Origin: Eubacteriales bacterium mix99 | GTDB lineage: Bacteria; Bacillota; Clostridia; Caldicoprobacterales; DTU083 | NCBI GenBank assembly: GCA_038396605.1 | Contig: CP121690.1 | Span: 962,500 to 1,026,499, forward strand | DNA: 64,000 nucleotides | Direction: 5' to 3' | Shown: one piece after another, positions 1 through 64,000 of the stretch | Layout: each line of letters begins with the position of its first letter | Position numbering within the stretch: position 1 is the stretch's first letter | Position numbers and translations under genes: made by a program | The notes under the pieces: generated by a model | The model's database searches: none | What the model was told of the DNA's origin: nothing | What the model saw: only the letters and a program-made list of their open reading frames with translations

Positions 1-738
1 GATGCTCCGGAAGAGGCGGGGGAATCCACCGGGAACCGGACGAAAGAAGGGAAAAAGCCAAAGCCGAAAGTCTTCAGCTGGGAAGAGCTGAAAGACATGT
101 CCCGGATTGCGCTTCCCTCGATTTTACAGCAATCCACCGTCTCCATCGGCATGATGCTGGTGCAGTCGGTCGTGAACAGCTTTGGGCCGAAAATGCTGGC
201 AGGCTTTTCCGCTGCAATGCGGATTGAAAGCATCTGCGTGGTTCCAATGACGGCTATTGGAAATGCCATTTCTTCCTATGCAGCGCAGAACATTGGCGCA
301 AATCGACTGGATCGTGTCCAAAAAGGGTATCGGGCTGCAAATCTTCTGGTTGCGGCATTTGCTGTTGTGATCTGCGTTGTGCTGGAGTCCTCCTATACCG
401 GAATCACAAGTTCTTTTCTGGGAAGCGACGGAACACAGGTTGCTCTGCGGACCGGATCGAATTATCTGAAATTCATGGGATGGTTTTTCACGATCATTGG
501 CCTGAAGATGGTCACAGACGGTGTCCTGCGGGGCGCCGGGGATATGAAGATGTTTACGATTGCCAATTTTGTCAATCTGGCAATTCGTGTCACCTTTGCC
601 GTCACTATGGCACCACGGTTTGGAATCGCCATGATCTGGACTGCCGTACCCATTGGATGGCTGGTGAATTTCATTATCTCCTTTTCAGAATACCGTACTG
701 GGAAATGGCAGACCATTGCAGAAGGATCCTCCCGGTGA
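1..738 (+). CDS. MATE family multidrug/toxin exporter, C-terminal part (5' end outside window)
   Basis: The frame is open from base 1, so this is the 3' part of a longer gene; a linker rich in E, K and P (about residues 4-30 of the visible part) precedes the membrane half. The visible 245 residues contain several hydrophobic segments and a MATE second-half pattern (SILQQSTVSIGMMLVQSVVN, MRIESICVVPMTAIGNAIS, AAQNIGAN, GVLRGAGDMK). MATE proteins are 12-helix inner-membrane antiporters that export cationic compounds using Na+ or H+. Family assignment is firm; the substrate cannot be told. It ends 25 bp before the promoter of the thiamine operon and is probably unrelated to it. Confidence 0.85.
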   Translation, partial: DAPEEAGESTGNRTKEGKKPKPKVFSWEELKDMSRIALPSILQQSTVSIGMMLVQSVVNSFGPKMLAGFSAAMRIESICVVPMTAIGNAISSYAAQNIGANRLDRVQKGYRAANLLVAAFAVVICVVLESSYTGITSSFLGSDGTQVALRTGSNYLKFMGWFFTIIGLKMVTDGVLRGAGDMKMFTIANFVNLAIRVTFAVTMAPRFGIAMIWTAVPIGWLVNFIISFSEYRTGKWQTIAEGSSR

Positions 739-763
739 TGAAAAAACAAATCGCACTGCCGTC

Positions 764-792
764 TTGATTTTCAATAAAGGGTTTGTTATACT
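764..792 (+). promoter_or_regulatory. Sigma-A-type promoter of the thiamine operon
   Basis: A -35 TTGATT (764-769), a 17-bp spacer and a -10 TATACT (787-792) place the transcription start near 799, at the 5' edge of the TPP riboswitch. Confidence 0.7.
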
Positions 793-796
793 GTGC

Positions 797-898
797 GTGA
801 TGCAGGGGGACTCAAAGCGGACACCGTCCGCATGCGAGTTGAGAAGGTGGAACCTGACCCTTGGAACCTGTCGGTTAAGACCGGCGCAGGAAGCATTT
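797..898 (+). promoter_or_regulatory. TPP (thiamine diphosphate) riboswitch, THI element
   Basis: The conserved TPP aptamer parts are visible in order: GGGGGACTC with its partner GAGT (P2), a GCGGA/TCCGC hairpin (P3), the TTGAGA motif, ACCCTTGGAACCTG, a TCGG/CCGG hairpin (P5) and CGCAGGAAGC, closed by ATGC/GCAT (P1). It lies between a promoter and an intrinsic terminator ahead of thiN. Known mechanism in Firmicutes: TPP binding favours the terminator, so the thi genes are switched off when thiamine diphosphate is plentiful. Confidence 0.95.
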
Positions 899-920
899 CA
901 AACAGAATCTTAGTTTGAAA

Positions 921-950
921 GGGTGCTTTCTTCCGGAAGGCACCTTTTTT
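921..950 (+). terminator. Riboswitch-controlled intrinsic terminator
   Basis: GGTGCTTTC pairs with GGAAGGCACC (one G-U pair) around a TTCCG loop and is followed directly by six T. It sits 23 bp after the aptamer and 23 bp before the thiN start, as expected for a transcriptional OFF switch. Confidence 0.9.
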
Positions 951-973
951 GTATTGGAAGAGGGATATTCCTT

Positions 974-1621
974 ATGGGGAAAAGCAAGAAACATACCTGC
1001 TTCCTGTTTGGAGCAGGAGAGCATTATCAGCTGCCCGATTTCCAGTCCGCTGATTTTATCATTGCAGCGGACGGGGGCTTTGCCTATCTGGGGAAACATG
1101 GAGTTGTGCCTGACCTGGTGATCGGGGATTTCGATTCCCTGTCCGCTCCGCCTGCCGGCGGCCCCAAAACCATTGTACTGCCGCAGGAAAAGGATGACAC
1201 TGACATGCTGGCAGCTCTGCGCGAAGGCTGGGACTGCGGTTTCCGCCGCTTCTGCATTTATGGTGGAACCGGAGGCCGCCTGGATCACACCATTGCCAAT
1301 ATCCAGTGCCTGGCCGGTCTTGCATGCCGTGGAGGACGTGGGTACCTGTTTGCCCGGGATACGGTGATTACCGCAGTACACAATGGAAGCATTGCGTTTC
1401 CGGCTGGCGTCGGGGGAATCGTTTCCGTCTTTTCCTGTTCCGGCACTTCCACAGGTGTCTCCGAACAGGGCCTGAAATATCCGCTGAATAACGCCACGCT
1501 GCGCAGCACTTATCCACTGGGCGTCAGTAACCGGTTCACCGGTGCTCCCGGCAGCATCTCGGTACAATCCGGGACATTGCTTGTAATCTATCCAACAAAT
1601 GTACAGGAGGTTGATCCGTGA
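974..1621 (+). CDS. thiN: Thiamine pyrophosphokinase (thiamine diphosphokinase)
   Basis: Transfers pyrophosphate from ATP to thiamine to make thiamine diphosphate, a cytosolic salvage step. The 215-residue protein has the family motifs AADGG, GDFDS, KDDTDM and GGTGGRLDH, which bind Mg-ATP and thiamine. I chose ATG 974 because GGAAGAGGG lies about 9 bases upstream; an in-frame start at 923 would lie inside the riboswitch terminator. First gene of the riboswitch operon; its stop overlaps the GTG start of thiD by 4 bases. ThiN uses free thiamine, not thiamine monophosphate, which matters for how this operon closes the pathway. Confidence 0.93.
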   Translation: MGKSKKHTCFLFGAGEHYQLPDFQSADFIIAADGGFAYLGKHGVVPDLVIGDFDSLSAPPAGGPKTIVLPQEKDDTDMLAALREGWDCGFRRFCIYGGTGGRLDHTIANIQCLAGLACRGGRGYLFARDTVITAVHNGSIAFPAGVGGIVSVFSCSGTSTGVSEQGLKYPLNNATLRSTYPLGVSNRFTGAPGSISVQSGTLLVIYPTNVQEVDP

Positions 1622-2466
1622 AAAAAGTATTGAGCATTGCCGGTTCGGACTGCAGCGGCGGCGCTGGCATTCAGGCCGACTTAAAAACATTTTCTGCGCA
1701 CGGGGTTTTTGGCATGTCGGTCATCACATCGGTGGTGGCAGAGAACACCGTCCGGGTAATCGAATTTCAGGACGTTCGCCCTGACATCATTGAGAAACAA
1801 ATCGAAGCCGTATTTGAAGACATCCCGCCCGATGCGGTGAAAATCGGCATGTTGTCCTGTCGGGAAGGAATGCTGGCCGTGAAACGAAAATTGGACAAGT
1901 GGAAACCCTCCAATGTGGTCATTGACCCGGTGATGTACGCCAAAAATGGCTGTGCCCTGATGGACCCGGATTCCATCGACACGCTGATTGCCGAAATTGT
2001 CCCCCTGGCTGATGTCCTGACTCCCAACATCCCGGAGGCCGAAAAAATTACAGGAATCCATATCCATACACAGGAGGACATGGAGCGTGCTGTGCGCTGC
2101 ATCCATGAAATGGGTTGTCAGGCGGCGCTGGTCAAGGGCGGTCACAGCAAGGGAGACGCTACCGACATTCTGTTTGACGGCACGGGATACCATCGCTTCA
2201 CATGCCCCCGCATCCATACCAAAAACACCCATGGAACAGGCTGTACCTATTCCTCGGCAATTGCCGCCAACCTTGCCCTCGGCATGTCAGTGCAGCAGGC
2301 TGTGGAGCATGCCAAAAAATACGTTACAACCGCCATTGCTCATTCCCTGGACCTCGGCAAAGGCCATGGGCCCACTCATCATTTTTATGACCTTTACAAA
2401 CATCTGGAGAGAAATAAAACGGACTCTCAGTCAAAACAAAAAAACGAAGGAAGTGCCGGAGTATGA
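1618..2466 (+). CDS. thiD: Hydroxymethylpyrimidine / phosphomethylpyrimidine kinase
   Basis: Phosphorylates HMP to HMP-P and then to HMP-PP, the pyrimidine donor for ThiE. The 282-residue ribokinase-fold protein carries GSDCSGGAGIQADLKT at the N-terminus (HMP pocket), VKGGH, and NTHGTGCTYSSAIAANLALG with the anion-hole/catalytic Asp-Cys loop replaced by the Cys form usual in ThiD. The start is GTG 1618 with AGGAGG 7 bases upstream, overlapping the thiN stop; the end overlaps thiM (ATGA). Translational coupling on both sides indicates one operon unit under the TPP riboswitch. Confidence 0.95.
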   Translation: MKKVLSIAGSDCSGGAGIQADLKTFSAHGVFGMSVITSVVAENTVRVIEFQDVRPDIIEKQIEAVFEDIPPDAVKIGMLSCREGMLAVKRKLDKWKPSNVVIDPVMYAKNGCALMDPDSIDTLIAEIVPLADVLTPNIPEAEKITGIHIHTQEDMERAVRCIHEMGCQAALVKGGHSKGDATDILFDGTGYHRFTCPRIHTKNTHGTGCTYSSAIAANLALGMSVQQAVEHAKKYVTTAIAHSLDLGKGHGPTHHFYDLYKHLERNKTDSQSKQKNEGSAGV

Positions 2467-3287
2467 AAAATAAATACGCGGCCCTGGTGGACCAGGTGCG
2501 GGAAAAGAAGCCGCTTGTGCACCATATCACAAACTACGTTACCGTAAACGACTGCGCCAACGTTACACTGGCCATCGGCGCATCGCCCATTATGGCCGAT
2601 GCTCTGCAGGAAGCCGCAGACATAGCCGCCGCCGCTTCCGCACTCGTTCTCAATCTGGGAACGCTCAACGAACGGACCATCCCGTCCCTGTTTGCAGCAG
2701 GCAGGGCAGCCAACAAAGCAGGTGTGCCGGTTGTTTTGGATCCTGTGGGAGCCGGAGCATCAAAGCTGCGCAATGAAACCGCTGCCCGGATCCTGGAGGA
2801 AGTCAGGATCCGTGTCCTCCGCGGAAACATCTCGGAGATACGCTTTCTTGCAGGATTAAAGTCCGCGACAAAGGGCGTGGATGCTTCCGAAGATGATCTT
2901 CAAAGCTCTGCAGATGCCAGGACAATCGCAAAAGCGCTGGCCGCCCGCTCCCACTGCATAACAGCAATCACCGGAGCCACGGACGTGGTGTCAGACGGCA
3001 AGACAGTCATGTGCATCAAAAACGGTCATCCCATGCTCGCCGATCTTACAGGAACTGGATGCATGTGTTCCTCTCTCATTGGCTCTTTTTGCGGAGCCGT
3101 CCCGGATGCGCCCTTCGAAGCGACCATTGCTGCACTGCTGACCATGGGCATCGCAGGCGAAATTGCCGGGGAAAAAGCCGGACAATCCGGCAACGGAAGT
3201 TTCCACATGGCACTGCATGATGCGGTAAGTCATATGGATGCGGAGACCCTGTCAGGGAGGGCAAAAATGTATGAAGCCCAAAATTGA
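2463..3287 (+). CDS. thiM: Hydroxyethylthiazole kinase
   Basis: Phosphorylates 4-methyl-5-(2-hydroxyethyl)thiazole to its phosphate, the thiazole partner for ThiE; a salvage enzyme. 274 residues, normal for the family, with [15 protein letters not shown] at the substrate-binding N-terminus, [17 protein letters not shown], and the [13 protein letters not shown] loop with the catalytic Cys. It overlaps thiD by the ATGA junction, and its last 17 bases overlap thiE. Having thiM and thiD but no thiC or thiG nearby suggests salvage rather than full synthesis at this locus. Confidence 0.95.
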
Positions 3288-3912
3288 TTACACGCTTTAT
3301 CTTGTTACCGACCGGGGTCTCATGAGCTCCGATACCATTGAGCAATCGGTGGAACAGGCTATTCAGGGAGGATGTACCCTGGTGCAGCTGCGGGAAAAGA
3401 AAGCGTCTTCCCGGGACTTCCATGAAATCGCGCAAAAGGTACGGAAGATCACATCAGAGAGAAATGTGCCGCTCATCATCAACGATCGGGTGGACATTGC
3501 CCTGGCCGTTGATGCCGACGGAGTGCACGTAGGACAAAGTGACCTTCCTGCAGATGTGGTGCGAAGAATCATTGGCCCCGATCGGATTGTAGGGGTATCG
3601 GCCGGCAATCTCAGCGAAGCACTGGCCGCCAAAAAAGCAGGCGCAGACTATCTTGGCGTCGGCGCCATGTTTGCCACCGGCACCAAGAGCGATGCAAAAA
3701 TCACCTCCATGGAGGAGCTTCGCCGCATTCGGAAGGCGGTGTCCCTGCCCATCGTTGTCATCGGAGGCATCAACAGGGAAACGGTATCATGCTTTCAGGG
3801 CATGGACATTGACGGACTGGCCGTGGTTTCCGCCATCGTCGCCCAGGCTGATGTTGCAGGAGCAGCACGGAGGTTGAAGACACTGTTTCTGGAAGGGAAA
3901 GGGAAAAAATGA
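3271..3912 (+). CDS. thiE: Thiamine-phosphate synthase
   Basis: Joins HMP-PP and thiazole phosphate to form thiamine monophosphate (TMP). A 213-residue TIM barrel with [62 protein letters not shown] and IVVIGGI. ATG 3271 is preferred because GGGAGG lies 10 bases upstream; it overlaps the thiM end by 17 bases. An upstream in-frame start would extend 11 residues into thiM without gain. The stop overlaps the next ATG (ATGA), coupling thiE to the HAD phosphatase gene. Confidence 0.94.
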
Positions 3913-4544
3913 AGGCAAGTATTTTTGATCTGGATGGTACCCTGCTGGATTCCATGGGCGTATGGGAACAGATCGACATGGATTTTCTTACTAAGCGGGG
4001 TCTGGATGTGCCGCCCGATTATATTAACGCCATTGCCTCACGTAGCTTTTCCGAGGCTGCTGAATACACCATTGAACGCTTTAACCTGCCGGAAAGCATG
4101 GGCCAGCTGATTAGGGAGTGGTACGATATGGCAGTTTATGCCTATGGGCATACGGTACCTCTGAAGTCCTGTGCGCGGGAATACCTTACCCTGCTCAGGA
4201 AGCACAGAGTCCGGCTGGGCATTGCCACCAGCCTTCCCGCCGGACTCTATGAGCCAGTGCTCCGTAATCATGGCATTCTGGAATGGTTCGACGTGATCTG
4301 CTCCACAGATGAGGCAGGCTGCGGCAAAACAAAACCGGACGTTTATCTGCTCACCGCTGAAAAACTTGGTGTTGCTCCAGGTGACTGCATGGTATTTGAG
4401 GATATCCCCCAGGCGGTCCAGAGCGCCAAGGATGCTGGAATGACGGTATACGGAGTATATGATGATGCATCCAAAAAGGATTGGACGTGGATACAGAAGA
4501 CAGCAGACGGCGCAATTTATGATTTTAAGAATGCTCCGCTGTAG
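3909..4544 (+). CDS. HAD-superfamily phosphatase, last gene of the thiamine operon
   Basis: 211 residues with all HAD motifs: [11 protein letters not shown] (motif I nucleophile and acid/base Asp), TSLPAG (motif II Thr), KPDVY lysine (motif III) and VFEDIPQAV (motif IV). The alpha-helical cap between motifs I and II is of the beta-phosphoglucomutase-like (C1) type. Start overlaps the thiE stop, so it is translated with the thi genes. HAD enzymes of this kind hydrolyse small phosphate esters. Given its place, dephosphorylation of thiamine monophosphate or of HMP/thiazole phosphates is a reasonable inference, because ThiN needs free thiamine and no thiL is present here. Substrate not determined by sequence. 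Confidence 0.85.
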
Positions 4545-4563
4545 AAATTTGGAGCCTGAACCT

Positions 4564-5697
4564 TTATGGCTTTAAGATCACCTTAATACAGTTGTCCACC
4601 CTTTTATTAAATATGTCATACGCGTGGCGGCCATCCTCCAGGGATATTTTATGGGTGATAATGTCCGTCGGATCAAATTCTCCGCTCTGGATCCGTTTGA
4701 GGATGGGATCAACATATGCCTGGGCAGGGCACTGTCCCATTTTCAGGGTAATCCCCCGTGAGAAAAAGTCCCCGAACGGAAACATATTATATCTGGCTCC
4801 ATAGACCCCCACAATGGATACAGTACCGCCTTTGCGGACCGCCTGCGAAGACATTTCAATTGCCGACTTTGAACCGCCCTGTATTTTCAACAGGGTCTCC
4901 GCCGTCTCCAGAGCGGATCTCTTCCCATCCATCCCTACACAGTCCACCACAACGTCGGCACCTCCATGGGTGATTTGCTTGATATATTCACCGGTGTTAT
5001 CGTAATCGTCAAAATTGATGGTCTCAACACGGTCGTATCCGGCGGCATGCTTCAGGCGATACGGGATATTGTCCACCGCAATGATCCGGCTGGCACCGCC
5101 AAATGCTGCCCATTTCATGCAAAGCAGCCCCACCGGTCCGCAGCCCAGCACCACAACCGTATCATCGGGCTTTACTCCGCCCTGTACCAGGGTCCCCCAG
5201 TAAGAGGTGGGAAGAATATCCGTCAGGAACAAAACCTGTTCGTCTGCCAGCTCTTCCGGAACAACTTTTGGCCCCACGTTGCCGTAGGGCACACGCATAT
5301 ATTCCGCCTGCCCTCCATCATAACCGCCGTACAGATCGCCGTAGCCAAACAAACCGCCAACTTCCCCGTTGGGATTGGAATTGTCACACAGGCTCCACAA
5401 ATCATGCTCACAATACCAGCAATGACCACAGGATACGGGGAAGGGAACGATCACCCGATCTCCTTTTTTCAACTCTGCAATGTCCTTCCCCGTCTCCTCC
5501 ACGATGCCCATTGCCTCATGGCCAAGTACGGTTCCCCTGGCTACCTTGGGTACCGTTCCCCGAAAAATGTGCAGATCCGAGCCGCATATTGCGGTTGAAG
5601 TAACCTTTATGATAACATCATCCGGTTTTTGAATTTTGGGGTCCTCCACTTTTTCGACCCGTACGTCCTGCATCCCGTTATAAGTGATCGCTTTCAT
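4564..5697 (-). CDS. Zinc-dependent alcohol dehydrogenase, MDR superfamily
   Basis: 377 residues. Catalytic zinc ligands are in CGSDLH and GHEAMG; the structural zinc site is CGHCWYCEHDLWSLC (four Cys); the nucleotide fold shows VVVLGCGPVGLL. The long loop GEVGGLFGYGDLYGGYDGGQ resembles glutathione-independent formaldehyde dehydrogenase-like members of the family, which oxidise alcohols or aldehydes with NAD(P). AAAGGAG precedes the ATG by about 12 bases. It is convergent with the thi operon, with a 19-bp gap. Exact substrate unknown. Confidence 0.88.
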   Translation of the reverse strand: MKAITYNGMQDVRVEKVEDPKIQKPDDVIIKVTSTAICGSDLHIFRGTVPKVARGTVLGHEAMGIVEETGKDIAELKKGDRVIVPFPVSCGHCWYCEHDLWSLCDNSNPNGEVGGLFGYGDLYGGYDGGQAEYMRVPYGNVGPKVVPEELADEQVLFLTDILPTSYWGTLVQGGVKPDDTVVVLGCGPVGLLCMKWAAFGGASRIIAVDNIPYRLKHAAGYDRVETINFDDYDNTGEYIKQITHGGADVVVDCVGMDGKRSALETAETLLKIQGGSKSAIEMSSQAVRKGGTVSIVGVYGARYNMFPFGDFFSRGITLKMGQCPAQAYVDPILKRIQSGEFDPTDIITHKISLEDGRHAYDIFNKRVDNCIKVILKP

Positions 5698-5821
5698 CCT
5701 ATCTGCTTTTCTCCTTTCTTTTGCCTCTTGCCTGCTTTTTTAGATTTCCCTACGATATTTTCTATGATATTCATCCTTCCCCATATCAGAAACGCTATTC
5801 GAAGCAAAGAGTACCTGGAAA

Positions 5822-6005
5822 TCAGTAAAACAGGGATCAGCAAACAAACATGAATCAGCAAAATACGGATCACCAAAACAGGTCATCAGCAAAACAAGGA
5901 TCAGCAAACAAACATGAATCAGCATTGAAAGTGAGTATGAAAAAAACCTGTAAAGGGTCAAAATAAAGGCCAAACATTGAAAGTGAGTATGAAAAACCCC
6001 GTAAA
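5822..6005. repeat. Repeat-rich spacer: degenerate ATCAGCAAAACA tandem units and two larger direct repeats
   Basis: From about 5821 to 5930 the sequence is a run of 15-18 bp units beginning ATCAGCAAA, ATCACCAAA or ATCAGTAAA. A 27-bp stretch (5834-5860) recurs exactly at 5898-5924. A second direct repeat beginning CATTGAAAGTGAGTATGAAA occurs at 5923 and 5975. The rest of 5698-6031 is A-rich with no convincing gene; an open frame on the minus strand is made of the repeats and I do not call it. Confidence 0.8.
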
Positions 6006-6031
6006 ACGTTGATTTCACAGGGTTTCTGATA

Positions 6032-6125
6032 TGGCGGAGAAGGAGGGATTCGAACCCTCGCGCCGGTAAAACCCGACCTACACCCTTAGCAGGGGCGCCC
6101 CTTCAGCCAACTTGGGTACTTCTCC
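6032..6125 (-). tRNA. tRNA-Ser (anticodon GCU)
   Basis: Minus-strand sequence starts GGAGAAGTACCCAAG and ends CTTCTCCGCCA, giving a 7-bp acceptor stem with encoded CCA. The anticodon arm is CGCCC-CTGCTAA-GGGTG, so the anticodon is GCT (reads AGC/AGU). The long variable arm of a class II tRNA and the T-arm GGTTCGAATCC are visible. It lies downstream of serS on the same strand. Confidence 0.95.
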
Positions 6126-6194
6126 ATATTGGATGATTCCTATGCTTCGGACAATAATCCACTTTTGTCCCGGCAAGTATATTTCTATCATTCA

Positions 6195-6283
6195 TGGCGG
6201 AGAGAGAGGGATTCGAACCCCCGGCACCTTGCGGCGTCACTGGTTTTCAAGACCAGCTCCATAAACCACTCGGACATCTCTCC
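6195..6283 (-). tRNA. tRNA-Ser (anticodon UGA)
   Basis: Minus-strand sequence starts GGAGAGATGTCCGAG and ends CTCTCCGCCA. The anticodon arm CTGGT-CTTGAAA-ACCAG gives TGA (reads UCN). A long variable arm (GACGCCGCAAGGTGCC) and GGTTCGAATCC T-arm are present, with CCA encoded. Confidence 0.95.
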
Positions 6284-6456
6284 ACTGAAATAAGTCCAGT
6301 CTGCTGAGCTGGTACTTATTTAGTATAGCAAATCAGTCATGCTATGTCAACAAAATTTCATCCGGCCCATCCATCAGGGCCATAAAAATCCCGAAGCAGC
6401 CGGCTCTCCCGGACCGGCAAATATTCAGGACCTATTCATCCAATTACCAGAGAGAC

Positions 6457-7980
<1,524 letters not shown>

Positions 7981-7985
7981 TTATT

Positions 7986-8013
7986 ATTATACACCAAACT
8001 TTTTCTTATGCAA
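7986..8013 (-). promoter_or_regulatory. serS promoter
   Basis: Read on the minus strand: -35 TTGCAT (8013-8008), 16-bp spacer, -10 TATAAT (7991-7986). Transcription would start near 7979, at the beginning of the T-box leader. Confidence 0.65.
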
Positions 8014-8115
8014 CCATATTCTGAACTTTTCTGCCTTCTCCGACTGAAATCATCAAATCACCGTCATCCTTTTTTGCTTTTTTATGATTCTGAATAAACC
8101 CAAAGGAGCAGGGCA

Positions 8116-8361
8116 ATGATAAAGAGAGATAATAAGGTAATTAAGTCCATTTCCATGAAAGGCGGGGAAATTGTGAACAAGTTGGATATTGTGGCACAAA
8201 TCGGTGATATGAAAGAAGTGGAGTACCGAAATATGCTGGCGGTTACCAGCATGATTGAAGTCTTATTGGAAAAGAAGATTATAACAAGGGAAGAAATCGC
8301 CGAAAAAGCAGAGCAACTGGACAAAATGGCTTATCCGGAAACAGATATTACTGTAAAATAA
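8116..8361 (+). CDS. Small protein of unknown function (81 aa)
   Basis: I do not recognise a family. The start ATG 8116 has AAAGGAG about 8 bases upstream; a second ATG at codon 14 (MKGGEIVNKLDIV) is possible but lacks as good a ribosome site. The product is soluble and mostly helical by composition, with a charged C-terminal half (VLLEKKIITREEIAEKAEQL) typical of a short amphipathic helix pair. No membrane segment, Cys cluster or nucleotide motif. It lies 63 bp before the polysaccharide deacetylase gene on the same strand and may share its transcript. Confidence 0.6.
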   Translation: MIKRDNKVIKSISMKGGEIVNKLDIVAQIGDMKEVEYRNMLAVTSMIEVLLEKKIITREEIAEKAEQLDKMAYPETDITVK

Positions 8362-8424
8362 TTGTTTTGGCAGAAAGCCATTGTCCGGAATCATTATGCG
8401 CGGATCCATTCAGAAAGGAACCCA

Positions 8425-9432
8425 ATGAAGAAGAAAAGGATTTTCATTTTCTCTGTCATCACTTTGTGCGTGCTTCTCCTCTGTACTTTTCTTTTGCTGT
8501 CTTCCGGTACCCCGGCAAAACGTCCCAATCAAAGTCCCAATCAAAGAAACGCAGGTACCGGAACGGATGCAGACGGTACCGGAGACAGGAAAGACAGAAC
8601 AAACGGAACAAGAGACAGCGCAGACGGAACCGGAGACAAAGCAAACAAAACAGGAGATAGGCTGGATGATACCACAGCGGACCAGGACGAACCTATTGTA
8701 TCCACCGACCGGAAACCCGCAAGGGATTCCAATATCCATGTAAGGAAAAGTCCCATTGCGCTGGATCCCAAAATGGACACGCACCTTGCAGAATTCTGCA
8801 GAAAGGCAAAACAACTGCAACAGGATTATCCCCATTCTTTTCTCATTTCCCTTCCCGCAAAAGGGAAAAAAGTTGCCCTGACCTTTGACGACGGCCCGGA
8901 TGGCAGCTCCATGCCAAAAATCCTCGATATTCTGAATCATTATCAGGTGCCGGGAACCTTTTTCTTCATTGGCCAGCAGATGAAGGGCTTTCCGGAAACA
9001 ATACAACGGGCACAGGCAGAGGGACATGTTCTGGCCAATCACAGCTGGAGTCACATCCGGCCCACGGATGTCAGGTCAGATACCCTGATGGGAGAAGTGC
9101 AGCGAACTCAGGATGTTCTGGCCCACTACGGAACGAAAACAAAATTTTTTCGCCCGCCGTTTGGCCTTGTGACGAAAAAGCAGATGACGGAGCTGATCCA
9201 GGCCGGATTTCAGACCGTCGCCTGGTCCATTGATTCCATGGACTGGTACTTTGACAATCCGGACGATATCGTAACCTGCGTGGTGGAAAACATCCATCCG
9301 GGCGCCATTGTACTGATGCACAGCTCCGGCGGCCCGACCAACCGGAGGGCCACCATCGAATCCCTTCCCATCATCATTGAAACCCTCCGGGCGAAGGGAT
9401 ACCGTTTCGTCACCCTTACAGACAAAACGTAA
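8425..9432 (+). CDS. Secreted or membrane-anchored polysaccharide deacetylase (NodB domain, CE4)
   Basis: 335 residues. An N-terminal KKKR plus hydrophobic stretch (residues 5-24) is a signal anchor. A low-complexity linker (about 30-80) is built from GTGD/DGTGD-like repeats rich in G, T, D, R and K. The NodB domain (about 145-330) has TFDDGPDG (catalytic and metal Asp), NHSWSH (metal His), RPPFG, WSIDSMDW and LMHSSGG (catalytic His). CE4 enzymes remove N-acetyl groups from peptidoglycan, chitin-like or other extracellular glycans. ATG 8425 has AGAAAGGA 6 bases upstream; an earlier TTG in frame at 8362 would add 21 residues before the signal and is unlikely. Confidence 0.9.
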   Translation: MKKKRIFIFSVITLCVLLLCTFLLLSSGTPAKRPNQSPNQRNAGTGTDADGTGDRKDRTNGTRDSADGTGDKANKTGDRLDDTTADQDEPIVSTDRKPARDSNIHVRKSPIALDPKMDTHLAEFCRKAKQLQQDYPHSFLISLPAKGKKVALTFDDGPDGSSMPKILDILNHYQVPGTFFFIGQQMKGFPETIQRAQAEGHVLANHSWSHIRPTDVRSDTLMGEVQRTQDVLAHYGTKTKFFRPPFGLVTKKQMTELIQAGFQTVAWSIDSMDWYFDNPDDIVTCVVENIHPGAIVLMHSSGGPTNRRATIESLPIIIETLRAKGYRFVTLTDKT

Positions 9433-9444
9433 GAATTGACAAAA

Positions 9445-9528
9445 CATAAGAATAACAGGTCAATCCTATTATCATAAGAATAACAGGTCAATTCCATTAT
9501 CATAAGAATAACGGGCCAATCCCATTAT
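9445..9528. repeat. Three tandem copies of a 28-bp repeat
   Basis: Copies at 9445-9472, 9473-9500 and 9501-9528, each beginning CATAAGAATAACRGG and ending CATTAT or CTATTAT, with 3-4 differences between copies. A partial degenerate copy (GTAAGAATTGACAAAA) precedes them at the stop codon of the deacetylase. They occupy the gap before the CYTH gene. Confidence 0.9.
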
Positions 9529-9596
9529 CCACACCGGCAAATGTATGGTAAAATAGGATATCCATAAATATCAAAAGACCCGGGAGGCGGAAACTG

Positions 9597-10253
9597 TTGT
9601 CCAACACCGAAACAGAACTCAAATATTTGCTGAGCCGAAAAGACTTCCATTGCCTGTATCATCATCTGCAGCCAAACAATAATATATCGCTGATCCGGCA
9701 GGTGAACTATTACTTCGCTTCTCCGGACTCCCCTCTGACCCGAAGCCCCATCAATATCCGAATTCGGTTTCTCGGGGAAAAGTCGGAACTGACCTGCAAA
9801 ATACCCATTGTCAACCAAACAACCGATGTCCTGCAGAACAGTTATGAATACAACAGGCAATTCAGCAGAAAAGAAGCCTTGCATACCATAAAAGACGGAC
9901 TGTCCGCCAAAGCCCAGACGGAATTCTTCCCCGAAATGCTGAGGAACCATTCCCTTCAGCCAACGGATCTGATTTGCTATGGGCATCTTCGGACCGCAAG
10001 GTTCCATTTTCCGGTAAAAGACGGATTCTCCCCTGTTCTTCTGGACGTCAATGCTTATCTCGGTACTTTTGACTATGAACTGGAATGGGAACTGGATCTA
10101 CTACAAAACAAATTGCAGCCAAAGCAATTGCAGCAGGCGGATACCTTCCTGAAGGAATTGTTTCAAAAACTGAACATTTCCCCGGCAGGCAGCCTGAAAC
10201 CCAAAAGAGTGCGTTTTCTTGAGAGACTTTTCAGCTTGCGGTCTATCAGATAA
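9597..10253 (+). CDS. CYTH-domain protein (triphosphate tunnel metalloenzyme-like)
   Basis: 218 residues beginning SNTETELKYLL, which has the CYTH ExExK signature (E-T-E-L-K) that binds metal-triphosphate at the tunnel mouth. Further charged beta-strand residues expected of a TTM tunnel follow: NIRIRFLGEKSELTCKI, then LLDVNAYLGTFDYELEWEL with the late acidic pair. Family members hydrolyse inorganic triphosphate or thiamine triphosphate, or act as class IV adenylyl cyclases; sequence alone does not choose. The start is TTG 9597, supported by GGGAGG 9 bases upstream and by the N-terminal signature. A bidirectional terminator follows. Confidence 0.8.
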   Translation: MSNTETELKYLLSRKDFHCLYHHLQPNNNISLIRQVNYYFASPDSPLTRSPINIRIRFLGEKSELTCKIPIVNQTTDVLQNSYEYNRQFSRKEALHTIKDGLSAKAQTEFFPEMLRNHSLQPTDLICYGHLRTARFHFPVKDGFSPVLLDVNAYLGTFDYELEWELDLLQNKLQPKQLQQADTFLKELFQKLNISPAGSLKPKRVRFLERLFSLRSIR

Positions 10254-10264
10254 ACAACAAAAAG

Positions 10265-10310
10265 CAAAGCACCCAACGTATCAGCAAATTCTACGTTGAG
10301 TGCTTCTTTT
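10265..10310. terminator. Bidirectional terminator between the CYTH gene and the rRNA operon
   Basis: GCACCCAACGTA pairs with TACGTTGAGTGC (one mismatch) around an 11-base loop. On the plus strand it is followed by TTCTTTT, on the minus strand by TTTGCTTTTTG, so it can end both the CYTH transcript and the convergent rRNA transcript. Confidence 0.8.
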
Positions 10311-10312
10311 GG

Positions 10313-10430
10313 ATCCGGCAGCGGCCTGCTCTTCCGGGAGGTCACCCTCCAGGTACCATAGGCGCAGAAAGGCTTAACTGCTGTGTTCGGGATGGGAACA
10401 GGTGTGACCCTTTCGCTGTAACCGCCGGAT
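10313..10430 (-). rRNA. rrf: 5S ribosomal RNA
   Basis: Minus strand starts ATCCGGCGGTTACAGCG, contains CCCATCCCGAACACAGCAGTTAAGCC, and ends CGCTGCCGGAT, closing the terminal helix; about 118 bases. It is last in the operon, 40 bases after 23S and just before the terminator. Confidence 0.95.
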
Positions 10431-10469
10431 AAGGGATATACCCTGAAAACTGCACAATGCTCTATTTAT

Positions 10470-13397
<2,928 letters not shown>

Positions 13398-13635
13398 ACC
13401 TTGGTTCTTTCCTTGCGAAATCGTAGTGTAGCTCCCTGCTTTCGCAGGTCTACCACCTACTTCTTTCTTTCTCGTTCTTTGCATTGTGCAGTTTTCAAGG
13501 TACATACTGAGGATTGATCCCTCAAAACAAAACAGTACAAAATTGAAATCCAAGCAATATTCCATCAGATTCTGGAACCTGTTGTTCCATTATTTCCTTA
13601 ACCTTCCGGCTAAGTTCGATCTAAGAATTTCTCCC
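13398..13635 (-). other. 16S-23S internal spacer without tRNA genes
   Basis: No tRNA-like fold is visible in these 238 bases. The spacer carries one arm of each precursor stem: 13481-13500 (CATTGTGCAGTTTTCAAGG on the plus strand) pairs with 10442-10460 around 23S, and 13522-13545 pairs with 15343-15363 around 16S. These are the RNase III-type processing stalks expected for a bacterial rRNA precursor. Confidence 0.8.
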
Positions 13636-15172
<1,537 letters not shown>

Positions 15173-15430
15173 AAGCTTCAAACCCTCATGGGTTTCGTTT
15201 GCTTGGCTCTTTCCTTAACGCTTGCTTCCGCTTTGCGTTGTTCCTCAAGAATTGACTTCGATTTCAATTCCTTTCCGTTCCTCTTCTCCCTGCTCTCCAC
15301 TGGATCTCTCCCGCTTCTGACTCAGGCTTCCGACTCACGGATTTGTACTGTTCTGTTTTCAAGGACCAGTCTTCCTGCCGCCTCTGTCCATCCGGCTTAT
15401 TTTGCTGCCCTCGGCAGCGACGACTTTTAT
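15173..15430 (-). other. rRNA operon leader
   Basis: Transcribed leader between the rrn promoter and 16S. It contains a short hairpin next to the promoter (GCTGCCGAGGGCAGC on the minus strand) and, at 15343-15363, the 5' arm of the 16S processing stalk. No open frame with a ribosome site. Confidence 0.65.
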
Positions 15431-15459
15431 ATATTAGCAAATCGTACTCACTTTGTCAA
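15431..15459 (-). promoter_or_regulatory. rRNA operon promoter
   Basis: Read on the minus strand: a perfect -35 TTGACA (15459-15454), a 17-bp spacer and -10 TAATAT (15436-15431). The upstream side is very A/T-rich (AAAAAAGAAAAAAG), like an UP element, and the insertion sequence begins only 65 bp upstream. Confidence 0.85.
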
Positions 15460-15513
15460 CAACTTTTTTCTTTTTTTATCATTTTATTTTTTCGAAATAT
15501 CCATTTATTCTCT

Positions 15514-15523
15514 TTTTGTTTCT
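15514..15523. repeat. Left copy of the 10-bp target-site duplication
   Basis: TTTTGTTTCT directly abuts the left end of the insertion sequence; the same 10 bases abut the right end at 17804-17813. Confidence 0.85.
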
Positions 15524-15545
15524 CTGAAAAGTTGGTATAAGAAAT
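15524..15545. repeat. Left terminal inverted repeat of the insertion sequence
   Basis: 22 bp starting CTGAAAAGTTGG; one mismatch (A/G at position 6) with the right repeat. Confidence 0.9.
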
Positions 15546-15585
15546 CAACGATAAAAAAGCCATAAAAATAGCCAATTACAGCGAT

Positions 15586-15629
15586 AGCGGGAAAATATTT
15601 TAGAAAAATATTGCATCCCGCTGCTTTTT
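15586..15629 (+). terminator. Read-in terminator near the left end of the insertion sequence
   Basis: AGCGGG (15586-15591) pairs with CCCGCT (15617-15622), extended inside by AATATTT/AAATATT, then GCTTTTT. Placed ahead of the element's own promoter, it would stop outside transcripts from entering the transposase genes, as known for several IS elements. Confidence 0.65.
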
Positions 15630-15639
15630 ATGATATAAT
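15611..15639 (+). promoter_or_regulatory. Internal promoter of the insertion sequence
   Basis: -35 TTGCAT (15611-15616), 17-bp spacer, -10 TATAAT (15634-15639). The -35 lies in the arm of the read-in hairpin. Just downstream an inverted repeat, TTACGTT (15641-15647) and AACGTAA (15663-15669), runs into the ribosome site and could fold over it. Confidence 0.65.
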
Positions 15640-15681
15640 ATTACGTTATAATATATAATAACAACGTAAAGGAGGAAAAGA

Positions 15682-16134
15682 ATGGAAGGCATTTCACAAA
15701 TCCACCAGAAAATCTATCAACTGAATCAAAAAAGGTGGGAGCTGCTTGAGAAGATTATGACCCCGGGACAGCTGCTGGCTGCGTCATTTTACGAAAGAAT
15801 GACCAAGTGCGGCAATCCCAACTGCAAATGTGCATCCGGTGAACTGCACGGTCCTTTCCCCTGGATCTACCAGAACCTGAAGGGCAAGAAGCTGATCTCA
15901 ACTTCCTGTGTGGCGGACAAAGTCGAGGATGCCCGAAGATTTTCTGAGAATTACAAGGCGTTTAAAGAAAACCGGGCGCAAATCAAAGCATTGGATCAGG
16001 AGATCGATGAATTGGCGGCTCAGATCCAAACCTTTTATGAAGTGGACGTAACAGAATTCGTAAAGAAAGCGGGGGAAAGACGTGGTAGAAAACAAAAGAG
16101 AAGCGAAGAAGGCCCTGAAAAACAGGAAGGTTGA
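15682..16134 (+). CDS. DUF6788-like protein of the insertion sequence
   Basis: 150 residues. The core CGNPNCKCASGELHGPFPWI with three closely spaced Cys, followed by a basic strand (LKGKKLISTSCV) and a coiled-coil-like helix (about residues 85-120), matches the small DUF6788 family that often accompanies transposases. Role unknown; the CxxxxCxC cluster suggests zinc and nucleic-acid binding (inference). A strong ribosome site (AAAGGAGG) precedes ATG 15682. Its end overlaps the transposase start by 53 bases in another frame, so the two are translated together. Confidence 0.75.
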   Translation: MEGISQIHQKIYQLNQKRWELLEKIMTPGQLLAASFYERMTKCGNPNCKCASGELHGPFPWIYQNLKGKKLISTSCVADKVEDARRFSENYKAFKENRAQIKALDQEIDELAAQIQTFYEVDVTEFVKKAGERRGRKQKRSEEGPEKQEG

Positions 16135-17558
16135 CATGGCCATCCAAACAAATTGGCCGTTCATCGGCCCATTCATGAAATTTCTCGGGAATATGGGGAT
16201 TCTGTGGGATCTCAGGAAGATCACCGGCACCCATATCAGAACGATGCTTGGAATTCATATTTATGTGCTGTTGTACTTACTGAAAATTATTGTGGGTATC
16301 CCAACAACACGGGGCAGTGAGGCGTTGCTTGGGGATAAAGGAGCCATGAGTCTGATCGGCTTTGATGTGGAGACCGTTAAGGAAGGCCTGTGTAAAAGAG
16401 GAGACGCCAATCAGCACGGAGAAGGCTATAAAAAAAATACCCTGTGTCATGAATGTGTTTACAGTATTAGACAATATTGAGAAATGCTGTATCGAAAGCA
16501 CAATGGGGGTTTACAATACCGTTGTACGAAGACTCAGGAGACTGCTGCGGAGCGGAATATTTGCGTTGGACTCTACAATCGTTGAGACAAGGCCGGATTT
16601 TCCGGGGTGTGGGAAGACGAAAAGAAAAAAGGAAGGCCGTCCCAGCGACCCTCCCGAGTACAAATACATATACGGCTTCAAAGTATTCGTGCTGTATGAG
16701 ATAAAGTCGCGAATCATTGTTGCCGTAAAGATTGTACCAGCAAATGAGGATGATCACAAGTATTTCTTGCCTATGATCAGGCAGGGCATACACAATTGTG
16801 GGAAAAACCGCATTGAAACGGTCATTGCGGACCGGGGCTTTCTGGACGGCGCTCAATTATGGGAATTGAAACACAGACTGAAGATTGACTTTATTATCCC
16901 GGCAAAGGCAGGCATGATTATCCGTGAAGATGCGATAGCTCTGCGGAAGGAGTATCAGAACAAGCCATTGGCACAGTGGGTTTACGGAAAGGGCATATGC
17001 CAGGGTTACGGGGTGGACGGTCTGCAGTCGTATCTTGAGTATAACCCGAAAGGAGTACAGAACAATAGCAAAACAAACGGCACTCCTCTGAATGCTGTGG
17101 TCGTCACAATGTGGAAAGGACAGGCCGTGCCTGTGGAAGATCAGATTGTACTGCTGACCAGCCTGCCGGCCGAGGAGGATGCGGCAGGCATTCCAAAAAG
17201 ATATCGGCTGAGGTCGCTGATCGAAAACGGCGGGTTCCGGGAACTGAAACAGGCGGCATATCTGAAGCGGTTACCCAGAAGGAAGGGCAAGTACGCAGAA
17301 AACGCGGCATATATGCATATCATTCTATGCATCTTTGCTCATACGCTTTTCTATGCCTTTCTGGGGTGGCGTAAAAAGGAAGCTCCCAGGCAGTCTGACG
17401 GGGACTGCCTGCGGGAATGGAGAAGGCGGGAATCCATAAGGGATGGTGGTAAAATCCTTATCATCGCCAACGTTAAGTACTACGCATTCTTTGATTTAGA
17501 TGAAGTACTGGATATACTTGGTGTCAGGCAGAAATTCCGGATAAAGAGGAATTGCTGA
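16082..17558 (+). pseudogene. DDE transposase of the insertion sequence, split by a +1 frameshift at an A8 run
   Basis: The first part (GTG 16082 to stop 16480) gives the N-terminal domain; the second (from about 16430 to 17558) gives the catalytic domain with ALDSTIVE, VIADRGFLDGA and ENGGFRELKQ as likely DDE residues. The two frames meet at eight A (16430-16437). Removing one A would join YKK directly to IPCVMNVFTVLDN and give one protein of about 490 residues. Either the gene is broken by a one-base gain in the homopolymer, or slippage at the A-run produces some full product. Similar to IS4-type DDE_Tnp_1 transposases. Start has GGGGG about 8 bases upstream. Confidence 0.8.
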
Positions 17559-17781
17559 ACAGACCGGCTTTTCATAAGATTACCAATTGGAATTAATTGG
17601 CATACCTAGTGTATGTCTATTCGTGTTACCCATTTTTAGTCAAATGTCGCTGTCCTGATGGATTACAGTTGGTTCTCTGGCTTAATTTAACCCAGTAACA
17701 CCCATATATTTACTTTTAAAGAAATATAGTTCTAATAATGCTATTTTTATAAAAACATGTGCTGTCCCTCAGATTTTTTGC

Positions 17782-17803
17782 ATTTCTTATACCAACTCTT
17801 CAG
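17782..17803. repeat. Right terminal inverted repeat of the insertion sequence
   Basis: 22 bp ending CAACTCTTCAG, the reverse complement of the left end with one mismatch; the TTTTGTTTCT duplication follows at 17804-17813. Confidence 0.9.
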
Positions 17804-17821
17804 TTTTGTTTCTCCTTTTCA

Positions 17822-17850
17822 TTGACAAATATTTATATACATGCTAGCAT
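17822..17850 (+). promoter_or_regulatory. Promoter and structured leader of the HEAT-repeat gene
   Basis: -35 TTGACA (17822-17827), 17-bp spacer, -10 TAGCAT (17845-17850). The leader has two perfect 6-bp inverted repeats in a row: CATGTG/CACATG (17861-17881) and ATAGTC/GACTAT (17885-17905). The insertion sequence ends 18 bp upstream, so the promoter itself is intact. Confidence 0.6.
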
Positions 17851-17956
17851 ATAGTTAACACATGTGTACTGTAAGCACATGAATATAGTCTCAATATGGG
17901 ACTATCTCCTCCGGTATTATACATGAGAAATCATTAAAAAGAAAGAAGGTTATCCT

Positions 17957-18319
17957 ATGTCCGGTAGTAAAGAACAACAAAAGGCAGAAAAGCTGGTAAA
18001 AAAACAACGTTGGGGAAAAATCGGAAAGATGTTGGAAAAAGGTGATGCGGAAACCAGACTGGCTGTTGCATCCGAATTAGGAAACGCATCAGATGAAAAT
18101 GCGTTAAACTACCTGATCTCTTTGCTCAAGGATCCGGATGAAAGGGTGCAGGTGCAAGCTGTCAAATCCATTGGAACCCGCGGGGAAGAGCGGGCAAAGG
18201 CCTTTCTTCAGAACATGATATCCACGTTACCGAGTGAGAAAGTTGAATTGCACAACGCAATACGGGACTCCATCTCCAAAATCAATGTGGCAGAAGAAGC
18301 AAACAAAGATAAAGTATGA
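17957..18319 (+). CDS. HEAT-repeat protein (120 aa)
   Basis: A short all-helical protein. A basic N-terminal segment (KEQQKAEKLVKKQRWGKIGK) is followed by two HEAT-like units: GDAETRLAVASELGNASDENALNYLISLLKD and PDERVQVQAVKSIGTRGEERAKAFLQNMI, with the usual Asp-Pro and Ala positions. HEAT repeats bind other proteins; no enzyme motif is present, and the partner is unknown. ATG 17957 has AGAAGG 7 bases upstream. It stands alone between an insertion sequence and a strong terminator. Confidence 0.8.
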   Translation: MSGSKEQQKAEKLVKKQRWGKIGKMLEKGDAETRLAVASELGNASDENALNYLISLLKDPDERVQVQAVKSIGTRGEERAKAFLQNMISTLPSEKVELHNAIRDSISKINVAEEANKDKV

Positions 18320-18326
18320 GCAAAAG

Positions 18327-18367
18327 CGGATGGGTTCCGTCGTTTCCTTCGGAATCCATCCGTTTTC
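18327..18367 (+). terminator. Intrinsic terminator of the HEAT-repeat gene
   Basis: CGGATGGGTTCCG pairs with CGGAATCCATCCG (one G-U) around a TCGTTTCCTT loop, then TTTTCTC. Confidence 0.88.
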
Positions 18368-18438
18368 TCAATATCCATGGACTGCCTTCAGAGACCGATA
18401 AATAATAAATTTCCTGTCCGTTTCCGGGAGCCCGCAGA

Positions 18439-18825
18439 TCAATTCAGATATTGCAAAAAGGACGTCAAAATATGAATTCGGCTGGATAGCAGTTGGACCA
18501 GAAAATAGATCATAACTGCATTGACTACGATCAGAAACAATAGCCACAGAACATGTGGATGGATTTTGCGTCTCTCCTTTTCCACAGGTGTATCAACAGT
18601 TTCCTCCGCAGGCATATCAACTTGTCCCTCCGAAGATGGTTCCGCAGGCTCTGCAGCAGGAGAAACAGAAGATGCTGCAGAAAGCTCCGTGGAATCCGCA
18701 TCCGGCACTTCCCCGGATTTTTCCGAAGCGTTTTCTTCAGCTGCTTTTTCCCTGTACTTTTCCGCAGCGGACTCCACAACCATTTTCACCAGTGCTTCCA
18801 TGGAAGTGCTGTCTCCCTCTGACAT
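18439..18825 (-). CDS. C-terminally membrane-anchored acidic protein of unknown function (128 aa)
   Basis: No family recognised. An N-terminal helix (MEALVKMVVESAAEKYREKA) is followed by a long acidic, Ser/Ala/Pro/Glu-rich low-complexity region (about residues 30-80), a basic patch (EKERRKIHPH) and one membrane helix (VLWLLFLIVVNAVMIYFLVQLL, about 93-114). The layout suggests a tail-anchored protein with a disordered cytoplasmic domain. The ribosome site is modest (GAGG about 12 bases upstream of ATG 18825), and the opposite strand has competing open frames of low-complexity sequence, so confidence is moderate. It lies between convergent HEAT gene and xth, on the xth strand. Confidence 0.6.
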   Translation of the reverse strand: MSEGDSTSMEALVKMVVESAAEKYREKAAEENASEKSGEVPDADSTELSAASSVSPAAEPAEPSSEGQVDMPAEETVDTPVEKERRKIHPHVLWLLFLIVVNAVMIYFLVQLLSSRIHILTSFLQYLN

Positions 18826-18946
18826 TCCTATCCGACCTCGATTCTCTCCACGTCATATCTCTATGCCGATCTTATGCCGCCTGTTCAGGATTTATGACAT
18901 TCCGGCATATATGGAGTAAAAGCGAAATCCGGCATCTCTGCAGAAA

Positions 18947-18973
18947 ACGATTCAAACGATTCAAATGATTCAA
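18947..18973. repeat. Three tandem 9-bp units (ACGATTCAA)
   Basis: ACGATTCAA, ACGATTCAA, ATGATTCAA in a row in the gap downstream of xth. No gene in the gap 18826-19001. Confidence 0.85.
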
Positions 18974-19001
18974 ATTTTCTTATGAAAAGGTATCCCTCTC
19001 C

Positions 19002-19760
19002 TCACAGGTAAAGAGCCACAGGGCAATGGTCCGAGCCCATGACATCACACAGGATATCAGCATTCCGGACGGAATCAATCAAATTGGAAGAAACCACAAA
19101 GTAATCAATGCGCCACCCCACATTATTCGGTCGGGCCTGGAATTTATAACTCCACCAGCTGTATTTGACGGTATCCGGATAAAAATACCGGAAGGTGTCA
19201 ATGAAGCCACTGTCCATCCATTTATCAAGATACTCTCTTTCAATGGGCAGAAATCCGGAGTTCTTCTCATTGGATTTCGGATTTTTCAAATCAATGGGAT
19301 GATGTGCTGTGTTGAAGTCCCCGCAAACCGCCACTTTTTTCCCGTCGTCCACCAGTTCTCTGCAATAGACAAGAACGGCATCATAAAATTCCAGCTTGTA
19401 ATCCAGACGATCCTGATCCTTCTGTCCGTTTGGGAAATAGATATTCAGCAGGGTAAAGGCAGGATATTCGGTGACAATCATCCGCCCTTCCCCATCGTAC
19501 CGGTCCACCCCGATTCCGTACCGCACGGATACCGGCCTTTCCCTGGTATAGGTGGCAACCCCGCTGTATCCCTTTCTGGCAGGTGCATTCCAATAGGAAT
19601 AGTATCCCTCGATATTGGTCAGTTCCTCATCCAGCTGATAAAAATGTGCCTTGGTTTCCTGCAGGCACAGTACGTCCGGTGTTTCCTGCAGGACCCAATC
19701 CACAAATCCCTTTTTTTGTACCGCCCGTATTCCGTTCACATTCCAGGAATATAACTTCAT
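19002..19760 (-). CDS. xth: Exodeoxyribonuclease III / AP endonuclease
   Basis: Cleaves DNA at abasic sites and removes 3' blocks in base excision repair. 252 residues of the EEP fold: SWNVNGIRA, CLQETK (metal Glu), NIYFPNGQ, CGDFNTAH (catalytic Asp-Asn), NNVGWRIDYF and GSDHCPV (catalytic His). Start ATG overlaps the gltX stop (ATGA), so it is translated from the gltX mRNA. Coupling of a repair nuclease to a tRNA synthetase is a matter of operon economy rather than shared pathway, as far as sequence shows. Confidence 0.95.
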   Translation of the reverse strand: MKLYSWNVNGIRAVQKKGFVDWVLQETPDVLCLQETKAHFYQLDEELTNIEGYYSYWNAPARKGYSGVATYTRERPVSVRYGIGVDRYDGEGRMIVTEYPAFTLLNIYFPNGQKDQDRLDYKLEFYDAVLVYCRELVDDGKKVAVCGDFNTAHHPIDLKNPKSNEKNSGFLPIEREYLDKWMDSGFIDTFRYFYPDTVKYSWWSYKFQARPNNVGWRIDYFVVSSNLIDSVRNADILCDVMGSDHCPVALYL

Positions 19761-21223
19761 TCCGGACGACCCCCTGCAGCCTTCAGCTTCTCCAGGCCGA
19801 TCTGCAGCCGTCTCATGGATTCCTGTTTTCCGAGCAGTCCAAGAATCTCAACGGCACCGCCGGGCGTCACCTTCTGCCCGGATGCCGCAATCCGTACCGG
19901 CCAGAACACCAGACTGTTTTTTACTTCCAGGGAGGCAATCAGTTCATTCAAAGCCTGTTGAATGTTCTCTTCCGTCCAATCCGGCAGCTTGTCCAGCACC
20001 TGAATGGCCTTCGCTAAATTTTCACGGGAGTTTTCCACAGTTGTCTTGCTCCTCTTGTGGATAAACAGCGTCACATCATATTCCGGCAGCTCCGCAAGAA
20101 ATGAAACCATCGCCGGAATCTCATTCAATACTTCCGTACGGCTCTGCACCAGGGAACTTACCCGTCTCAGATCCATGTTCCCCGGCAATCCTGCCTTTTT
20201 ATAGCAGGGCAAAGCCATTGCATGAAATTCCTCCGGATCCTGTTTCCTGACATATTCACCGTTCATCCAGCGCAACTTGTTGATATCAAAAATAGCCGGG
20301 GATTTGCTTAATCCTCTGGTATCAAAAGCTTCCTCCAATTCCTTCAGGGTAAAGAACTCTCTGTTGTCATCGGGGCTCCAGCCCAACAACGCTACATAAT
20401 TCAGAATGGCCTCCTTCAGAAATCCCTGCTTGTAAAAGTCCTCAAAAGAGGCATCCCCGTCCCTCTTGCTCAGTTTTTTGCCGGGCTCCCTCATGACAGG
20501 GGAAAGATGAATATATTTAGGAATTTCCCAGCCAAAGGTTTCATAGAGCAAATTGTATTTTGGAGTGGACGACAGATATTCACTGCCCCGGACCACCGGA
20601 TTGATCTTCATCAGATGATCGTCCACTACATTGGCAAGATTATAGGTGGGCATTCCATTCGATTTCAAAAGGATCCCGTCATCCAGGGTGCTGTTTTCCA
20701 CCGTAATGGTTCCAAACAGCTCATCCTGAAAAGTAGTGGTGCCGGTTTTGGGAACTTTCTGGCGGATGACATAGGGCTCCCCTGCCTGCAGTCTGCGCTC
20801 CACCTCTTCCCGGGACAGATTCCTGCAATGGCCGTCATACCGAAATGTACCGTGATGCCCTGCGGTCTCCCGAAGGCTGTTCAGACGTTCCTCCGTACAA
20901 AAACAATAATACGCTCCGCCAAGCTCCACCAGTTGTCTGGCATATTTCTGATAAATGGGCTTCCGTTCCGACTGAACATATGGACCATATGGGCCGCCGA
21001 TATCCGGCCCCTCATCATGCTTTATACCTACCAGCTTCAAGGTATGGTAAATCAGCTCCACAGCACCCTCGACAAAACGATCCTGATCCGTATCTTCGAT
21101 GCGGAGAATGAATTTGCCATGATTCTTTCTGGCAATCAAATAAGTATACAGAGCCGTTCTCAGGCCTCCGATATGAAGATAGCCAGTGGGGCTCGGGGCA
21201 AACCTCGTCCGTACCTCATTCAT
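19757..21223 (-). CDS. gltX: Glutamyl-tRNA synthetase
   Basis: Charges tRNA-Glu (and, where GatCAB is used, tRNA-Gln) with glutamate. 488 residues. Class I signatures: TRFAPSPTGYLHIGG with the HIGH-type motif, RIEDTDQDR, and the KMSKS-type GKKLSKRDGD. ATG 21223 has GGGAGG 7 bases upstream; an open frame extends 56 codons further, but that part covers the promoter and has no conserved sequence. The promoter is 30-60 bp upstream; xth follows with a 4-base overlap. Confidence 0.96.
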   Translation of the reverse strand: MNEVRTRFAPSPTGYLHIGGLRTALYTYLIARKNHGKFILRIEDTDQDRFVEGAVELIYHTLKLVGIKHDEGPDIGGPYGPYVQSERKPIYQKYARQLVELGGAYYCFCTEERLNSLRETAGHHGTFRYDGHCRNLSREEVERRLQAGEPYVIRQKVPKTGTTTFQDELFGTITVENSTLDDGILLKSNGMPTYNLANVVDDHLMKINPVVRGSEYLSSTPKYNLLYETFGWEIPKYIHLSPVMREPGKKLSKRDGDASFEDFYKQGFLKEAILNYVALLGWSPDDNREFFTLKELEEAFDTRGLSKSPAIFDINKLRWMNGEYVRKQDPEEFHAMALPCYKKAGLPGNMDLRRVSSLVQSRTEVLNEIPAMVSFLAELPEYDVTLFIHKRSKTTVENSRENLAKAIQVLDKLPDWTEENIQQALNELIASLEVKNSLVFWPVRIAASGQKVTPGGAVEILGLLGKQESMRRLQIGLEKLKAAGGRPE

Positions 21224-21253
21224 AAAAAAACCTCCCTTGCATATTACAAAAAC

Positions 21254-21282
21254 AGTATAGTATGCCGCCCTCCGCCTGTCAA
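21254..21282 (-). promoter_or_regulatory. gltX-xth promoter
   Basis: Minus strand: perfect -35 TTGACA (21282-21277), 17-bp spacer, -10 TATACT (21259-21254). Confidence 0.85.
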
Positions 21283-21407
21283 GGCAGCGCCACCCCTGCC
21301 ACAGAGCTGATAAGACCAGTCCTGCTTTAATTATCTGAAACCACAGACTTTTTTGAAAATCCACGTCCGCATCCGTAAGCATCTGGAACACCGGAATGGA
21401 AGTGCAC

Positions 21408-22325
21408 TCACCCTTTTATGGCTCCAATCATGACCCCCTTTACAAAATACTTTTGTACAAATGGATAGAAACACAAAACGGGCACCGACGCAACAATCAT
21501 GACTCCATATTTAATGGTCTGGGCCAATTTTTGTTTTGCTTCTGCCTGCGTTGTATCCAGCCCCATCATATTCAGATCGACTTTATTCTGAATCAGAATG
21601 TCCCTCAGGAACATCTGCAGCGGATATTTGTTCATATCCTGCAGATAAATCAGGGCATCAAAATAGCTGTTCCAGTGTCCCACTCCATAATAGAGTGCCA
21701 TAACGGCAAGAATCGGAGCGGACAACGGCAGCACAATATAAATCAGATACTGGGCACTGTTGGCTCCGTCCAGCTCCGCTACTTCCTGCAGGACTTCCGG
21801 GATACTGCTTTGGAAATAGGTTCTGGTAACGAGCACGTTATAAATGGAAACGGCACCTGGAATCACCATAGCCCACACAGTATTCAGCAAGCCAAGCTTT
21901 TGTACAACAAGGTAGGTCGGAATCAGTCCGCCGCCAAAATGCATGGTAAATACAAATATACCAGTAATCAAATTCCTTGGAACGAAATCCTTTCTGGACA
22001 ATGGATAAGCGGCACATACGGTCATGGCCAAATTGATCACAGTCCCCAATACAGTATACAGTATCGTGTTTCCATATCCAATCCATATATTTTTATATTT
22101 CAGGATGGTCTTATAGCATTCTACATTGAAGCCAACAGGGATCCCCCACATCTTCCCGTTCCACACTGCATTGGGATCGCTAAAGGATGCGCTAAAAACA
22201 AAGAGCAAAGGCCATACGAACAGAGCAAACAAAGCAATCATGATTATGATATTCACAATGTCAAATACTTGATCATGCCACGATTGACTGATGTTTCCAG
22301 TTCTCAGAGCGCTACTTTTTTCCAT
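21408..22325 (-). CDS. Carbohydrate ABC transporter permease, LplC/YtcP type
   Basis: 305 residues with six membrane helices and the cytoplasmic EAA loop EVAELDGANSAQYLIYIVLP that contacts the ATPase. The C-terminus QKYFVKGVMIGAIKG is characteristic of LplC/YtcP-like CUT1 permeases that import complex oligosaccharides. Start ATG 22325 has GGAGGG 5-6 bases upstream; an ATG six codons earlier overlaps the previous stop. It follows the other permease by 11 bases and is the third gene of a binding protein-permease-permease operon. No ATP-binding gene is in the operon, so a shared MsmX-like ATPase encoded elsewhere is likely. Confidence 0.93.
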   Translation of the reverse strand: MEKSSALRTGNISQSWHDQVFDIVNIIIMIALFALFVWPLLFVFSASFSDPNAVWNGKMWGIPVGFNVECYKTILKYKNIWIGYGNTILYTVLGTVINLAMTVCAAYPLSRKDFVPRNLITGIFVFTMHFGGGLIPTYLVVQKLGLLNTVWAMVIPGAVSIYNVLVTRTYFQSSIPEVLQEVAELDGANSAQYLIYIVLPLSAPILAVMALYYGVGHWNSYFDALIYLQDMNKYPLQMFLRDILIQNKVDLNMMGLDTTQAEAKQKLAQTIKYGVMIVASVPVLCFYPFVQKYFVKGVMIGAIKG

Positions 22326-22336
22326 GTCTTCCCTCC

Positions 22337-23299
22337 TCACCATAGGCTTGTTGAAGTAAACCTTTTTGCCACAGAGTTCACAATGATAAGCAAAAAGGCA
22401 TTGATAACAGAATTAAACAGTCCTATCGCAGTGGAATAACTATAGTCACTGTCAATCAGGCCGACCCGGTAAACATAAGTTGAAATCACATCGGATGCTG
22501 ACATGTTTAAAGGGTTCTGCAGCAGATATATCTTTTCAAACCCTACGCCCATAATGGAACCAAGGGATAAAATCAGAAGAATGATCATGGTGGGAGCAAT
22601 GGAAGGAATATCAATGTTAAGAATCCTCTGAAGTTTTGTCGCCCCATCAATAATTGCAGCTTCGTGTATTTGATAATCCACGCCGGACAATGCAGATATA
22701 TAAATAATGGATGAAAACCCCATGCCCTGCCATACGCCAGTCCACACATAAATGGATTTGAAAAATTCCGGAACCGACAGAAACGCCACAGGTTTGCCGC
22801 CAAGTGCCTTCACAAGCTGATTGATGATTCCCGTATCCGGTGCAAGAAAAATGGTAATCATACCGCACATTACAACGGTGGAAATGAAATTTGGTGCATA
22901 GGATACCATCTGCACACTTTTTTGAAACCATTTTCCCGGAAGATAATTCAGTAAAAGCGCAAACAATATGGGAATCGGAAATCCAACAAGCAGCCCATAT
23001 ACACTGATTTCCAATGTATTCCGCAAAAGATTCTTGAAATTATAACCGCTGAAAAACCGCGTAAAATGATCCAGCCCCACCCAGGGACTGCCCAAAAATC
23101 CAAGCTTGGGGACAAAATCCTTGAACGCTATCTGTATGCCATACATGGGGACATAATGAAAAATGATATAATACGCAACTACGGGCAGAATCATCAGATA
23201 TAGAATCGGGTTCTTTTTCATGTCTTTTCCCAGCCGATAAAAACAGTTTTTCCTTTTTCCTGCTTTTTCTGTATAAGTGGTATCTGTCAGTGCCTGCAT
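22337..23299 (-). CDS. Carbohydrate ABC transporter permease, LplB/YteP type
   Basis: 320 residues, six predicted membrane helices, N-terminal KKNPILYLMILPVVAYYIIF, the segment HYVPMYGIQIAFKDF typical of LplB/YteP proteins, and the EAA loop EAAIIDGATKLQRILNIDIP. Pairs with the downstream permease to form the transmembrane channel. ATG 23299 with AAAGGAAG about 9 bases upstream is preferred to a start 18 codons earlier without a ribosome site. Second gene of the operon. Confidence 0.93.
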   Translation of the reverse strand: MQALTDTTYTEKAGKRKNCFYRLGKDMKKNPILYLMILPVVAYYIIFHYVPMYGIQIAFKDFVPKLGFLGSPWVGLDHFTRFFSGYNFKNLLRNTLEISVYGLLVGFPIPILFALLLNYLPGKWFQKSVQMVSYAPNFISTVVMCGMITIFLAPDTGIINQLVKALGGKPVAFLSVPEFFKSIYVWTGVWQGMGFSSIIYISALSGVDYQIHEAAIIDGATKLQRILNIDIPSIAPTMIILLILSLGSIMGVGFEKIYLLQNPLNMSASDVISTYVYRVGLIDSDYSYSTAIGLFNSVINAFLLIIVNSVAKRFTSTSLW

Positions 23300-23386
23300 A
23301 AACTCTCTTCCTTTCTCAATTGTAAAAGACATATAAGAGAAAGAAGCAGGCATGCGGAAACTGCCTGCCCATCCCTGTACATGAAA

Positions 23387-24946
23387 TTATTGACTGACTG
23401 CATCTTCATAGACTTTTATATAGATCGTCATCAGCTCGTCCAGCCCCATTTTCTGAAGTGTATCGATATAGGTATCCCAGCTTTCATCCAACTCCTGCCG
23501 GCCGGTTACTATCTCAGCGATATACTGACTGACATAGGGGTCAATATCTGCCGTGATATTGGCAACTTTTTTATTGTCCGCATCAGAGTAGTGCAAAGTC
23601 GGAAATGATTTGGCTCCCACTTCAACGATTTTTGATCTTTCCTTATTTACTTTTAATTCATTTTTATCGGATACGTTTTTCATCCAAATCTCAGGTTGAA
23701 CAGACGGATGCTGGGCAGATCCCTGAATCGAGGCATTGGCCCGAAGCGTTCCAAGGTCGCCGTATTTCCCCAGGATCCAATCCCAGGAACCATCCTCGTT
23801 TATCTTATAGGTTTCTCCTTCAACACCCATCCAGGCAAGCCGTCCCCCTTCTTCTGAATACCACTGATCTGCCCATGCCACGGCGATATCCGGATATTTG
23901 CACTTATCCGTTATCGCAAAGGTACCACCGACCGTTCCGGTACCGATAGGATAAACATCTTTTTCAAATGGCATAAGCGCAGGGAAATCCTTGTCCCTGT
24001 CTCTGCCTACTGTAAGAAATGCTCCTGCTTCAAAGAAACATCCCAGAGTATCGCCGGATGCACCGATTGCTTTTTGCTGATCCAAATCCATTGTAAAGGC
24101 ATCCTTTGCCAATAACTCTTCCTGATAAAGTTTTTTGCAGAATTTCAGGAATTCCTTGAATTGGTCCGTCGTTTCGATATATTGGGGTTTTCCATCCACC
24201 AAAGTCAGGTGTCCATAATTCGTTATTCCCAGGTATGGATAAAGGCCGTTGATAGATGTGCCGGTAGTACATATAAGAGGAATCTCATCCGCTTTCCCAT
24301 TTCCGTTGGGATCTCCGGTTTTAAACTTTGATAACACTTCATAAAATTCATCCGTATTGGTTGGCGCTTTCAGTCCCAGTGCATCCAGCCATTTCTGATT
24401 GATAAATAATGGATTGCTTCCGACGGTAAGAGAATCAATTTCAGGAAAGGCATAAATGAAACCATCTGCTAAAGTAATAGCTTGCCTCACGTCAGGTCTT
24501 TCCGCAAGAACCTTCGTAAGATTCGGAGCATCCTTTTGAATCAGGTCATTCAATTTAACAAATGTACCTTGTGAACCATGTTTATTGAGAGTACCTTCAT
24601 CCAGATACGATTTCATGAAGGTATCCGGATATTGGTTACTGTTCAGGAGGAGATTTCTCTTTTCTATAAGGTCCGCACCGGAGACAGATTGGATTTTCCA
24701 CTGAACATTTGTTTGCTTTTCCATCTCTTCCATGGCCAACGTATCATCCAGTTTTACATCACTGTTGGGAATGGCAAGCATTGTCATTTTAACCGGCCTG
24801 GAAAGTGGTAATTTGACCGGCTCAGATGAAGCAGAACCGGAGGCTCCTTTTGAGGATCTGGATGTCTTATTGTCCTTTGCTCCACAGGCCGCAAAACTCA
24901 GGGACATCATCGCTGCCAAAAATAAGGCCACAACTTTTCTTAGCAT
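23387..24946 (-). CDS. Extracellular solute-binding lipoprotein, LplA type
   Basis: 519 residues. Signal peptide LRKVVALFLAAMMSLSFAAC ends in a lipobox (FAAC, Cys about 21), so it is a lipid-anchored protein outside the membrane. A Ser/Gly/Lys linker (24-45) precedes a binding-protein fold with TVGSNPLFINQKWLDALGL and FKTGDPNGNGKADEIPL, the calcium-binding-like loop common in LplA-type receptors for oligosaccharides. ATG 24946 is chosen since GGGAGG lies 10 bases upstream and the lipoprotein signal starts there. First gene of the operon, downstream of its membrane AraC regulator gene. Confidence 0.93.
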   Translation of the reverse strand: MLRKVVALFLAAMMSLSFAACGAKDNKTSRSSKGASGSASSEPVKLPLSRPVKMTMLAIPNSDVKLDDTLAMEEMEKQTNVQWKIQSVSGADLIEKRNLLLNSNQYPDTFMKSYLDEGTLNKHGSQGTFVKLNDLIQKDAPNLTKVLAERPDVRQAITLADGFIYAFPEIDSLTVGSNPLFINQKWLDALGLKAPTNTDEFYEVLSKFKTGDPNGNGKADEIPLICTTGTSINGLYPYLGITNYGHLTLVDGKPQYIETTDQFKEFLKFCKKLYQEELLAKDAFTMDLDQQKAIGASGDTLGCFFEAGAFLTVGRDRDKDFPALMPFEKDVYPIGTGTVGGTFAITDKCKYPDIAVAWADQWYSEEGGRLAWMGVEGETYKINEDGSWDWILGKYGDLGTLRANASIQGSAQHPSVQPEIWMKNVSDKNELKVNKERSKIVEVGAKSFPTLHYSDADNKKVANITADIDPYVSQYIAEIVTGRQELDESWDTYIDTLQKMGLDELMTIYIKVYEDAVSQ

Positions 24947-24990
24947 AATACTCATTCCTCCCCATGACATATAGTTTTGTGCATTTTTCC

Positions 24991-25102
24991 ATTCAAGTAA
25001 AATAAAACAGCACTGTTTACATGCTTGAATCTCTGCTTCCATTGTTCCAAAATAATCTATGAAATTCAAGACACAATATTTTTAATTATTATGAAATATT
25101 GT
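24991..25102 (-). promoter_or_regulatory. Palindrome-rich upstream region of the binding protein operon
   Basis: Three nested or adjacent inverted repeats: AAACAG-CA-CTGTTT (25005-25018), ATTCAAG/CTTGAAT around it (24991-24997 and 25024-25030), and ACAATATTT/AAATATTGT (25073-25102). The last can fold as the end of the regulator transcript; the first two look like operator sites for the operon. No clear -35/-10 pair could be fixed. Confidence 0.45.
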
Positions 25103-25111
25103 ACGGTCACG

Positions 25112-27271
25112 CTATCGCTCCAGATACAGCGGTTTTCTCATGTTTTCCCGATAGGAGGAAGGGGATACCCCACTTTCTTCTTTGAATTTCCTCCGAAAGC
25201 TGGATGCATGATCGTAACCGATAAGCCCGCTGATTTTCTCAATAGAATAATTCGTTGCAGAAAGCAGTCTCTTTGCTTTTTCAAAGCGCAGGAACCACAC
25301 ATAGCTGGAAAAGTTCATTCCAAGGCTTTTTTTAAAAACCGAGCTCATACAGGCCGTACTGACATGAAAGTGACCGGCCATCATCAAAATGGAAAAATCA
25401 GAATGGCAGAAATTTTCCTGTACAAAAGTTTCAATCTGAGCAATCGAAATTTTCGTGCCGGAAGCTTCTGAAAACAGGATATTCAGCAAAGTATAGAATA
25501 GATCCAATATTTCTTCCCTTGTCTGAACATAATTGCTTTTCCTGCACAGATCAAGCAAATGGGTAACCACCGTATAATATGTCTCATACTTTACGGCATT
25601 GCGGTTCATGGATGTGCTGATAAGAGTCGTGGTATCAATCAGGACACACCGGATGAATATCTCAGAATCATTTTGAATGTCAATGGAATCAAACAGCTCT
25701 TTTATCAGACAGATACTTTTTTCCGGATTCATTTGCTCCAGAGCAGCTGCCAGTTGGTCAAACAATTGATAGGATCGGTTGTAATTATCTGCATTTCTTG
25801 AAACATCATCGTAGCCGATTATTCTGCAATTCCTGTCCAGATAACTTTCTGCTGCAGTTGCATTGCTGTACAGGCGGGCAATGTCCAGCAGACTGTTGGA
25901 ACAATTACTGAAAGCAATTCTGCAAGGGATCCGCCCGGAAAGACTTCGCAACCGCTTTTTCAAGATCCGGTCATATGTATTTTTTTCATCTCCTCCTGCC
26001 AACAAAACCGAGGTATGCTTTTGATCTGCTTCCAGAATAACCACGGTAAGGTCTTCCCGGAAGTGAAGCTGGATCTGCCCGATGGCATCTTCCGCAGAAA
26101 GGTTGGTAAACAGGACTTTAACCACGGACAATATCATTTTTTTCCCGGAAGTAAACAGTTTGTCGATGTTCTCAAGCACGACATTTGAAATATTCCGAGA
26201 AAGATACCGGGAATTCAGAATGCTCCCATGAATAACGGTTTTATAATTGTCCAGGCTTTTCTTCAGCAGCATGTTCATTTCCTCAGATTCCTGACAGGTT
26301 CTGTGAAGCAAGGTAATGTCATTGGAAAAAGGATCCCTGCTGCTGGTAAAACGCTTTTTCAGTTCATGCAACGGAAAATAGGTGATTCTCATGGAAAAGA
26401 AGATGATCCCCACTGCAACAAGAATAAGCAAACCAACCATCAAGTAGGCATTGATAAATACCGTATCCGCAAAGGACTGCATAAAGTTCGGATCCAGGAC
26501 AGCGGAAAAGTTCAGAGCCGGATAAGGGAACCTCCATCTGAAAACTTCTTCGGTTGATTGGCGGGAATGGCCCTCTTTAGCAGAAGGAAAAGCAGCACCG
26601 GCAGAAAGAATCGTACTGCCAGATGCATCGGTCAGTTTCACTCCGGAGACGCCTCTTGCAAGGCAGGACTCCATGATGGAACAAAGCTCCTGTTCATCCA
26701 ATATATAAAGAACACGAAAACCCGAGGAAAAATTATTTGGGGAAAAGACCAGCAGAGTGGTGACCCCATTGGTTGCCTTATAGATCCTGCCAAAGAAATC
26801 ATCGGAGTCATAAAAGCTTTCCGGAAGAAATATATCGTCTTTTCCATGCATGGTCAGATTGATCGCACCATCTGAAACATCACATTGACGGGTGGTGGAA
26901 TAGGCCATTCCTTTCTTTTTGTCAAAATAAACAATGTCCTGGGAAAGGATATTCCGGGAACAGTATTTTCCCAGCTCCTTTACAATCTGATAACGGGAAT
27001 AAGCCTCATTGTTGTAATATCTTGCATTGATAATATTCATATCCGAAGACAAAAGCAGATTTGTCTTTTCGATTTCAAGAAATCCTTCTGAGATTCTTTT
27101 CGCAGCATTGGCAATCTGATCCTGCGTTTCCTGCTGATATTCCCTAATGTACTCCTGCTTCAGCTGATAGTTCATAATGAAGTACACACCGATCACGACG
27201 GTGCCCAAAATGATGATATAGGAAAAAATGTATTTCACAAAGGTTGACTTTAATATCCTTTTCCATTTCAT
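25112..27271 (-). CDS. Membrane-bound AraC-family transcriptional regulator
   Basis: 719 residues. Membrane helix 1 (about 13-33), an extracytoplasmic sensor domain (about 35-270) of the dCache-like kind, membrane helix 2 (about 275-297, AYLMVGLLILVAVGIIFFSM), a long cytoplasmic linker, and a C-terminal AraC-type double helix-turn-helix (about 620-715: ILMMAGHFHVSTACMSSVFK and FEKAKRLLSATNYSIEKISGLIGYDHASSFRRKFKEESG). It would sense a sugar outside the cell and act directly on DNA, probably at the neighbouring binding protein-permease operon on the same strand. Similar one-component regulators are common beside LplABC-type loci in Clostridia and Paenibacillaceae. Confidence 0.9.
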   Translation of the reverse strand: MKWKRILKSTFVKYIFSYIIILGTVVIGVYFIMNYQLKQEYIREYQQETQDQIANAAKRISEGFLEIEKTNLLLSSDMNIINARYYNNEAYSRYQIVKELGKYCSRNILSQDIVYFDKKKGMAYSTTRQCDVSDGAINLTMHGKDDIFLPESFYDSDDFFGRIYKATNGVTTLLVFSPNNFSSGFRVLYILDEQELCSIMESCLARGVSGVKLTDASGSTILSAGAAFPSAKEGHSRQSTEEVFRWRFPYPALNFSAVLDPNFMQSFADTVFINAYLMVGLLILVAVGIIFFSMRITYFPLHELKKRFTSSRDPFSNDITLLHRTCQESEEMNMLLKKSLDNYKTVIHGSILNSRYLSRNISNVVLENIDKLFTSGKKMILSVVKVLFTNLSAEDAIGQIQLHFREDLTVVILEADQKHTSVLLAGGDEKNTYDRILKKRLRSLSGRIPCRIAFSNCSNSLLDIARLYSNATAAESYLDRNCRIIGYDDVSRNADNYNRSYQLFDQLAAALEQMNPEKSICLIKELFDSIDIQNDSEIFIRCVLIDTTTLISTSMNRNAVKYETYYTVVTHLLDLCRKSNYVQTREEILDLFYTLLNILFSEASGTKISIAQIETFVQENFCHSDFSILMMAGHFHVSTACMSSVFKKSLGMNFSSYVWFLRFEKAKRLLSATNYSIEKISGLIGYDHASSFRRKFKEESGVSPSSYRENMRKPLYLER

Positions 27272-27320
27272 ATCATAATCTCCATTTTTATTTGCTGTCT
27301 ATCTCTCTTATTACTATAAA

Positions 27321-27353
27321 ATTATATCATATTTTATGAAATATGTGTATAAT
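27321..27353. promoter_or_regulatory. Divergent promoter region with palindrome
   Basis: TATAAT boxes face both ways: minus strand at 27326-27321 for the AraC regulator, plus strand at 27348-27353 for the next binding protein. Between them is a perfect inverted repeat CATATTT-TATG-AAATATG (27328-27345). -35 boxes are weak on both sides, which fits activator-dependent promoters. Confidence 0.55.
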
Positions 27354-27390
27354 AGAGTAAAAAGAGGACATCCCGCTGTAAAGGAGTGCT

Positions 27391-28770
27391 GTGATTGGAA
27401 TGAAAGATTTTATCAAATCAATTTGCTCCGGAGTGAGCCTGATCCTGTTATCCTTCCTCCTGATGACGGGATGCACGGGTCCAGGCAGTGGCAGAAACGC
27501 CGCAGACACAAAAAAAATACTGGATTATCCAAGGAACAGCTCCGGCGTGAAGCGGACGGCCCTGAGGATCGCAACGATGTTCGGCGGAACGGATCCGGCT
27601 GCAGCAGTATATGAAGAAGCGATCCTGAATTTTCAGGATGCGAATCCCTCCATTGAGATAACGGACGAGTCCATGACATCGGAAGGCGATGGATACCGAA
27701 CAAAAATAAAAACAGACTTCTCCTCCAGCAATGACCTGGATGTTGTGTTTTTTTACACCGGGGCGGACGCGAGATATATCATCCAGGCAGGTAAACTGAT
27801 GCCTTATGAGGAAATGTGGAAGGACTATCCGGATCTTGCCCGGGATATCACCGACTTCAGCCGGGAAGCAATGAGAGAATTTGACGGAAAAATTTATGCA
27901 CTTCCGGTAACGGGATTTTATGAAGGCCTTTTTCTCAATCAGGAACTGTTTCAGAAATACCAGGTGGAGCTGCCTACAGATTGGAACAAATTTGAAAATG
28001 CCATTCAGAAATTCCATCAGGCAGGAATTGTGCCAATTGCCGGCCCTCTGGCCCAGTCCCATTATCTGATTGAGCATTTCATCCTATCAGCTGCCGGTGC
28101 AAAGGGTCATCAGGACGTTTTTGCCGATGGAATCAACTCCGACTGGATTCTTGGTTTTCAAAACCTTCGGAAAGTATATGATATGGGCGGATTTTCCAAA
28201 GATGCCGCCACGACGGATATTGAAATGGCTCAGGACCTGTTCCGTAAGGAAAAGGCTGCGATGATCCTGGAAGGTTCCTGGCTGATTGGAGGATGTTCGG
28301 AGAAATTGCAGAAAAAAATGACAGTGCTGCCCATGCCGCCTGCTCCCAACGGCAAAATGGAACCGGATACTTTGGTAGCCGGCCTGTCCTCCGGATATTC
28401 CGTCAGCACAAAAGCCTGGCAGGATCCTGTGAAAAGAAAAGCGGCCGTGAAACTGGTGAATACTCTTCTGGGCAGCGAGGTCGTTCTGAAGATGGCAGCG
28501 GCCAATGGCGGGGTACCGGCTGCCGGGGTCTCTGTTTCGGGTCTCAGTCCTGTGGCAAAGGACGGATATGTGATGTTTTCCCGGGCAAAGCACCGGAATA
28601 TGCCCATTGATTCCCGGCTGGTGCCGGAGGCTTTCAACGAAATTGTAAAATACGGCGTTCCTTATATTGTTACAGGAGAAAAGACGCCGGAAGATGTACT
28701 GGAACAGGTCCGAAAGATTCAGAATCTGAGAGACGGATCCGGGCAGGAAACCGAAGAAAAACGATATTAG
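27391..28770 (+). CDS. Extracellular solute-binding lipoprotein (MalE/UgpB-like)
   Basis: 459 residues. Signal peptide with lipobox LLMTGC (Cys about 28). Fold of family 1 sugar-binding proteins: AAAVYEEAILNFQDANPSIE, a central DFSREAMREFDGKIYALPV, and EKAAMILEGSWLIGG near the hinge. It differs in size and motif set from the LplA-type proteins nearby. GTG 27391 (AAGGAG 4 bases upstream) or ATG 27400 may be the start. It is followed after 32 bp by a sensor kinase gene, so it may serve as the sugar receptor for that kinase rather than, or as well as, the transporter; this is inference from gene order. Confidence 0.88.
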   Translation: MIGMKDFIKSICSGVSLILLSFLLMTGCTGPGSGRNAADTKKILDYPRNSSGVKRTALRIATMFGGTDPAAAVYEEAILNFQDANPSIEITDESMTSEGDGYRTKIKTDFSSSNDLDVVFFYTGADARYIIQAGKLMPYEEMWKDYPDLARDITDFSREAMREFDGKIYALPVTGFYEGLFLNQELFQKYQVELPTDWNKFENAIQKFHQAGIVPIAGPLAQSHYLIEHFILSAAGAKGHQDVFADGINSDWILGFQNLRKVYDMGGFSKDAATTDIEMAQDLFRKEKAAMILEGSWLIGGCSEKLQKKMTVLPMPPAPNGKMEPDTLVAGLSSGYSVSTKAWQDPVKRKAAVKLVNTLLGSEVVLKMAAANGGVPAAGVSVSGLSPVAKDGYVMFSRAKHRNMPIDSRLVPEAFNEIVKYGVPYIVTGEKTPEDVLEQVRKIQNLRDGSGQETEEKRY

Positions 28771-28802
28771 GGATAGTAAGGCAGTGAGGAGGCAGGCGGG
28801 GC

Positions 28803-30542
28803 ATGAGAAATTTCCTTCTTTCGTTATATCGAAGAACATCCATCCGGACAAAAGCCATTGTTGTTTTTTGCATTGTCTCCCTCTGTCCCATTCTTCTGGT
28901 AGGATATGCCGGATACCGAAGCTATGAGGATACCATGAAAGATAAATTTCTCAGCTATGCCTGCACCAATTCCTCTTATATTTCCTCCCATGTGGGGGAA
29001 GTCTTCAAAAGCATGGTGAATTTTTCCAACAGCATCCTGTATGATGATGTCATTCAGGATGCTTATAATGAAACCTCCCATACAAGTGAATCGGATATCT
29101 CCGGCTATCTGATCAAAAGAAAACTGGACGGATACCTGCAGTCCCTCTTATTGGCGCGGCCGGAACTGGATATGGTGGCCTTTCGCTTTACCGGAAAGGA
29201 GTCCGGCCTGTATGTCTCCAGCCGCCGCATCAAAAAGAATTCCTCCAGGCTGATACCCATGGACGAAATGTACGATGCTGCGAGAAAAGATCCACAGATG
29301 AAATGTTATCTGGATGCAAAGGACGGGATTGTAAATGATATTTACTTTCATCGGATGGTCTGCAACCGAAACAACATGCAGGAAATCGGTCTTTTGGTCT
29401 TTCGGCTCAATCTGCAGCACTTCAGGCTGAATCGTTATATCAGCAGCCCCACGGAGAGCATCTATCTCTATTCCAACAAATGTGATCAGATCTTCAGGCC
29501 GGCAGGTTCCGCCGTAAAACATGCGGATTCCATGACCCGTCTGATCCGGGACAGGAAGGGACCGGGAGTATACGAAGCCGGGGAGGATTACATCATATAT
29601 GAAACCATCGAGCCGCTGCACTGGAACCTTTTTCTGCAGATTTCCTCCGACGAGCTGTTTCATGAAGTGCGAAAACAATCCCATATCATTCTGCTCCTTT
29701 GCCTCAGCACGCTGCCCATCATCTTTCTTGCCGTAAGCAATATTTTTCAGGATATCATAAAGCCAATCAATATCCTGGTAAACAAAATGCATCAAATGGA
29801 AATCGGTGAGACCGGAGTCACCATGACATGGAACCGCAGCGATGAAATCGGATATCTGGTTTCGTCCTTCAACAAAATGTCCACGGAAATAGACGATCTG
29901 ATCAACCGGGTCTACAAGGAGGAAATTGCCTTTGCCAATGCAGAGATCAAAGCGCTGCAGACCCAGATCAATCCACATTTCCTTTACAACACCCTGGAAA
30001 CCATAAACTGGAAGGCTCAGCTGGAAGGTGTCGATGAAATCAGCGACATGGTCATGGCGCTCTCCAATCTGATGGAGGCAGGCATTGACCGGAACGGTCA
30101 GAAGTTTGTTTCATTAAAGCAGGAAATGGACTATGTGGAAAACTATACGTTGCTCATTCAAAAACGTTTTGGCAATAAGATTACCTTTCAAAAGGAAATG
30201 GATCCGGATACTCTGGAGTATCCCATACCAAAATTAATTCTTCAGCCCCTGATCGAAAATGCGATACGCCACGGGATTGAGCCAAAGGGCAAAGGTAGGA
30301 TCTGCCTGACATCCGGATATGAAAAGGATTTTCTGATCCTGCAGATTATGGATGATGGAGTGGGGATCCTCAATGTTCAACGCCGCATTCAGCTGATCTA
30401 TGGGAATCCATATGGACTGAAGATAAAAAGCTCACCGGAGGGTACAAAAGTAATCATCAACCTTCCGGCCGACGGAAAAATGGTAGCAGAGGAAAAAGCA
30501 AAAAGGAGAAAGAAAATTGTATCAAATTGTGCTGATCGATGA
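28803..30542 (+). CDS. Sensor histidine kinase, YesM type
   Basis: 579 residues. Membrane helix 1 (about 14-36), extracellular sensor region, membrane helix 2 (about 292-315), HAMP linker (about 316-370), then the His_kinase domain with QINPHFLYNTLETINW (phospho-accepting His about 391) and a HATPase_c domain with LIENAIRHGIEPKGKG and MDDGVGI. The G2 loop after DDGVGI is short, which is tolerated in this family. ATG 28803 has AGGAGG about 12 bases and GGCGGGG about 3 bases upstream. Its end overlaps the response regulator start by 26 bases. Senses an extracellular carbohydrate signal. Confidence 0.93.
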   Translation: MRNFLLSLYRRTSIRTKAIVVFCIVSLCPILLVGYAGYRSYEDTMKDKFLSYACTNSSYISSHVGEVFKSMVNFSNSILYDDVIQDAYNETSHTSESDISGYLIKRKLDGYLQSLLLARPELDMVAFRFTGKESGLYVSSRRIKKNSSRLIPMDEMYDAARKDPQMKCYLDAKDGIVNDIYFHRMVCNRNNMQEIGLLVFRLNLQHFRLNRYISSPTESIYLYSNKCDQIFRPAGSAVKHADSMTRLIRDRKGPGVYEAGEDYIIYETIEPLHWNLFLQISSDELFHEVRKQSHIILLLCLSTLPIIFLAVSNIFQDIIKPINILVNKMHQMEIGETGVTMTWNRSDEIGYLVSSFNKMSTEIDDLINRVYKEEIAFANAEIKALQTQINPHFLYNTLETINWKAQLEGVDEISDMVMALSNLMEAGIDRNGQKFVSLKQEMDYVENYTLLIQKRFGNKITFQKEMDPDTLEYPIPKLILQPLIENAIRHGIEPKGKGRICLTSGYEKDFLILQIMDDGVGILNVQRRIQLIYGNPYGLKIKSSPEGTKVIINLPADGKMVAEEKAKRRKKIVSNCADR

Positions 30543-31332
30543 TGAACAGGTGGTCCTGGAGGGACTCAATAAATTAATCGACTGGAAAGGCATGGGATGC
30601 AGGGTAGTTGGGCAGGCAGAGGACGGGGAAACCGGGCTGGACCTGATCCGCCGGTTTCAGCCGGATATTATTCTTACGGACATCCGCATGCCCAAATTGG
30701 ACGGACTGGATATGATCAGCGCAATCCGGAAAGTCCGAAAGGATTCCCGGATCATCATTCTCACCGGATATCGGGATTTTGAATATGCCCAGAGGGGAAT
30801 TTCCCTGGGAGTATTTCGATTCCTGACAAAACCCACGAGAAAAAAGGACATCATCGCCGCGGTGCAGGATGCCATCACAGAGATAGAAAAAAGCCGAAAG
30901 AGAGAAAAGGAATTTCAGGATCTGCGCAAACAGGTCAGCCGGTTTTATGGATTCCGGTATGACGATATTGCCCTGGATGCGTCCGGAAAACCAGACAGCG
31001 GCTCCGCATATCTGGCGGTACGATCCGTTCAGTATATCCGGGATCACTATATGGAGAATCTGGATCTTCAGCAGGTGGCGGATGGGCTGTACATCAGCAC
31101 CTGGCATCTCTGCAGGGTACTGAAGCGGGAAACCGGAAATACCTTTGTCAATATATTGAATCAGATACGCATCGATGCGGCAAAGGAACTGCTGGATGAA
31201 ACAAATGACCGAATCTATGAAATAGCAAATCACGTCGGATATCCTGATGTTACCTATTTTGGGCGAGTTTTCAAACAAATCACAAGCTATACTCCCAGTG
31301 AATACCGAAATCGTATGATCCGTACAAAGTGA
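30517..31332 (+). CDS. Response regulator, YesN type (receiver plus AraC DNA-binding domain)
   Basis: 271 residues. Receiver domain: acidic pocket Asp8-Asp9, phosphorylation site Asp55 (TDIRMPK), Thr83 and Lys105 (TKP). C-terminal AraC/XylS domain with LQQVADGLYISTWHLCRVLKR and IYEIANHVGYPDVTYFGRVFKQITSYTPSEYR. Start is TTG 30517 with AAGGAG about 9 bases upstream, inside the kinase gene end. Phosphorylated form should activate the following permease-permease-binding protein genes. Shorter than many YesN proteins (about 500 aa) because the middle linker domain is absent. Confidence 0.93.
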   Translation: MYQIVLIDDEQVVLEGLNKLIDWKGMGCRVVGQAEDGETGLDLIRRFQPDIILTDIRMPKLDGLDMISAIRKVRKDSRIIILTGYRDFEYAQRGISLGVFRFLTKPTRKKDIIAAVQDAITEIEKSRKREKEFQDLRKQVSRFYGFRYDDIALDASGKPDSGSAYLAVRSVQYIRDHYMENLDLQQVADGLYISTWHLCRVLKRETGNTFVNILNQIRIDAAKELLDETNDRIYEIANHVGYPDVTYFGRVFKQITSYTPSEYRNRMIRTK

Positions 31333-31446
31333 ACAAATTTATACGAAAGATGCCAATTTCATCACGTGTTTTTCTCCTGCTTTCTGAAGTATTCTATAGA
31401 TAAGGCAAGGACTTATTTCAGGTAGGAAAGCAAGGAGGTTCATCCA

Positions 31447-32412
31447 ATGTCTGATTCTCTGGCCCGTACAAAGACAAAGGGCTATCATTCCGCAAAAAGA
31501 AAGAAAACATGGGCTCTGACCAGCATGGTGCTGCCCGGTGCAATATGGCTTGTCCTTTTGCGGTATTTGCCGATGTTTGGTATCGTTCTGGCATTCAAGG
31601 ACTATAAGATATATACCAGGAACCCAACCCTGTTTCACAACATCCAGCACAGTGAATGGGTTGGATTGAAAAATTTTAAATTCCTGTTTACCACGACAGA
31701 CTCCTGGATCATGATCCGCAATACCATCGGTTACAATGCGCTGTGGATTGTCCTGGGCATTGTCATAGCGGTGACCTTTGCTGTTTTACTGAATGAACTA
31801 ACGAACCGGTTTGCAGCCAAGACCTATCAGACTTTAATGTTTTTTCCCTATTTCCTCAGTTGGGTGGTAGCCAGTTATTTTGTGCAGGCTTTTCTGGATC
31901 CGACCCGGGGACTGATCAGCAATCTTCAGAGAAATCTGGGAATGGAAGTCACCAGCTGGTACAATGAACCCAAGCCATGGCCTATCATTCTGACAATAGC
32001 CAATCTCTGGAAAAACGTCGGATATTCCACTGTTTTGTATCTGGCTGCCATTGCAGGCATTGACTCGACCCAATATGAAGCCGCAAGCATTGAGGGAGCC
32101 AACAAATGGCAGCAGGTCTGGCATATCACAATTCCCAATATCCGGCCCATGATTACCATCCTGTTTATTATGAACGTAGGAAAAATATTCAACGCGGATT
32201 TTGGCCTGTTCTATAATGTACCAATGAACTCCGGCCCGCTTTTCCCCACAACACAGGTCATTGATACTTACGTCTACAGGGCGCTGATGGCAACTTCCAA
32301 TCCGGGTATGAGTACAGCGGCCAGCCTTCTGCAGAACGTAGTGGGATTCATCTGCCTCATGGGCGCCAACACAATTGTTCGGAAACTGGATGAGGAAAGC
32401 AGTTTATTCTAA
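31447..32412 (+). CDS. Carbohydrate ABC transporter permease, LplB type
   Basis: 321 residues, six membrane helices, LRYLPMFGIVLAFKDYKIY near the N-terminus and EAA loop EAASIEGANKWQQVWHITIP. Forms the channel with the next gene's product for uptake of an oligosaccharide. ATG 31447 has AAGGAGG 8 bases upstream. The 114-bp gap from the response regulator gene shows no clear promoter or terminator, so transcription may continue through. Confidence 0.94.
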   Translation: MSDSLARTKTKGYHSAKRKKTWALTSMVLPGAIWLVLLRYLPMFGIVLAFKDYKIYTRNPTLFHNIQHSEWVGLKNFKFLFTTTDSWIMIRNTIGYNALWIVLGIVIAVTFAVLLNELTNRFAAKTYQTLMFFPYFLSWVVASYFVQAFLDPTRGLISNLQRNLGMEVTSWYNEPKPWPIILTIANLWKNVGYSTVLYLAAIAGIDSTQYEAASIEGANKWQQVWHITIPNIRPMITILFIMNVGKIFNADFGLFYNVPMNSGPLFPTTQVIDTYVYRALMATSNPGMSTAASLLQNVVGFICLMGANTIVRKLDEESSLF

Positions 32413-32427
32413 GGGAGGAAAAGAAAA

Positions 32428-33375
32428 ATGGCAAGAGTGGAAACGATGACGTTCTCTCATACCGAAAAGAAAAGAAAAGCACGGATGAATACAGTCAGCC
32501 GGCCTGCTGAGTTCGTAATTCATATTGTCCTTATTTTATTCTGCCTGGTTTGTGTGATACCTTTTATTTTTGTCGGAATCATATCCTTTACATCAGAGGA
32601 GAGCATCCGGGAAATCGGATATTCCTTTCTCCCAAAGAAGCTTTCCCTCCAGGCCTACCGATATGTCTTTGATTTGGGGGATCAGCTGTGGCGTTCTTAT
32701 TTCAACAGCTTTTACATTACCATCGCCGGAACCTTCCTCAGCGTTCTGATCAGCGTATTGTATTCCTATGCACTTTTCCGGAAGGATTATAAATATCGCA
32801 GGTTCTTTACTGTATTCTGCTTCTTTACCATGCTGTTCGGAGGAGGTCTGGCTCCCACTTACATGGTCTGCAAGAATTTACTGAGACTGAGTGACAACTA
32901 TGCTGCATTGATCGTGCCGACGCTGCTCAACCCCTTTAACGTGATTATCATGCGGACCTTTTTTCAGACTTCCATTCCGCTTGATTTGCTGGATTCCGCT
33001 GCCATTGACGGCAGTGGGGAATATCATACCCTGTTTCATATTGTTCTTCCCATCTCCAAGCCCGGCATTGCTTCCATTTCCCTGCTGACCTCCCTGGCCT
33101 ATTGGAATGAGTGGTTTCTTTCCATGCTGTATATACGGGACGCGAAATATTATCCCCTTCAGTATCTGCTGATGAGAATGCAGAATCAGGTGGATTTTTT
33201 AGTAAAAAACAGTTCCAAAATCGGACCGGAGGCGGCAAAAATTATGAGGGACCTTCCTCAGGAAAGTCTGCGGATGGCCCTGGTGGTCCTGATCGTCATA
33301 CCCATTGCCTTTGCCTATCCTTTCTTTCAGCGCTATATTATCAGCGGCCTTACCATTGGATCCATCAAAGGCTGA
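32428..33375 (+). CDS. Carbohydrate ABC transporter permease, LplC type
   Basis: 315 residues, six membrane helices, EAA loop DSAAIDGSGEYHTLFHIVLP, and C-terminal QRYIISGLTIGSIKG as in LplC/YtcP proteins. GGGAGG precedes ATG 32428. It lies 15 bases after the other permease and 133 bases before the binding protein gene. Confidence 0.94.
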   Translation: MARVETMTFSHTEKKRKARMNTVSRPAEFVIHIVLILFCLVCVIPFIFVGIISFTSEESIREIGYSFLPKKLSLQAYRYVFDLGDQLWRSYFNSFYITIAGTFLSVLISVLYSYALFRKDYKYRRFFTVFCFFTMLFGGGLAPTYMVCKNLLRLSDNYAALIVPTLLNPFNVIIMRTFFQTSIPLDLLDSAAIDGSGEYHTLFHIVLPISKPGIASISLLTSLAYWNEWFLSMLYIRDAKYYPLQYLLMRMQNQVDFLVKNSSKIGPEAAKIMRDLPQESLRMALVVLIVIPIAFAYPFFQRYIISGLTIGSIKG

Positions 33376-33508
33376 ACCAGGACAGAAGCGAAACTGCGGG
33401 GCAAAATGGCTTGTACCAATCGGTAAGAACAGCTGACAGAAGCTGCCGGCTGCTTACAATACAATATACCTGTTATCAAATCATTATCAATAAGGGGGAA
33501 GATCCATC

Positions 33509-35155
33509 ATGAAAAGGAAATTGTCCGTGAAAAAATTGCTCTCCGTGACTTTGATCCTGACACTCCTAATGACTGCTTTTGCCGGCTGCGGCACAAAAGA
33601 CAAAGACGTTGCAGACAAAAATGTCACTCCCGACTCCACGGAAAAGGCAGAGGGCAAAAAATCGGAAGATGAAAAGTCCGGTCAGGCAAAATCCGGGGAC
33701 AAGGATACCTCCCGGCCGGTTACATTGACATGGTATCTGCATGGCAGCAATGTCACCGATGACAAGGAGGTCCTGGAAAAGGCAAATGAATATCTGAAGG
33801 AAAAGATCAATGTTACTTTAAAACCCATTTGGGGTACCTGGGGAGACTTCGATGAGAATGTCGTTCTGTCCATTCAGGGCGGAGACGACGTGGACATCTA
33901 CTTTACCTGTTCCTGGAGTGCTGATGAATACAATGCCTATGCACGGAAGGGCGCCTGGCTGCGTCTGGACGACCCGAAAAACAATCTTATTGAAAAATAT
34001 GCCTCGGATCTTTGGAAACAACTGCCGGACGTTCTGATTCAGGGCGCCAAGATTCCAGGAAAAGACGGAATGGGGGTATATGCCATTCCGGGGTACAAAG
34101 ACCTCGCCACACAAAATTGCTGGGACCTCAACATGGACCTGATGAAAAAGTACGGTTATACTGCGGACGATATCAGGAATACGGATTATTACGGATTCGG
34201 AGACATCCTGAAAACCGTCAGGGAAGGCGAAGGGAAAAATTTCTATCCACTGCTGATTGAAGGCGCCGTTCTGGAACGGATGGTGACCAACAGTATTATC
34301 GTTACCGGCGACTCCGGAACAAACAACCTGCTTTCCTATTACATTGATCCCAATGATGTTTCCGCCGAAGGGCCCTATGCAAATAAAATCCTGAGCAAGT
34401 TTGAAACAGACGAATATAAAAAATTTGTGGAGAAGACACGGGAATACTTTGATGCCGGCTATATCGATCCCGCCATGGGCAATCCCAACCAGGCCAATGA
34501 TGTGCGCAGTGCCAAACAACTGACCGGGGAATATCTGATCGGCACCCAAAGCTATGCCCTGGGCTATGAAGCACAGGCAGGCAAGGAACGGGGAATCGAA
34601 GTCGCCATGGTGCCCTGCACTCCGCCATATGTGGATACCACCTCCTCGCAGGGCGCAATGATGGCCGTATCCAGCTCTTCCAAAAATCCGGAAAGGGCTG
34701 TGATGTTCCTGAACCTCCTGAATACCGATCCGTATCTGATGACCCTTTTAAATTACGGAGTCGAGGGAACCCATTATGAGATGAAAGACAACATGGTGAA
34801 TTTCCTGGATAAACGGGACGATTATGTGCCGTGGACCAACGGTATGGGCAACATCACCCTGCTGCCTCCCCAAAAGGAACAGGGTGCAGATTTCCAGGAT
34901 CAGTTCCAGAAGTATTATGGTGCTGCCAGGAGCATTCCGATTCTCGGCTACTGTTTTGATTCCACCCCGGTGGAAGCGGAAGTGGGCGCATTATCCAATG
35001 TTGCAGCGGAATATGCATTGGCCCTGGACGCCGGAACCATCGATCCCAGGCAAAAGCTGCCGGAGTTCATTCAGAAATTAAAGGATAACGGGATCGATAA
35101 AATTGTGGAGGAAGCAAACAGGCAATTAACGGATTATCTGGCGAATGCTAAATAA
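33509..35155 (+). CDS. Extracellular solute-binding lipoprotein, LplA type
   Basis: 548 residues. Signal peptide with KRKLSVKK basic start, hydrophobic LLSVTLILTLLMTAFAGC and lipobox Cys about 27, then a charged K/E/S/D linker to about residue 70. Body typical of LplA-like oligosaccharide receptors (LEKANEYLKEKINVTLKP, WGTWGDFDE, SSQGAMMAVSSSSKNPERAV). Receptor for the permease pair just upstream. GGGGGAAG lies about 9 bases before ATG 33509. A strong terminator follows, ending the operon. Confidence 0.93.
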   Translation: MKRKLSVKKLLSVTLILTLLMTAFAGCGTKDKDVADKNVTPDSTEKAEGKKSEDEKSGQAKSGDKDTSRPVTLTWYLHGSNVTDDKEVLEKANEYLKEKINVTLKPIWGTWGDFDENVVLSIQGGDDVDIYFTCSWSADEYNAYARKGAWLRLDDPKNNLIEKYASDLWKQLPDVLIQGAKIPGKDGMGVYAIPGYKDLATQNCWDLNMDLMKKYGYTADDIRNTDYYGFGDILKTVREGEGKNFYPLLIEGAVLERMVTNSIIVTGDSGTNNLLSYYIDPNDVSAEGPYANKILSKFETDEYKKFVEKTREYFDAGYIDPAMGNPNQANDVRSAKQLTGEYLIGTQSYALGYEAQAGKERGIEVAMVPCTPPYVDTTSSQGAMMAVSSSSKNPERAVMFLNLLNTDPYLMTLLNYGVEGTHYEMKDNMVNFLDKRDDYVPWTNGMGNITLLPPQKEQGADFQDQFQKYYGAARSIPILGYCFDSTPVEAEVGALSNVAAEYALALDAGTIDPRQKLPEFIQKLKDNGIDKIVEEANRQLTDYLANAK

Positions 35156-35190
35156 ATTATGAAGGAACCTTTGGGGGTTGGGTTTGAAAG

Positions 35191-35236
35191 AGGACCGGAG
35201 CATTGCCGTTTTTCTGCGGCAGGCTCCGGTCCTTTT
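35191..35236 (+). terminator. Intrinsic terminator of the ABC transporter operon
   Basis: GGACCGGAGC pairs with GCTCCGGTCC, continued inward by TGCCG/CGGCA, loop TTTTTCTG, followed by TTTTGG. About 15 pairs. Confidence 0.92.
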
Positions 35237-35335
35237 GGATAACACCCTGCATTACATCATGGACAGCTGAAATGCACGCAACAAACTGCATTATGGACAG
35301 CATGCCCGACAGCATGATGTTTCCATAATGGATTG

Positions 35336-35725
35336 CTATTTTACGATATTTACAAACACCTTTCGATTCCGCGGCCCGTCAAATTCGCAGAAGTAAATGC
35401 TCTGCCAGATACCCAGCTTCAAGGCTCCGTTTTCGATCAGGACATGGCAGGAGGACCCCATCAGGGAAGCCTTGATATGAGCATGGGAATTGCCTTCAAA
35501 ATGCCGATACCCGTTTTGCTCCGGAAATGCCTTTTCCAGTCCGTATATAATATCCCTCACCACATCCGGGTCCGCATTTTCATTGATCGTCACCCCGGCC
35601 GTCGTGTGCGGAACAAAAACGACGGCCTGTCCCGACTGCACCCCGCTTTCCCGAACAGCCTGTCTCACCAGATCCGTGATATTGACAAACTCCTGTGCTT
35701 TTGTTGTGTTTATGGAATACTCCAT
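35336..35725 (-). CDS. yjbQ: YjbQ-family protein (UPF0047; secondary thiamine-phosphate synthase)
   Basis: 129 residues with the family blocks VFVPHTTAGVTINENADPDV, HFEGNSHAHIKASLMGSS and LGIWQSIYFCEFDGPRNRKV; conserved His, Asn and Asp residues line a cavity. Family members have weak thiamine-phosphate synthase activity able to rescue thiE mutants, while the main role is uncertain. GGAGG lies 7-8 bases before ATG 35725. It is divergent from the glycoside-hydrolase gene. A link to the thi operon 31 kb away is possible but not shown by position. Confidence 0.93.
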   Translation of the reverse strand: MEYSINTTKAQEFVNITDLVRQAVRESGVQSGQAVVFVPHTTAGVTINENADPDVVRDIIYGLEKAFPEQNGYRHFEGNSHAHIKASLMGSSCHVLIENGALKLGIWQSIYFCEFDGPRNRKVFVNIVK

Positions 35726-35779
35726 TTTTAACCTCCGTTCTGTTCTGCTTCCATTCTTTCTTTTGTTTTCCCTCCCATC

Positions 35780-35861
35780 CTATTATATAAATCATATGAA
35801 TTCCTGTAAAGCAGACAAACCCGCTGCCAATGCAAACACGGGAATGAAAACATGGTATAAT
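35780..35861. promoter_or_regulatory. Divergent promoter region between yjbQ and the glycoside-hydrolase gene
   Basis: A TATAAT on the minus strand near 35780-35785 faces yjbQ; TATAAT at 35856-35861 on the plus strand faces the hydrolase gene. -35 elements are weak. Confidence 0.45.
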
Positions 35862-35899
35862 ACGGGAGAAGATCAGGAAAAATCAAAGGGGTGACCAAT

Positions 35900-38488
35900 A
35901 TGGATCAACGTCTGACAGAGATACGAAAAGGAAAAACCGATAATTATCTGTTGCCTTTTTTCTGGCAGCACGAAGGACACACGGAGGCATTGCCGGAGGC
36001 GATTCAGAAAATATGGGAAAGCGGCTGCAGGGCTTTCTGTGTGGAATCCCGGCCGTATGAGGATTTTTGCGGTCCCAAATGGTGGGCGGACATGAAAATC
36101 ATATTGGAGGAAGCCAAAAAGCGGGACATGAAAGTCTGGGTCCTCGACGACAAACATTTCCCCACCGGCTTTGCCAACGGTCTGGTAAGGAAAAAATATC
36201 CGGAACGACGCCGATGGTTCCTGAGGGAACATCATGTTGACGTACTGGGCCCCATGAAAGGAGCTTCCCTGCTGGTTCCGCCCTGTGGGGAAGAGGAAAC
36301 CCTGTTGTCCGTCTGTGCTTATCGCCGTACCGGCAAGGAAGAAGAACTGACCGGGGAGCCCATCCTGTTTACGATTCCAACAGGGTCCCGGTTTCTTTGC
36401 TTTGATGTTCCGGAAGGCTGCTGGAGGGTCTTTTTCATTTTCCGCACCAGAAAGGGCTGTACCCGGGGCCGTGAATACTATATCGACATGCTGTCCCGGG
36501 AATCGGTTCAGGTACTGATGGAAGCGGTATATGAGCCCCATTATGAACATTTTCACGAATATTTCGGAAACACCCTGGCCGGATTCTTTTCCGATGAGCC
36601 CAGCCTGGACTGTCAGCATATTGGGCCCTGGGGACAGGATAAGGGCTCCTATTGCCGAACCGTGGGACAGCCGGGAGTTGCCCTGCCCTGGTCCGATGAA
36701 ATCATCCATCGGATGGAGAAGCATTCCATCCCCCATCCTGCTTCTGCACTCCCGGGCCTGTGGTATCCCATAAAAGGCTGTTCTCCTTCCATCCGGCTGG
36801 CGTACATGGATACGGTCACCCATTTATGGCGCAGGAATTTTTCCGGTCAGATCGGGGATTGGTGCCGCTCCCATGGGGTTCAGTATATCGGGCATATTAT
36901 AGAGGACATGAACGCTCATGCACGTCTTGGCTGCAGCGGCGGACATTTCTTCCGTTCCCTGGACGGACAGGATATGAGCGGTATCGATATCGTACTGCAT
37001 CAGGTGATTCCCGGAATGGCAGATTACCGGACTTCTGCCCGGATCTCCGGCGGTGTGGCCGATCCGGATTTCTTTCATTATATCCTTGCCCAGCTGGCAT
37101 CTTCCCAGGCACGTCTGAATCCCCGCATGAAGGGCCGGGCCATGTGTGAAGTGTTCGGCGCCTTTGGATGGGCGGAAGGAATACCATTCATGAAATGGCT
37201 GATGGATTTCCTCCTGGTACGGGGGATCAATCACTTTGTCCCGCATGCCTTTTCAGACAAATATCCGGATCCCGACTGTCCTCCCCACTTTTATGGGAAG
37301 GGCAACGATCCTCAGTTTGCCGGATTCAAAAAGTTGATGGAATATGTAAATCAGGTCAGCCATCTCCTGTCCGACAAGGAACGGCAGGTATCCGGCGCCG
37401 TGCTGTACCATGCCGAGGCGGAATGGATGAATGGGGAAGACTGCATGATGACACAGGTCCCGGCCAAACAGCTTTATGATGCGCAGGTCGATTATGACAT
37501 TGTACCTCTGGATGCACTGGAGAATGCTTTCGCAGAAAACGGAACCATGTGCATCAATGGACATGTCTATCAGTTCCTTGCCGTTCCCTGGGCAGCAGTT
37601 CTGCCGGAAAAGTTCTGGAATGCCGCCTGTCGCCTGCATCGTTGCGGGCTGCCCGTTTTCTTCCTGGATCAGGCTCCGTCTCATAAAGGGGAACTGCCCG
37701 GAAAAGTCGTACCCACGGAGGATTTCCCGGAAATCCTGTTTCAGCTGGATCTGGCTCATGATTACAGAGCACGGAATCATTTTCTACGGATCGGCTTTTT
37801 CCGTAAGATGGACGGGGAAAAGGAATGCTCCTGTTTTCTGCTGTTCAATGAAGCGGTCCATCAGGATACGGAAGCGAGAATTCTTCTGCCGGTATGCGGC
37901 GATTATCTGAAGCTGGACCTTCCGGGCGGAACCTGTTACAGGGGATATACAGCGGATGGAACCGTTTCAGTCCGGCTCAGACCGTATCAGTCGGAGATTC
38001 TGATATTCGATTCGTTTGACGAATCCTTTCCGGTACAGTTCCAGGAAGAGCCGGAATGGGTATCGCAGGGTGTCCTCCCCCTCCCATGGGATATTTCCCG
38101 GAAAGAGATGGGAAAGGATGAGGAATTTATCCCTTATCGGACGGAATCGAATCTGTTCAACATCACAGGCCCGGACGGGGATCCGTCTTTCTCTGGTCTG
38201 ATCCGTTACAAAGTCAAATTTCCGTTGAAGGAAAAAAAGCCCCTCCTGCTGGATCTGGGGGAAGTCGGACAGACGGCTCAGGTTTTCCTGAATGGCCAGG
38301 ATCTCGGAATACGGATCTGCAAGCCCTATTGCTGGAACATCGGAAAAGAGGTAAAGAAAGGATCCAACACCCTGGAAATCATCGTGGCCAACACTTTGGT
38401 GCAGCGTATTCCGGATCCATTTTCCTGCTACATGCAGATTCCGCCCAGTGGTTTGCTGGGCCCGGTGACCCTTTCCTCCCAAAGATAA
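35900..38488 (+). CDS. Large glycoside hydrolase-like protein with C-terminal jelly-roll domain (GH106-like)
   Basis: 862 residues, no signal peptide, so probably cytoplasmic. N-terminal barrel-like region (about 10-330) with AIQKIWESGCRAFCVESRP, WVLDDKHFPTGFANG and a FFSDEPSL acidic motif that could be catalytic; a middle part (350-560) with NHFVPHAFSDKYPDPDCPPHF and VSGAVLYHAEAEWMNGEDCM; a C-terminal galactose-binding jelly roll (about 740-860: LLLDLGEVGQTAQVFLNGQD, NTLEIIVANTLVQRI). The layout matches alpha-L-rhamnosidase GH106-like and related uncharacterised hydrolases. ATG 35900 is preferred: AAAGGGGTG lies 5-8 bases upstream and covers the alternative GTG 35891. It may process sugars taken up by the adjacent transporter. 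Confidence 0.75.
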   Translation: MDQRLTEIRKGKTDNYLLPFFWQHEGHTEALPEAIQKIWESGCRAFCVESRPYEDFCGPKWWADMKIILEEAKKRDMKVWVLDDKHFPTGFANGLVRKKYPERRRWFLREHHVDVLGPMKGASLLVPPCGEEETLLSVCAYRRTGKEEELTGEPILFTIPTGSRFLCFDVPEGCWRVFFIFRTRKGCTRGREYYIDMLSRESVQVLMEAVYEPHYEHFHEYFGNTLAGFFSDEPSLDCQHIGPWGQDKGSYCRTVGQPGVALPWSDEIIHRMEKHSIPHPASALPGLWYPIKGCSPSIRLAYMDTVTHLWRRNFSGQIGDWCRSHGVQYIGHIIEDMNAHARLGCSGGHFFRSLDGQDMSGIDIVLHQVIPGMADYRTSARISGGVADPDFFHYILAQLASSQARLNPRMKGRAMCEVFGAFGWAEGIPFMKWLMDFLLVRGINHFVPHAFSDKYPDPDCPPHFYGKGNDPQFAGFKKLMEYVNQVSHLLSDKERQVSGAVLYHAEAEWMNGEDCMMTQVPAKQLYDAQVDYDIVPLDALENAFAENGTMCINGHVYQFLAVPWAAVLPEKFWNAACRLHRCGLPVFFLDQAPSHKGELPGKVVPTEDFPEILFQLDLAHDYRARNHFLRIGFFRKMDGEKECSCFLLFNEAVHQDTEARILLPVCGDYLKLDLPGGTCYRGYTADGTVSVRLRPYQSEILIFDSFDESFPVQFQEEPEWVSQGVLPLPWDISRKEMGKDEEFIPYRTESNLFNITGPDGDPSFSGLIRYKVKFPLKEKKPLLLDLGEVGQTAQVFLNGQDLGIRICKPYCWNIGKEVKKGSNTLEIIVANTLVQRIPDPFSCYMQIPPSGLLGPVTLSSQR

Positions 38489-38510
38489 TCACAGATCCGG
38501 GGATCACGGA

Positions 38511-38582
38511 TTGCAGCAGAAACTTTCTTGTGATATTATAATTTCTGAAACGCAGTCCTGTTTCAAACAACAGGACCACGTC
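38511..38582 (+). promoter_or_regulatory. Probable argS promoter and leader hairpin
   Basis: -35 TTGCAG (38511-38516), 17-bp spacer, -10 TATTAT (38534-38539), overlapping a second TATAAT (38537-38542). A perfect hairpin GTCCTGTT-TCAAAC-AACAGGAC (38554-38575) follows but lacks a T-run. I see no T-box motif in 38583-38683. Confidence 0.5.
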
Positions 38583-38683
38583 TAACAGGGGATATCACAG
38601 GCAGGGATAAGATGAAAAAGATATCAGGACTCCCTATTTTGGTTTCCTGATAAACAATAATGTTTTTGAAAGAGGTTTAACGA

Positions 38684-40495
38684 ATGTTTGATGCAAAATC
38701 GGAAATTTCCAGACTGCTGGCCCCCGGAATACCGGAAATTGAGCCGCAGCAGATCCACGATATGCTGGAGGTGCCACCTAACCCGGAAATGGGGGATCTG
38801 GCCCTTCCCTGTTTTAAGCTGAGCAGGATTCTGAAAAAATCCCCGGTGCGGATTGCTGAGGATCTCTCTGCCATCGTTTCAAAGAAGGGCAGCACGGAAG
38901 ACATTGACCGGATTGAGGCAGTATCCGGTTACCTGAATATTTTTCTGAACAAAAGTGTGTACATCCGAAAAATCCTGAGCGAAATACTGCAGGAAGGAAA
39001 TTCCTACGGCTCCTCGGATATCGGCAGGGGAAAGACTGTTGTCATTGACTACTCTTCCCCCAATATTGCAAAGCCGTTTCATGTAGGTCATCTGCGCTCC
39101 ACTTCCATTGGAAACTCCCTGTATCAGATTTTTGCCTTCATGGGCTACCGTTGTGTCGGCATCAATCACCTTGGAGATTGGGGAACCCAGTTCGGCAAAC
39201 TCATCGTGGCCTACAAAAAATGGGGATCAGAGCATGCCGTCCAGGAAAATCTGATTGATGAGCTGGTTGCCCTATATGTTAAATTCCATAAGGAAGCGGA
39301 AAAGGATCCTTCCCTGAATGAGGAAGCGAGGGAATGGTTTACACGCCTGGAGCAGGGAAATGAAGAAGCCCGTTCCCTTTGGCGCTGGTTCATTGACATC
39401 AGCATGGAGGAATATAAAAAAGTTTATGATCTGTTGGGGGTCGAATTTGACGCCTATACCGGTGAGTCCTTTTATAATGACAAGATGGAGCCGGTGATTG
39501 AGGAACTGAAGGGAAAAAATCTTCTGAAGGAAAGCAAGGGAGCTATGGTGGTGGATCTGGAAAAGGAAGGCATGCCTCCCTGCCTGATCCTGAAAACCGA
39601 CGGCAGCACTTTGTATGCCACCCGGGACATTACCGCGGCCATCTATCGAAAAAATACCTATCATTTTGACAAGTGCATTTATGTCACCGGCGTTTCCCAG
39701 AGCCTGCACTTCAAGCAATGGTTCAAGGTGATAGAAAAGATGGGTTATAGCTGGTATAAGGGCCTGTATCATGTACCATTCGGCACAGTCAGCATCGGCG
39801 GGGAAAAATTGGCCACCCGTACCGGAAAAGTGGTACTGCTGGACGATATCCTGTCCAGAGCCATCCAAAAGACCAGAGCAACCATTGAAGAAAAAAATCC
39901 GGATCTGGAAAACAAGGAGGAAGTGGCGAAGCAGATGGGCGTAGGTGCCGTGATCTTCAGCGATTTGTTCAGCAACCGGATCAAGGACGTCTCCTTCTCC
40001 TGGGATGAAGTCCTGAACTTTGACGGGGAAACCGGTCCTTATGTGCAATATACCCATGCGAGAGCCTGCAGTGTACTCCGCAGGGCAGAGGACGGGAAAA
40101 CGATAAGAACCTCAGTGGAAACCGATCCGGCAGGCAAAAGCAGCAAAGCAGGCCATGAAATGGGTTGTCCCGGAGAAATGACTTCAAAATCCGCTTCTGC
40201 AGATGCGGATTTTGACAGCAGCCTGCTTTCCAGTAAAGAAGAATACCAGCTGGTCCGGGTCCTGTCCGTCTTCCCGGATAAAGTAAAACAGGCATTGGAT
40301 GATCTGGAGCCTTCCATACTGACCCGCTATCTGGTGGAGCTGGCAAAGGAATTCAACCGGTTCTACCACGAACATCCCATACTGGTGAAAGAAAAAGGTC
40401 TCCGAAAAGCACGGCTGGCATTGGTACAGGCAACAAAAGCCACTCTTGCCACTGGTCTAAGACTGATTGGTCTTCATGCACCGGAGAAAGTCTGA
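38684..40495 (+). CDS. argS: Arginyl-tRNA synthetase
   Basis: Charges tRNA-Arg with arginine. 603 residues. Class I: SSPNIAKPFHVGHLRSTSIGN (HIGH-type motif), NHLGDWGTQFGKL, and a C-terminal anticodon domain (LVRVLSVFPDKVKQALDDLEPS to LRLIGLHAPEKV). The usual KMSK motif is replaced by the degenerate LATRTGKVVLLDD region, as in many ArgRS. Residues about 468-508 (GKTIRTSVETDPAGKSSK to SADADFDSS) form an insertion of low conservation that contains a near-perfect DNA palindrome. AGAGGT is 9 bases upstream of ATG 38684. It is followed by murG. Confidence 0.96.
   Translation: MFDAKSEISRLLAPGIPEIEPQQIHDMLEVPPNPEMGDLALPCFKLSRILKKSPVRIAEDLSAIVSKKGSTEDIDRIEAVSGYLNIFLNKSVYIRKILSEILQEGNSYGSSDIGRGKTVVIDYSSPNIAKPFHVGHLRSTSIGNSLYQIFAFMGYRCVGINHLGDWGTQFGKLIVAYKKWGSEHAVQENLIDELVALYVKFHKEAEKDPSLNEEAREWFTRLEQGNEEARSLWRWFIDISMEEYKKVYDLLGVEFDAYTGESFYNDKMEPVIEELKGKNLLKESKGAMVVDLEKEGMPPCLILKTDGSTLYATRDITAAIYRKNTYHFDKCIYVTGVSQSLHFKQWFKVIEKMGYSWYKGLYHVPFGTVSIGGEKLATRTGKVVLLDDILSRAIQKTRATIEEKNPDLENKEEVAKQMGVGAVIFSDLFSNRIKDVSFSWDEVLNFDGETGPYVQYTHARACSVLRRAEDGKTIRTSVETDPAGKSSKAGHEMGCPGEMTSKSASADADFDSSLLSSKEEYQLVRVLSVFPDKVKQALDDLEPSILTRYLVELAKEFNRFYHEHPILVKEKGLRKARLALVQATKATLATGLRLIGLHAPEKV
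40185..40214. repeat. 30-bp near-perfect palindrome inside argS
   Basis: CAAAATCCGC (40185-40194) and GCGGATTTTG (40205-40214) are exact inverted repeats; the 10 bases between (TTCTGCAGAT) are themselves palindromic except for the outer pair. It encodes part of the non-conserved insertion of ArgRS. Confidence 0.9.
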
Positions 40496-40571
40496 TCGGT
40501 ACTTCGGGCAATCCGTGCAATCCAACAAAAACCGATGATTTTTTTCAATAAGTTTTGGGGAGATGTTTTTC

Positions 40572-41642
40572 TTGAAAAGAATTGTTTTAACCGGCGGCGG
40601 CACTGCAGGCCATGTGACACCCAATATTGCCCTTTTGCCGGAACTGAAAAAAAGAGGATGGGACATTCACTATATCGGAACACAAAGCGGGATTGAACAC
40701 AAGCTGATAACGGAAATCCCCTATGTAACCTATCACAGCGTGCAGTCCGGCAAACTGAGAAGATATGCGGATATTAAAAATCTTACCGATCCATTCCGTG
40801 TTTTGGCAGGCATCGGACAATCCATGAACCGAATTCGAAAGCTGAAGCCTCAGATTATCTTTTCCAAAGGTGGATTTGTTTCCGTACCGGTTGTTTTGGG
40901 AGGATGGATCAATCGTATCCCGGTCATTGTCCATGAGTCTGATATTACACCGGGCCTTGCCAATCAGATTGCCACCCGGTTTGCAAAGACGGTATGCACC
41001 ACCTTTCCGGAGACCGTCCAATATTTCAGGGAAGGAAAAGCGATCCATACCGGAACTCCCATTCGGCAGGAACTGTTTTTGGGCAACCCGGAAAGGGGCA
41101 GAAAACTATGCGGCTTTAGCGGACAAAAGCCCACCATCCTGGTCATGGGCGGCAGTCAGGGCGCTGTTGCCATCAACAAGGCGATCCGGGCACTGCTTAG
41201 CAGACTGACCCGCCGTTTCCAGGTAGTACATATCTGCGGCAAAGGCAATTTTGACACCGTTCTGGATAACCATCCGGACTACAGGCAGTTCGAATATGTG
41301 AGCGAAGAGCTACCGGATATTCTGGCAATGACCGATCTTGTGGTATCCCGGTCCGGAGCCAACTCCATTTATGAGTTCCTTGCCCTGAAAAAACCGGCGC
41401 TGCTGATCCCGCTTCCCTTGAGCTCCAGCCGCGGCGATCAGATTGCCAATGCAAAGTCCTTTCAAAAACAGGGCTTCAGCAGGATGCTGGAACAGGAAAA
41501 TATGACGGAGGATACCCTTTATGATCATATTGTGGATCTGCACCTGAATCGGGATAAATACATCCGTGCCATGACGGAAAACAATTCCACCGACAGCATA
41601 GAAATTATTATGCAGCAGATTGATTCCCTGGCAAAAAAGTAG
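40572..41642 (+). CDS. murG: UDP-GlcNAc:undecaprenyl-PP-MurNAc-pentapeptide GlcNAc transferase (MurG, stand-alone MurG2 type)
   Basis: Adds GlcNAc to lipid I to make lipid II at the inner membrane face. 356 residues, two Rossmann halves: LTGGGTAGHVTPNIALLPEL (lipid side), FSKGGFVSVPVVLGGW, HESDITPGLANQIA, and MGGSQGAVAINKAI plus DLVVSRSGANSIYEFLALKKP (UDP-GlcNAc side). VQSGKLRRYADIKNLTDPF matches the stand-alone MurG2 form of Bacillus cereus group and Clostridia more than the dcw-cluster form. TTG 40572 is preferred: GGGGAG ends 9 bases before it, whereas ATG 40563 touches that site. Downstream of argS. Confidence 0.9.
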   Translation: MKRIVLTGGGTAGHVTPNIALLPELKKRGWDIHYIGTQSGIEHKLITEIPYVTYHSVQSGKLRRYADIKNLTDPFRVLAGIGQSMNRIRKLKPQIIFSKGGFVSVPVVLGGWINRIPVIVHESDITPGLANQIATRFAKTVCTTFPETVQYFREGKAIHTGTPIRQELFLGNPERGRKLCGFSGQKPTILVMGGSQGAVAINKAIRALLSRLTRRFQVVHICGKGNFDTVLDNHPDYRQFEYVSEELPDILAMTDLVVSRSGANSIYEFLALKKPALLIPLPLSSSRGDQIANAKSFQKQGFSRMLEQENMTEDTLYDHIVDLHLNRDKYIRAMTENNSTDSIEIIMQQIDSLAKK

Positions 41643-41655
41643 AAAAGAGCCGGAC

Positions 41656-41763
41656 TCCGCATTTGCTGGCTGTATTGACAACAAGCAGTACTTTTCCTTT
41701 GTAATCCGACATCTTCACCGGCTGATTCTCAATCGACGTGTACTCAAAATCATAGATTGACAT
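41656..41763 (-). pseudogene. Truncated glutathione peroxidase (N-terminal 36 residues only)
   Basis: ATG 41763 with GGAGGAGG upstream starts SIYDFEYTSIENQPVKMSDY, then KGKVLLVVNTASKCG, the glutathione peroxidase/BsaA N-terminus up to the catalytic Cys (NTASKCG). After that the reading continues as an unrelated 16 residues (VRLFSTFLPGNQSAA) into the 3' end of the convergent murG gene and stops at 41608. The expected remaining 120 residues, with the catalytic Gln and Trp, are absent. Promoter, operator and ribosome site are intact, so the loss looks recent. Confidence 0.85.
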
Positions 41764-41790
41764 AGTAAAACCTCCTCCAATATATTTGGA

Positions 41791-41803
41791 ACAATTAAAT
41801 TGT
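41791..41803. promoter_or_regulatory. OhrR/MarR-type operator
   Basis: ACAATTAAATTGT, a 13-bp palindrome with a central A, equals the core half-module of the Bacillus OhrR operator (TACAATTAAATTGTA). It lies 10 bases downstream of the -10 box of the peroxidase remnant, where a bound repressor would block transcription. Confidence 0.65.
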
Positions 41804-41812
41804 GAAAAATAT

Positions 41813-41841
41813 ATTTTACAGGGACATTCTTGATTTGTCAA
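41813..41841 (-). promoter_or_regulatory. Promoter of the truncated glutathione peroxidase gene
   Basis: Minus strand: perfect -35 TTGACA (41841-41836), 17-bp spacer, -10 TAAAAT (41818-41813). Confidence 0.8.
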
Positions 41842-41864
41842 GCCTGTTCCGAAAGCATTCCATT

Positions 41865-41889
41865 AAAAAAGCCCCGGAAATACCGGGGA
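41865..41889 (-). terminator. Intrinsic terminator of the PAP2-glycosyltransferase operon
   Basis: Minus strand CCCCGG-TATTT-CCGGGG followed by CTTTTTT. It ends the transcript of the fusion gene 59 bp upstream. Confidence 0.9.
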
Positions 41890-41947
41890 GAATCACTTCA
41901 AAAAAATTTTTAAAAATAGAAAATTGCGTTGCGGAGAAAAAAAGAGT

Positions 41948-43666
41948 TTAATGAATCTCACTTTTCTCCATATTCAAAACACAGGGATTATACGCCTCCG
42001 ATTGGGAAGTCCCGGCGGAACGCTCCACAGTCTTACAGCCATGTCTGACGATGAACTCCACAATCTCCCGGGCTGCCCGTACATTCCGGAATGCAAACTG
42101 CCGGTTATAGATCTCACGAAGCTTTTTGCCATTCTGAGCAAGCAAATCCGATATCGCATCCGGAACTTTTTGGGGATCCATACAGACCACTCCCAAATTG
42201 TGATGCCGGACGTACTCCGGATTTTTTTCTTCCTGTCCCCTCAATGCATCCACAACAATAATGGGTTTGCACAGATTAACTGCTTCCATTACCACGTTGG
42301 GACTTCCCCGGACAATGAGAATATCCGCTTCCATCATGTACTTTTTCATATCTTTCGTGAATCCGTGAATCCGAACACGATGACCCGTGGTATCCCCAAA
42401 CTCCTTCTCCAGCTCTTCCCTCAGGGATGCCTTGCTTCCTGCAAGGACAGAAATGCGACAGCTACTGTGATCCAGAATATTTCGGACAATGCTCATAATC
42501 CGTTTGGATCCCTGGCTTCCGTTCACCAACAGGACAGAGGCTCCGTTTTTGGATATCTGATCCGCATCCCTCGGAGCAGAGGGGAAAGGTACGCAAAAGT
42601 CCTCGCGGACCGGAAAATCAACAAGCTGTAATTTTTCTTCCGGAAGTCCAAGGGAGAGCATGGTGCATTTGGACTCCACAGAAGGACACATGGTATAGGC
42701 TGACCTTTTATCCGCCCACATACCGGAAACGTTGTCCAGATCTGCAATCAGAGGAAGCACCGGAATGTTTACATTTTCCCGCTCCAGAACATTCAAAACT
42801 GCGCTGATAAAAACAGCATGAACAGGAACAATTACATCCGGTTTGATTTCCTCAAGCCGGCGAATCAGTTCCTGTCCTATGCTTTTTGTTACAAATGTAT
42901 TGATCATGCCGGGATAACGATTGGCTATCTGATAAAGAAAGCCCCATAATGCAGGAAAATTGACGATGATCGGATTGTAGAGCCGACCCATCAGATCCAT
43001 GAATTTTCCTCCAAGGGAAAACCCATCTATCACAGTGATCTTCAATCCCGGATATTGCTCATGAACCTGCTCCACCAAAGCCTTTGTGATACTTTTATGG
43101 CCCTGGCCGGTATCCTCCGCGGAAAGAAATACAATGCCGCCTCCTTCTCCACCAGTATTCGTACGGTTCTTCTTCTCTTTTTTTCTGCTTTTCTTCACTC
43201 TGTTCCCCTCACTGTTCTCAAGAAATCGGATGATACGCGGCCGGTTGTAACGTTGAATGATGACATATGGCAGATTCAGGCCAAGTGCCAGAAAAATCAT
43301 AAAAAAGGTCTCCAAAAAACTACTCCAGATTCCGAAAAGGAAAGAGGACAGAATAATTCCCCAGTGCGTCAATTCCGCACGGCAGGATTCCAGAAGATAT
43401 TTTTGTATATGCTTCTCATCGAACGATGCAATATGCTTTCTGGAAAAAATAGGCTTTAAAAAATCGCTCAGCTCCGGCAATTGATTTTTCCAATTCCTTA
43501 CTTTCAATACCCGCTGATAGACTTCTCCTCCATCTTCCCACTTTTTATCCTTATAAATCCAATTCTGGTAATCTAATATAGATTTAGGAAACTTAAGGGA
43601 AAGAAACGTGTTTGCAATCGACAATAAAATAAATAGAAAAATATTATCGGAAAGTGCCGCTTCCAT
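41948..43666 (-). CDS. Fusion protein: CrtO-like glycolipid acyltransferase domain plus GT28/MGDG synthase-like glycosyltransferase
   Basis: 572 residues. Residues about 1-155 resemble Staphylococcus CrtO (glycosyl-4,4'-diaponeurosporenoate acyltransferase): VLKVRNWKNQLPEL, SRKHIASFDEKHIQKYLLES, CRAELTHWG and NLPYVIIQRYNRPRI, with two or three membrane segments. A basic linker (155-175) follows. Residues about 178-540 are a GT28 fold like monogalactosyldiacylglycerol synthase/UgtP: FLSAEDTGQGHKSITKALVE, GSQGSKRIMSIV, HGFTKDMKKYMMEADILI and RGSPNVVMEAVNLCKP. The parts suggest one protein that glycosylates a lipid and acylates the product; this is inference. AAAGGAG is 10 bases before ATG 43666. 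Cotranscribed with the PAP2 gene 7 bp upstream. Confidence 0.85.
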   Translation of the reverse strand: MEAALSDNIFLFILLSIANTFLSLKFPKSILDYQNWIYKDKKWEDGGEVYQRVLKVRNWKNQLPELSDFLKPIFSRKHIASFDEKHIQKYLLESCRAELTHWGIILSSFLFGIWSSFLETFFMIFLALGLNLPYVIIQRYNRPRIIRFLENSEGNRVKKSRKKEKKNRTNTGGEGGGIVFLSAEDTGQGHKSITKALVEQVHEQYPGLKITVIDGFSLGGKFMDLMGRLYNPIIVNFPALWGFLYQIANRYPGMINTFVTKSIGQELIRRLEEIKPDVIVPVHAVFISAVLNVLERENVNIPVLPLIADLDNVSGMWADKRSAYTMCPSVESKCTMLSLGLPEEKLQLVDFPVREDFCVPFPSAPRDADQISKNGASVLLVNGSQGSKRIMSIVRNILDHSSCRISVLAGSKASLREELEKEFGDTTGHRVRIHGFTKDMKKYMMEADILIVRGSPNVVMEAVNLCKPIIVVDALRGQEEKNPEYVRHHNLGVVCMDPQKVPDAISDLLAQNGKKLREIYNRQFAFRNVRAAREIVEFIVRHGCKTVERSAGTSQSEAYNPCVLNMEKSEIH

Positions 43667-43673
43667 GCCCTTT

Positions 43674-44372
43674 TCACTCCTTTATCTGGATATAGCGATC
43701 CCAGCTGTGTTTTCTGATTGCGGGCAATACATACAGCGGAATGTAAAATACCATTCCGGTTACAATCCCCCATCCGACATCCATAACAGAATGCTGTTTG
43801 ATAAACACAGTGGACAGGCATATCAGTATGGTTAAGATGTGGGATGCAAGCCTCCCGTTCCTCTTCTCCCTTGCAAAGTCTTCCGAATGCTGCAGGGCCG
43901 CATTCACCGCAATGGAGTTAATCACATGCACGCTCGGACATACATTGGTCGGCGTATCCGTGGCATATACCATTCTCACCAAAAGAGAGAAAGGATCCTT
44001 TTTGGTAATGACCGGCCTCATATTCTGTGCATTGGGATAAATCATATAAACGATATAGGCAATGGACATCCCACCTGCCAGAAAGATAAGCAGTTTATAA
44101 AAATCCCTTCGGGAATGTGTCCCGGTGAATATCACTCCATATACAATATATGGAAACCAAATCAGATACGGAATAACGAATTCCTTGACAAACGGAACCC
44201 GGTCATCCAGGCTCACATGTATCATATATTTTGGAACAAGGGTCTTCTCCAAATATTTAAACCATATCAAAATCGGAACTAACAAAAGCAGACTGTAAAA
44301 ATACTTATGCTCCGATAGAAACTTCCGAAAGTCCCCCATTGTTTTCACAAAAATTATCCCCCGTTTCATCAT
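43674..44372 (-). CDS. PAP2-superfamily membrane phosphatase
   Basis: About 232 residues with five or six membrane helices. Active-site pieces of the acid phosphatase/PAP2 family: PTNVCPSVHVINS (motif 2 SxH) and KQHSVMDVGWGI (motif 3 H and D); motif 1 (K-x6-RP) is represented by NAQNMRPV. Family members hydrolyse lipid phosphates such as phosphatidate or undecaprenyl diphosphate, or act as inositol phosphorylceramide synthase-like enzymes. Start is ATG 44372 or 44369 (GGAG just upstream). It is followed 7 bp later by the acyltransferase-glycosyltransferase fusion, so it could supply a diacylglycerol-like acceptor. Confidence 0.82.
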   Translation of the reverse strand: MMKRGIIFVKTMGDFRKFLSEHKYFYSLLLLVPILIWFKYLEKTLVPKYMIHVSLDDRVPFVKEFVIPYLIWFPYIVYGVIFTGTHSRRDFYKLLIFLAGGMSIAYIVYMIYPNAQNMRPVITKKDPFSLLVRMVYATDTPTNVCPSVHVINSIAVNAALQHSEDFAREKRNGRLASHILTILICLSTVFIKQHSVMDVGWGIVTGMVFYIPLYVLPAIRKHSWDRYIQIKE

Positions 44373-44420
44373 CACTCCGGGAAGTTTCCTTCCCCGGCCA
44401 AATGGATCTGATAAGGCCAC

Positions 44421-44440
44421 TATATATTATATATATATCT
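44421..44440. repeat. TA-rich dinucleotide tract upstream of the PAP2 gene
   Basis: Alternating ATATATTATATATATAT, next to TTGACA on the minus strand (44448-44443), probably the promoter zone of the PAP2 operon, but the -10 spacing is not clear. 44463-44650 shows no gene. Confidence 0.5.
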
Positions 44441-44661
44441 GTCAATTTACGCAATGATTCATTAATCTTCTGCGCAGCAGGATGATGATGCATGATCCGT
44501 ATTTCAGGGGAAAGCCTCCATTTTCGTTGCTCTTATTTCTGCCGTGTCCTCTGCCCGTTCCCATGATAAGCATAAAATTCGACAATTGTTTCAAAAATCC
44601 TTCCGGAGCGAAAATTTCTTCCTATAAGAAATTGCCTTCGAAAACGTCCCGACTTCGCCAA

Positions 44662-44762
44662 TTATTCACAATTTTCTGTGGATAAGTACAAGTTATCCAC
44701 AGCCCATTCCGAGATATTTTTCCTTTTTTTATTCATCCCCATGTTTATCCACATTATCCACA
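44662..44762. other. Cluster of DnaA boxes with A/T-rich flank
   Basis: Four perfect TTATCCACA boxes: 44677-44685 (reverse), 44693-44701, 44745-44753 and 44754-44762 (forward, touching), plus TTATTCACA at 44662-44670. A/T-rich DNA follows to 44857. The cluster lies between the PAP2 and msrC genes, 9.7 kb from dnaA. It has more perfect boxes than the dnaA-upstream region itself. I see no DnaA-trio beside it, so it may regulate initiation by binding DnaA, like the DnaA-box clusters of B. subtilis, rather than be the unwinding site. Confidence 0.85.
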
Positions 44763-44857
44763 GCCTAATCAGCACTTTTTCCACATATATTACAATTTTT
44801 TTACTCATATATAAAATAATGGGATCCGCTTAAAAAATTAAAACGAAGCCCAAATAT

Positions 44858-45370
44858 TTACGAACTTTTCGTATTTTGGACAAAACGACGGACAAACTCC
44901 TCCAATCCTTCTGCATCGATCCGGTCAAACCGGCTTTTCTCCGGACTGTCGATATCCAGGACTCCTGTCAAATGATTATTTTGATGAATGGGAAGCACAA
45001 TCTCCGACCGGGAGGAGGAATCACAGGAAATATGGCCGGAAAATTGTCTGACATCCTCCACAATCTGTATTTCCCCTTTTTCCGCCGCAGTACCACAGAC
45101 CCCTTTCCCCATGGGAATACGAATGCAAGCCGGCCGTCCCTGAAAAGGGCCCAGGACAAGCTCTCCGGACTGATACCGATAAAACCCCGCCCAGTTGATA
45201 TCCGGCAGATACTGATACAGCAAGGCAGCTGCATTGGCCATATTTGCAATCTCATCCGATTCTCCATCCAGCAAACCGTACAGACAGGTATTCAATTCTT
45301 CGTAAAGCTCTTTTTTACTGTCCGCAGAGAATTTTGAAGCTTCAGACATATCCTGTAACTCCTGTTCCAT
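44858..45370 (-). CDS. msrC: Free methionine-(R)-sulfoxide reductase (GAF domain)
   Basis: Reduces free L-methionine-(R)-sulfoxide using thioredoxin. 170 residues, one GAF domain with the fRMsr signature: INWAGFYRYQSGELVLGPFQ, RPACIRIPMGKGVCGTA and SGHISCDSSSRSEIVLPI, giving the three conserved Cys (about 82, 92 and 116), then LDIDSPEKSRFDRID. Located downstream of gyrA on the same strand. Ribosome site GGAG lies close to ATG 45370 only weakly, so the start could be M8. Confidence 0.93.
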   Translation of the reverse strand: MEQELQDMSEASKFSADSKKELYEELNTCLYGLLDGESDEIANMANAAALLYQYLPDINWAGFYRYQSGELVLGPFQGRPACIRIPMGKGVCGTAAEKGEIQIVEDVRQFSGHISCDSSSRSEIVLPIHQNNHLTGVLDIDSPEKSRFDRIDAEGLEEFVRRFVQNTKSS

Positions 45371-45456
45371 GTATATTCTTATCGTACCTGTATCCGCACG
45401 ATCTGCCAGCTATATCCTTTCGATTCAGCCATGGGAATCCGGCTCTTTATTTCCCG

Positions 45457-48120
45457 TCATTCCGGATCGTTGGGATCGTTCTTTTCGTCATTTTCCTTTT
45501 CCCCGTCTTTCTCCTGCCTGTCGTCCGGTTCCTGTGCCCGGTCCAGAAGCCGTTTCAGGGAATCGTCCTTCTCCCCGCTGAACGGCATCCGTGGTGCAGA
45601 CTGCGCCCCCTGGGAAGAATCCGTCTCCCCTGTCCGATCTCCGCTGTCCTCATTGGCAGGACGTTCTTCCTCTTCATCGTCCTCCTCACTTTTCTTTGCT
45701 TTGGCAACGGATACAATGGAGTCCCCTTCCTCCACCCTCATCAGGGTGACTCCCTGGGTATTCCGACTCAATCGGGATATTTCATCTGTTCCAATCCGGA
45801 TGATGACGCCTTCCGAATTGATCATGATCAGATCCTCTTCTCCGGAAACGACCTTCATCGCTGCAAGTTTTCCGGTTCTTTCGGTGATATGCATGGTAAG
45901 GATGCCTTTTCCGCCCCTGGTTTGAATACGATATTCTTCTGCAGGAGTCCGCTTTCCAAACCCGTTTTCGCTGATCGTCAGTACGTCCGCATCTTCCCTT
46001 ACACGCTCCGTATCCATAACATAATCCCCATCACTCAATTCCATACCTTTTACACCCATGGCAGTTCTTCCCATGGACCGGACATCCTTTTCCGAATAGC
46101 GGACCGAATAACCTTCATGGGAAGCCATGAGGATCTCCTGATTTCCATCCGTCAGTAAAGTACGGATCAGCTCGTCCCCTTCCCGGAGGGATATGGCAAT
46201 GATCCCGCCTTTCCGGATATTTTTAAAGTCCTGCAGGGGAGTCTTTTTCACCAGACCGTTCCGTGTCGCCATGAACAGATACCGATCCTCCGCAAAATCC
46301 TCTTCCTTCAATGGGATAAAGGCCTGAATCCGTTCTCCGGGTACAAGCTGCAGCAGATTGATAATGGCAGTTCCCTTGGCCTGACGTCCGGATTCAGGGA
46401 TCTCGTAGGCCTTCATGGCATACACCTTTCCCATGGAAGTAAAGAACAAAAGGGATTGATGGGTCGAAGTAATGAACAGATCCTCCACAAAGTCTTCTTC
46501 CCTGGTATGCAGGCCGGTAATCCCCTTTCCGCCTCTTCGCTGGCTCTTATAGGTACGAAGCGGCGTTCGCTTGACATAACCGTAATGGGTCAGCGTGATC
46601 ACAACATCATGTTCGTCAATCAGATCCTCCATGTCTATTTCATCATCTGCCGCAACGATCTCCGTTCTTCTCGGATCATTGTATTTGTCCTTGATTTCCA
46701 GCATCTCCTTCTTGATAATGCCAATCAGCAGATGTTCATCGCTCAATACATCCTTCAGATGCTTTACTGTCTTTTCCAGCTCCGCATATTCCTCATTTAT
46801 TTTTTCCCGCTCCAGTCCGGTCAGTCTCTGAAGACGCATATCCAGAATCGCCTGTGCCTGCTTTTCCGACAGGCTGAAATTCACGATTAGTCCTTCCTTT
46901 GCAGCCTGGCCGGTCCGGGATCCTCGGATCAGGGTAATGACCGCATCAATATGATCCAGGGCAATGATCAGGCCTTCCAGAATATGGGCACGTGCCTCGG
47001 CTTTGTCCAGATCATACCAGGTCCTCCGGGTGACAACATCCTTCTGATGATCAATATACCGCGACAGGATCTCCTTGATATTCATCACCTTGGGCTGTTT
47101 CTGATCATCGATCAGGGCAAGCATGATCACACCAAAAGTATCCTGCAGCTGGGTATGCTTGAAGAGATAATTCAATATGATATTCGGATTGACTTCCTTT
47201 TTGATCTCAATGACAATGGACATGCCATTGCGGTCAGACTCATCCCGGATGTCGGATATCCCCGTCACCCTTTTTTCCTTGACCAGGTCGGCAATCTTTT
47301 CAATCAGCCTTGCCTTATTGACCTGGTAGGGAATCTCATGCACCAGTATACGGGACCGGTTATTGGGCATTTCCTCGATTTCGGTTTTTGCACGGACCAC
47401 AATGCGTCCCCGGCCGGTCCGATAGGCCTGGCGAATCCCTTCTTTGCCCAGAATCAGGCCGCCTGTGGGAAAATCGGGACCTTTGATATATTGAATAATA
47501 TCATCCAGATCCGCATCCGGATGATCCATCAGGGCAATGGTCCCGTCAATCACCTCTCCCAGATTGTGAGGAGGAATGTTGGTGGCCATCCCCACTGCAA
47601 TACCGGAGGAACCATTGACCAGCAAATTCGGAAATCTTGCAGGCAGCACCACCGGCTCCTTCAGGGACTCATCGAAATTCGGCATGAAATCAACGGTTTC
47701 CTTCCGGATATCCCGCAGCATTTCCTCCGTAATCTTTGCCATTCTTGCTTCCGTATAGCGCATGGCAGCCGGGGAATCCCCATCCACGGATCCAAAATTT
47801 CCATGGCCGTCCACCAATGGATAGCGAATGGAGAAATCCTGTGCAAACCGTACCATGGCTTCATAAACCGCACTGTCCCCATGGGGATGATATTTGCCCA
47901 GCACATCACCGACAATCCTTGCTGATTTTTTGTAGGGCTTATCAGCCGTCAGACCCAACTCATTCATGGAGTACAGAATGCGCCGGTGCACCGGTTTCAG
48001 CCCGTCCCTTACATCAGGAAGTGCCCGTCCCACAATGACGCTCATGGCATAATCAATATAGGACTTTTTCATTTCCTCTTCCAGATTTACATCTATGATT
48101 CTTTTTTCCAACGGTTCCAT
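45457..48120 (-). CDS. gyrA: DNA gyrase subunit A
   Basis: Breaks and rejoins DNA to introduce negative supercoils with GyrB. 887 residues. N-terminal breakage-reunion domain with catalytic Tyr122 (AAMRYTE); quinolone region [11 protein letters not shown] has Ser83 and Glu87, the usual sensitive-type residues. The C-terminal beta-pinwheel carries the GyrA box QRRGGKG. The tail (about 815-887) is a long Glu/Asp/Lys low-complexity extension, longer than in E. coli. AAAGGGGA lies 9 bases before ATG 48120. Follows gyrB by 48 bp. Confidence 0.98.
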
Positions 48121-48168
48121 ACCAGTTATTCCCCTTTATCGTAAAATCCGTGCTGCCGTCCAGAACTC

Positions 48169-50378
<2,210 letters not shown>

Positions 50379-50419
50379 TCATCCTTCCTTCTGATTCCAC
50401 CCTTATATTATACCCTATT

Positions 50420-51553
50420 TTACGTCTGAATAAAAGGGCCGCCCTCTTGTGGAACCGCTGATCCGGAGCGGATTTGAAACACCTGACTGTCCCTGCCCCG
50501 GATTTCAGGAAACTGGTTTTGGTCGGTGACAGCAATAAATGTCTGCACTTTTCCGATATATTCCAACAGCATTCTCTGCCGGGTGGAGTCCAGTTCTGAC
50601 ATGGCATCGTCCAAAAGGAGAAGGGGATACTCCCCTGTTTCCCGGAACATAAACTCCAGCTCCGAAAGCTTGAGGGACAGAACCGTAGTCCGTTTCTGCC
50701 CCTGGGAGCCAAACAGCCGCACATCCATGCCGTTGATATGAAACAGGATATCGTCTCTGTGACAACCCTTGCCGGTTCGTCCCTTTGCAATATCCTCCTT
50801 TTGACGGATTTCCAGTTCCCGCAGGAAATTTTGACGGATTTCCTCCAAAGCAGCGTTCTGATAAGGGATGGAGGAACGATAAACAAGGGACAGCTGCTCC
50901 AAACCGCGGGATATCCGATTGTGTATCTCCTGAGCGATCTTTTGCAGGGAAATATTGAAGGCATGCCGCTGCAGGATAATAAAACTGCCGGCCTCCGCCA
51001 GCTGCTGATCCCATACCGGCAGGGTTTTTGCAAGAGAAGGATTGCTCTGGATTTCCTTCAGAAGATTGTTACGTTGATTCAGAATACGGTTGTACTGTTG
51101 AAGATAATAAAAATACTTTGGTCGGATCTGGGACAGTTCCATGTCCATAAACCGCCTGCGTTCCACAGGACCTTCCTTTACCAGCTTCAAGTCCTCCGGT
51201 GAAAAAATAACGGAATTCAGATGCCCCATCAGCTCTCCCAATCGATGAATGGGCTCGCCGTTGATCCGGACCCTCTTCTTTTCATGGGCACGCAGGAGAA
51301 TATCAATGCTGCTGTCTCCCAGCTTCCGATCCACCTTTGTCCGGACAAGGGCTTCCTCCTTCTTCCACTGGATCATCTCCCTGTCTTTGGAAGTTCGATG
51401 GGAACGCCCGGTGCAGGATAAAAAAACAGATTCAATGAGATTGGTTTTCCCCTGCGCATTTTCGCCAATCAAGAAAATCAAATCAGAAGGAAAGGAAAGC
51501 TCCGTATGATCAAAATTGCGGAAATTCCGGAGAGTCAGTTCCCTGAGATGCAA
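50420..51553 (-). CDS. recF: DNA replication and repair protein RecF
   Basis: SMC/ABC-type ATPase that loads RecA at gaps with RecO and RecR. 377 residues: Walker A LIGENAQGKTNLIES, signature FGSQGQKRTTVLSLKLSE and Walker B LLLDDAMSELDSTRQRM. Start is TTG 51553; AAGGGGAAG about 9 bases upstream and the family N-terminus HLRELTLRNFRNFD support it. 18 bp after the S4 gene. Confidence 0.97.
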   Translation of the reverse strand: MHLRELTLRNFRNFDHTELSFPSDLIFLIGENAQGKTNLIESVFLSCTGRSHRTSKDREMIQWKKEEALVRTKVDRKLGDSSIDILLRAHEKKRVRINGEPIHRLGELMGHLNSVIFSPEDLKLVKEGPVERRRFMDMELSQIRPKYFYYLQQYNRILNQRNNLLKEIQSNPSLAKTLPVWDQQLAEAGSFIILQRHAFNISLQKIAQEIHNRISRGLEQLSLVYRSSIPYQNAALEEIRQNFLRELEIRQKEDIAKGRTGKGCHRDDILFHINGMDVRLFGSQGQKRTTVLSLKLSELEFMFRETGEYPLLLLDDAMSELDSTRQRMLLEYIGKVQTFIAVTDQNQFPEIRGRDSQVFQIRSGSAVPQEGGPFIQT

Positions 51554-51571
51554 TTTGACGCACTTCCCCTT

Positions 51572-51781
51572 TTACCCGACAAGGAAGCTCCCGATTCCTT
51601 CCACTTCCACCGTGTCTCCGGAATGAATTTTCTTTCCCTTCCTTCGCTCTGTCTCACCATTTACCTTCACCAGGCCTTCCGCAATAATCGTTTTTGCTGC
51701 TCCGCCGGAGTCCACGGCATTTGCCAGTTTGAGCAGCTGGTCCAGCTTGATAAACTCCGTATGAATTGAAATATGTTCCAT
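51572..51781 (-). CDS. yaaA: S4-domain RNA-binding protein (YaaA/RlbA family)
   Basis: 69 residues forming one S4 domain: IKLDQLLKLANAVDSGGAAK, IIAEGLVKVNGETERRKGKK and SGDTVEVEG. The gene sits between dnaN and recF as in Bacillus and Clostridia. S4 proteins bind structured RNA; this one is linked to ribosome maturation in Bacillus (family knowledge). AAGGAGG precedes ATG 51781. Confidence 0.93.
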   Translation of the reverse strand: MEHISIHTEFIKLDQLLKLANAVDSGGAAKTIIAEGLVKVNGETERRKGKKIHSGDTVEVEGIGSFLVG

Positions 51782-51825
51782 ATCGTCCTCCTTCTGACTT
51801 TTTCATTTGATTTCGATTTACTTCA

Positions 51826-52929
51826 TTAGCTGTAAATTCTTACCGGAAGTAAAAGGTGAGTGTAATAATGGTCCTTGATGGGCCGAATCACACAGGGACT
51901 TACATTTGTTGTAAAATCAAGTCTTATTTCAGGATCATCAATTACTTTGAGCATATCCATGAAATAGCGGGCGTTAAAAGCAATTTCCAGCTCTTCCCCT
52001 TCCAGCAGAATGGGAACCTCCTCGTAAACCTGGCCGGCCTCGGAATTGGAGGTAATCATCATCTTCTGATCCTGGATGTTCAGCCGGATCAGATTGTTTT
52101 TCCCTTCCCTGGCAATTAGGGAGGCACGTTCCATACTGGAGGTCAGGATTTTGGTATCCACCTTTACCCTGGTCCTGTAATCCTCCGGAATGATCTGTGA
52201 GTAATTGATATACTCCCCTTCCAGAACACGGGATATGATCCTGGTATAACCAAGATCGAACAGAACATGACGCTCCGATATGGTAATACTGACCTTACGG
52301 TCATCTTCCGGCATGATCTTTGCAATTTCCCCCAGGGATTTTCCCGGAATAATCACCCGAACGCTGTCATGCGGAGTATCCATTACCCCTCTGCGCAGTG
52401 CCAGCCGGTATCCGTCCAGACAGACCATGGTGACATCCTTCCCGTCGACTTCCAGCAAAGCACCGGTCAATATGGGACGGGCTTCATCCACGGCCACGGC
52501 AAAGGTTGTCTGCCGGATCATGTCAATCAGAAGCGTTTTGGTGATCTCAATGGGCTGGTTTTCAGTAATATCGGGCAGGGCAGGATATTCATCCGCAGAA
52601 AAACCCTGGAGGGTAACGATGGAGTTCAGGCAGGTGATTTTTACATTGTTGTTGGCAAGCACGGAAAAATCAATTTCCGCATCCGGAAGCTTCCGGACGA
52701 TTTCCGTCAACAGTCTGGCTGGCACCACAACGCTGCCTTTTTTTTGAATGGTTGCCTCCATATGGTTTTCGATACTCAGATTCAGGTTGGAACCCGCCAG
52801 TTTGAGTACATCGTTTTCCGTTTCGATTAATATGCCTTCCAGAGCGGGAATGTTGCTGCGGGTGGATACGGCACTTTGAACGGTGAGGATGGACTCCAAA
52901 AATTTTTTTTGAGAACAAGTGAATTTCAT
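51826..52929 (-). CDS. dnaN: DNA polymerase III beta subunit (sliding clamp)
   Basis: 367 residues, three repeats of the clamp fold. Recognisable blocks: SAVSTRSNIPALEGILIE, GFSADEYPALPDI, QTTFAVAVDEARPILTGALLE, GYRLALRR and the C-terminal YTHLLLPVR. Forms a ring around DNA that tethers the polymerase. AGGAGG lies 6 bases before ATG 52929. Follows dnaA by 165 bp. Confidence 0.98.
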   Translation of the reverse strand: MKFTCSQKKFLESILTVQSAVSTRSNIPALEGILIETENDVLKLAGSNLNLSIENHMEATIQKKGSVVVPARLLTEIVRKLPDAEIDFSVLANNNVKITCLNSIVTLQGFSADEYPALPDITENQPIEITKTLLIDMIRQTTFAVAVDEARPILTGALLEVDGKDVTMVCLDGYRLALRRGVMDTPHDSVRVIIPGKSLGEIAKIMPEDDRKVSITISERHVLFDLGYTRIISRVLEGEYINYSQIIPEDYRTRVKVDTKILTSSMERASLIAREGKNNLIRLNIQDQKMMITSNSEAGQVYEEVPILLEGEELEIAFNARYFMDMLKVIDDPEIRLDFTTNVSPCVIRPIKDHYYTHLLLPVRIYS

Positions 52930-53094
52930 GGAATACCTCCTGTTGTAGTTGAATATAATAGTTAATTCGTAGTAATAGTAGTAGAGCCTGTGGAAATGTG
53001 AATGATGCTGTCGAATAAAGGAAGCACCCCAAAATGCCTGTGGATATCAATGGGGATATCTTTACCCGATCCGGGCAGTTCATCCACAGCCCTG
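52930..53094. other. dnaA-dnaN spacer with near-consensus DnaA boxes
   Basis: Near matches to the box: TGTGGAAAT (52989-52997), TGTGGATAT (53039-53047) and TCATCCACA (53080-53088). No perfect box. In several Firmicutes this spacer holds the second half of a bipartite origin; here the signal is weaker than upstream of dnaA. Confidence 0.6.
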
Positions 53095-54426
53095 TCAGTT
53101 TTCCCGGATCTGTCTGATCAGTTCATTGATCGTACGTTTCATCTGCAGGTCCTCCTTTATGTCTGTTGCAACCTTGTCACAGGCATGGATGACGGTGGTA
53201 TGATCCCGTCCGCCAAACAGATCGCCGATTTTCGGAAGGGAAAGATCGGTCATCTCCCTGCAGAGGTACATGGCAATCTGCCTTGGATAAACGATGGGAC
53301 GGCTGCGTTTCCTGGACTTCAGATCCTCCATTTTCAGCTGATAATGATTCGAAACCACTTTCTGGATTAATTCCGGCGTAATTTTCTTTGGCTGCCGGCT
53401 GGAAATAATATCCTTAAGAGCTTCTTCGGCGATGGATACATCGAGAGTACTGTTGGTCAGGGAAGAGTAGGCCATGATGCGGGTCAGGGCACCTTCCAGC
53501 TCACGGATATTGGATTCGATCCGTTTTGCGATAAACTCCAGGACATCGTCGTCCACTTCGAGATTCTCCAGCTCTGCCTTTTTTTTCAATATGGCAATAC
53601 GGGTTTCCAGATCCGGCGGCTGGATATCCGTGATGAGGCCCCATTCGAACCGGGAGCGCAGGCGGTCTTCCAGGGTGGGGATCTCCTTCGGGGGGCGGTC
53701 GCTGGAAATAATAATCTGCTTGTTGGCTTCGTGCAGGGCATTGAATGTATGGAAGAATTCCTCCTGCGTACTTTCTTTTCCGGCAATAAACTGGATATCA
53801 TCGATCAACAGAACGTCCACATTGCGGTAACGGTTTCGGAAGTCCACATTTTTATTGGTTTGTATGGAATTAATTAATTCATTTGTAAATTTTTCGGAAG
53901 TAACGTACAATACTTTCGCCTTTTTGTTCTGAGAAAGAATATAATGACCAATGGCATGCATCAGATGGGTCTTGCCCAGTCCGACTCCGCCGTAGATAAA
54001 CAGCGGATTATAAGCTTTGGCCGGCGCTTCTGCAACTGCCAGGGAAGCGGCATGGGCAAAACGATTACTGTTCCCGATGACGAAGGTGCTGAACGTATAT
54101 TTGGGATTCAGGAGACTGTTGGTCTCATTTTCCTCCGAATCCGGCTGATCCGGTTTGTCCATGTATTTGTCCGCTTCACTGGTCAGAACAAAGGTCACAT
54201 AATAGGTACGGGACACGACCTGCTTTACTGCATCGGATATCAGGCTGGTATATCTGCTTTCCAGAATACTCTTGGTAAACCCGTTGGGAACACAGAGATA
54301 GAGCTGGTCTCCCTGGATCGATATCGGCTCGATTGCCTTGATCCAGGTGTCAAAACTGACGTCTGTAATCTCGTTGCGTACCAGCTCAAGAGTTTTCTGC
54401 CAAAGATCCATTAAATAATTGTCCAT
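53095..54426 (-). CDS. dnaA: Chromosomal replication initiator DnaA
   Basis: Binds DnaA boxes and melts oriC. 443 residues in four domains: N-terminal helicase-loading domain (1-85), acidic linker ([14 protein letters not shown]), AAA+ domain with Walker [10 protein letters not shown], Walker [10 protein letters not shown] and arginine-finger region [10 protein letters not shown], and DNA-binding domain IV with [20 protein letters not shown] and [15 protein letters not shown] lies 6 bases before ATG 54426. Confidence 0.99.
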
Positions 54427-54760
54427 GCGAACCTCCTATGTAATTTCAAGCGGAAAATAAGAACAAAAGTGCTGTACAACAATTGGCCTGCACAGCATGA
54501 AATATTTTTCAGTCAGTATTTTCAGTACAATGTGAATAAGGCCAGGATTCCTGGAGGACTTATTCACAAGATTAAAATAAATCATTCACATTGTCAACAT
54601 GCTGCCAATGAAACACGTGACAGGGAATTATCCAACATACGACAAGTTATGCACAGCCTTATCCACAAATGTGTATAACTCTTGTAATGAAATCTACTAT
54701 TATTATAGTTTAGAAGTTATCAACAGTAAAGCACAATTCTCAAAATATCTGTGGATTATT
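54427..54760. other. oriC: Replication origin oriC (dnaA-rpmH intergenic region)
   Basis: Boxes: TGTGAATAA (54531-54539), TTATTCACA (54560-54568), TTATGCACA (54647-54655), perfect TTATCCACA (54659-54667), TGTGTATAA (54670-54678) and TGTGGATTA (54750-54758). After the 54647-54678 group, the bottom strand at 54694-54705 reads 3'-GAT GAT AAT AAT-5', a DnaA-trio pattern, within an A/T-rich stretch. A 38-bp hairpin (54531-54568) has two boxes as its outer arms. Gene order dnaA | rpmH and the strand switch here agree with an origin. Confidence 0.88.
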
Positions 54761-54777
54761 TAAGGTGCCTGATTTTC

Positions 54778-54807
54778 TTGACACATGCAAGCAGGATGAC
54801 TTATAAT
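54778..54807 (+). promoter_or_regulatory. rpmH operon promoter
   Basis: -35 TTGACA (54778-54783), 18-bp spacer, -10 TATAAT (54802-54807); both boxes perfect. The leader to ATG 54927 is about 113 bases. Confidence 0.85.
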
Positions 54808-54926
54808 ACTAACATAGCAAAATGCCGTTTTTCCTTTCTATAAATGCTTTATGAATGCAATAAAAAGCGAGGGAAAGGGGAAAATGGAATAGTATCCTAA
54901 TATTGAGCAGAAAGGGGATGTGCAGA

Positions 54927-55061
54927 ATGAAACGGACTTATCAGCCAAAGAAAAGACAGAGAAGCAAGGAGCACGGATTCCGGAAAAGAATGAGCACCAG
55001 GGACGGCAGACTTGTACTGAAGAGAAGAAGACGGAAGGGCAGGAAAAAGCTCACAGCGTAA
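54927..55061 (+). CDS. rpmH: Ribosomal protein L34
   Basis: 44 residues: [20 protein letters not shown] through [16 protein letters not shown], ending LTA. The protein is almost entirely basic and matches bL34. AAAGGGG lies 9 bases before ATG 54927. It is first in the rpmH-rnpA-yidD-yidC-jag operon. A different frame is open across the whole gene and runs into rnpA (see findings). Confidence 0.98.
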
Positions 55062-55085
55062 GGCCGCTATTCGGTGGCCTTTTCT
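55061..55085 (+). terminator. Possible attenuator between rpmH and rnpA
   Basis: AGGCC-GCTATTCGGT-GGCCT followed by TTTCT, directly after the rpmH stop. A short stem that would lower read-through from the highly needed L34 gene into rnpA. Confidence 0.55.
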
Positions 55086-55114
55086 ATCATCAAACCCTTT
55101 CTGGAGGCAAATGG

Positions 55115-55462
55115 TTGGATAAGAAACACCGGCTGAGAAAAAACAGGGATTTTCAATACACATATAAAAAGGGGCGTTCTCTGGGACATCCCTTGCTTGT
55201 AATGGTTTTCCGCAAGACCAGGCGGCCGGAAACCAGAGTCGGTTTTTCCATTAACCGAAAATTCGGGAAAGCGGTGGAACGGAATCGGATCAAGCGTCAG
55301 CTGAGGGTGATCGCAGGATCCCGGATCCATCAGATAAAGCAGGGCTTTGACATTATTTTCGTAGTCCGCAGAAAAGCAAAAGAGGCATCCTATCAGGATC
55401 TGGATATTGCGGTATATCATCTCCTCAAACGGGGGAGATTGCTTGGGGGACGGGAAGAATGA
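55115..55462 (+). CDS. rnpA: Ribonuclease P protein component
   Basis: Assists the RNase P RNA in 5' processing of tRNA. 115 residues: [44 protein letters not shown] (the RNR box) and [20 protein letters not shown]. The start is TTG 55115 with GGAGG 7 bases upstream. The stop overlaps the yidD ATG. Confidence 0.96.
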
Positions 55463-55668
55463 AGCACATCCTTTTATTTCTGATACGGGCGTACCGTAAA
55501 ATAATTTCCCCTGCATTTCCTCCCAGCTGCCGTTTTATTCCAACTTGTTCCGAGTATTCCATGCAGGCTATTGAAAAATATGGGTCATTCAAGGGGACAG
55601 TTCTCTCCCTGCGAAGAATTCTGAAATGCAATCCCCTGCACTCCGGCGGATATGACCCATTAAAATAA
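55459..55668 (+). CDS. yidD: Membrane protein insertion efficiency factor YidD
   Basis: 69 residues, one amphipathic N-terminal helix ([14 protein letters not shown]), then the conserved [16 protein letters not shown] with two Cys and [18 protein letters not shown]. Found beside rnpA and yidC in most bacteria; aids membrane protein insertion. Start overlaps the rnpA stop by 4 bases. Confidence 0.96.
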
Positions 55669-55688
55669 AATACGGGGGTAACAAGCAT

Positions 55689-56492
55689 ATGAACTTTCCA
55701 ATCCTATTGATGAATGCCGCTCAAAAAGCCGCCAAACCAGGCTTATGGGGTTCATTTGTCAATTTTCTGAGCAGTATTCTGGAAGGGATCAATTTCATAA
55801 CCGGCAAAATACCGGAGCCGTTTGGAGGGTATGGCCTGGCCATTATCCTGTTTTCCATCCTGATGCGTCTGATTCTTCTGCCTTTGGATCTGAAATCCAG
55901 GAAATCCAATCAGCAGATTCAGGATATCCAGCCGGAAGTGGATGCCATCAACAAAAAATATAAAAATGATCCGGATAAAAAGAATAAAAAGACCATGGAG
56001 CTGTATCAGAAACATGAGATCAATCCCATGGGCGGATGTCTCCCGATGCTGCTTCAGTTTCCCCTGTTCTTTGCGATGGTCGGTGCATTGAACTCCATCT
56101 CAAACAGGGAAGTTGCGAAGGGATCCATTGATGCCTTTTTGTGGATCAAAAATATCTGGCAGCCGGATTCTCCTCTGAAGGCCCTGACCGGGGAAGCCAT
56201 TGGGATGTTCGGGAAGGGATTCAACGGCTTGTTTATTCTGCCCATATTGGCGGGGGTAACATCCTATTATCAGATGAAGATCACCCAGCCACCGGACAGC
56301 GGTAATAATGCGAACCAGCAGATGAAGGGATTTACAGCCATCATGCCGATTATGTCCGTATGGTTTTGTATGATGTATACGGCTTCTTTTGCAATTTATT
56401 GGGTAACGACGAATGTGTTTCAGATTGTACAGCAGTTGATTCTGAAGAAACGAACTCCGTCTGCAGGAAAGGAAGGTGACCGGAAGAAATGA
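55689..56492 (+). CDS. yidC: Membrane protein insertase YidC/OxaI
   Basis: 267 residues, five membrane helices, no lipobox. GYGLAIILFSILMRLILLPL has the conserved positively charged residue (Arg) of the hydrophilic groove; INPMGGCLPMLLQFPLFFAM and the C-terminal SFAIYWVTTNVFQIVQQLIL are family blocks. Inserts membrane proteins with or after SecYEG. The ribosome site GGGGGT is rather far (about 12 bases) from ATG 55689. Overlaps jag by 4 bases. Confidence 0.96.
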   Translation: MNFPILLMNAAQKAAKPGLWGSFVNFLSSILEGINFITGKIPEPFGGYGLAIILFSILMRLILLPLDLKSRKSNQQIQDIQPEVDAINKKYKNDPDKKNKKTMELYQKHEINPMGGCLPMLLQFPLFFAMVGALNSISNREVAKGSIDAFLWIKNIWQPDSPLKALTGEAIGMFGKGFNGLFILPILAGVTSYYQMKITQPPDSGNNANQQMKGFTAIMPIMSVWFCMMYTASFAIYWVTTNVFQIVQQLILKKRTPSAGKEGDRKK

Positions 56493-57106
56493 AATCAGTG
56501 ATTACAACGGGCAAAACAGTGGAAGATGCCGTTCTGGCAGCTGCAATCCAGCTGGCGGTACAGAGGGACAAGCTGGATATCGAAGTTCTGGAAGAGCCGG
56601 TAAAGGGCTTATTTGGTGTATTTGGAAACAAGGATGCCAGAATCCGGGCGTCTGTCATCCGAACACCAAAGGATATTGCCAGGGAATTCCTGACGGAGCT
56701 GCTGGCAAAAATGAACCTGGAAGCAGAACTGGACATTAAGGAAACGGAGGATCGGATTTCCATTTATGTCATCGGGCCAAAAATGGGAGTGCTGATCGGA
56801 CATCGGGGAGAAACCCTGGATGCCGTACAGTATCTGACCAGCCTGGTTGTAAACCGCAATACCGATCAATACAAACGGGTCACCATTGATACGGAAAATT
56901 ATCGTAAAAAACGCGAGGAGACGCTGGTAAAACTGGCGAAGCGTCTGAGCCATAAGGTACAGAAAACAAAACGGAAAATTGTACTGGAGCCGATGAACCC
57001 TTTTGAAAGAAGAGTGATTCATTCCACCTTGCAGAAGGATCCTTATGTCAGCACCCATAGCGAGGGTGAGGATCCTTATCGTAAGGTTGTCATTACCCTG
57101 AAGTAA
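56489..57106 (+). CDS. jag: RNA-binding protein KhpB (Jag/EloR)
   Basis: 205 residues in three domains: Jag-N (1-55, VITTGKTVEDAVLAAAIQLA and LEEPVKGLFGVFG), a KH-type domain with IGPKMGVLIGHRGETLDAVQ, and R3H with RKIVLEPMNPFERRVIHSTL. Binds RNA with KhpA and affects cell elongation and division in Firmicutes. Start ATGA overlaps the yidC stop. Confidence 0.95.
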   Translation: MKSVITTGKTVEDAVLAAAIQLAVQRDKLDIEVLEEPVKGLFGVFGNKDARIRASVIRTPKDIAREFLTELLAKMNLEAELDIKETEDRISIYVIGPKMGVLIGHRGETLDAVQYLTSLVVNRNTDQYKRVTIDTENYRKKREETLVKLAKRLSHKVQKTKRKIVLEPMNPFERRVIHSTLQKDPYVSTHSEGEDPYRKVVITLK

Positions 57107-57136
57107 ATGTCATACAAAACGAATCGATGGAATGGG

Positions 57137-57170
57137 AAAAGCCCGGTAGAAATACTGGGTTTCCTTTTTT
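57137..57170 (+). terminator. Terminator after jag
   Basis: GCCCGGT (57141-57147) pairs with ACTGGGT (57154-57160), loop AGAAAT, then TTCCTTTTTT. It separates the rpmH-jag operon from mnmE. Confidence 0.7.
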
Positions 57171-57217
57171 GGAAGGCATGCAATCCATTATGTTGGAAAA
57201 GGAAGGATCGGGAAGAT

Positions 57218-58597
57218 ATGCAATTGGAAGAAACCATAGTGGCCCTGGCGACTCCGCCGGGAGAAGGTGGAATCGCCGTGATCCGGCTAAGCGGTTCGGA
57301 ATCCCTGGGGATTGTTCGCACTCTGTTTGTGACAAAAAAGAAGAACAAACTGCGGGAGATCCGGCCAAGGTATTTTTACTACGGTTATATTGCGGATGAA
57401 AAGAACCATCCTGTGGATGAAGTCCTGATGGTCTATATGAAGGCACCGCATACGTACACCCGGGAGGACGTGGTGGAAATCCATTGTCACGGGGGAATGG
57501 TACCGGTAAGGAGAATTATCGGGCTGGTCCTGTCTGCGGGAGCACGGCTTGCGCAGCCCGGGGAATTTACAAAGCGGGCTTTTCTGAACGGGCGCATCGA
57601 CCTTGCCCAGGCAGAAGGTGTTATGGAGCTGATCTCTGCAAAATCGGATGAGGCGGCGAGAATTTCCCTGGAACAAATGGAGGGAGCCCTGTCTGGAAAA
57701 ATCCATGCCCTGCGCCAGGAACTGCTGGATTTGCTGGCTCGTATTGAGGTCACTGTGGATTATCCGGAGGAGGATATTGAGGAGCTTCTGACAGAAGAAG
57801 TCCGCGGGAAGCTGGACCATGCCCGGTCACAATGCAGGCAGCTGCTTGCCTCTGCCGATCAGGGAAAGCTGATCCGGGACGGGATCCGCGTTGCGATCAT
57901 CGGGAAACCCAATGTGGGTAAGTCTTCCCTGCTGAACGCCCTGGTTCGTCAGAACCGTGCGATTGTAACCGATGTTCCCGGGACCACAAGGGATGTCATT
58001 GAAGAGTATATCAATATCCGGGGGATTCTGGTGCAAATCGTGGATACGGCGGGAATCCGGGAAACCACGGATGCCATTGAGAAAATCGGAGTGGAGAAAA
58101 CAAAGGAACGGACGCAGACAGCGGATCTGATTTTACTTTTGCTGGATGCCTCCCGGCCGTTGGAAAAGGAAGACATTGAGATCTTGAAATGGCTGAAGGA
58201 TCGAAAGGTGCTGATTCTGCTGAATAAATCCGATCTTCCATCTGTGATAAGGGAAGACGAAATACGAAAGATTTCCGAAAGCCGGATTATCAGGACTTCC
58301 ATGACGGGTGGCACCGGTCTGACGGAAACAGAGGATAATATTGTCCGTCTGGTGGAATCCGGCCGTCTTGGGCCGAAAAACTCCGCTGTGATCCTGAACA
58401 GCCGGCACAAGGAAGTTCTGCTGCGGGCTGACAGGGATCTGGGGGAAGCGTTGTCCGCTCTGGACTCTTCGGTTCCTCTGGATATGGTGACCATAGATAT
58501 CCGGAGTGTTCTGGAGGCGCTGGGGGAGATTACGGGAGAAAGTGTGACAGAGAATTTAATTGATAAAATATTTTCGGAGTTTTGCGTTGGAAAGTAG
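57218..58597 (+). CDS. mnmE: tRNA modification GTPase MnmE
   Basis: With MnmG adds the (carboxymethyl)aminomethyl group to wobble U34. 459 residues: N-terminal folate-binding domain (ETIVALATPPGEGGIAVIRL), helical domain with the G domain inserted (GKPNVGKSSLLN, GTTRDVIEEY, DTAGIRE, NKSDL), and the C-terminal FCVGK with the conserved Cys. ATG 57218 is chosen as the family N-terminus begins there; the open frame extends 37 codons upstream through the terminator and carries no conserved sequence. Confidence 0.97.
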   Translation: MQLEETIVALATPPGEGGIAVIRLSGSESLGIVRTLFVTKKKNKLREIRPRYFYYGYIADEKNHPVDEVLMVYMKAPHTYTREDVVEIHCHGGMVPVRRIIGLVLSAGARLAQPGEFTKRAFLNGRIDLAQAEGVMELISAKSDEAARISLEQMEGALSGKIHALRQELLDLLARIEVTVDYPEEDIEELLTEEVRGKLDHARSQCRQLLASADQGKLIRDGIRVAIIGKPNVGKSSLLNALVRQNRAIVTDVPGTTRDVIEEYINIRGILVQIVDTAGIRETTDAIEKIGVEKTKERTQTADLILLLLDASRPLEKEDIEILKWLKDRKVLILLNKSDLPSVIREDEIRKISESRIIRTSMTGGTGLTETEDNIVRLVESGRLGPKNSAVILNSRHKEVLLRADRDLGEALSALDSSVPLDMVTIDIRSVLEALGEITGESVTENLIDKIFSEFCVGK

Positions 58598-58606
58598 GAA
58601 AAGGAA

Positions 58607-60502
58607 ATGGATTTTATTGCCGGGAAATATGACATTATTGTAATCGGAGCGGGGCATGCCGGATGTGAAGCCGCCCTGGCATCCGCCAGAATGGGGCAGG
58701 GAACCCTGGTCCTTGCCCTGAATCTGGATGCTGTGGCTTTGATGGCCTGCAACCCTTCCATTGGAGGATCCTCCAAAGGTCATCTGGTACGGGAAGTTGA
58801 TGCCCTGGGCGGAGAAATGGGCCGGAACATTGACAAAACCGCCATTCAGGTTCGTATGCTGAATACCGGGAAAGGTCCTGCCGTACATTCTCTGCGGGCA
58901 CAGGCGGATAAAAAGCGCTATCAGGAAGAAATGAAATGGACTCTGGAGTGCCAGGAGAATCTGACCCTGCGTCAGGGGGAAGTGGAATCCATACGGACGA
59001 AAAACGGAAGGATATCCGGGGTCCGGCTGACTACCGGAGAAGTTTATCTTTGCCGGGCAGTTGTACTTGCATCGGGTGTTTATTTGAAGAGTCGGGTCAT
59101 CATCGGGGAATTTTCGGCGAAAAGCGGGCCAAATGGGTTGTTCCCCGCCAATCAGCTGTCGGAATCCCTGAAGGACCTGGGATTTGCCCTGCAGAGGTTT
59201 AAGACAGGGACCCCGGCAAGGGTCAACCGAAGATCCCTGGATTTTACCAGGATGAAAATGCAGCCAGGAGATCCGACAGCGGAGCCTTTTTCGTTTCAGG
59301 ATGACTGCAGAATGCGGGATCAGACTCCCTGCTGGCTGACCTGTACCAATGAGCATACCCATGAGATCATACGGGAGAATCTGTACCGTTCTCCCCTGTA
59401 TTCCGGGAAAATCAAAGGGATTGGACCAAGATACTGTCCTTCGATAGAAGACAAAGTCGTCCGGTTCAGGGATAAGAAAAGTCATCAGATCTTTATTGAA
59501 CCGGAAGGGCTTCACACCAATGAAATGTATATCCAGGGTATGTCCTCCAGCCTGCCGGTGGATGTGCAGACAGCTGTCTATCATACCGTGCCGGGCATGG
59601 AACATGCGGAAATCATGCGGCCTGCCTATGCCATTGAATATGACTGCATTGACCCGACCCAGCTGAAGCTGTCACTGGAATCCAGAGAGATCGGAGGTAT
59701 GTTTTTTGCCGGCCAGATCAATGGAAGCTCCGGCTACGAAGAAGCGGCGGCACAGGGAATTCTGGCCGGCATCAATGCCGTTCAGTATATCAGGGGGGAC
59801 GGGCCATTGATTCTGGATCGCTCGGATGCCTATATCGGGGTATTGGTGGATGATCTGGTGACGAAGGGGACAAAAGAGCCCTATCGTATGATGACATCCC
59901 GGGCGGAATACCGTTTGCTGCTGAGACAGGACAATGCGGATATGCGGCTGACGGAAAAGGGCTATCGGATCGGATTGGCGGATGAGCAAAGATATCAAAG
60001 GACCATGAAAAAAGAAGAATCCATCCTCCGGGCGACAGAAAGGCTGAAACATACCGTGCTGCCTCCATCTGAAAGAAATGAGGCCTGGCTGAAGGAAAAG
60101 GGATCGTCTCCCATACAAAGCGGCATACCCCTCTATAACCTTCTGAAACGTCCTGAGCTGCATTATTCGGACATCGCCGGTCTGGAGGACCGGAAGGCCG
60201 GGAAAGTCCCTGCAGAGGTCGGGAAACAGGTTGAGATACAGGTAAAGTATCAGGGCTATATTCAAAAGCAGGAAAGGCAGGTGGAACAGTTTCGAAAGAT
60301 GGAACGGAACGGAATTCCGGATCATATGGATTATCGTCTGATCTCCGGGCTGCGTTTGGAAGCCAGGCAGAAACTGCAGGCGCAGCAGCCGGTCAATATC
60401 GGACAGGCGTCCCGGATTTCAGGGGTATCGCCTGCAGATGTCTCGGTGCTGATGATTTATCTGGAAAAAACAAGACGGGAGCGGAAAGACAGTGAAAGAT
60501 GA
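58607..60502 (+). CDS. mnmG: tRNA uridine-5-carboxymethylaminomethyl modification enzyme MnmG
   Basis: FAD-dependent partner of MnmE. 631 residues: [20 protein letters not shown] (FAD), [69 protein letters not shown] and [16 protein letters not shown], plus the C-terminal helical domain that binds MnmE. The gene lies 9 bases after mnmE; AAAAGGAA is close to ATG 58607. Its end overlaps rsmG by 11 bases. Confidence 0.98.
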
Positions 60503-61211
60503 CAGGAGTTTGCTGGCGGACGGATGTGCGAAAATGGGATTGAATTTGAAGGATACGCAGGTGAGGTGTTTTGAAACGTATCTTTCCCTGCTGCTGGAAT
60601 GGAACCAGAAAATGAATCTGACAGCCATAGATACTCCGCAGGAAGTCATTGCGGAGCATTTTCTGGATTCCATTTCCGTACTGAAGGTATGTACTCCAAA
60701 GAAGGGTGCTCAGGTGCTGGACGTAGGATCCGGCGCGGGCTTTCCTGGAATCCCGATGCGGATTATGAGGCCGGACATTCATTTGACCATGGTGGATGCG
60801 GTTCTGAAGAAGACCTTGTTTTTGGCGGAAGCCCGGAAGCAGTTGGGGTTGGATGAATGCCGTATTTTGCATGCCAGGGCAGAGGATCTGGGAAAAACGC
60901 GGCTTCACCGCGAGAAGTATGATGTTGTTGTGTCCAGGGCTGTAGCTCCCATGAGGGTATTGGCCGAATATTGCCTTCCCTTTGTCCGGGTGGGAGGATG
61001 TTTTGTGGCCCATAAGGGTCCTGCTGCTCCGGAGGAGATCCGGAGTGCAGAGCAGGCAATCAAAATATTGGGTGGTCAGGTAAAGAAAACGGAAAAAACG
61101 GAAATTGTGGGTTCAGGGAGGACCCATATATTGGTTGTCATTGGGAAAACAGCGAAAACACCGTCAAAGTATCCCCGCTCTGCCGGAAAGCCCAAAAAGT
61201 CTCCATTGTAA
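60492..61211 (+). CDS. rsmG: 16S rRNA (guanine-N7)-methyltransferase RsmG
   Basis: Methylates G527 of 16S rRNA with S-adenosylmethionine. 239 residues: [22 protein letters not shown], the SAM motif [17 protein letters not shown] and [16 protein letters not shown]. Start is GTG 60492, GGAG 9 bases upstream, inside the mnmG end. The C-terminal 25 residues are a basic tail ([16 protein letters not shown]). Confidence 0.96.
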
Positions 61212-61369
61212 AAGCAGGAATCCTTCCTTTTATTGATAAAGCACAAAAATTGCAAATGATTTGACAAAATGAAACGAATAACAACGAAATATCAAGAAAT
61301 ATAGAGGAAACAGGCGGATATGGAACCTAAACTGATCAAATAAAAATAAATCACAGAATAAGGAGGAAA

Positions 61370-61396
61370 ATGAATGATTACATAGAATATACATAA
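61370..61396 (+). CDS. Possible 8-codon leader peptide upstream of noc
   Basis: ATG at 61370 with AAGGAGG 3-4 bases upstream encodes MNDYIEYT and stops at TAA, 17 bases before the noc ATG. The ribosome site is stronger than needed for chance. It may aid noc translation by reinitiation. Rest of 61212-61413: A/T-rich with TTGACA at 61261-61266 but no matching -10; no other feature seen. Confidence 0.4.
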   Translation: MNDYIEYT

Positions 61397-61413
61397 TAAC
61401 TGGAGGGAATGCT

Positions 61414-62274
61414 ATGTTGAAACGGTTTCATGTTTTAAATGATAATTCTATGCCGGCAGAGGTTCATTCGTTTTCCAGGGAAGTGGAGTTGATACCGATT
61501 CATATGATTAAGCCGAATCCCTATCAGCCAAGAAAAAGTTTCACAGCACAGGGGCTGGAGGAACTGGCGCAATCCATAAGGGAGTACGGAGTGATTCAGC
61601 CCATCACCGTAAGAAAAACCGGACAGGATGGATATGAACTGATTGCAGGGGAACGGCGGCTTCGCGCGGGGAAAATGGCCGGATTGACCCATATCCCTTC
61701 CATACTTGTCGATACCTATGAAGAAGACTCCGCAATTATGGCCATGATTGAGAACCTGCAGAGAGAGAATCTCCATTTTCTGGAGGAAGCAAAAGGCTAC
61801 GAAAGCCTCATTCAGGATCATGGATTTACGCAGGAAGAATTGGCTTCCAAGTTGGGAAAGAATCAATCCACAATCGCAAATAAACTTCGCATCCTGCGCT
61901 TAAGTGAAGAAGTAAAGGAAATACTGATCAAGGAAAATCTGACAGAGCGTCATGCCAGGGCTCTCCTGAAGCTTCCGGACGATCAGCTTCAGATAAAAGC
62001 AGTCCGGCAAGTCGTGGCGGCCAAACTGAATGTCAGGGATACGGAAAGGCTCATTGATCAATATATTGAGAAAATACGGGATCATCAAAGAAATAATATA
62101 ATCCGGTCCAGGAAAAACAGGAACTCCTTATCGGGAAAAAAGGATTTGAGAATCTTCACCAATACCATTCACAATGCCATACGTTTAATGGAGAAGTATG
62201 GGCTGTCCGTAAAATATCATCAGGTTGAAAAAGAGGATCGCATTGAAATCACTATAAGCATACCAAAAAGTTGA
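61414..62274 (+). CDS. noc: Nucleoid occlusion protein Noc (ParB paralogue)
   Basis: 286 residues. ParB/CTPase N-domain with MIKPNPYQPRKSF, GVIQPITVRKTG, YELIAGERRLRAGKMAGL (GERR nucleotide loop) and ENLQRENLHFLEEAKGY, then a helix-turn-helix (TQEELASKLGKNQSTIANKL) and C-terminal dimer domain. Gene position between rsmG and parA is that of Noc in Bacillus and many Clostridia. Noc binds scattered sites and keeps the division septum off the nucleoid. GGAGGG precedes ATG 61414. The first codons form the palindrome TGAAACGGTTTCA. Confidence 0.9.
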   Translation: MLKRFHVLNDNSMPAEVHSFSREVELIPIHMIKPNPYQPRKSFTAQGLEELAQSIREYGVIQPITVRKTGQDGYELIAGERRLRAGKMAGLTHIPSILVDTYEEDSAIMAMIENLQRENLHFLEEAKGYESLIQDHGFTQEELASKLGKNQSTIANKLRILRLSEEVKEILIKENLTERHARALLKLPDDQLQIKAVRQVVAAKLNVRDTERLIDQYIEKIRDHQRNNIIRSRKNRNSLSGKKDLRIFTNTIHNAIRLMEKYGLSVKYHQVEKEDRIEITISIPKS

Positions 62275-62296
62275 GCAGTATCCCTTTCGGATGTCG

Positions 62297-62563
62297 TCAT
62301 ACTTTTCCACTGATCAGCAAGATACCAATAACGAGAAAAGCCAGCCCAGATGCTGTTTGGATGATATTTTGCGGTATAAACTTTATAAGAAGTCCCCCTG
62401 CAAATACACCAATCAGGGAAGATGCAGCGAGAGCAAGAGCAGAGCCAATAAAGACCATCCAAATGGATTTGGTTTTGGCAGCCATCAACATGGTTGCCAT
62501 TTGTGTTTTATCCCCCAGTTCAGCAAGGAACACCAAACAAAAGGTTGTCAGTAATGTTTTCAT
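62297..62563 (-). CDS. TMEM165/GDT1 family membrane protein (UPF0016), single-domain
   Basis: 88 residues, three membrane helices. The first has the ExGD(K/R)(T/S) signature as AELGDKTQMATML, which binds divalent cations. The normal family has two such halves; this short form must form dimers. Members export Mn2+ or exchange Ca2+/H+. GGGGG lies 5-6 bases before ATG 62563; an in-frame start 7 codons earlier has no ribosome site. The gene is opposite in direction to noc and parA and ends 22 bases from noc. No yybP-ykoY riboswitch is seen in the 130-bp upstream region. Confidence 0.9.
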   Translation of the reverse strand: MKTLLTTFCLVFLAELGDKTQMATMLMAAKTKSIWMVFIGSALALAASSLIGVFAGGLLIKFIPQNIIQTASGLAFLVIGILLISGKV

Positions 62564-62632
62564 GAAAACCCCCGAGTCTCTCATTTGATATCTTATTTAT
62601 ATTATAATGTTTGAAAAAGTATGCCTTCACTC

Positions 62633-62661
62633 TTTTCAGAAATATCATAATCAACTATAAT
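62633..62661 (+). promoter_or_regulatory. parA-parB promoter
   Basis: -10 TATAAT (62656-62661) with TTTTCA (62633-62638) 17 bp upstream; the -35 is weak. Another TATAAT on the opposite strand (62606-62601) may serve the GDT1-like gene. Confidence 0.5.
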
Positions 62662-62693
62662 AGAGATAACAACGAAAAAAGAGGTGCAAATTC

Positions 62694-63485
62694 ATGTCTA
62701 AAGTAATAGCGGTTGCCAACCAGAAAGGCGGTGTTGGCAAGACGACGACGAATGTAAATTTAAGTGCCTGTCTGGCCGTTCTCGGGAAAAAAGTGCTGAC
62801 CATTGATATTGATCCACAGGGAAATACAACAAGTGGATTGGGGATAGATAAAAACCATGCGAAGTATTCCATTTATGATATTATTGTCAATGGAGTGGAT
62901 GCCAGGGATACGATTCTACATACTTCTGTCAAGAACCTGGATATCATCGTATCAAAGATCCAACTGGCCGGAGCCGAGATTGAATTGGTGCCAATGATGG
63001 CACGGGAAACGATTTTGAAAAAAGCATTGACAGATATTAAGGAGGATTATGAATATATCCTGATTGACTGTCCTCCCTCTCTTGGCCTGATTACCATAAA
63101 TGCCCTCACGGCTGCGGATAAACTGCTGGTACCCATACAATGCGAATACTATGCCCTGGAAGGACTGACGCAGTTAATGAGCACCTATGAGCTGGTAAAA
63201 AAGAATCTGAATCCGAATTTGGAAATTGAGGGAGTCGTACTGACCATGTTTGATGCAAGAACCAATCTTTCCATTCAGGTAGTGGATGAAGTAAAGAAAC
63301 ACTTTAGGAATAAAGTCTATACGACGATTATTCCGAGAAATGTACGGCTGGGAGAAGCACCAAGCCATGGGGTTCCTGTGATCCTGTACGATCCAAAATG
63401 CATTGGAGCAGAAGCCTATACGGATCTGGCAAAGGAAATGATCTCGAATGAAGAGGAAGAGGAGGGCGAAGAATTATGGCGATGA
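62694..63485 (+). CDS. parA: Chromosome partitioning ATPase ParA (Soj)
   Basis: 263 residues. Deviant Walker A KGGVGKTTT, IDIDPQGNTTSGLG (Walker A'), LIDCPPSLGLITINAL (Walker B), and IPRNVRLGEAPSHG near the C-terminus. ParA moves ParB-parS complexes of the origin and also controls DnaA activity in Bacillus. GAGGTG lies about 8 bases before ATG 62694. Overlaps parB by 10 bases. Confidence 0.97.
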   Translation: MSKVIAVANQKGGVGKTTTNVNLSACLAVLGKKVLTIDIDPQGNTTSGLGIDKNHAKYSIYDIIVNGVDARDTILHTSVKNLDIIVSKIQLAGAEIELVPMMARETILKKALTDIKEDYEYILIDCPPSLGLITINALTAADKLLVPIQCEYYALEGLTQLMSTYELVKKNLNPNLEIEGVVLTMFDARTNLSIQVVDEVKKHFRNKVYTTIIPRNVRLGEAPSHGVPVILYDPKCIGAEAYTDLAKEMISNEEEEEGEELWR

Positions 63486-64000
63486 AAAAAGGTCTGGGGA
63501 GAGGACTGGATGCCCTATTTGAAAGTTATAAGGAAGAAACGGAGAATGCGGATGAAGCGTTAAGTGAACAGGAAAAAAAGCAGATACAGGAAATCCGGAT
63601 TAATGATATTGATCCCAATCCCAATCAACCACGCAGGCAGTTTGATGAAGAAGGGATTCAGGAACTGGCGGAGTCTATCCGAAGCCATGGAGTGGTGCAA
63701 CCCATTATTGTGAAAAAGAGTGGATTCCGATATCAGATCGTAGCCGGCGAGAGACGCTGGAGGGCAGCCAGGGAAGCTGGGTCGATTACCATACCTGCGA
63801 TGGTAATGAATTTGACGGAGGAAAAAGTCATTGAAATTGGCCTGATTGAAAATTTACAGAGAGAGGATCTCAACCCAATCGAAGAAGCACAGGGAATTCA
63901 ACAATTGGTGGACAGGATGGATCTTACCCAGGAGGAAGCAGCGAAGCGCCTGGGAAGAAGTCGGCCTGCCGTTGCAAACGCATTGCGTCTGCTGCATCTT
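63476..64000 (+). CDS. parB: Chromosome partitioning protein ParB (Spo0J), N-terminal part (cut by window end)
   Basis: 175 visible residues. Start ATG 63476, GGAGGG 9 bases upstream, inside the parA end. AMKKGLGRGLDALF is the ParA-stimulating N-terminal tail with the conserved Arg; then INDIDPNPNQPRRQF, GVVQPIIVKKSG, YQIVAGERRWRAAREAG (GERR, CTP site), IENLQREDLNPIEEAQG and a helix-turn-helix TQEEAAKRLGRSRPAVANAL. Binds parS near the origin and spreads as a CTP-dependent clamp. No parS site (TGTTTCACGTGAAACA) is seen in this window. Confidence 0.96.
   Translation, partial: MAMKKGLGRGLDALFESYKEETENADEALSEQEKKQIQEIRINDIDPNPNQPRRQFDEEGIQELAESIRSHGVVQPIIVKKSGFRYQIVAGERRWRAAREAGSITIPAMVMNLTEEKVIEIGLIENLQREDLNPIEEAQGIQQLVDRMDLTQEEAAKRLGRSRPAVANALRLLHL

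Follow-up and report, generated by a model that had tools for sequence, protein, structure and literature searches.

The CrtO-glycosyltransferase fusion and its gene neighborhood

We analyzed a 64,000-nucleotide stretch of DNA (the window, whose numbering is used below) from the gut-type Clostridia genome of Eubacteriales bacterium mix99, in which two adjacent genes on the reverse strand encode a PAP2-family lipid phosphatase and a two-domain fusion protein. The features of the locus are the following.

43674..44348, reverse strand: PAP2-family lipid phosphatase gene, 224 aa, GTG start (PF01569; conserved neighbor)
41948..43666, reverse strand: CrtO-GT28/MGDG fusion protein, 572 aa, an uninterrupted single frame
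43202..43666, reverse strand: CrtO-type acyltransferase domain, aa 1-155 (PF18927, E 2e-29; alignment; model)
43142..43201, reverse strand: linker of variable length, longer in UBA4874
42032..43141, reverse strand: GT-B fold glycosyltransferase (GT) domain of the GT28/MGDG-synthase type, aa 176-545 (PF06925 and PF04101)
42296..42310, reverse strand: RGSPN donor-loop variant, aa 453-457 (GT alignment)
41872..41888, reverse strand: terminator-like stem-loop with a T run (consensus scan alone)

The upstream gene ends in TGA, which is followed after 7 nucleotides by the ATG of the fusion gene, and the stem-loop lies 60 bp past the fusion stop codon. The fusion of a CrtO-like domain with a GT28/MGDG-type GT, as given in a preliminary description of this DNA, was borne out by Pfam profile searches. 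The CrtO profile matched the N-terminal part significantly (E 2e-29, 102.9 bits against a cut-off of 27.3), with residues 35-150 aligned to positions 2-122 of its 123, and was followed by MGDG_synth (PF06925; E 2e-14, 54.4 bits, residues 190-353) and Glyco_tran_28_C (PF04101; E 7e-10, 39.7 bits, residues 378-512). Each score exceeds the curated cut-off, and the two GT profiles occur in the expected order. An AlphaFold2 model of the whole fusion (pLDDT 89.2, pTM 0.70) consists of two ordered domains with a disordered linker at residues 162-173. The window genome has one CrtO gene and, at another site, a second, ordinary MGDG-type GT, relatives of which are found in the same family and order.

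Alignment of 32 CrtO proteins gave nine invariant columns (E44, W59, E93, E98, H101, Q138, R139, N141, and R142), all of which are kept in the window protein and in the two other fusions described below. Modeled alone, the CrtO domain is helical and of membrane type (pLDDT 90.3). Foldseek returned no solved relative of this model at E < 1, and the VIA-align matches were all generic helical bundles with Z no higher than 6.1, which are uninformative as to its fold.

The GT part carries the motifs GQGH (aa 187-190) and GQEEKN (aa 477-482), in which G187, G189, H190, G477, E479, and N482 are invariant among 24 aligned GTs and make up GxGH and GQExxN. Its closest solved structures are those of MGD1 (4x1t, Foldseek E 2.2e-15, TMt 0.79; and 4wyi), and MurG is the next match after the plant enzyme. 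At the donor loop, all five fusion-type GTs (window, L032, L033, L073, and L166) have R.SPN..MEA and the remaining 19 of the 24 have GG, as part of KPGGLTxxEA or GG(L/I)T in related GTs. The GG(L/I)T-type loop is common in the MGDG/GT28 family rather than strictly defining, MGD1 itself having GPGT. Judged from the alignment, RGSPN is a clade-specific variant of the donor loop. The fusion GT is approximately 20-25% identical to ordinary MGDG-type GTs, and its score with the UgtP diglucosyl-diacylglycerol synthase equivalog NF010135 (96 bits) is well below the cut-off of 500.

The PAP2 gene had been placed 7 bp upstream of the fusion with its start at 44372. The spacing and the family match stand, the latter with a PF01569 score slightly under the cut-off of 27.2 (24.4 bits, E 2.6e-5) that homologues in L066 (27.9 bits) and L137 (30.5 bits) pass. 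In comparison with the homologues in L032 and L033, however, the start is better placed at the GTG at 44348, because it is here that the start of the Sporobacter homologue, together with its ribosome-binding site, falls in the alignment. The classical PAP2 motifs are KX6RP, PSGH, and SRX5HX3D. The window protein keeps RP, CPSVH, and QHSVxD, and the C1 Lys and C3 Arg are absent from all three cassette members; phosphatidate phosphatase is for this reason only its predicted activity, and the protein might be a phosphotransferase or use another lipid. Some of its relatives match PAP2_3 (PF14378) too. Elsewhere, at L190:4022-5530, a 503-aa protein combines PAP2 with a 2-oxoacid-dehydrogenase-type acyltransferase domain (PF00198, E 4.5e-11), and its gene adjoins one for a PlsC-like acyltransferase.

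The fusion is rare and conserved

The fusion is not confined to the assembly in which it was noticed. Single-frame versions were found in two separate assemblies, the congeneric metagenome-assembled genome UBA4874 (L033; fusion 83% identical, PAP2 neighbor 85%) and the draft genome of the isolate Sporobacter termitidis DSM 10068 (L032; fusion 58% identical, PAP2 neighbor 71%). Conservation among the fusions covers both domains, and their linkers differ in length; the CrtO domain is 64% identical to that of S. termitidis. Since both genomes share the fusion together with its PAP2 neighbor, an assembly artifact or a fusion peculiar to one genome is ruled out.

Within a sample of 391 genomes of the class, CrtO occurred in 47 and the long frame only in the window genome and UBA4874. 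The S. termitidis family sample (200 genomes) contained CrtO in 33 genomes and the long frame only in S. termitidis, which was also the only end-to-end match to a whole-fusion profile among 394 genomes of the S. termitidis order. These samples, about a thousand genomes in all, overlap in part. The fusion is therefore real and conserved but rare, with three genomes found and nothing else fused likewise in the samples.

Unfused crtO genes recur beside GT and PAP2 genes

Profiles made from the window's own proteins were used to inspect approximately 75 CrtO gene neighborhoods. A GT28/MGDG-type GT gene, a PAP2 gene, or both were found beside 27 CrtO genes (11 GT only, 9 both, and 7 PAP2 only), and eight of the nine loci with both (L066, L075, L078, L137-L140, and L145) hold unfused crtO-GT-PAP2 trios. 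In the ninth, L135, the GT and PAP2 are joined in one 614-aa chain beside crtO, and beside crtO in L134 a 683-aa chain joins the GT to a diacylglycerol kinase (DAGK_cat, E 1e-30). Together with the window fusion, these two proteins tie CrtO to GT, GT to PAP2, and GT to diacylglycerol kinase. In the class sample of 391, 13 genomes contained both CrtO and this type of PAP2 (E < 1e-20), and in 11 of the 13 the genes lay within about 2 kb of each other, where an estimate from genome size gives a chance expectation of well under one genome. We found no earlier description of this wider CrtO-GT28-PAP2 association in Clostridia.

Eight further CrtO loci are carotenoid-like clusters, L065 and L068 being called so from gene layout alone. 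GT2-type genes adjoin crtO in L064, L067, L069, L071, L076, and L150, and the carotenoid-like cluster of L064 includes a flavin amine oxidoreductase as well.

Other genes were also seen at the CrtO loci. An AI-2E transporter-family gene (PF01594) adjoins the crtO-GT-PAP2 genes at L066:3000-4133, and another lies between crtO and the GT gene at L140:3405-4604; both are possible candidates for a lipid transporter of the product. At L080:2051-2680, a CDP-alcohol phosphatidyltransferase gene immediately precedes a crtO-PAP2 pair, which is another phospholipid link. A family 8 glycosyltransferase gene follows a different CrtO gene at L092:6377-7336, which suggests that the GT partners of CrtO proteins come from several families.

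Origin of the fusion cassette

Phylogenetic trees were built for the three protein families by quick searches, with SH-aLRT values as the only supports; the program flagged a few rows of the GT and PAP2 trees (L008, L029, and L031; L190 and L179) as mis-cut or very long, and the trees include them. In the CrtO tree, the three fusions group together (98), and L073 (92) and two solo genes (94) attach to this group. Of the 27 GT/PAP2-associated CrtO proteins, all except L073 form a group of their own (97), and the eight carotenoid-type CrtO proteins form a third (96). The closest relatives of the fusions are nearer to the carotenoid-cluster CrtO proteins than to those of the trios, with a modest support of 82. 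In the GT tree, L073 (98) and L166 (99) are likewise the partners of the fusion GTs, and the trio GTs are set apart (98). The PAP2s of the cassette also cluster together (99); their surroundings are solo PAP2s, those from the order of the window genome among them, rather than trio PAP2s. Because the fusion cassette stands apart from the trios in each of the three trees, the combination seems to have two origins, and the association of CrtO, GT, and PAP2 probably arose twice; descent of the fusion from an inherited trio is not supported.

L073 ranks as the closest, or one of the closest, unfused relatives in both the CrtO and GT trees. At L073:4808-6474 (and also in L174), the CrtO and MGDG-type GT genes stand tail to tail with overlapping stop codons and do not form one operon. 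This pair and its position in the trees suggest that an adjacent crtO/GT pair may have preceded the fusion.

The window genome's GyrA shares 59% identity with S. termitidis GyrA and 70-72% with the GyrA proteins of its own order, whereas the PAP2 of the cassette shares 71% with the Sporobacter protein and only 47-50% with the solo PAP2s of most own-order genomes. No CrtO was found in the other sampled genomes of the window's order. Given this contrast and the missing CrtO, transfer is the simplest reading, and the cassette probably moved horizontally between the window lineage and Sporobacter.

A candidate pathway to an acylated glycolipid

On balance, we lean slightly toward the two genes forming a cassette for an acylated glycosyl-diacylglycerol. 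In such a pathway, the PAP2 protein would release diacylglycerol, and the GT domain, at the cytosolic face, would transfer a sugar from a UDP-sugar onto it in the manner of MGD1 and UgtP, as its family and fold suggest. The membrane-embedded N-terminal CrtO domain would then esterify a fatty acyl group onto the sugar of the glycolipid, a step that we infer by analogy with the action of CrtO on glycosyl-diaponeurosporenoate in staphyloxanthin synthesis. With two enzymes in one chain, the glycolipid intermediate would stay at the membrane.

The invariant core of CrtO and the GT motifs are intact and the GT part has an MGD1-like fold, all of which we count in favor of an acylated-glycolipid cassette, as we do the retention of the fusion with its PAP2 neighbor in S. 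termitidis while the linker varies. An acylated diacylglycerol glycolipid, which the preliminary description had put forward, also draws support from the recurrent unfused trios and from the GT-PAP2 and GT-diacylglycerol kinase fusions beside crtO. Diacylglycerol kinase and PAP2 enzymes interconvert phosphatidate and diacylglycerol, and it is chiefly because both touch this pool that we name diacylglycerol as the acceptor. The trios belong to a separate lineage, so that their evidence carries over to the fusion by analogy only. Weighing against the proposed product are the missing C1 Lys and C3 Arg of the PAP2 protein and its slightly low Pfam score, the divergent GT loop, an acceptor that, unlike the sugar lipid of staphylococcal CrtO, is no carotenoid, and the small number of carriers, three genomes. 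Since the fusion-type GTs form a divergent clade with this unusual loop, any assignment of the sugar and the acceptor is provisional. A staphyloxanthin-like C30 carotenoid product was rejected because squalene/phytoene synthase (PF00494) is missing from all three fusion-bearing genomes, the control being positive in 7 of 14 genomes. For this enzyme, the reported absence of carotenoid genes from the window therefore extends to the whole genome. We give an even chance to the broader proposal that the CrtO family was recruited outside carotenoids, on at least two independent occasions, for glycosyl-diacylglycerol acylation alongside an MGDG-type GT and a PAP2 phosphatase, with CrtO and GT combined in one bifunctional enzyme in the window lineage.

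The same two chemistries could instead serve another acceptor, such as a hydroxylated or polyprenyl lipid or an existing glycolipid, with PAP2 acting on a polyprenyl or other lipid phosphate. The separate clade and altered donor loop of the fusion-type GTs would fit such an acceptor, as would the placement of the closest CrtO relatives nearer to the carotenoid-cluster proteins (support 82) and the range of the PAP2 family, members of which act on several lipid phosphates. We nevertheless consider it unlikely, though the most serious of the alternatives, in view of the GT-diacylglycerol kinase fusion beside crtO, the best structural match being the diacylglycerol galactosyltransferase MGD1, and the absence of squalene/phytoene synthase. 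More improbable is a change confined to the PAP2 protein, which would be a head-group phosphotransferase or have another role, giving a phospho-glycolipid or a regulatory linkage while the fusion still made an acylated glycolipid; the L134 fusion suggests a phosphatidate/diacylglycerol balance and so speaks against this, even though the loss of C1 Lys and C3 Arg beside retained CPSVH and QHSVxD, and the PAP2_3 scores of some relatives, count in its favor.

UgtP/MGDG-type GTs are peripheral membrane proteins, for which a catalytically lost CrtO domain could be useful as a mere membrane anchor. The nine family-invariant residues are nonetheless kept in all three fusions, the domain is at least as conserved between the window and S. 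termitidis as the whole protein, and unfused crtO genes recur beside GT genes, leaving this explanation with a small probability. That the fusion is a frame-joining artifact, or its PAP2 gene a chance neighbor, has a negligible one, as the same architecture and neighbor occur in a single-contig genome, a metagenome-assembled genome, and an isolate draft genome.

Significance and relation to known systems

In the papers that we found, CrtO is described solely as catalyzing the final step in making a pigment; literature searches returned no account of a CrtO acting outside carotenoid synthesis or joined to a GT and no link between CrtO and acylated glycolipids. If the acylated-glycolipid reading is true, Clostridia CrtO proteins beside GT28 and PAP2 are lipid-modifying enzymes, and names derived from pigment synthesis mislead their annotation. 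It would also provide a gene-level handle on the acylated glycolipids of gut Clostridia, whose envelope lipids can influence both the response to antibiotics and recognition by the immune system. For work on a role of CrtO in lipid modification, the single-chain fusion offers the simplest construct.

In Staphylococcus aureus, where CrtQ is the glycosyltransferase and CrtO the acyltransferase, crtPQMN leads to the glycosyl intermediate and crtOPQMN to staphyloxanthin (PMC12924280). The proposed pathway resembles this one in glycosylating a membrane lipid and then acylating the sugar with a CrtO of the same Pfam family. The window differs in its single chain and PAP2 partner, in a GT of the GT28/MGDG type in place of CrtQ, and in belonging to a genome that lacks squalene/phytoene synthase. 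The earlier view that the activities of CrtQ and CrtO are merged in one chain must accordingly be revised: because the crtO-linked GTs of the carotenoid-like clusters are of GT2 type, the window protein is, by its sequence, CrtO joined to an unrelated glycolipid-type GT.

With UgtP/YpfP and plant MGD1, the fusion shares the PF06925/PF04101 family, the GT-B fold, and the GxGH and GQExxN motifs, and it is distinguished by the RGSPN loop and the N-terminal CrtO domain. The Clostridia trios have the same three protein families in adjacent genes, but in the order crtO-GT-PAP2 rather than PAP2-[CrtO-GT] and with proteins of separate lineages.

The predicted type of product has a counterpart in plants, the acylated galactosyl-diacylglycerol that AGAP1 makes by acylating the head group of MGDG; this enzyme is assigned to a phospholipase family, its product is attributed to transacylation, and it is not described as CrtO type (PMC7956594). 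In Methylobacterium, in which no CrtO homologue was found, a carotenoid sugar is acylated by an enzyme of the lysophospholipid-acyltransferase type (PMC10448405). That a third acyl chain on a glycolipid does occur in Bacillota is shown by the triacylated glycolipid anchor of lipoteichoic acid in Lactobacillus plantarum (PMC8636137).
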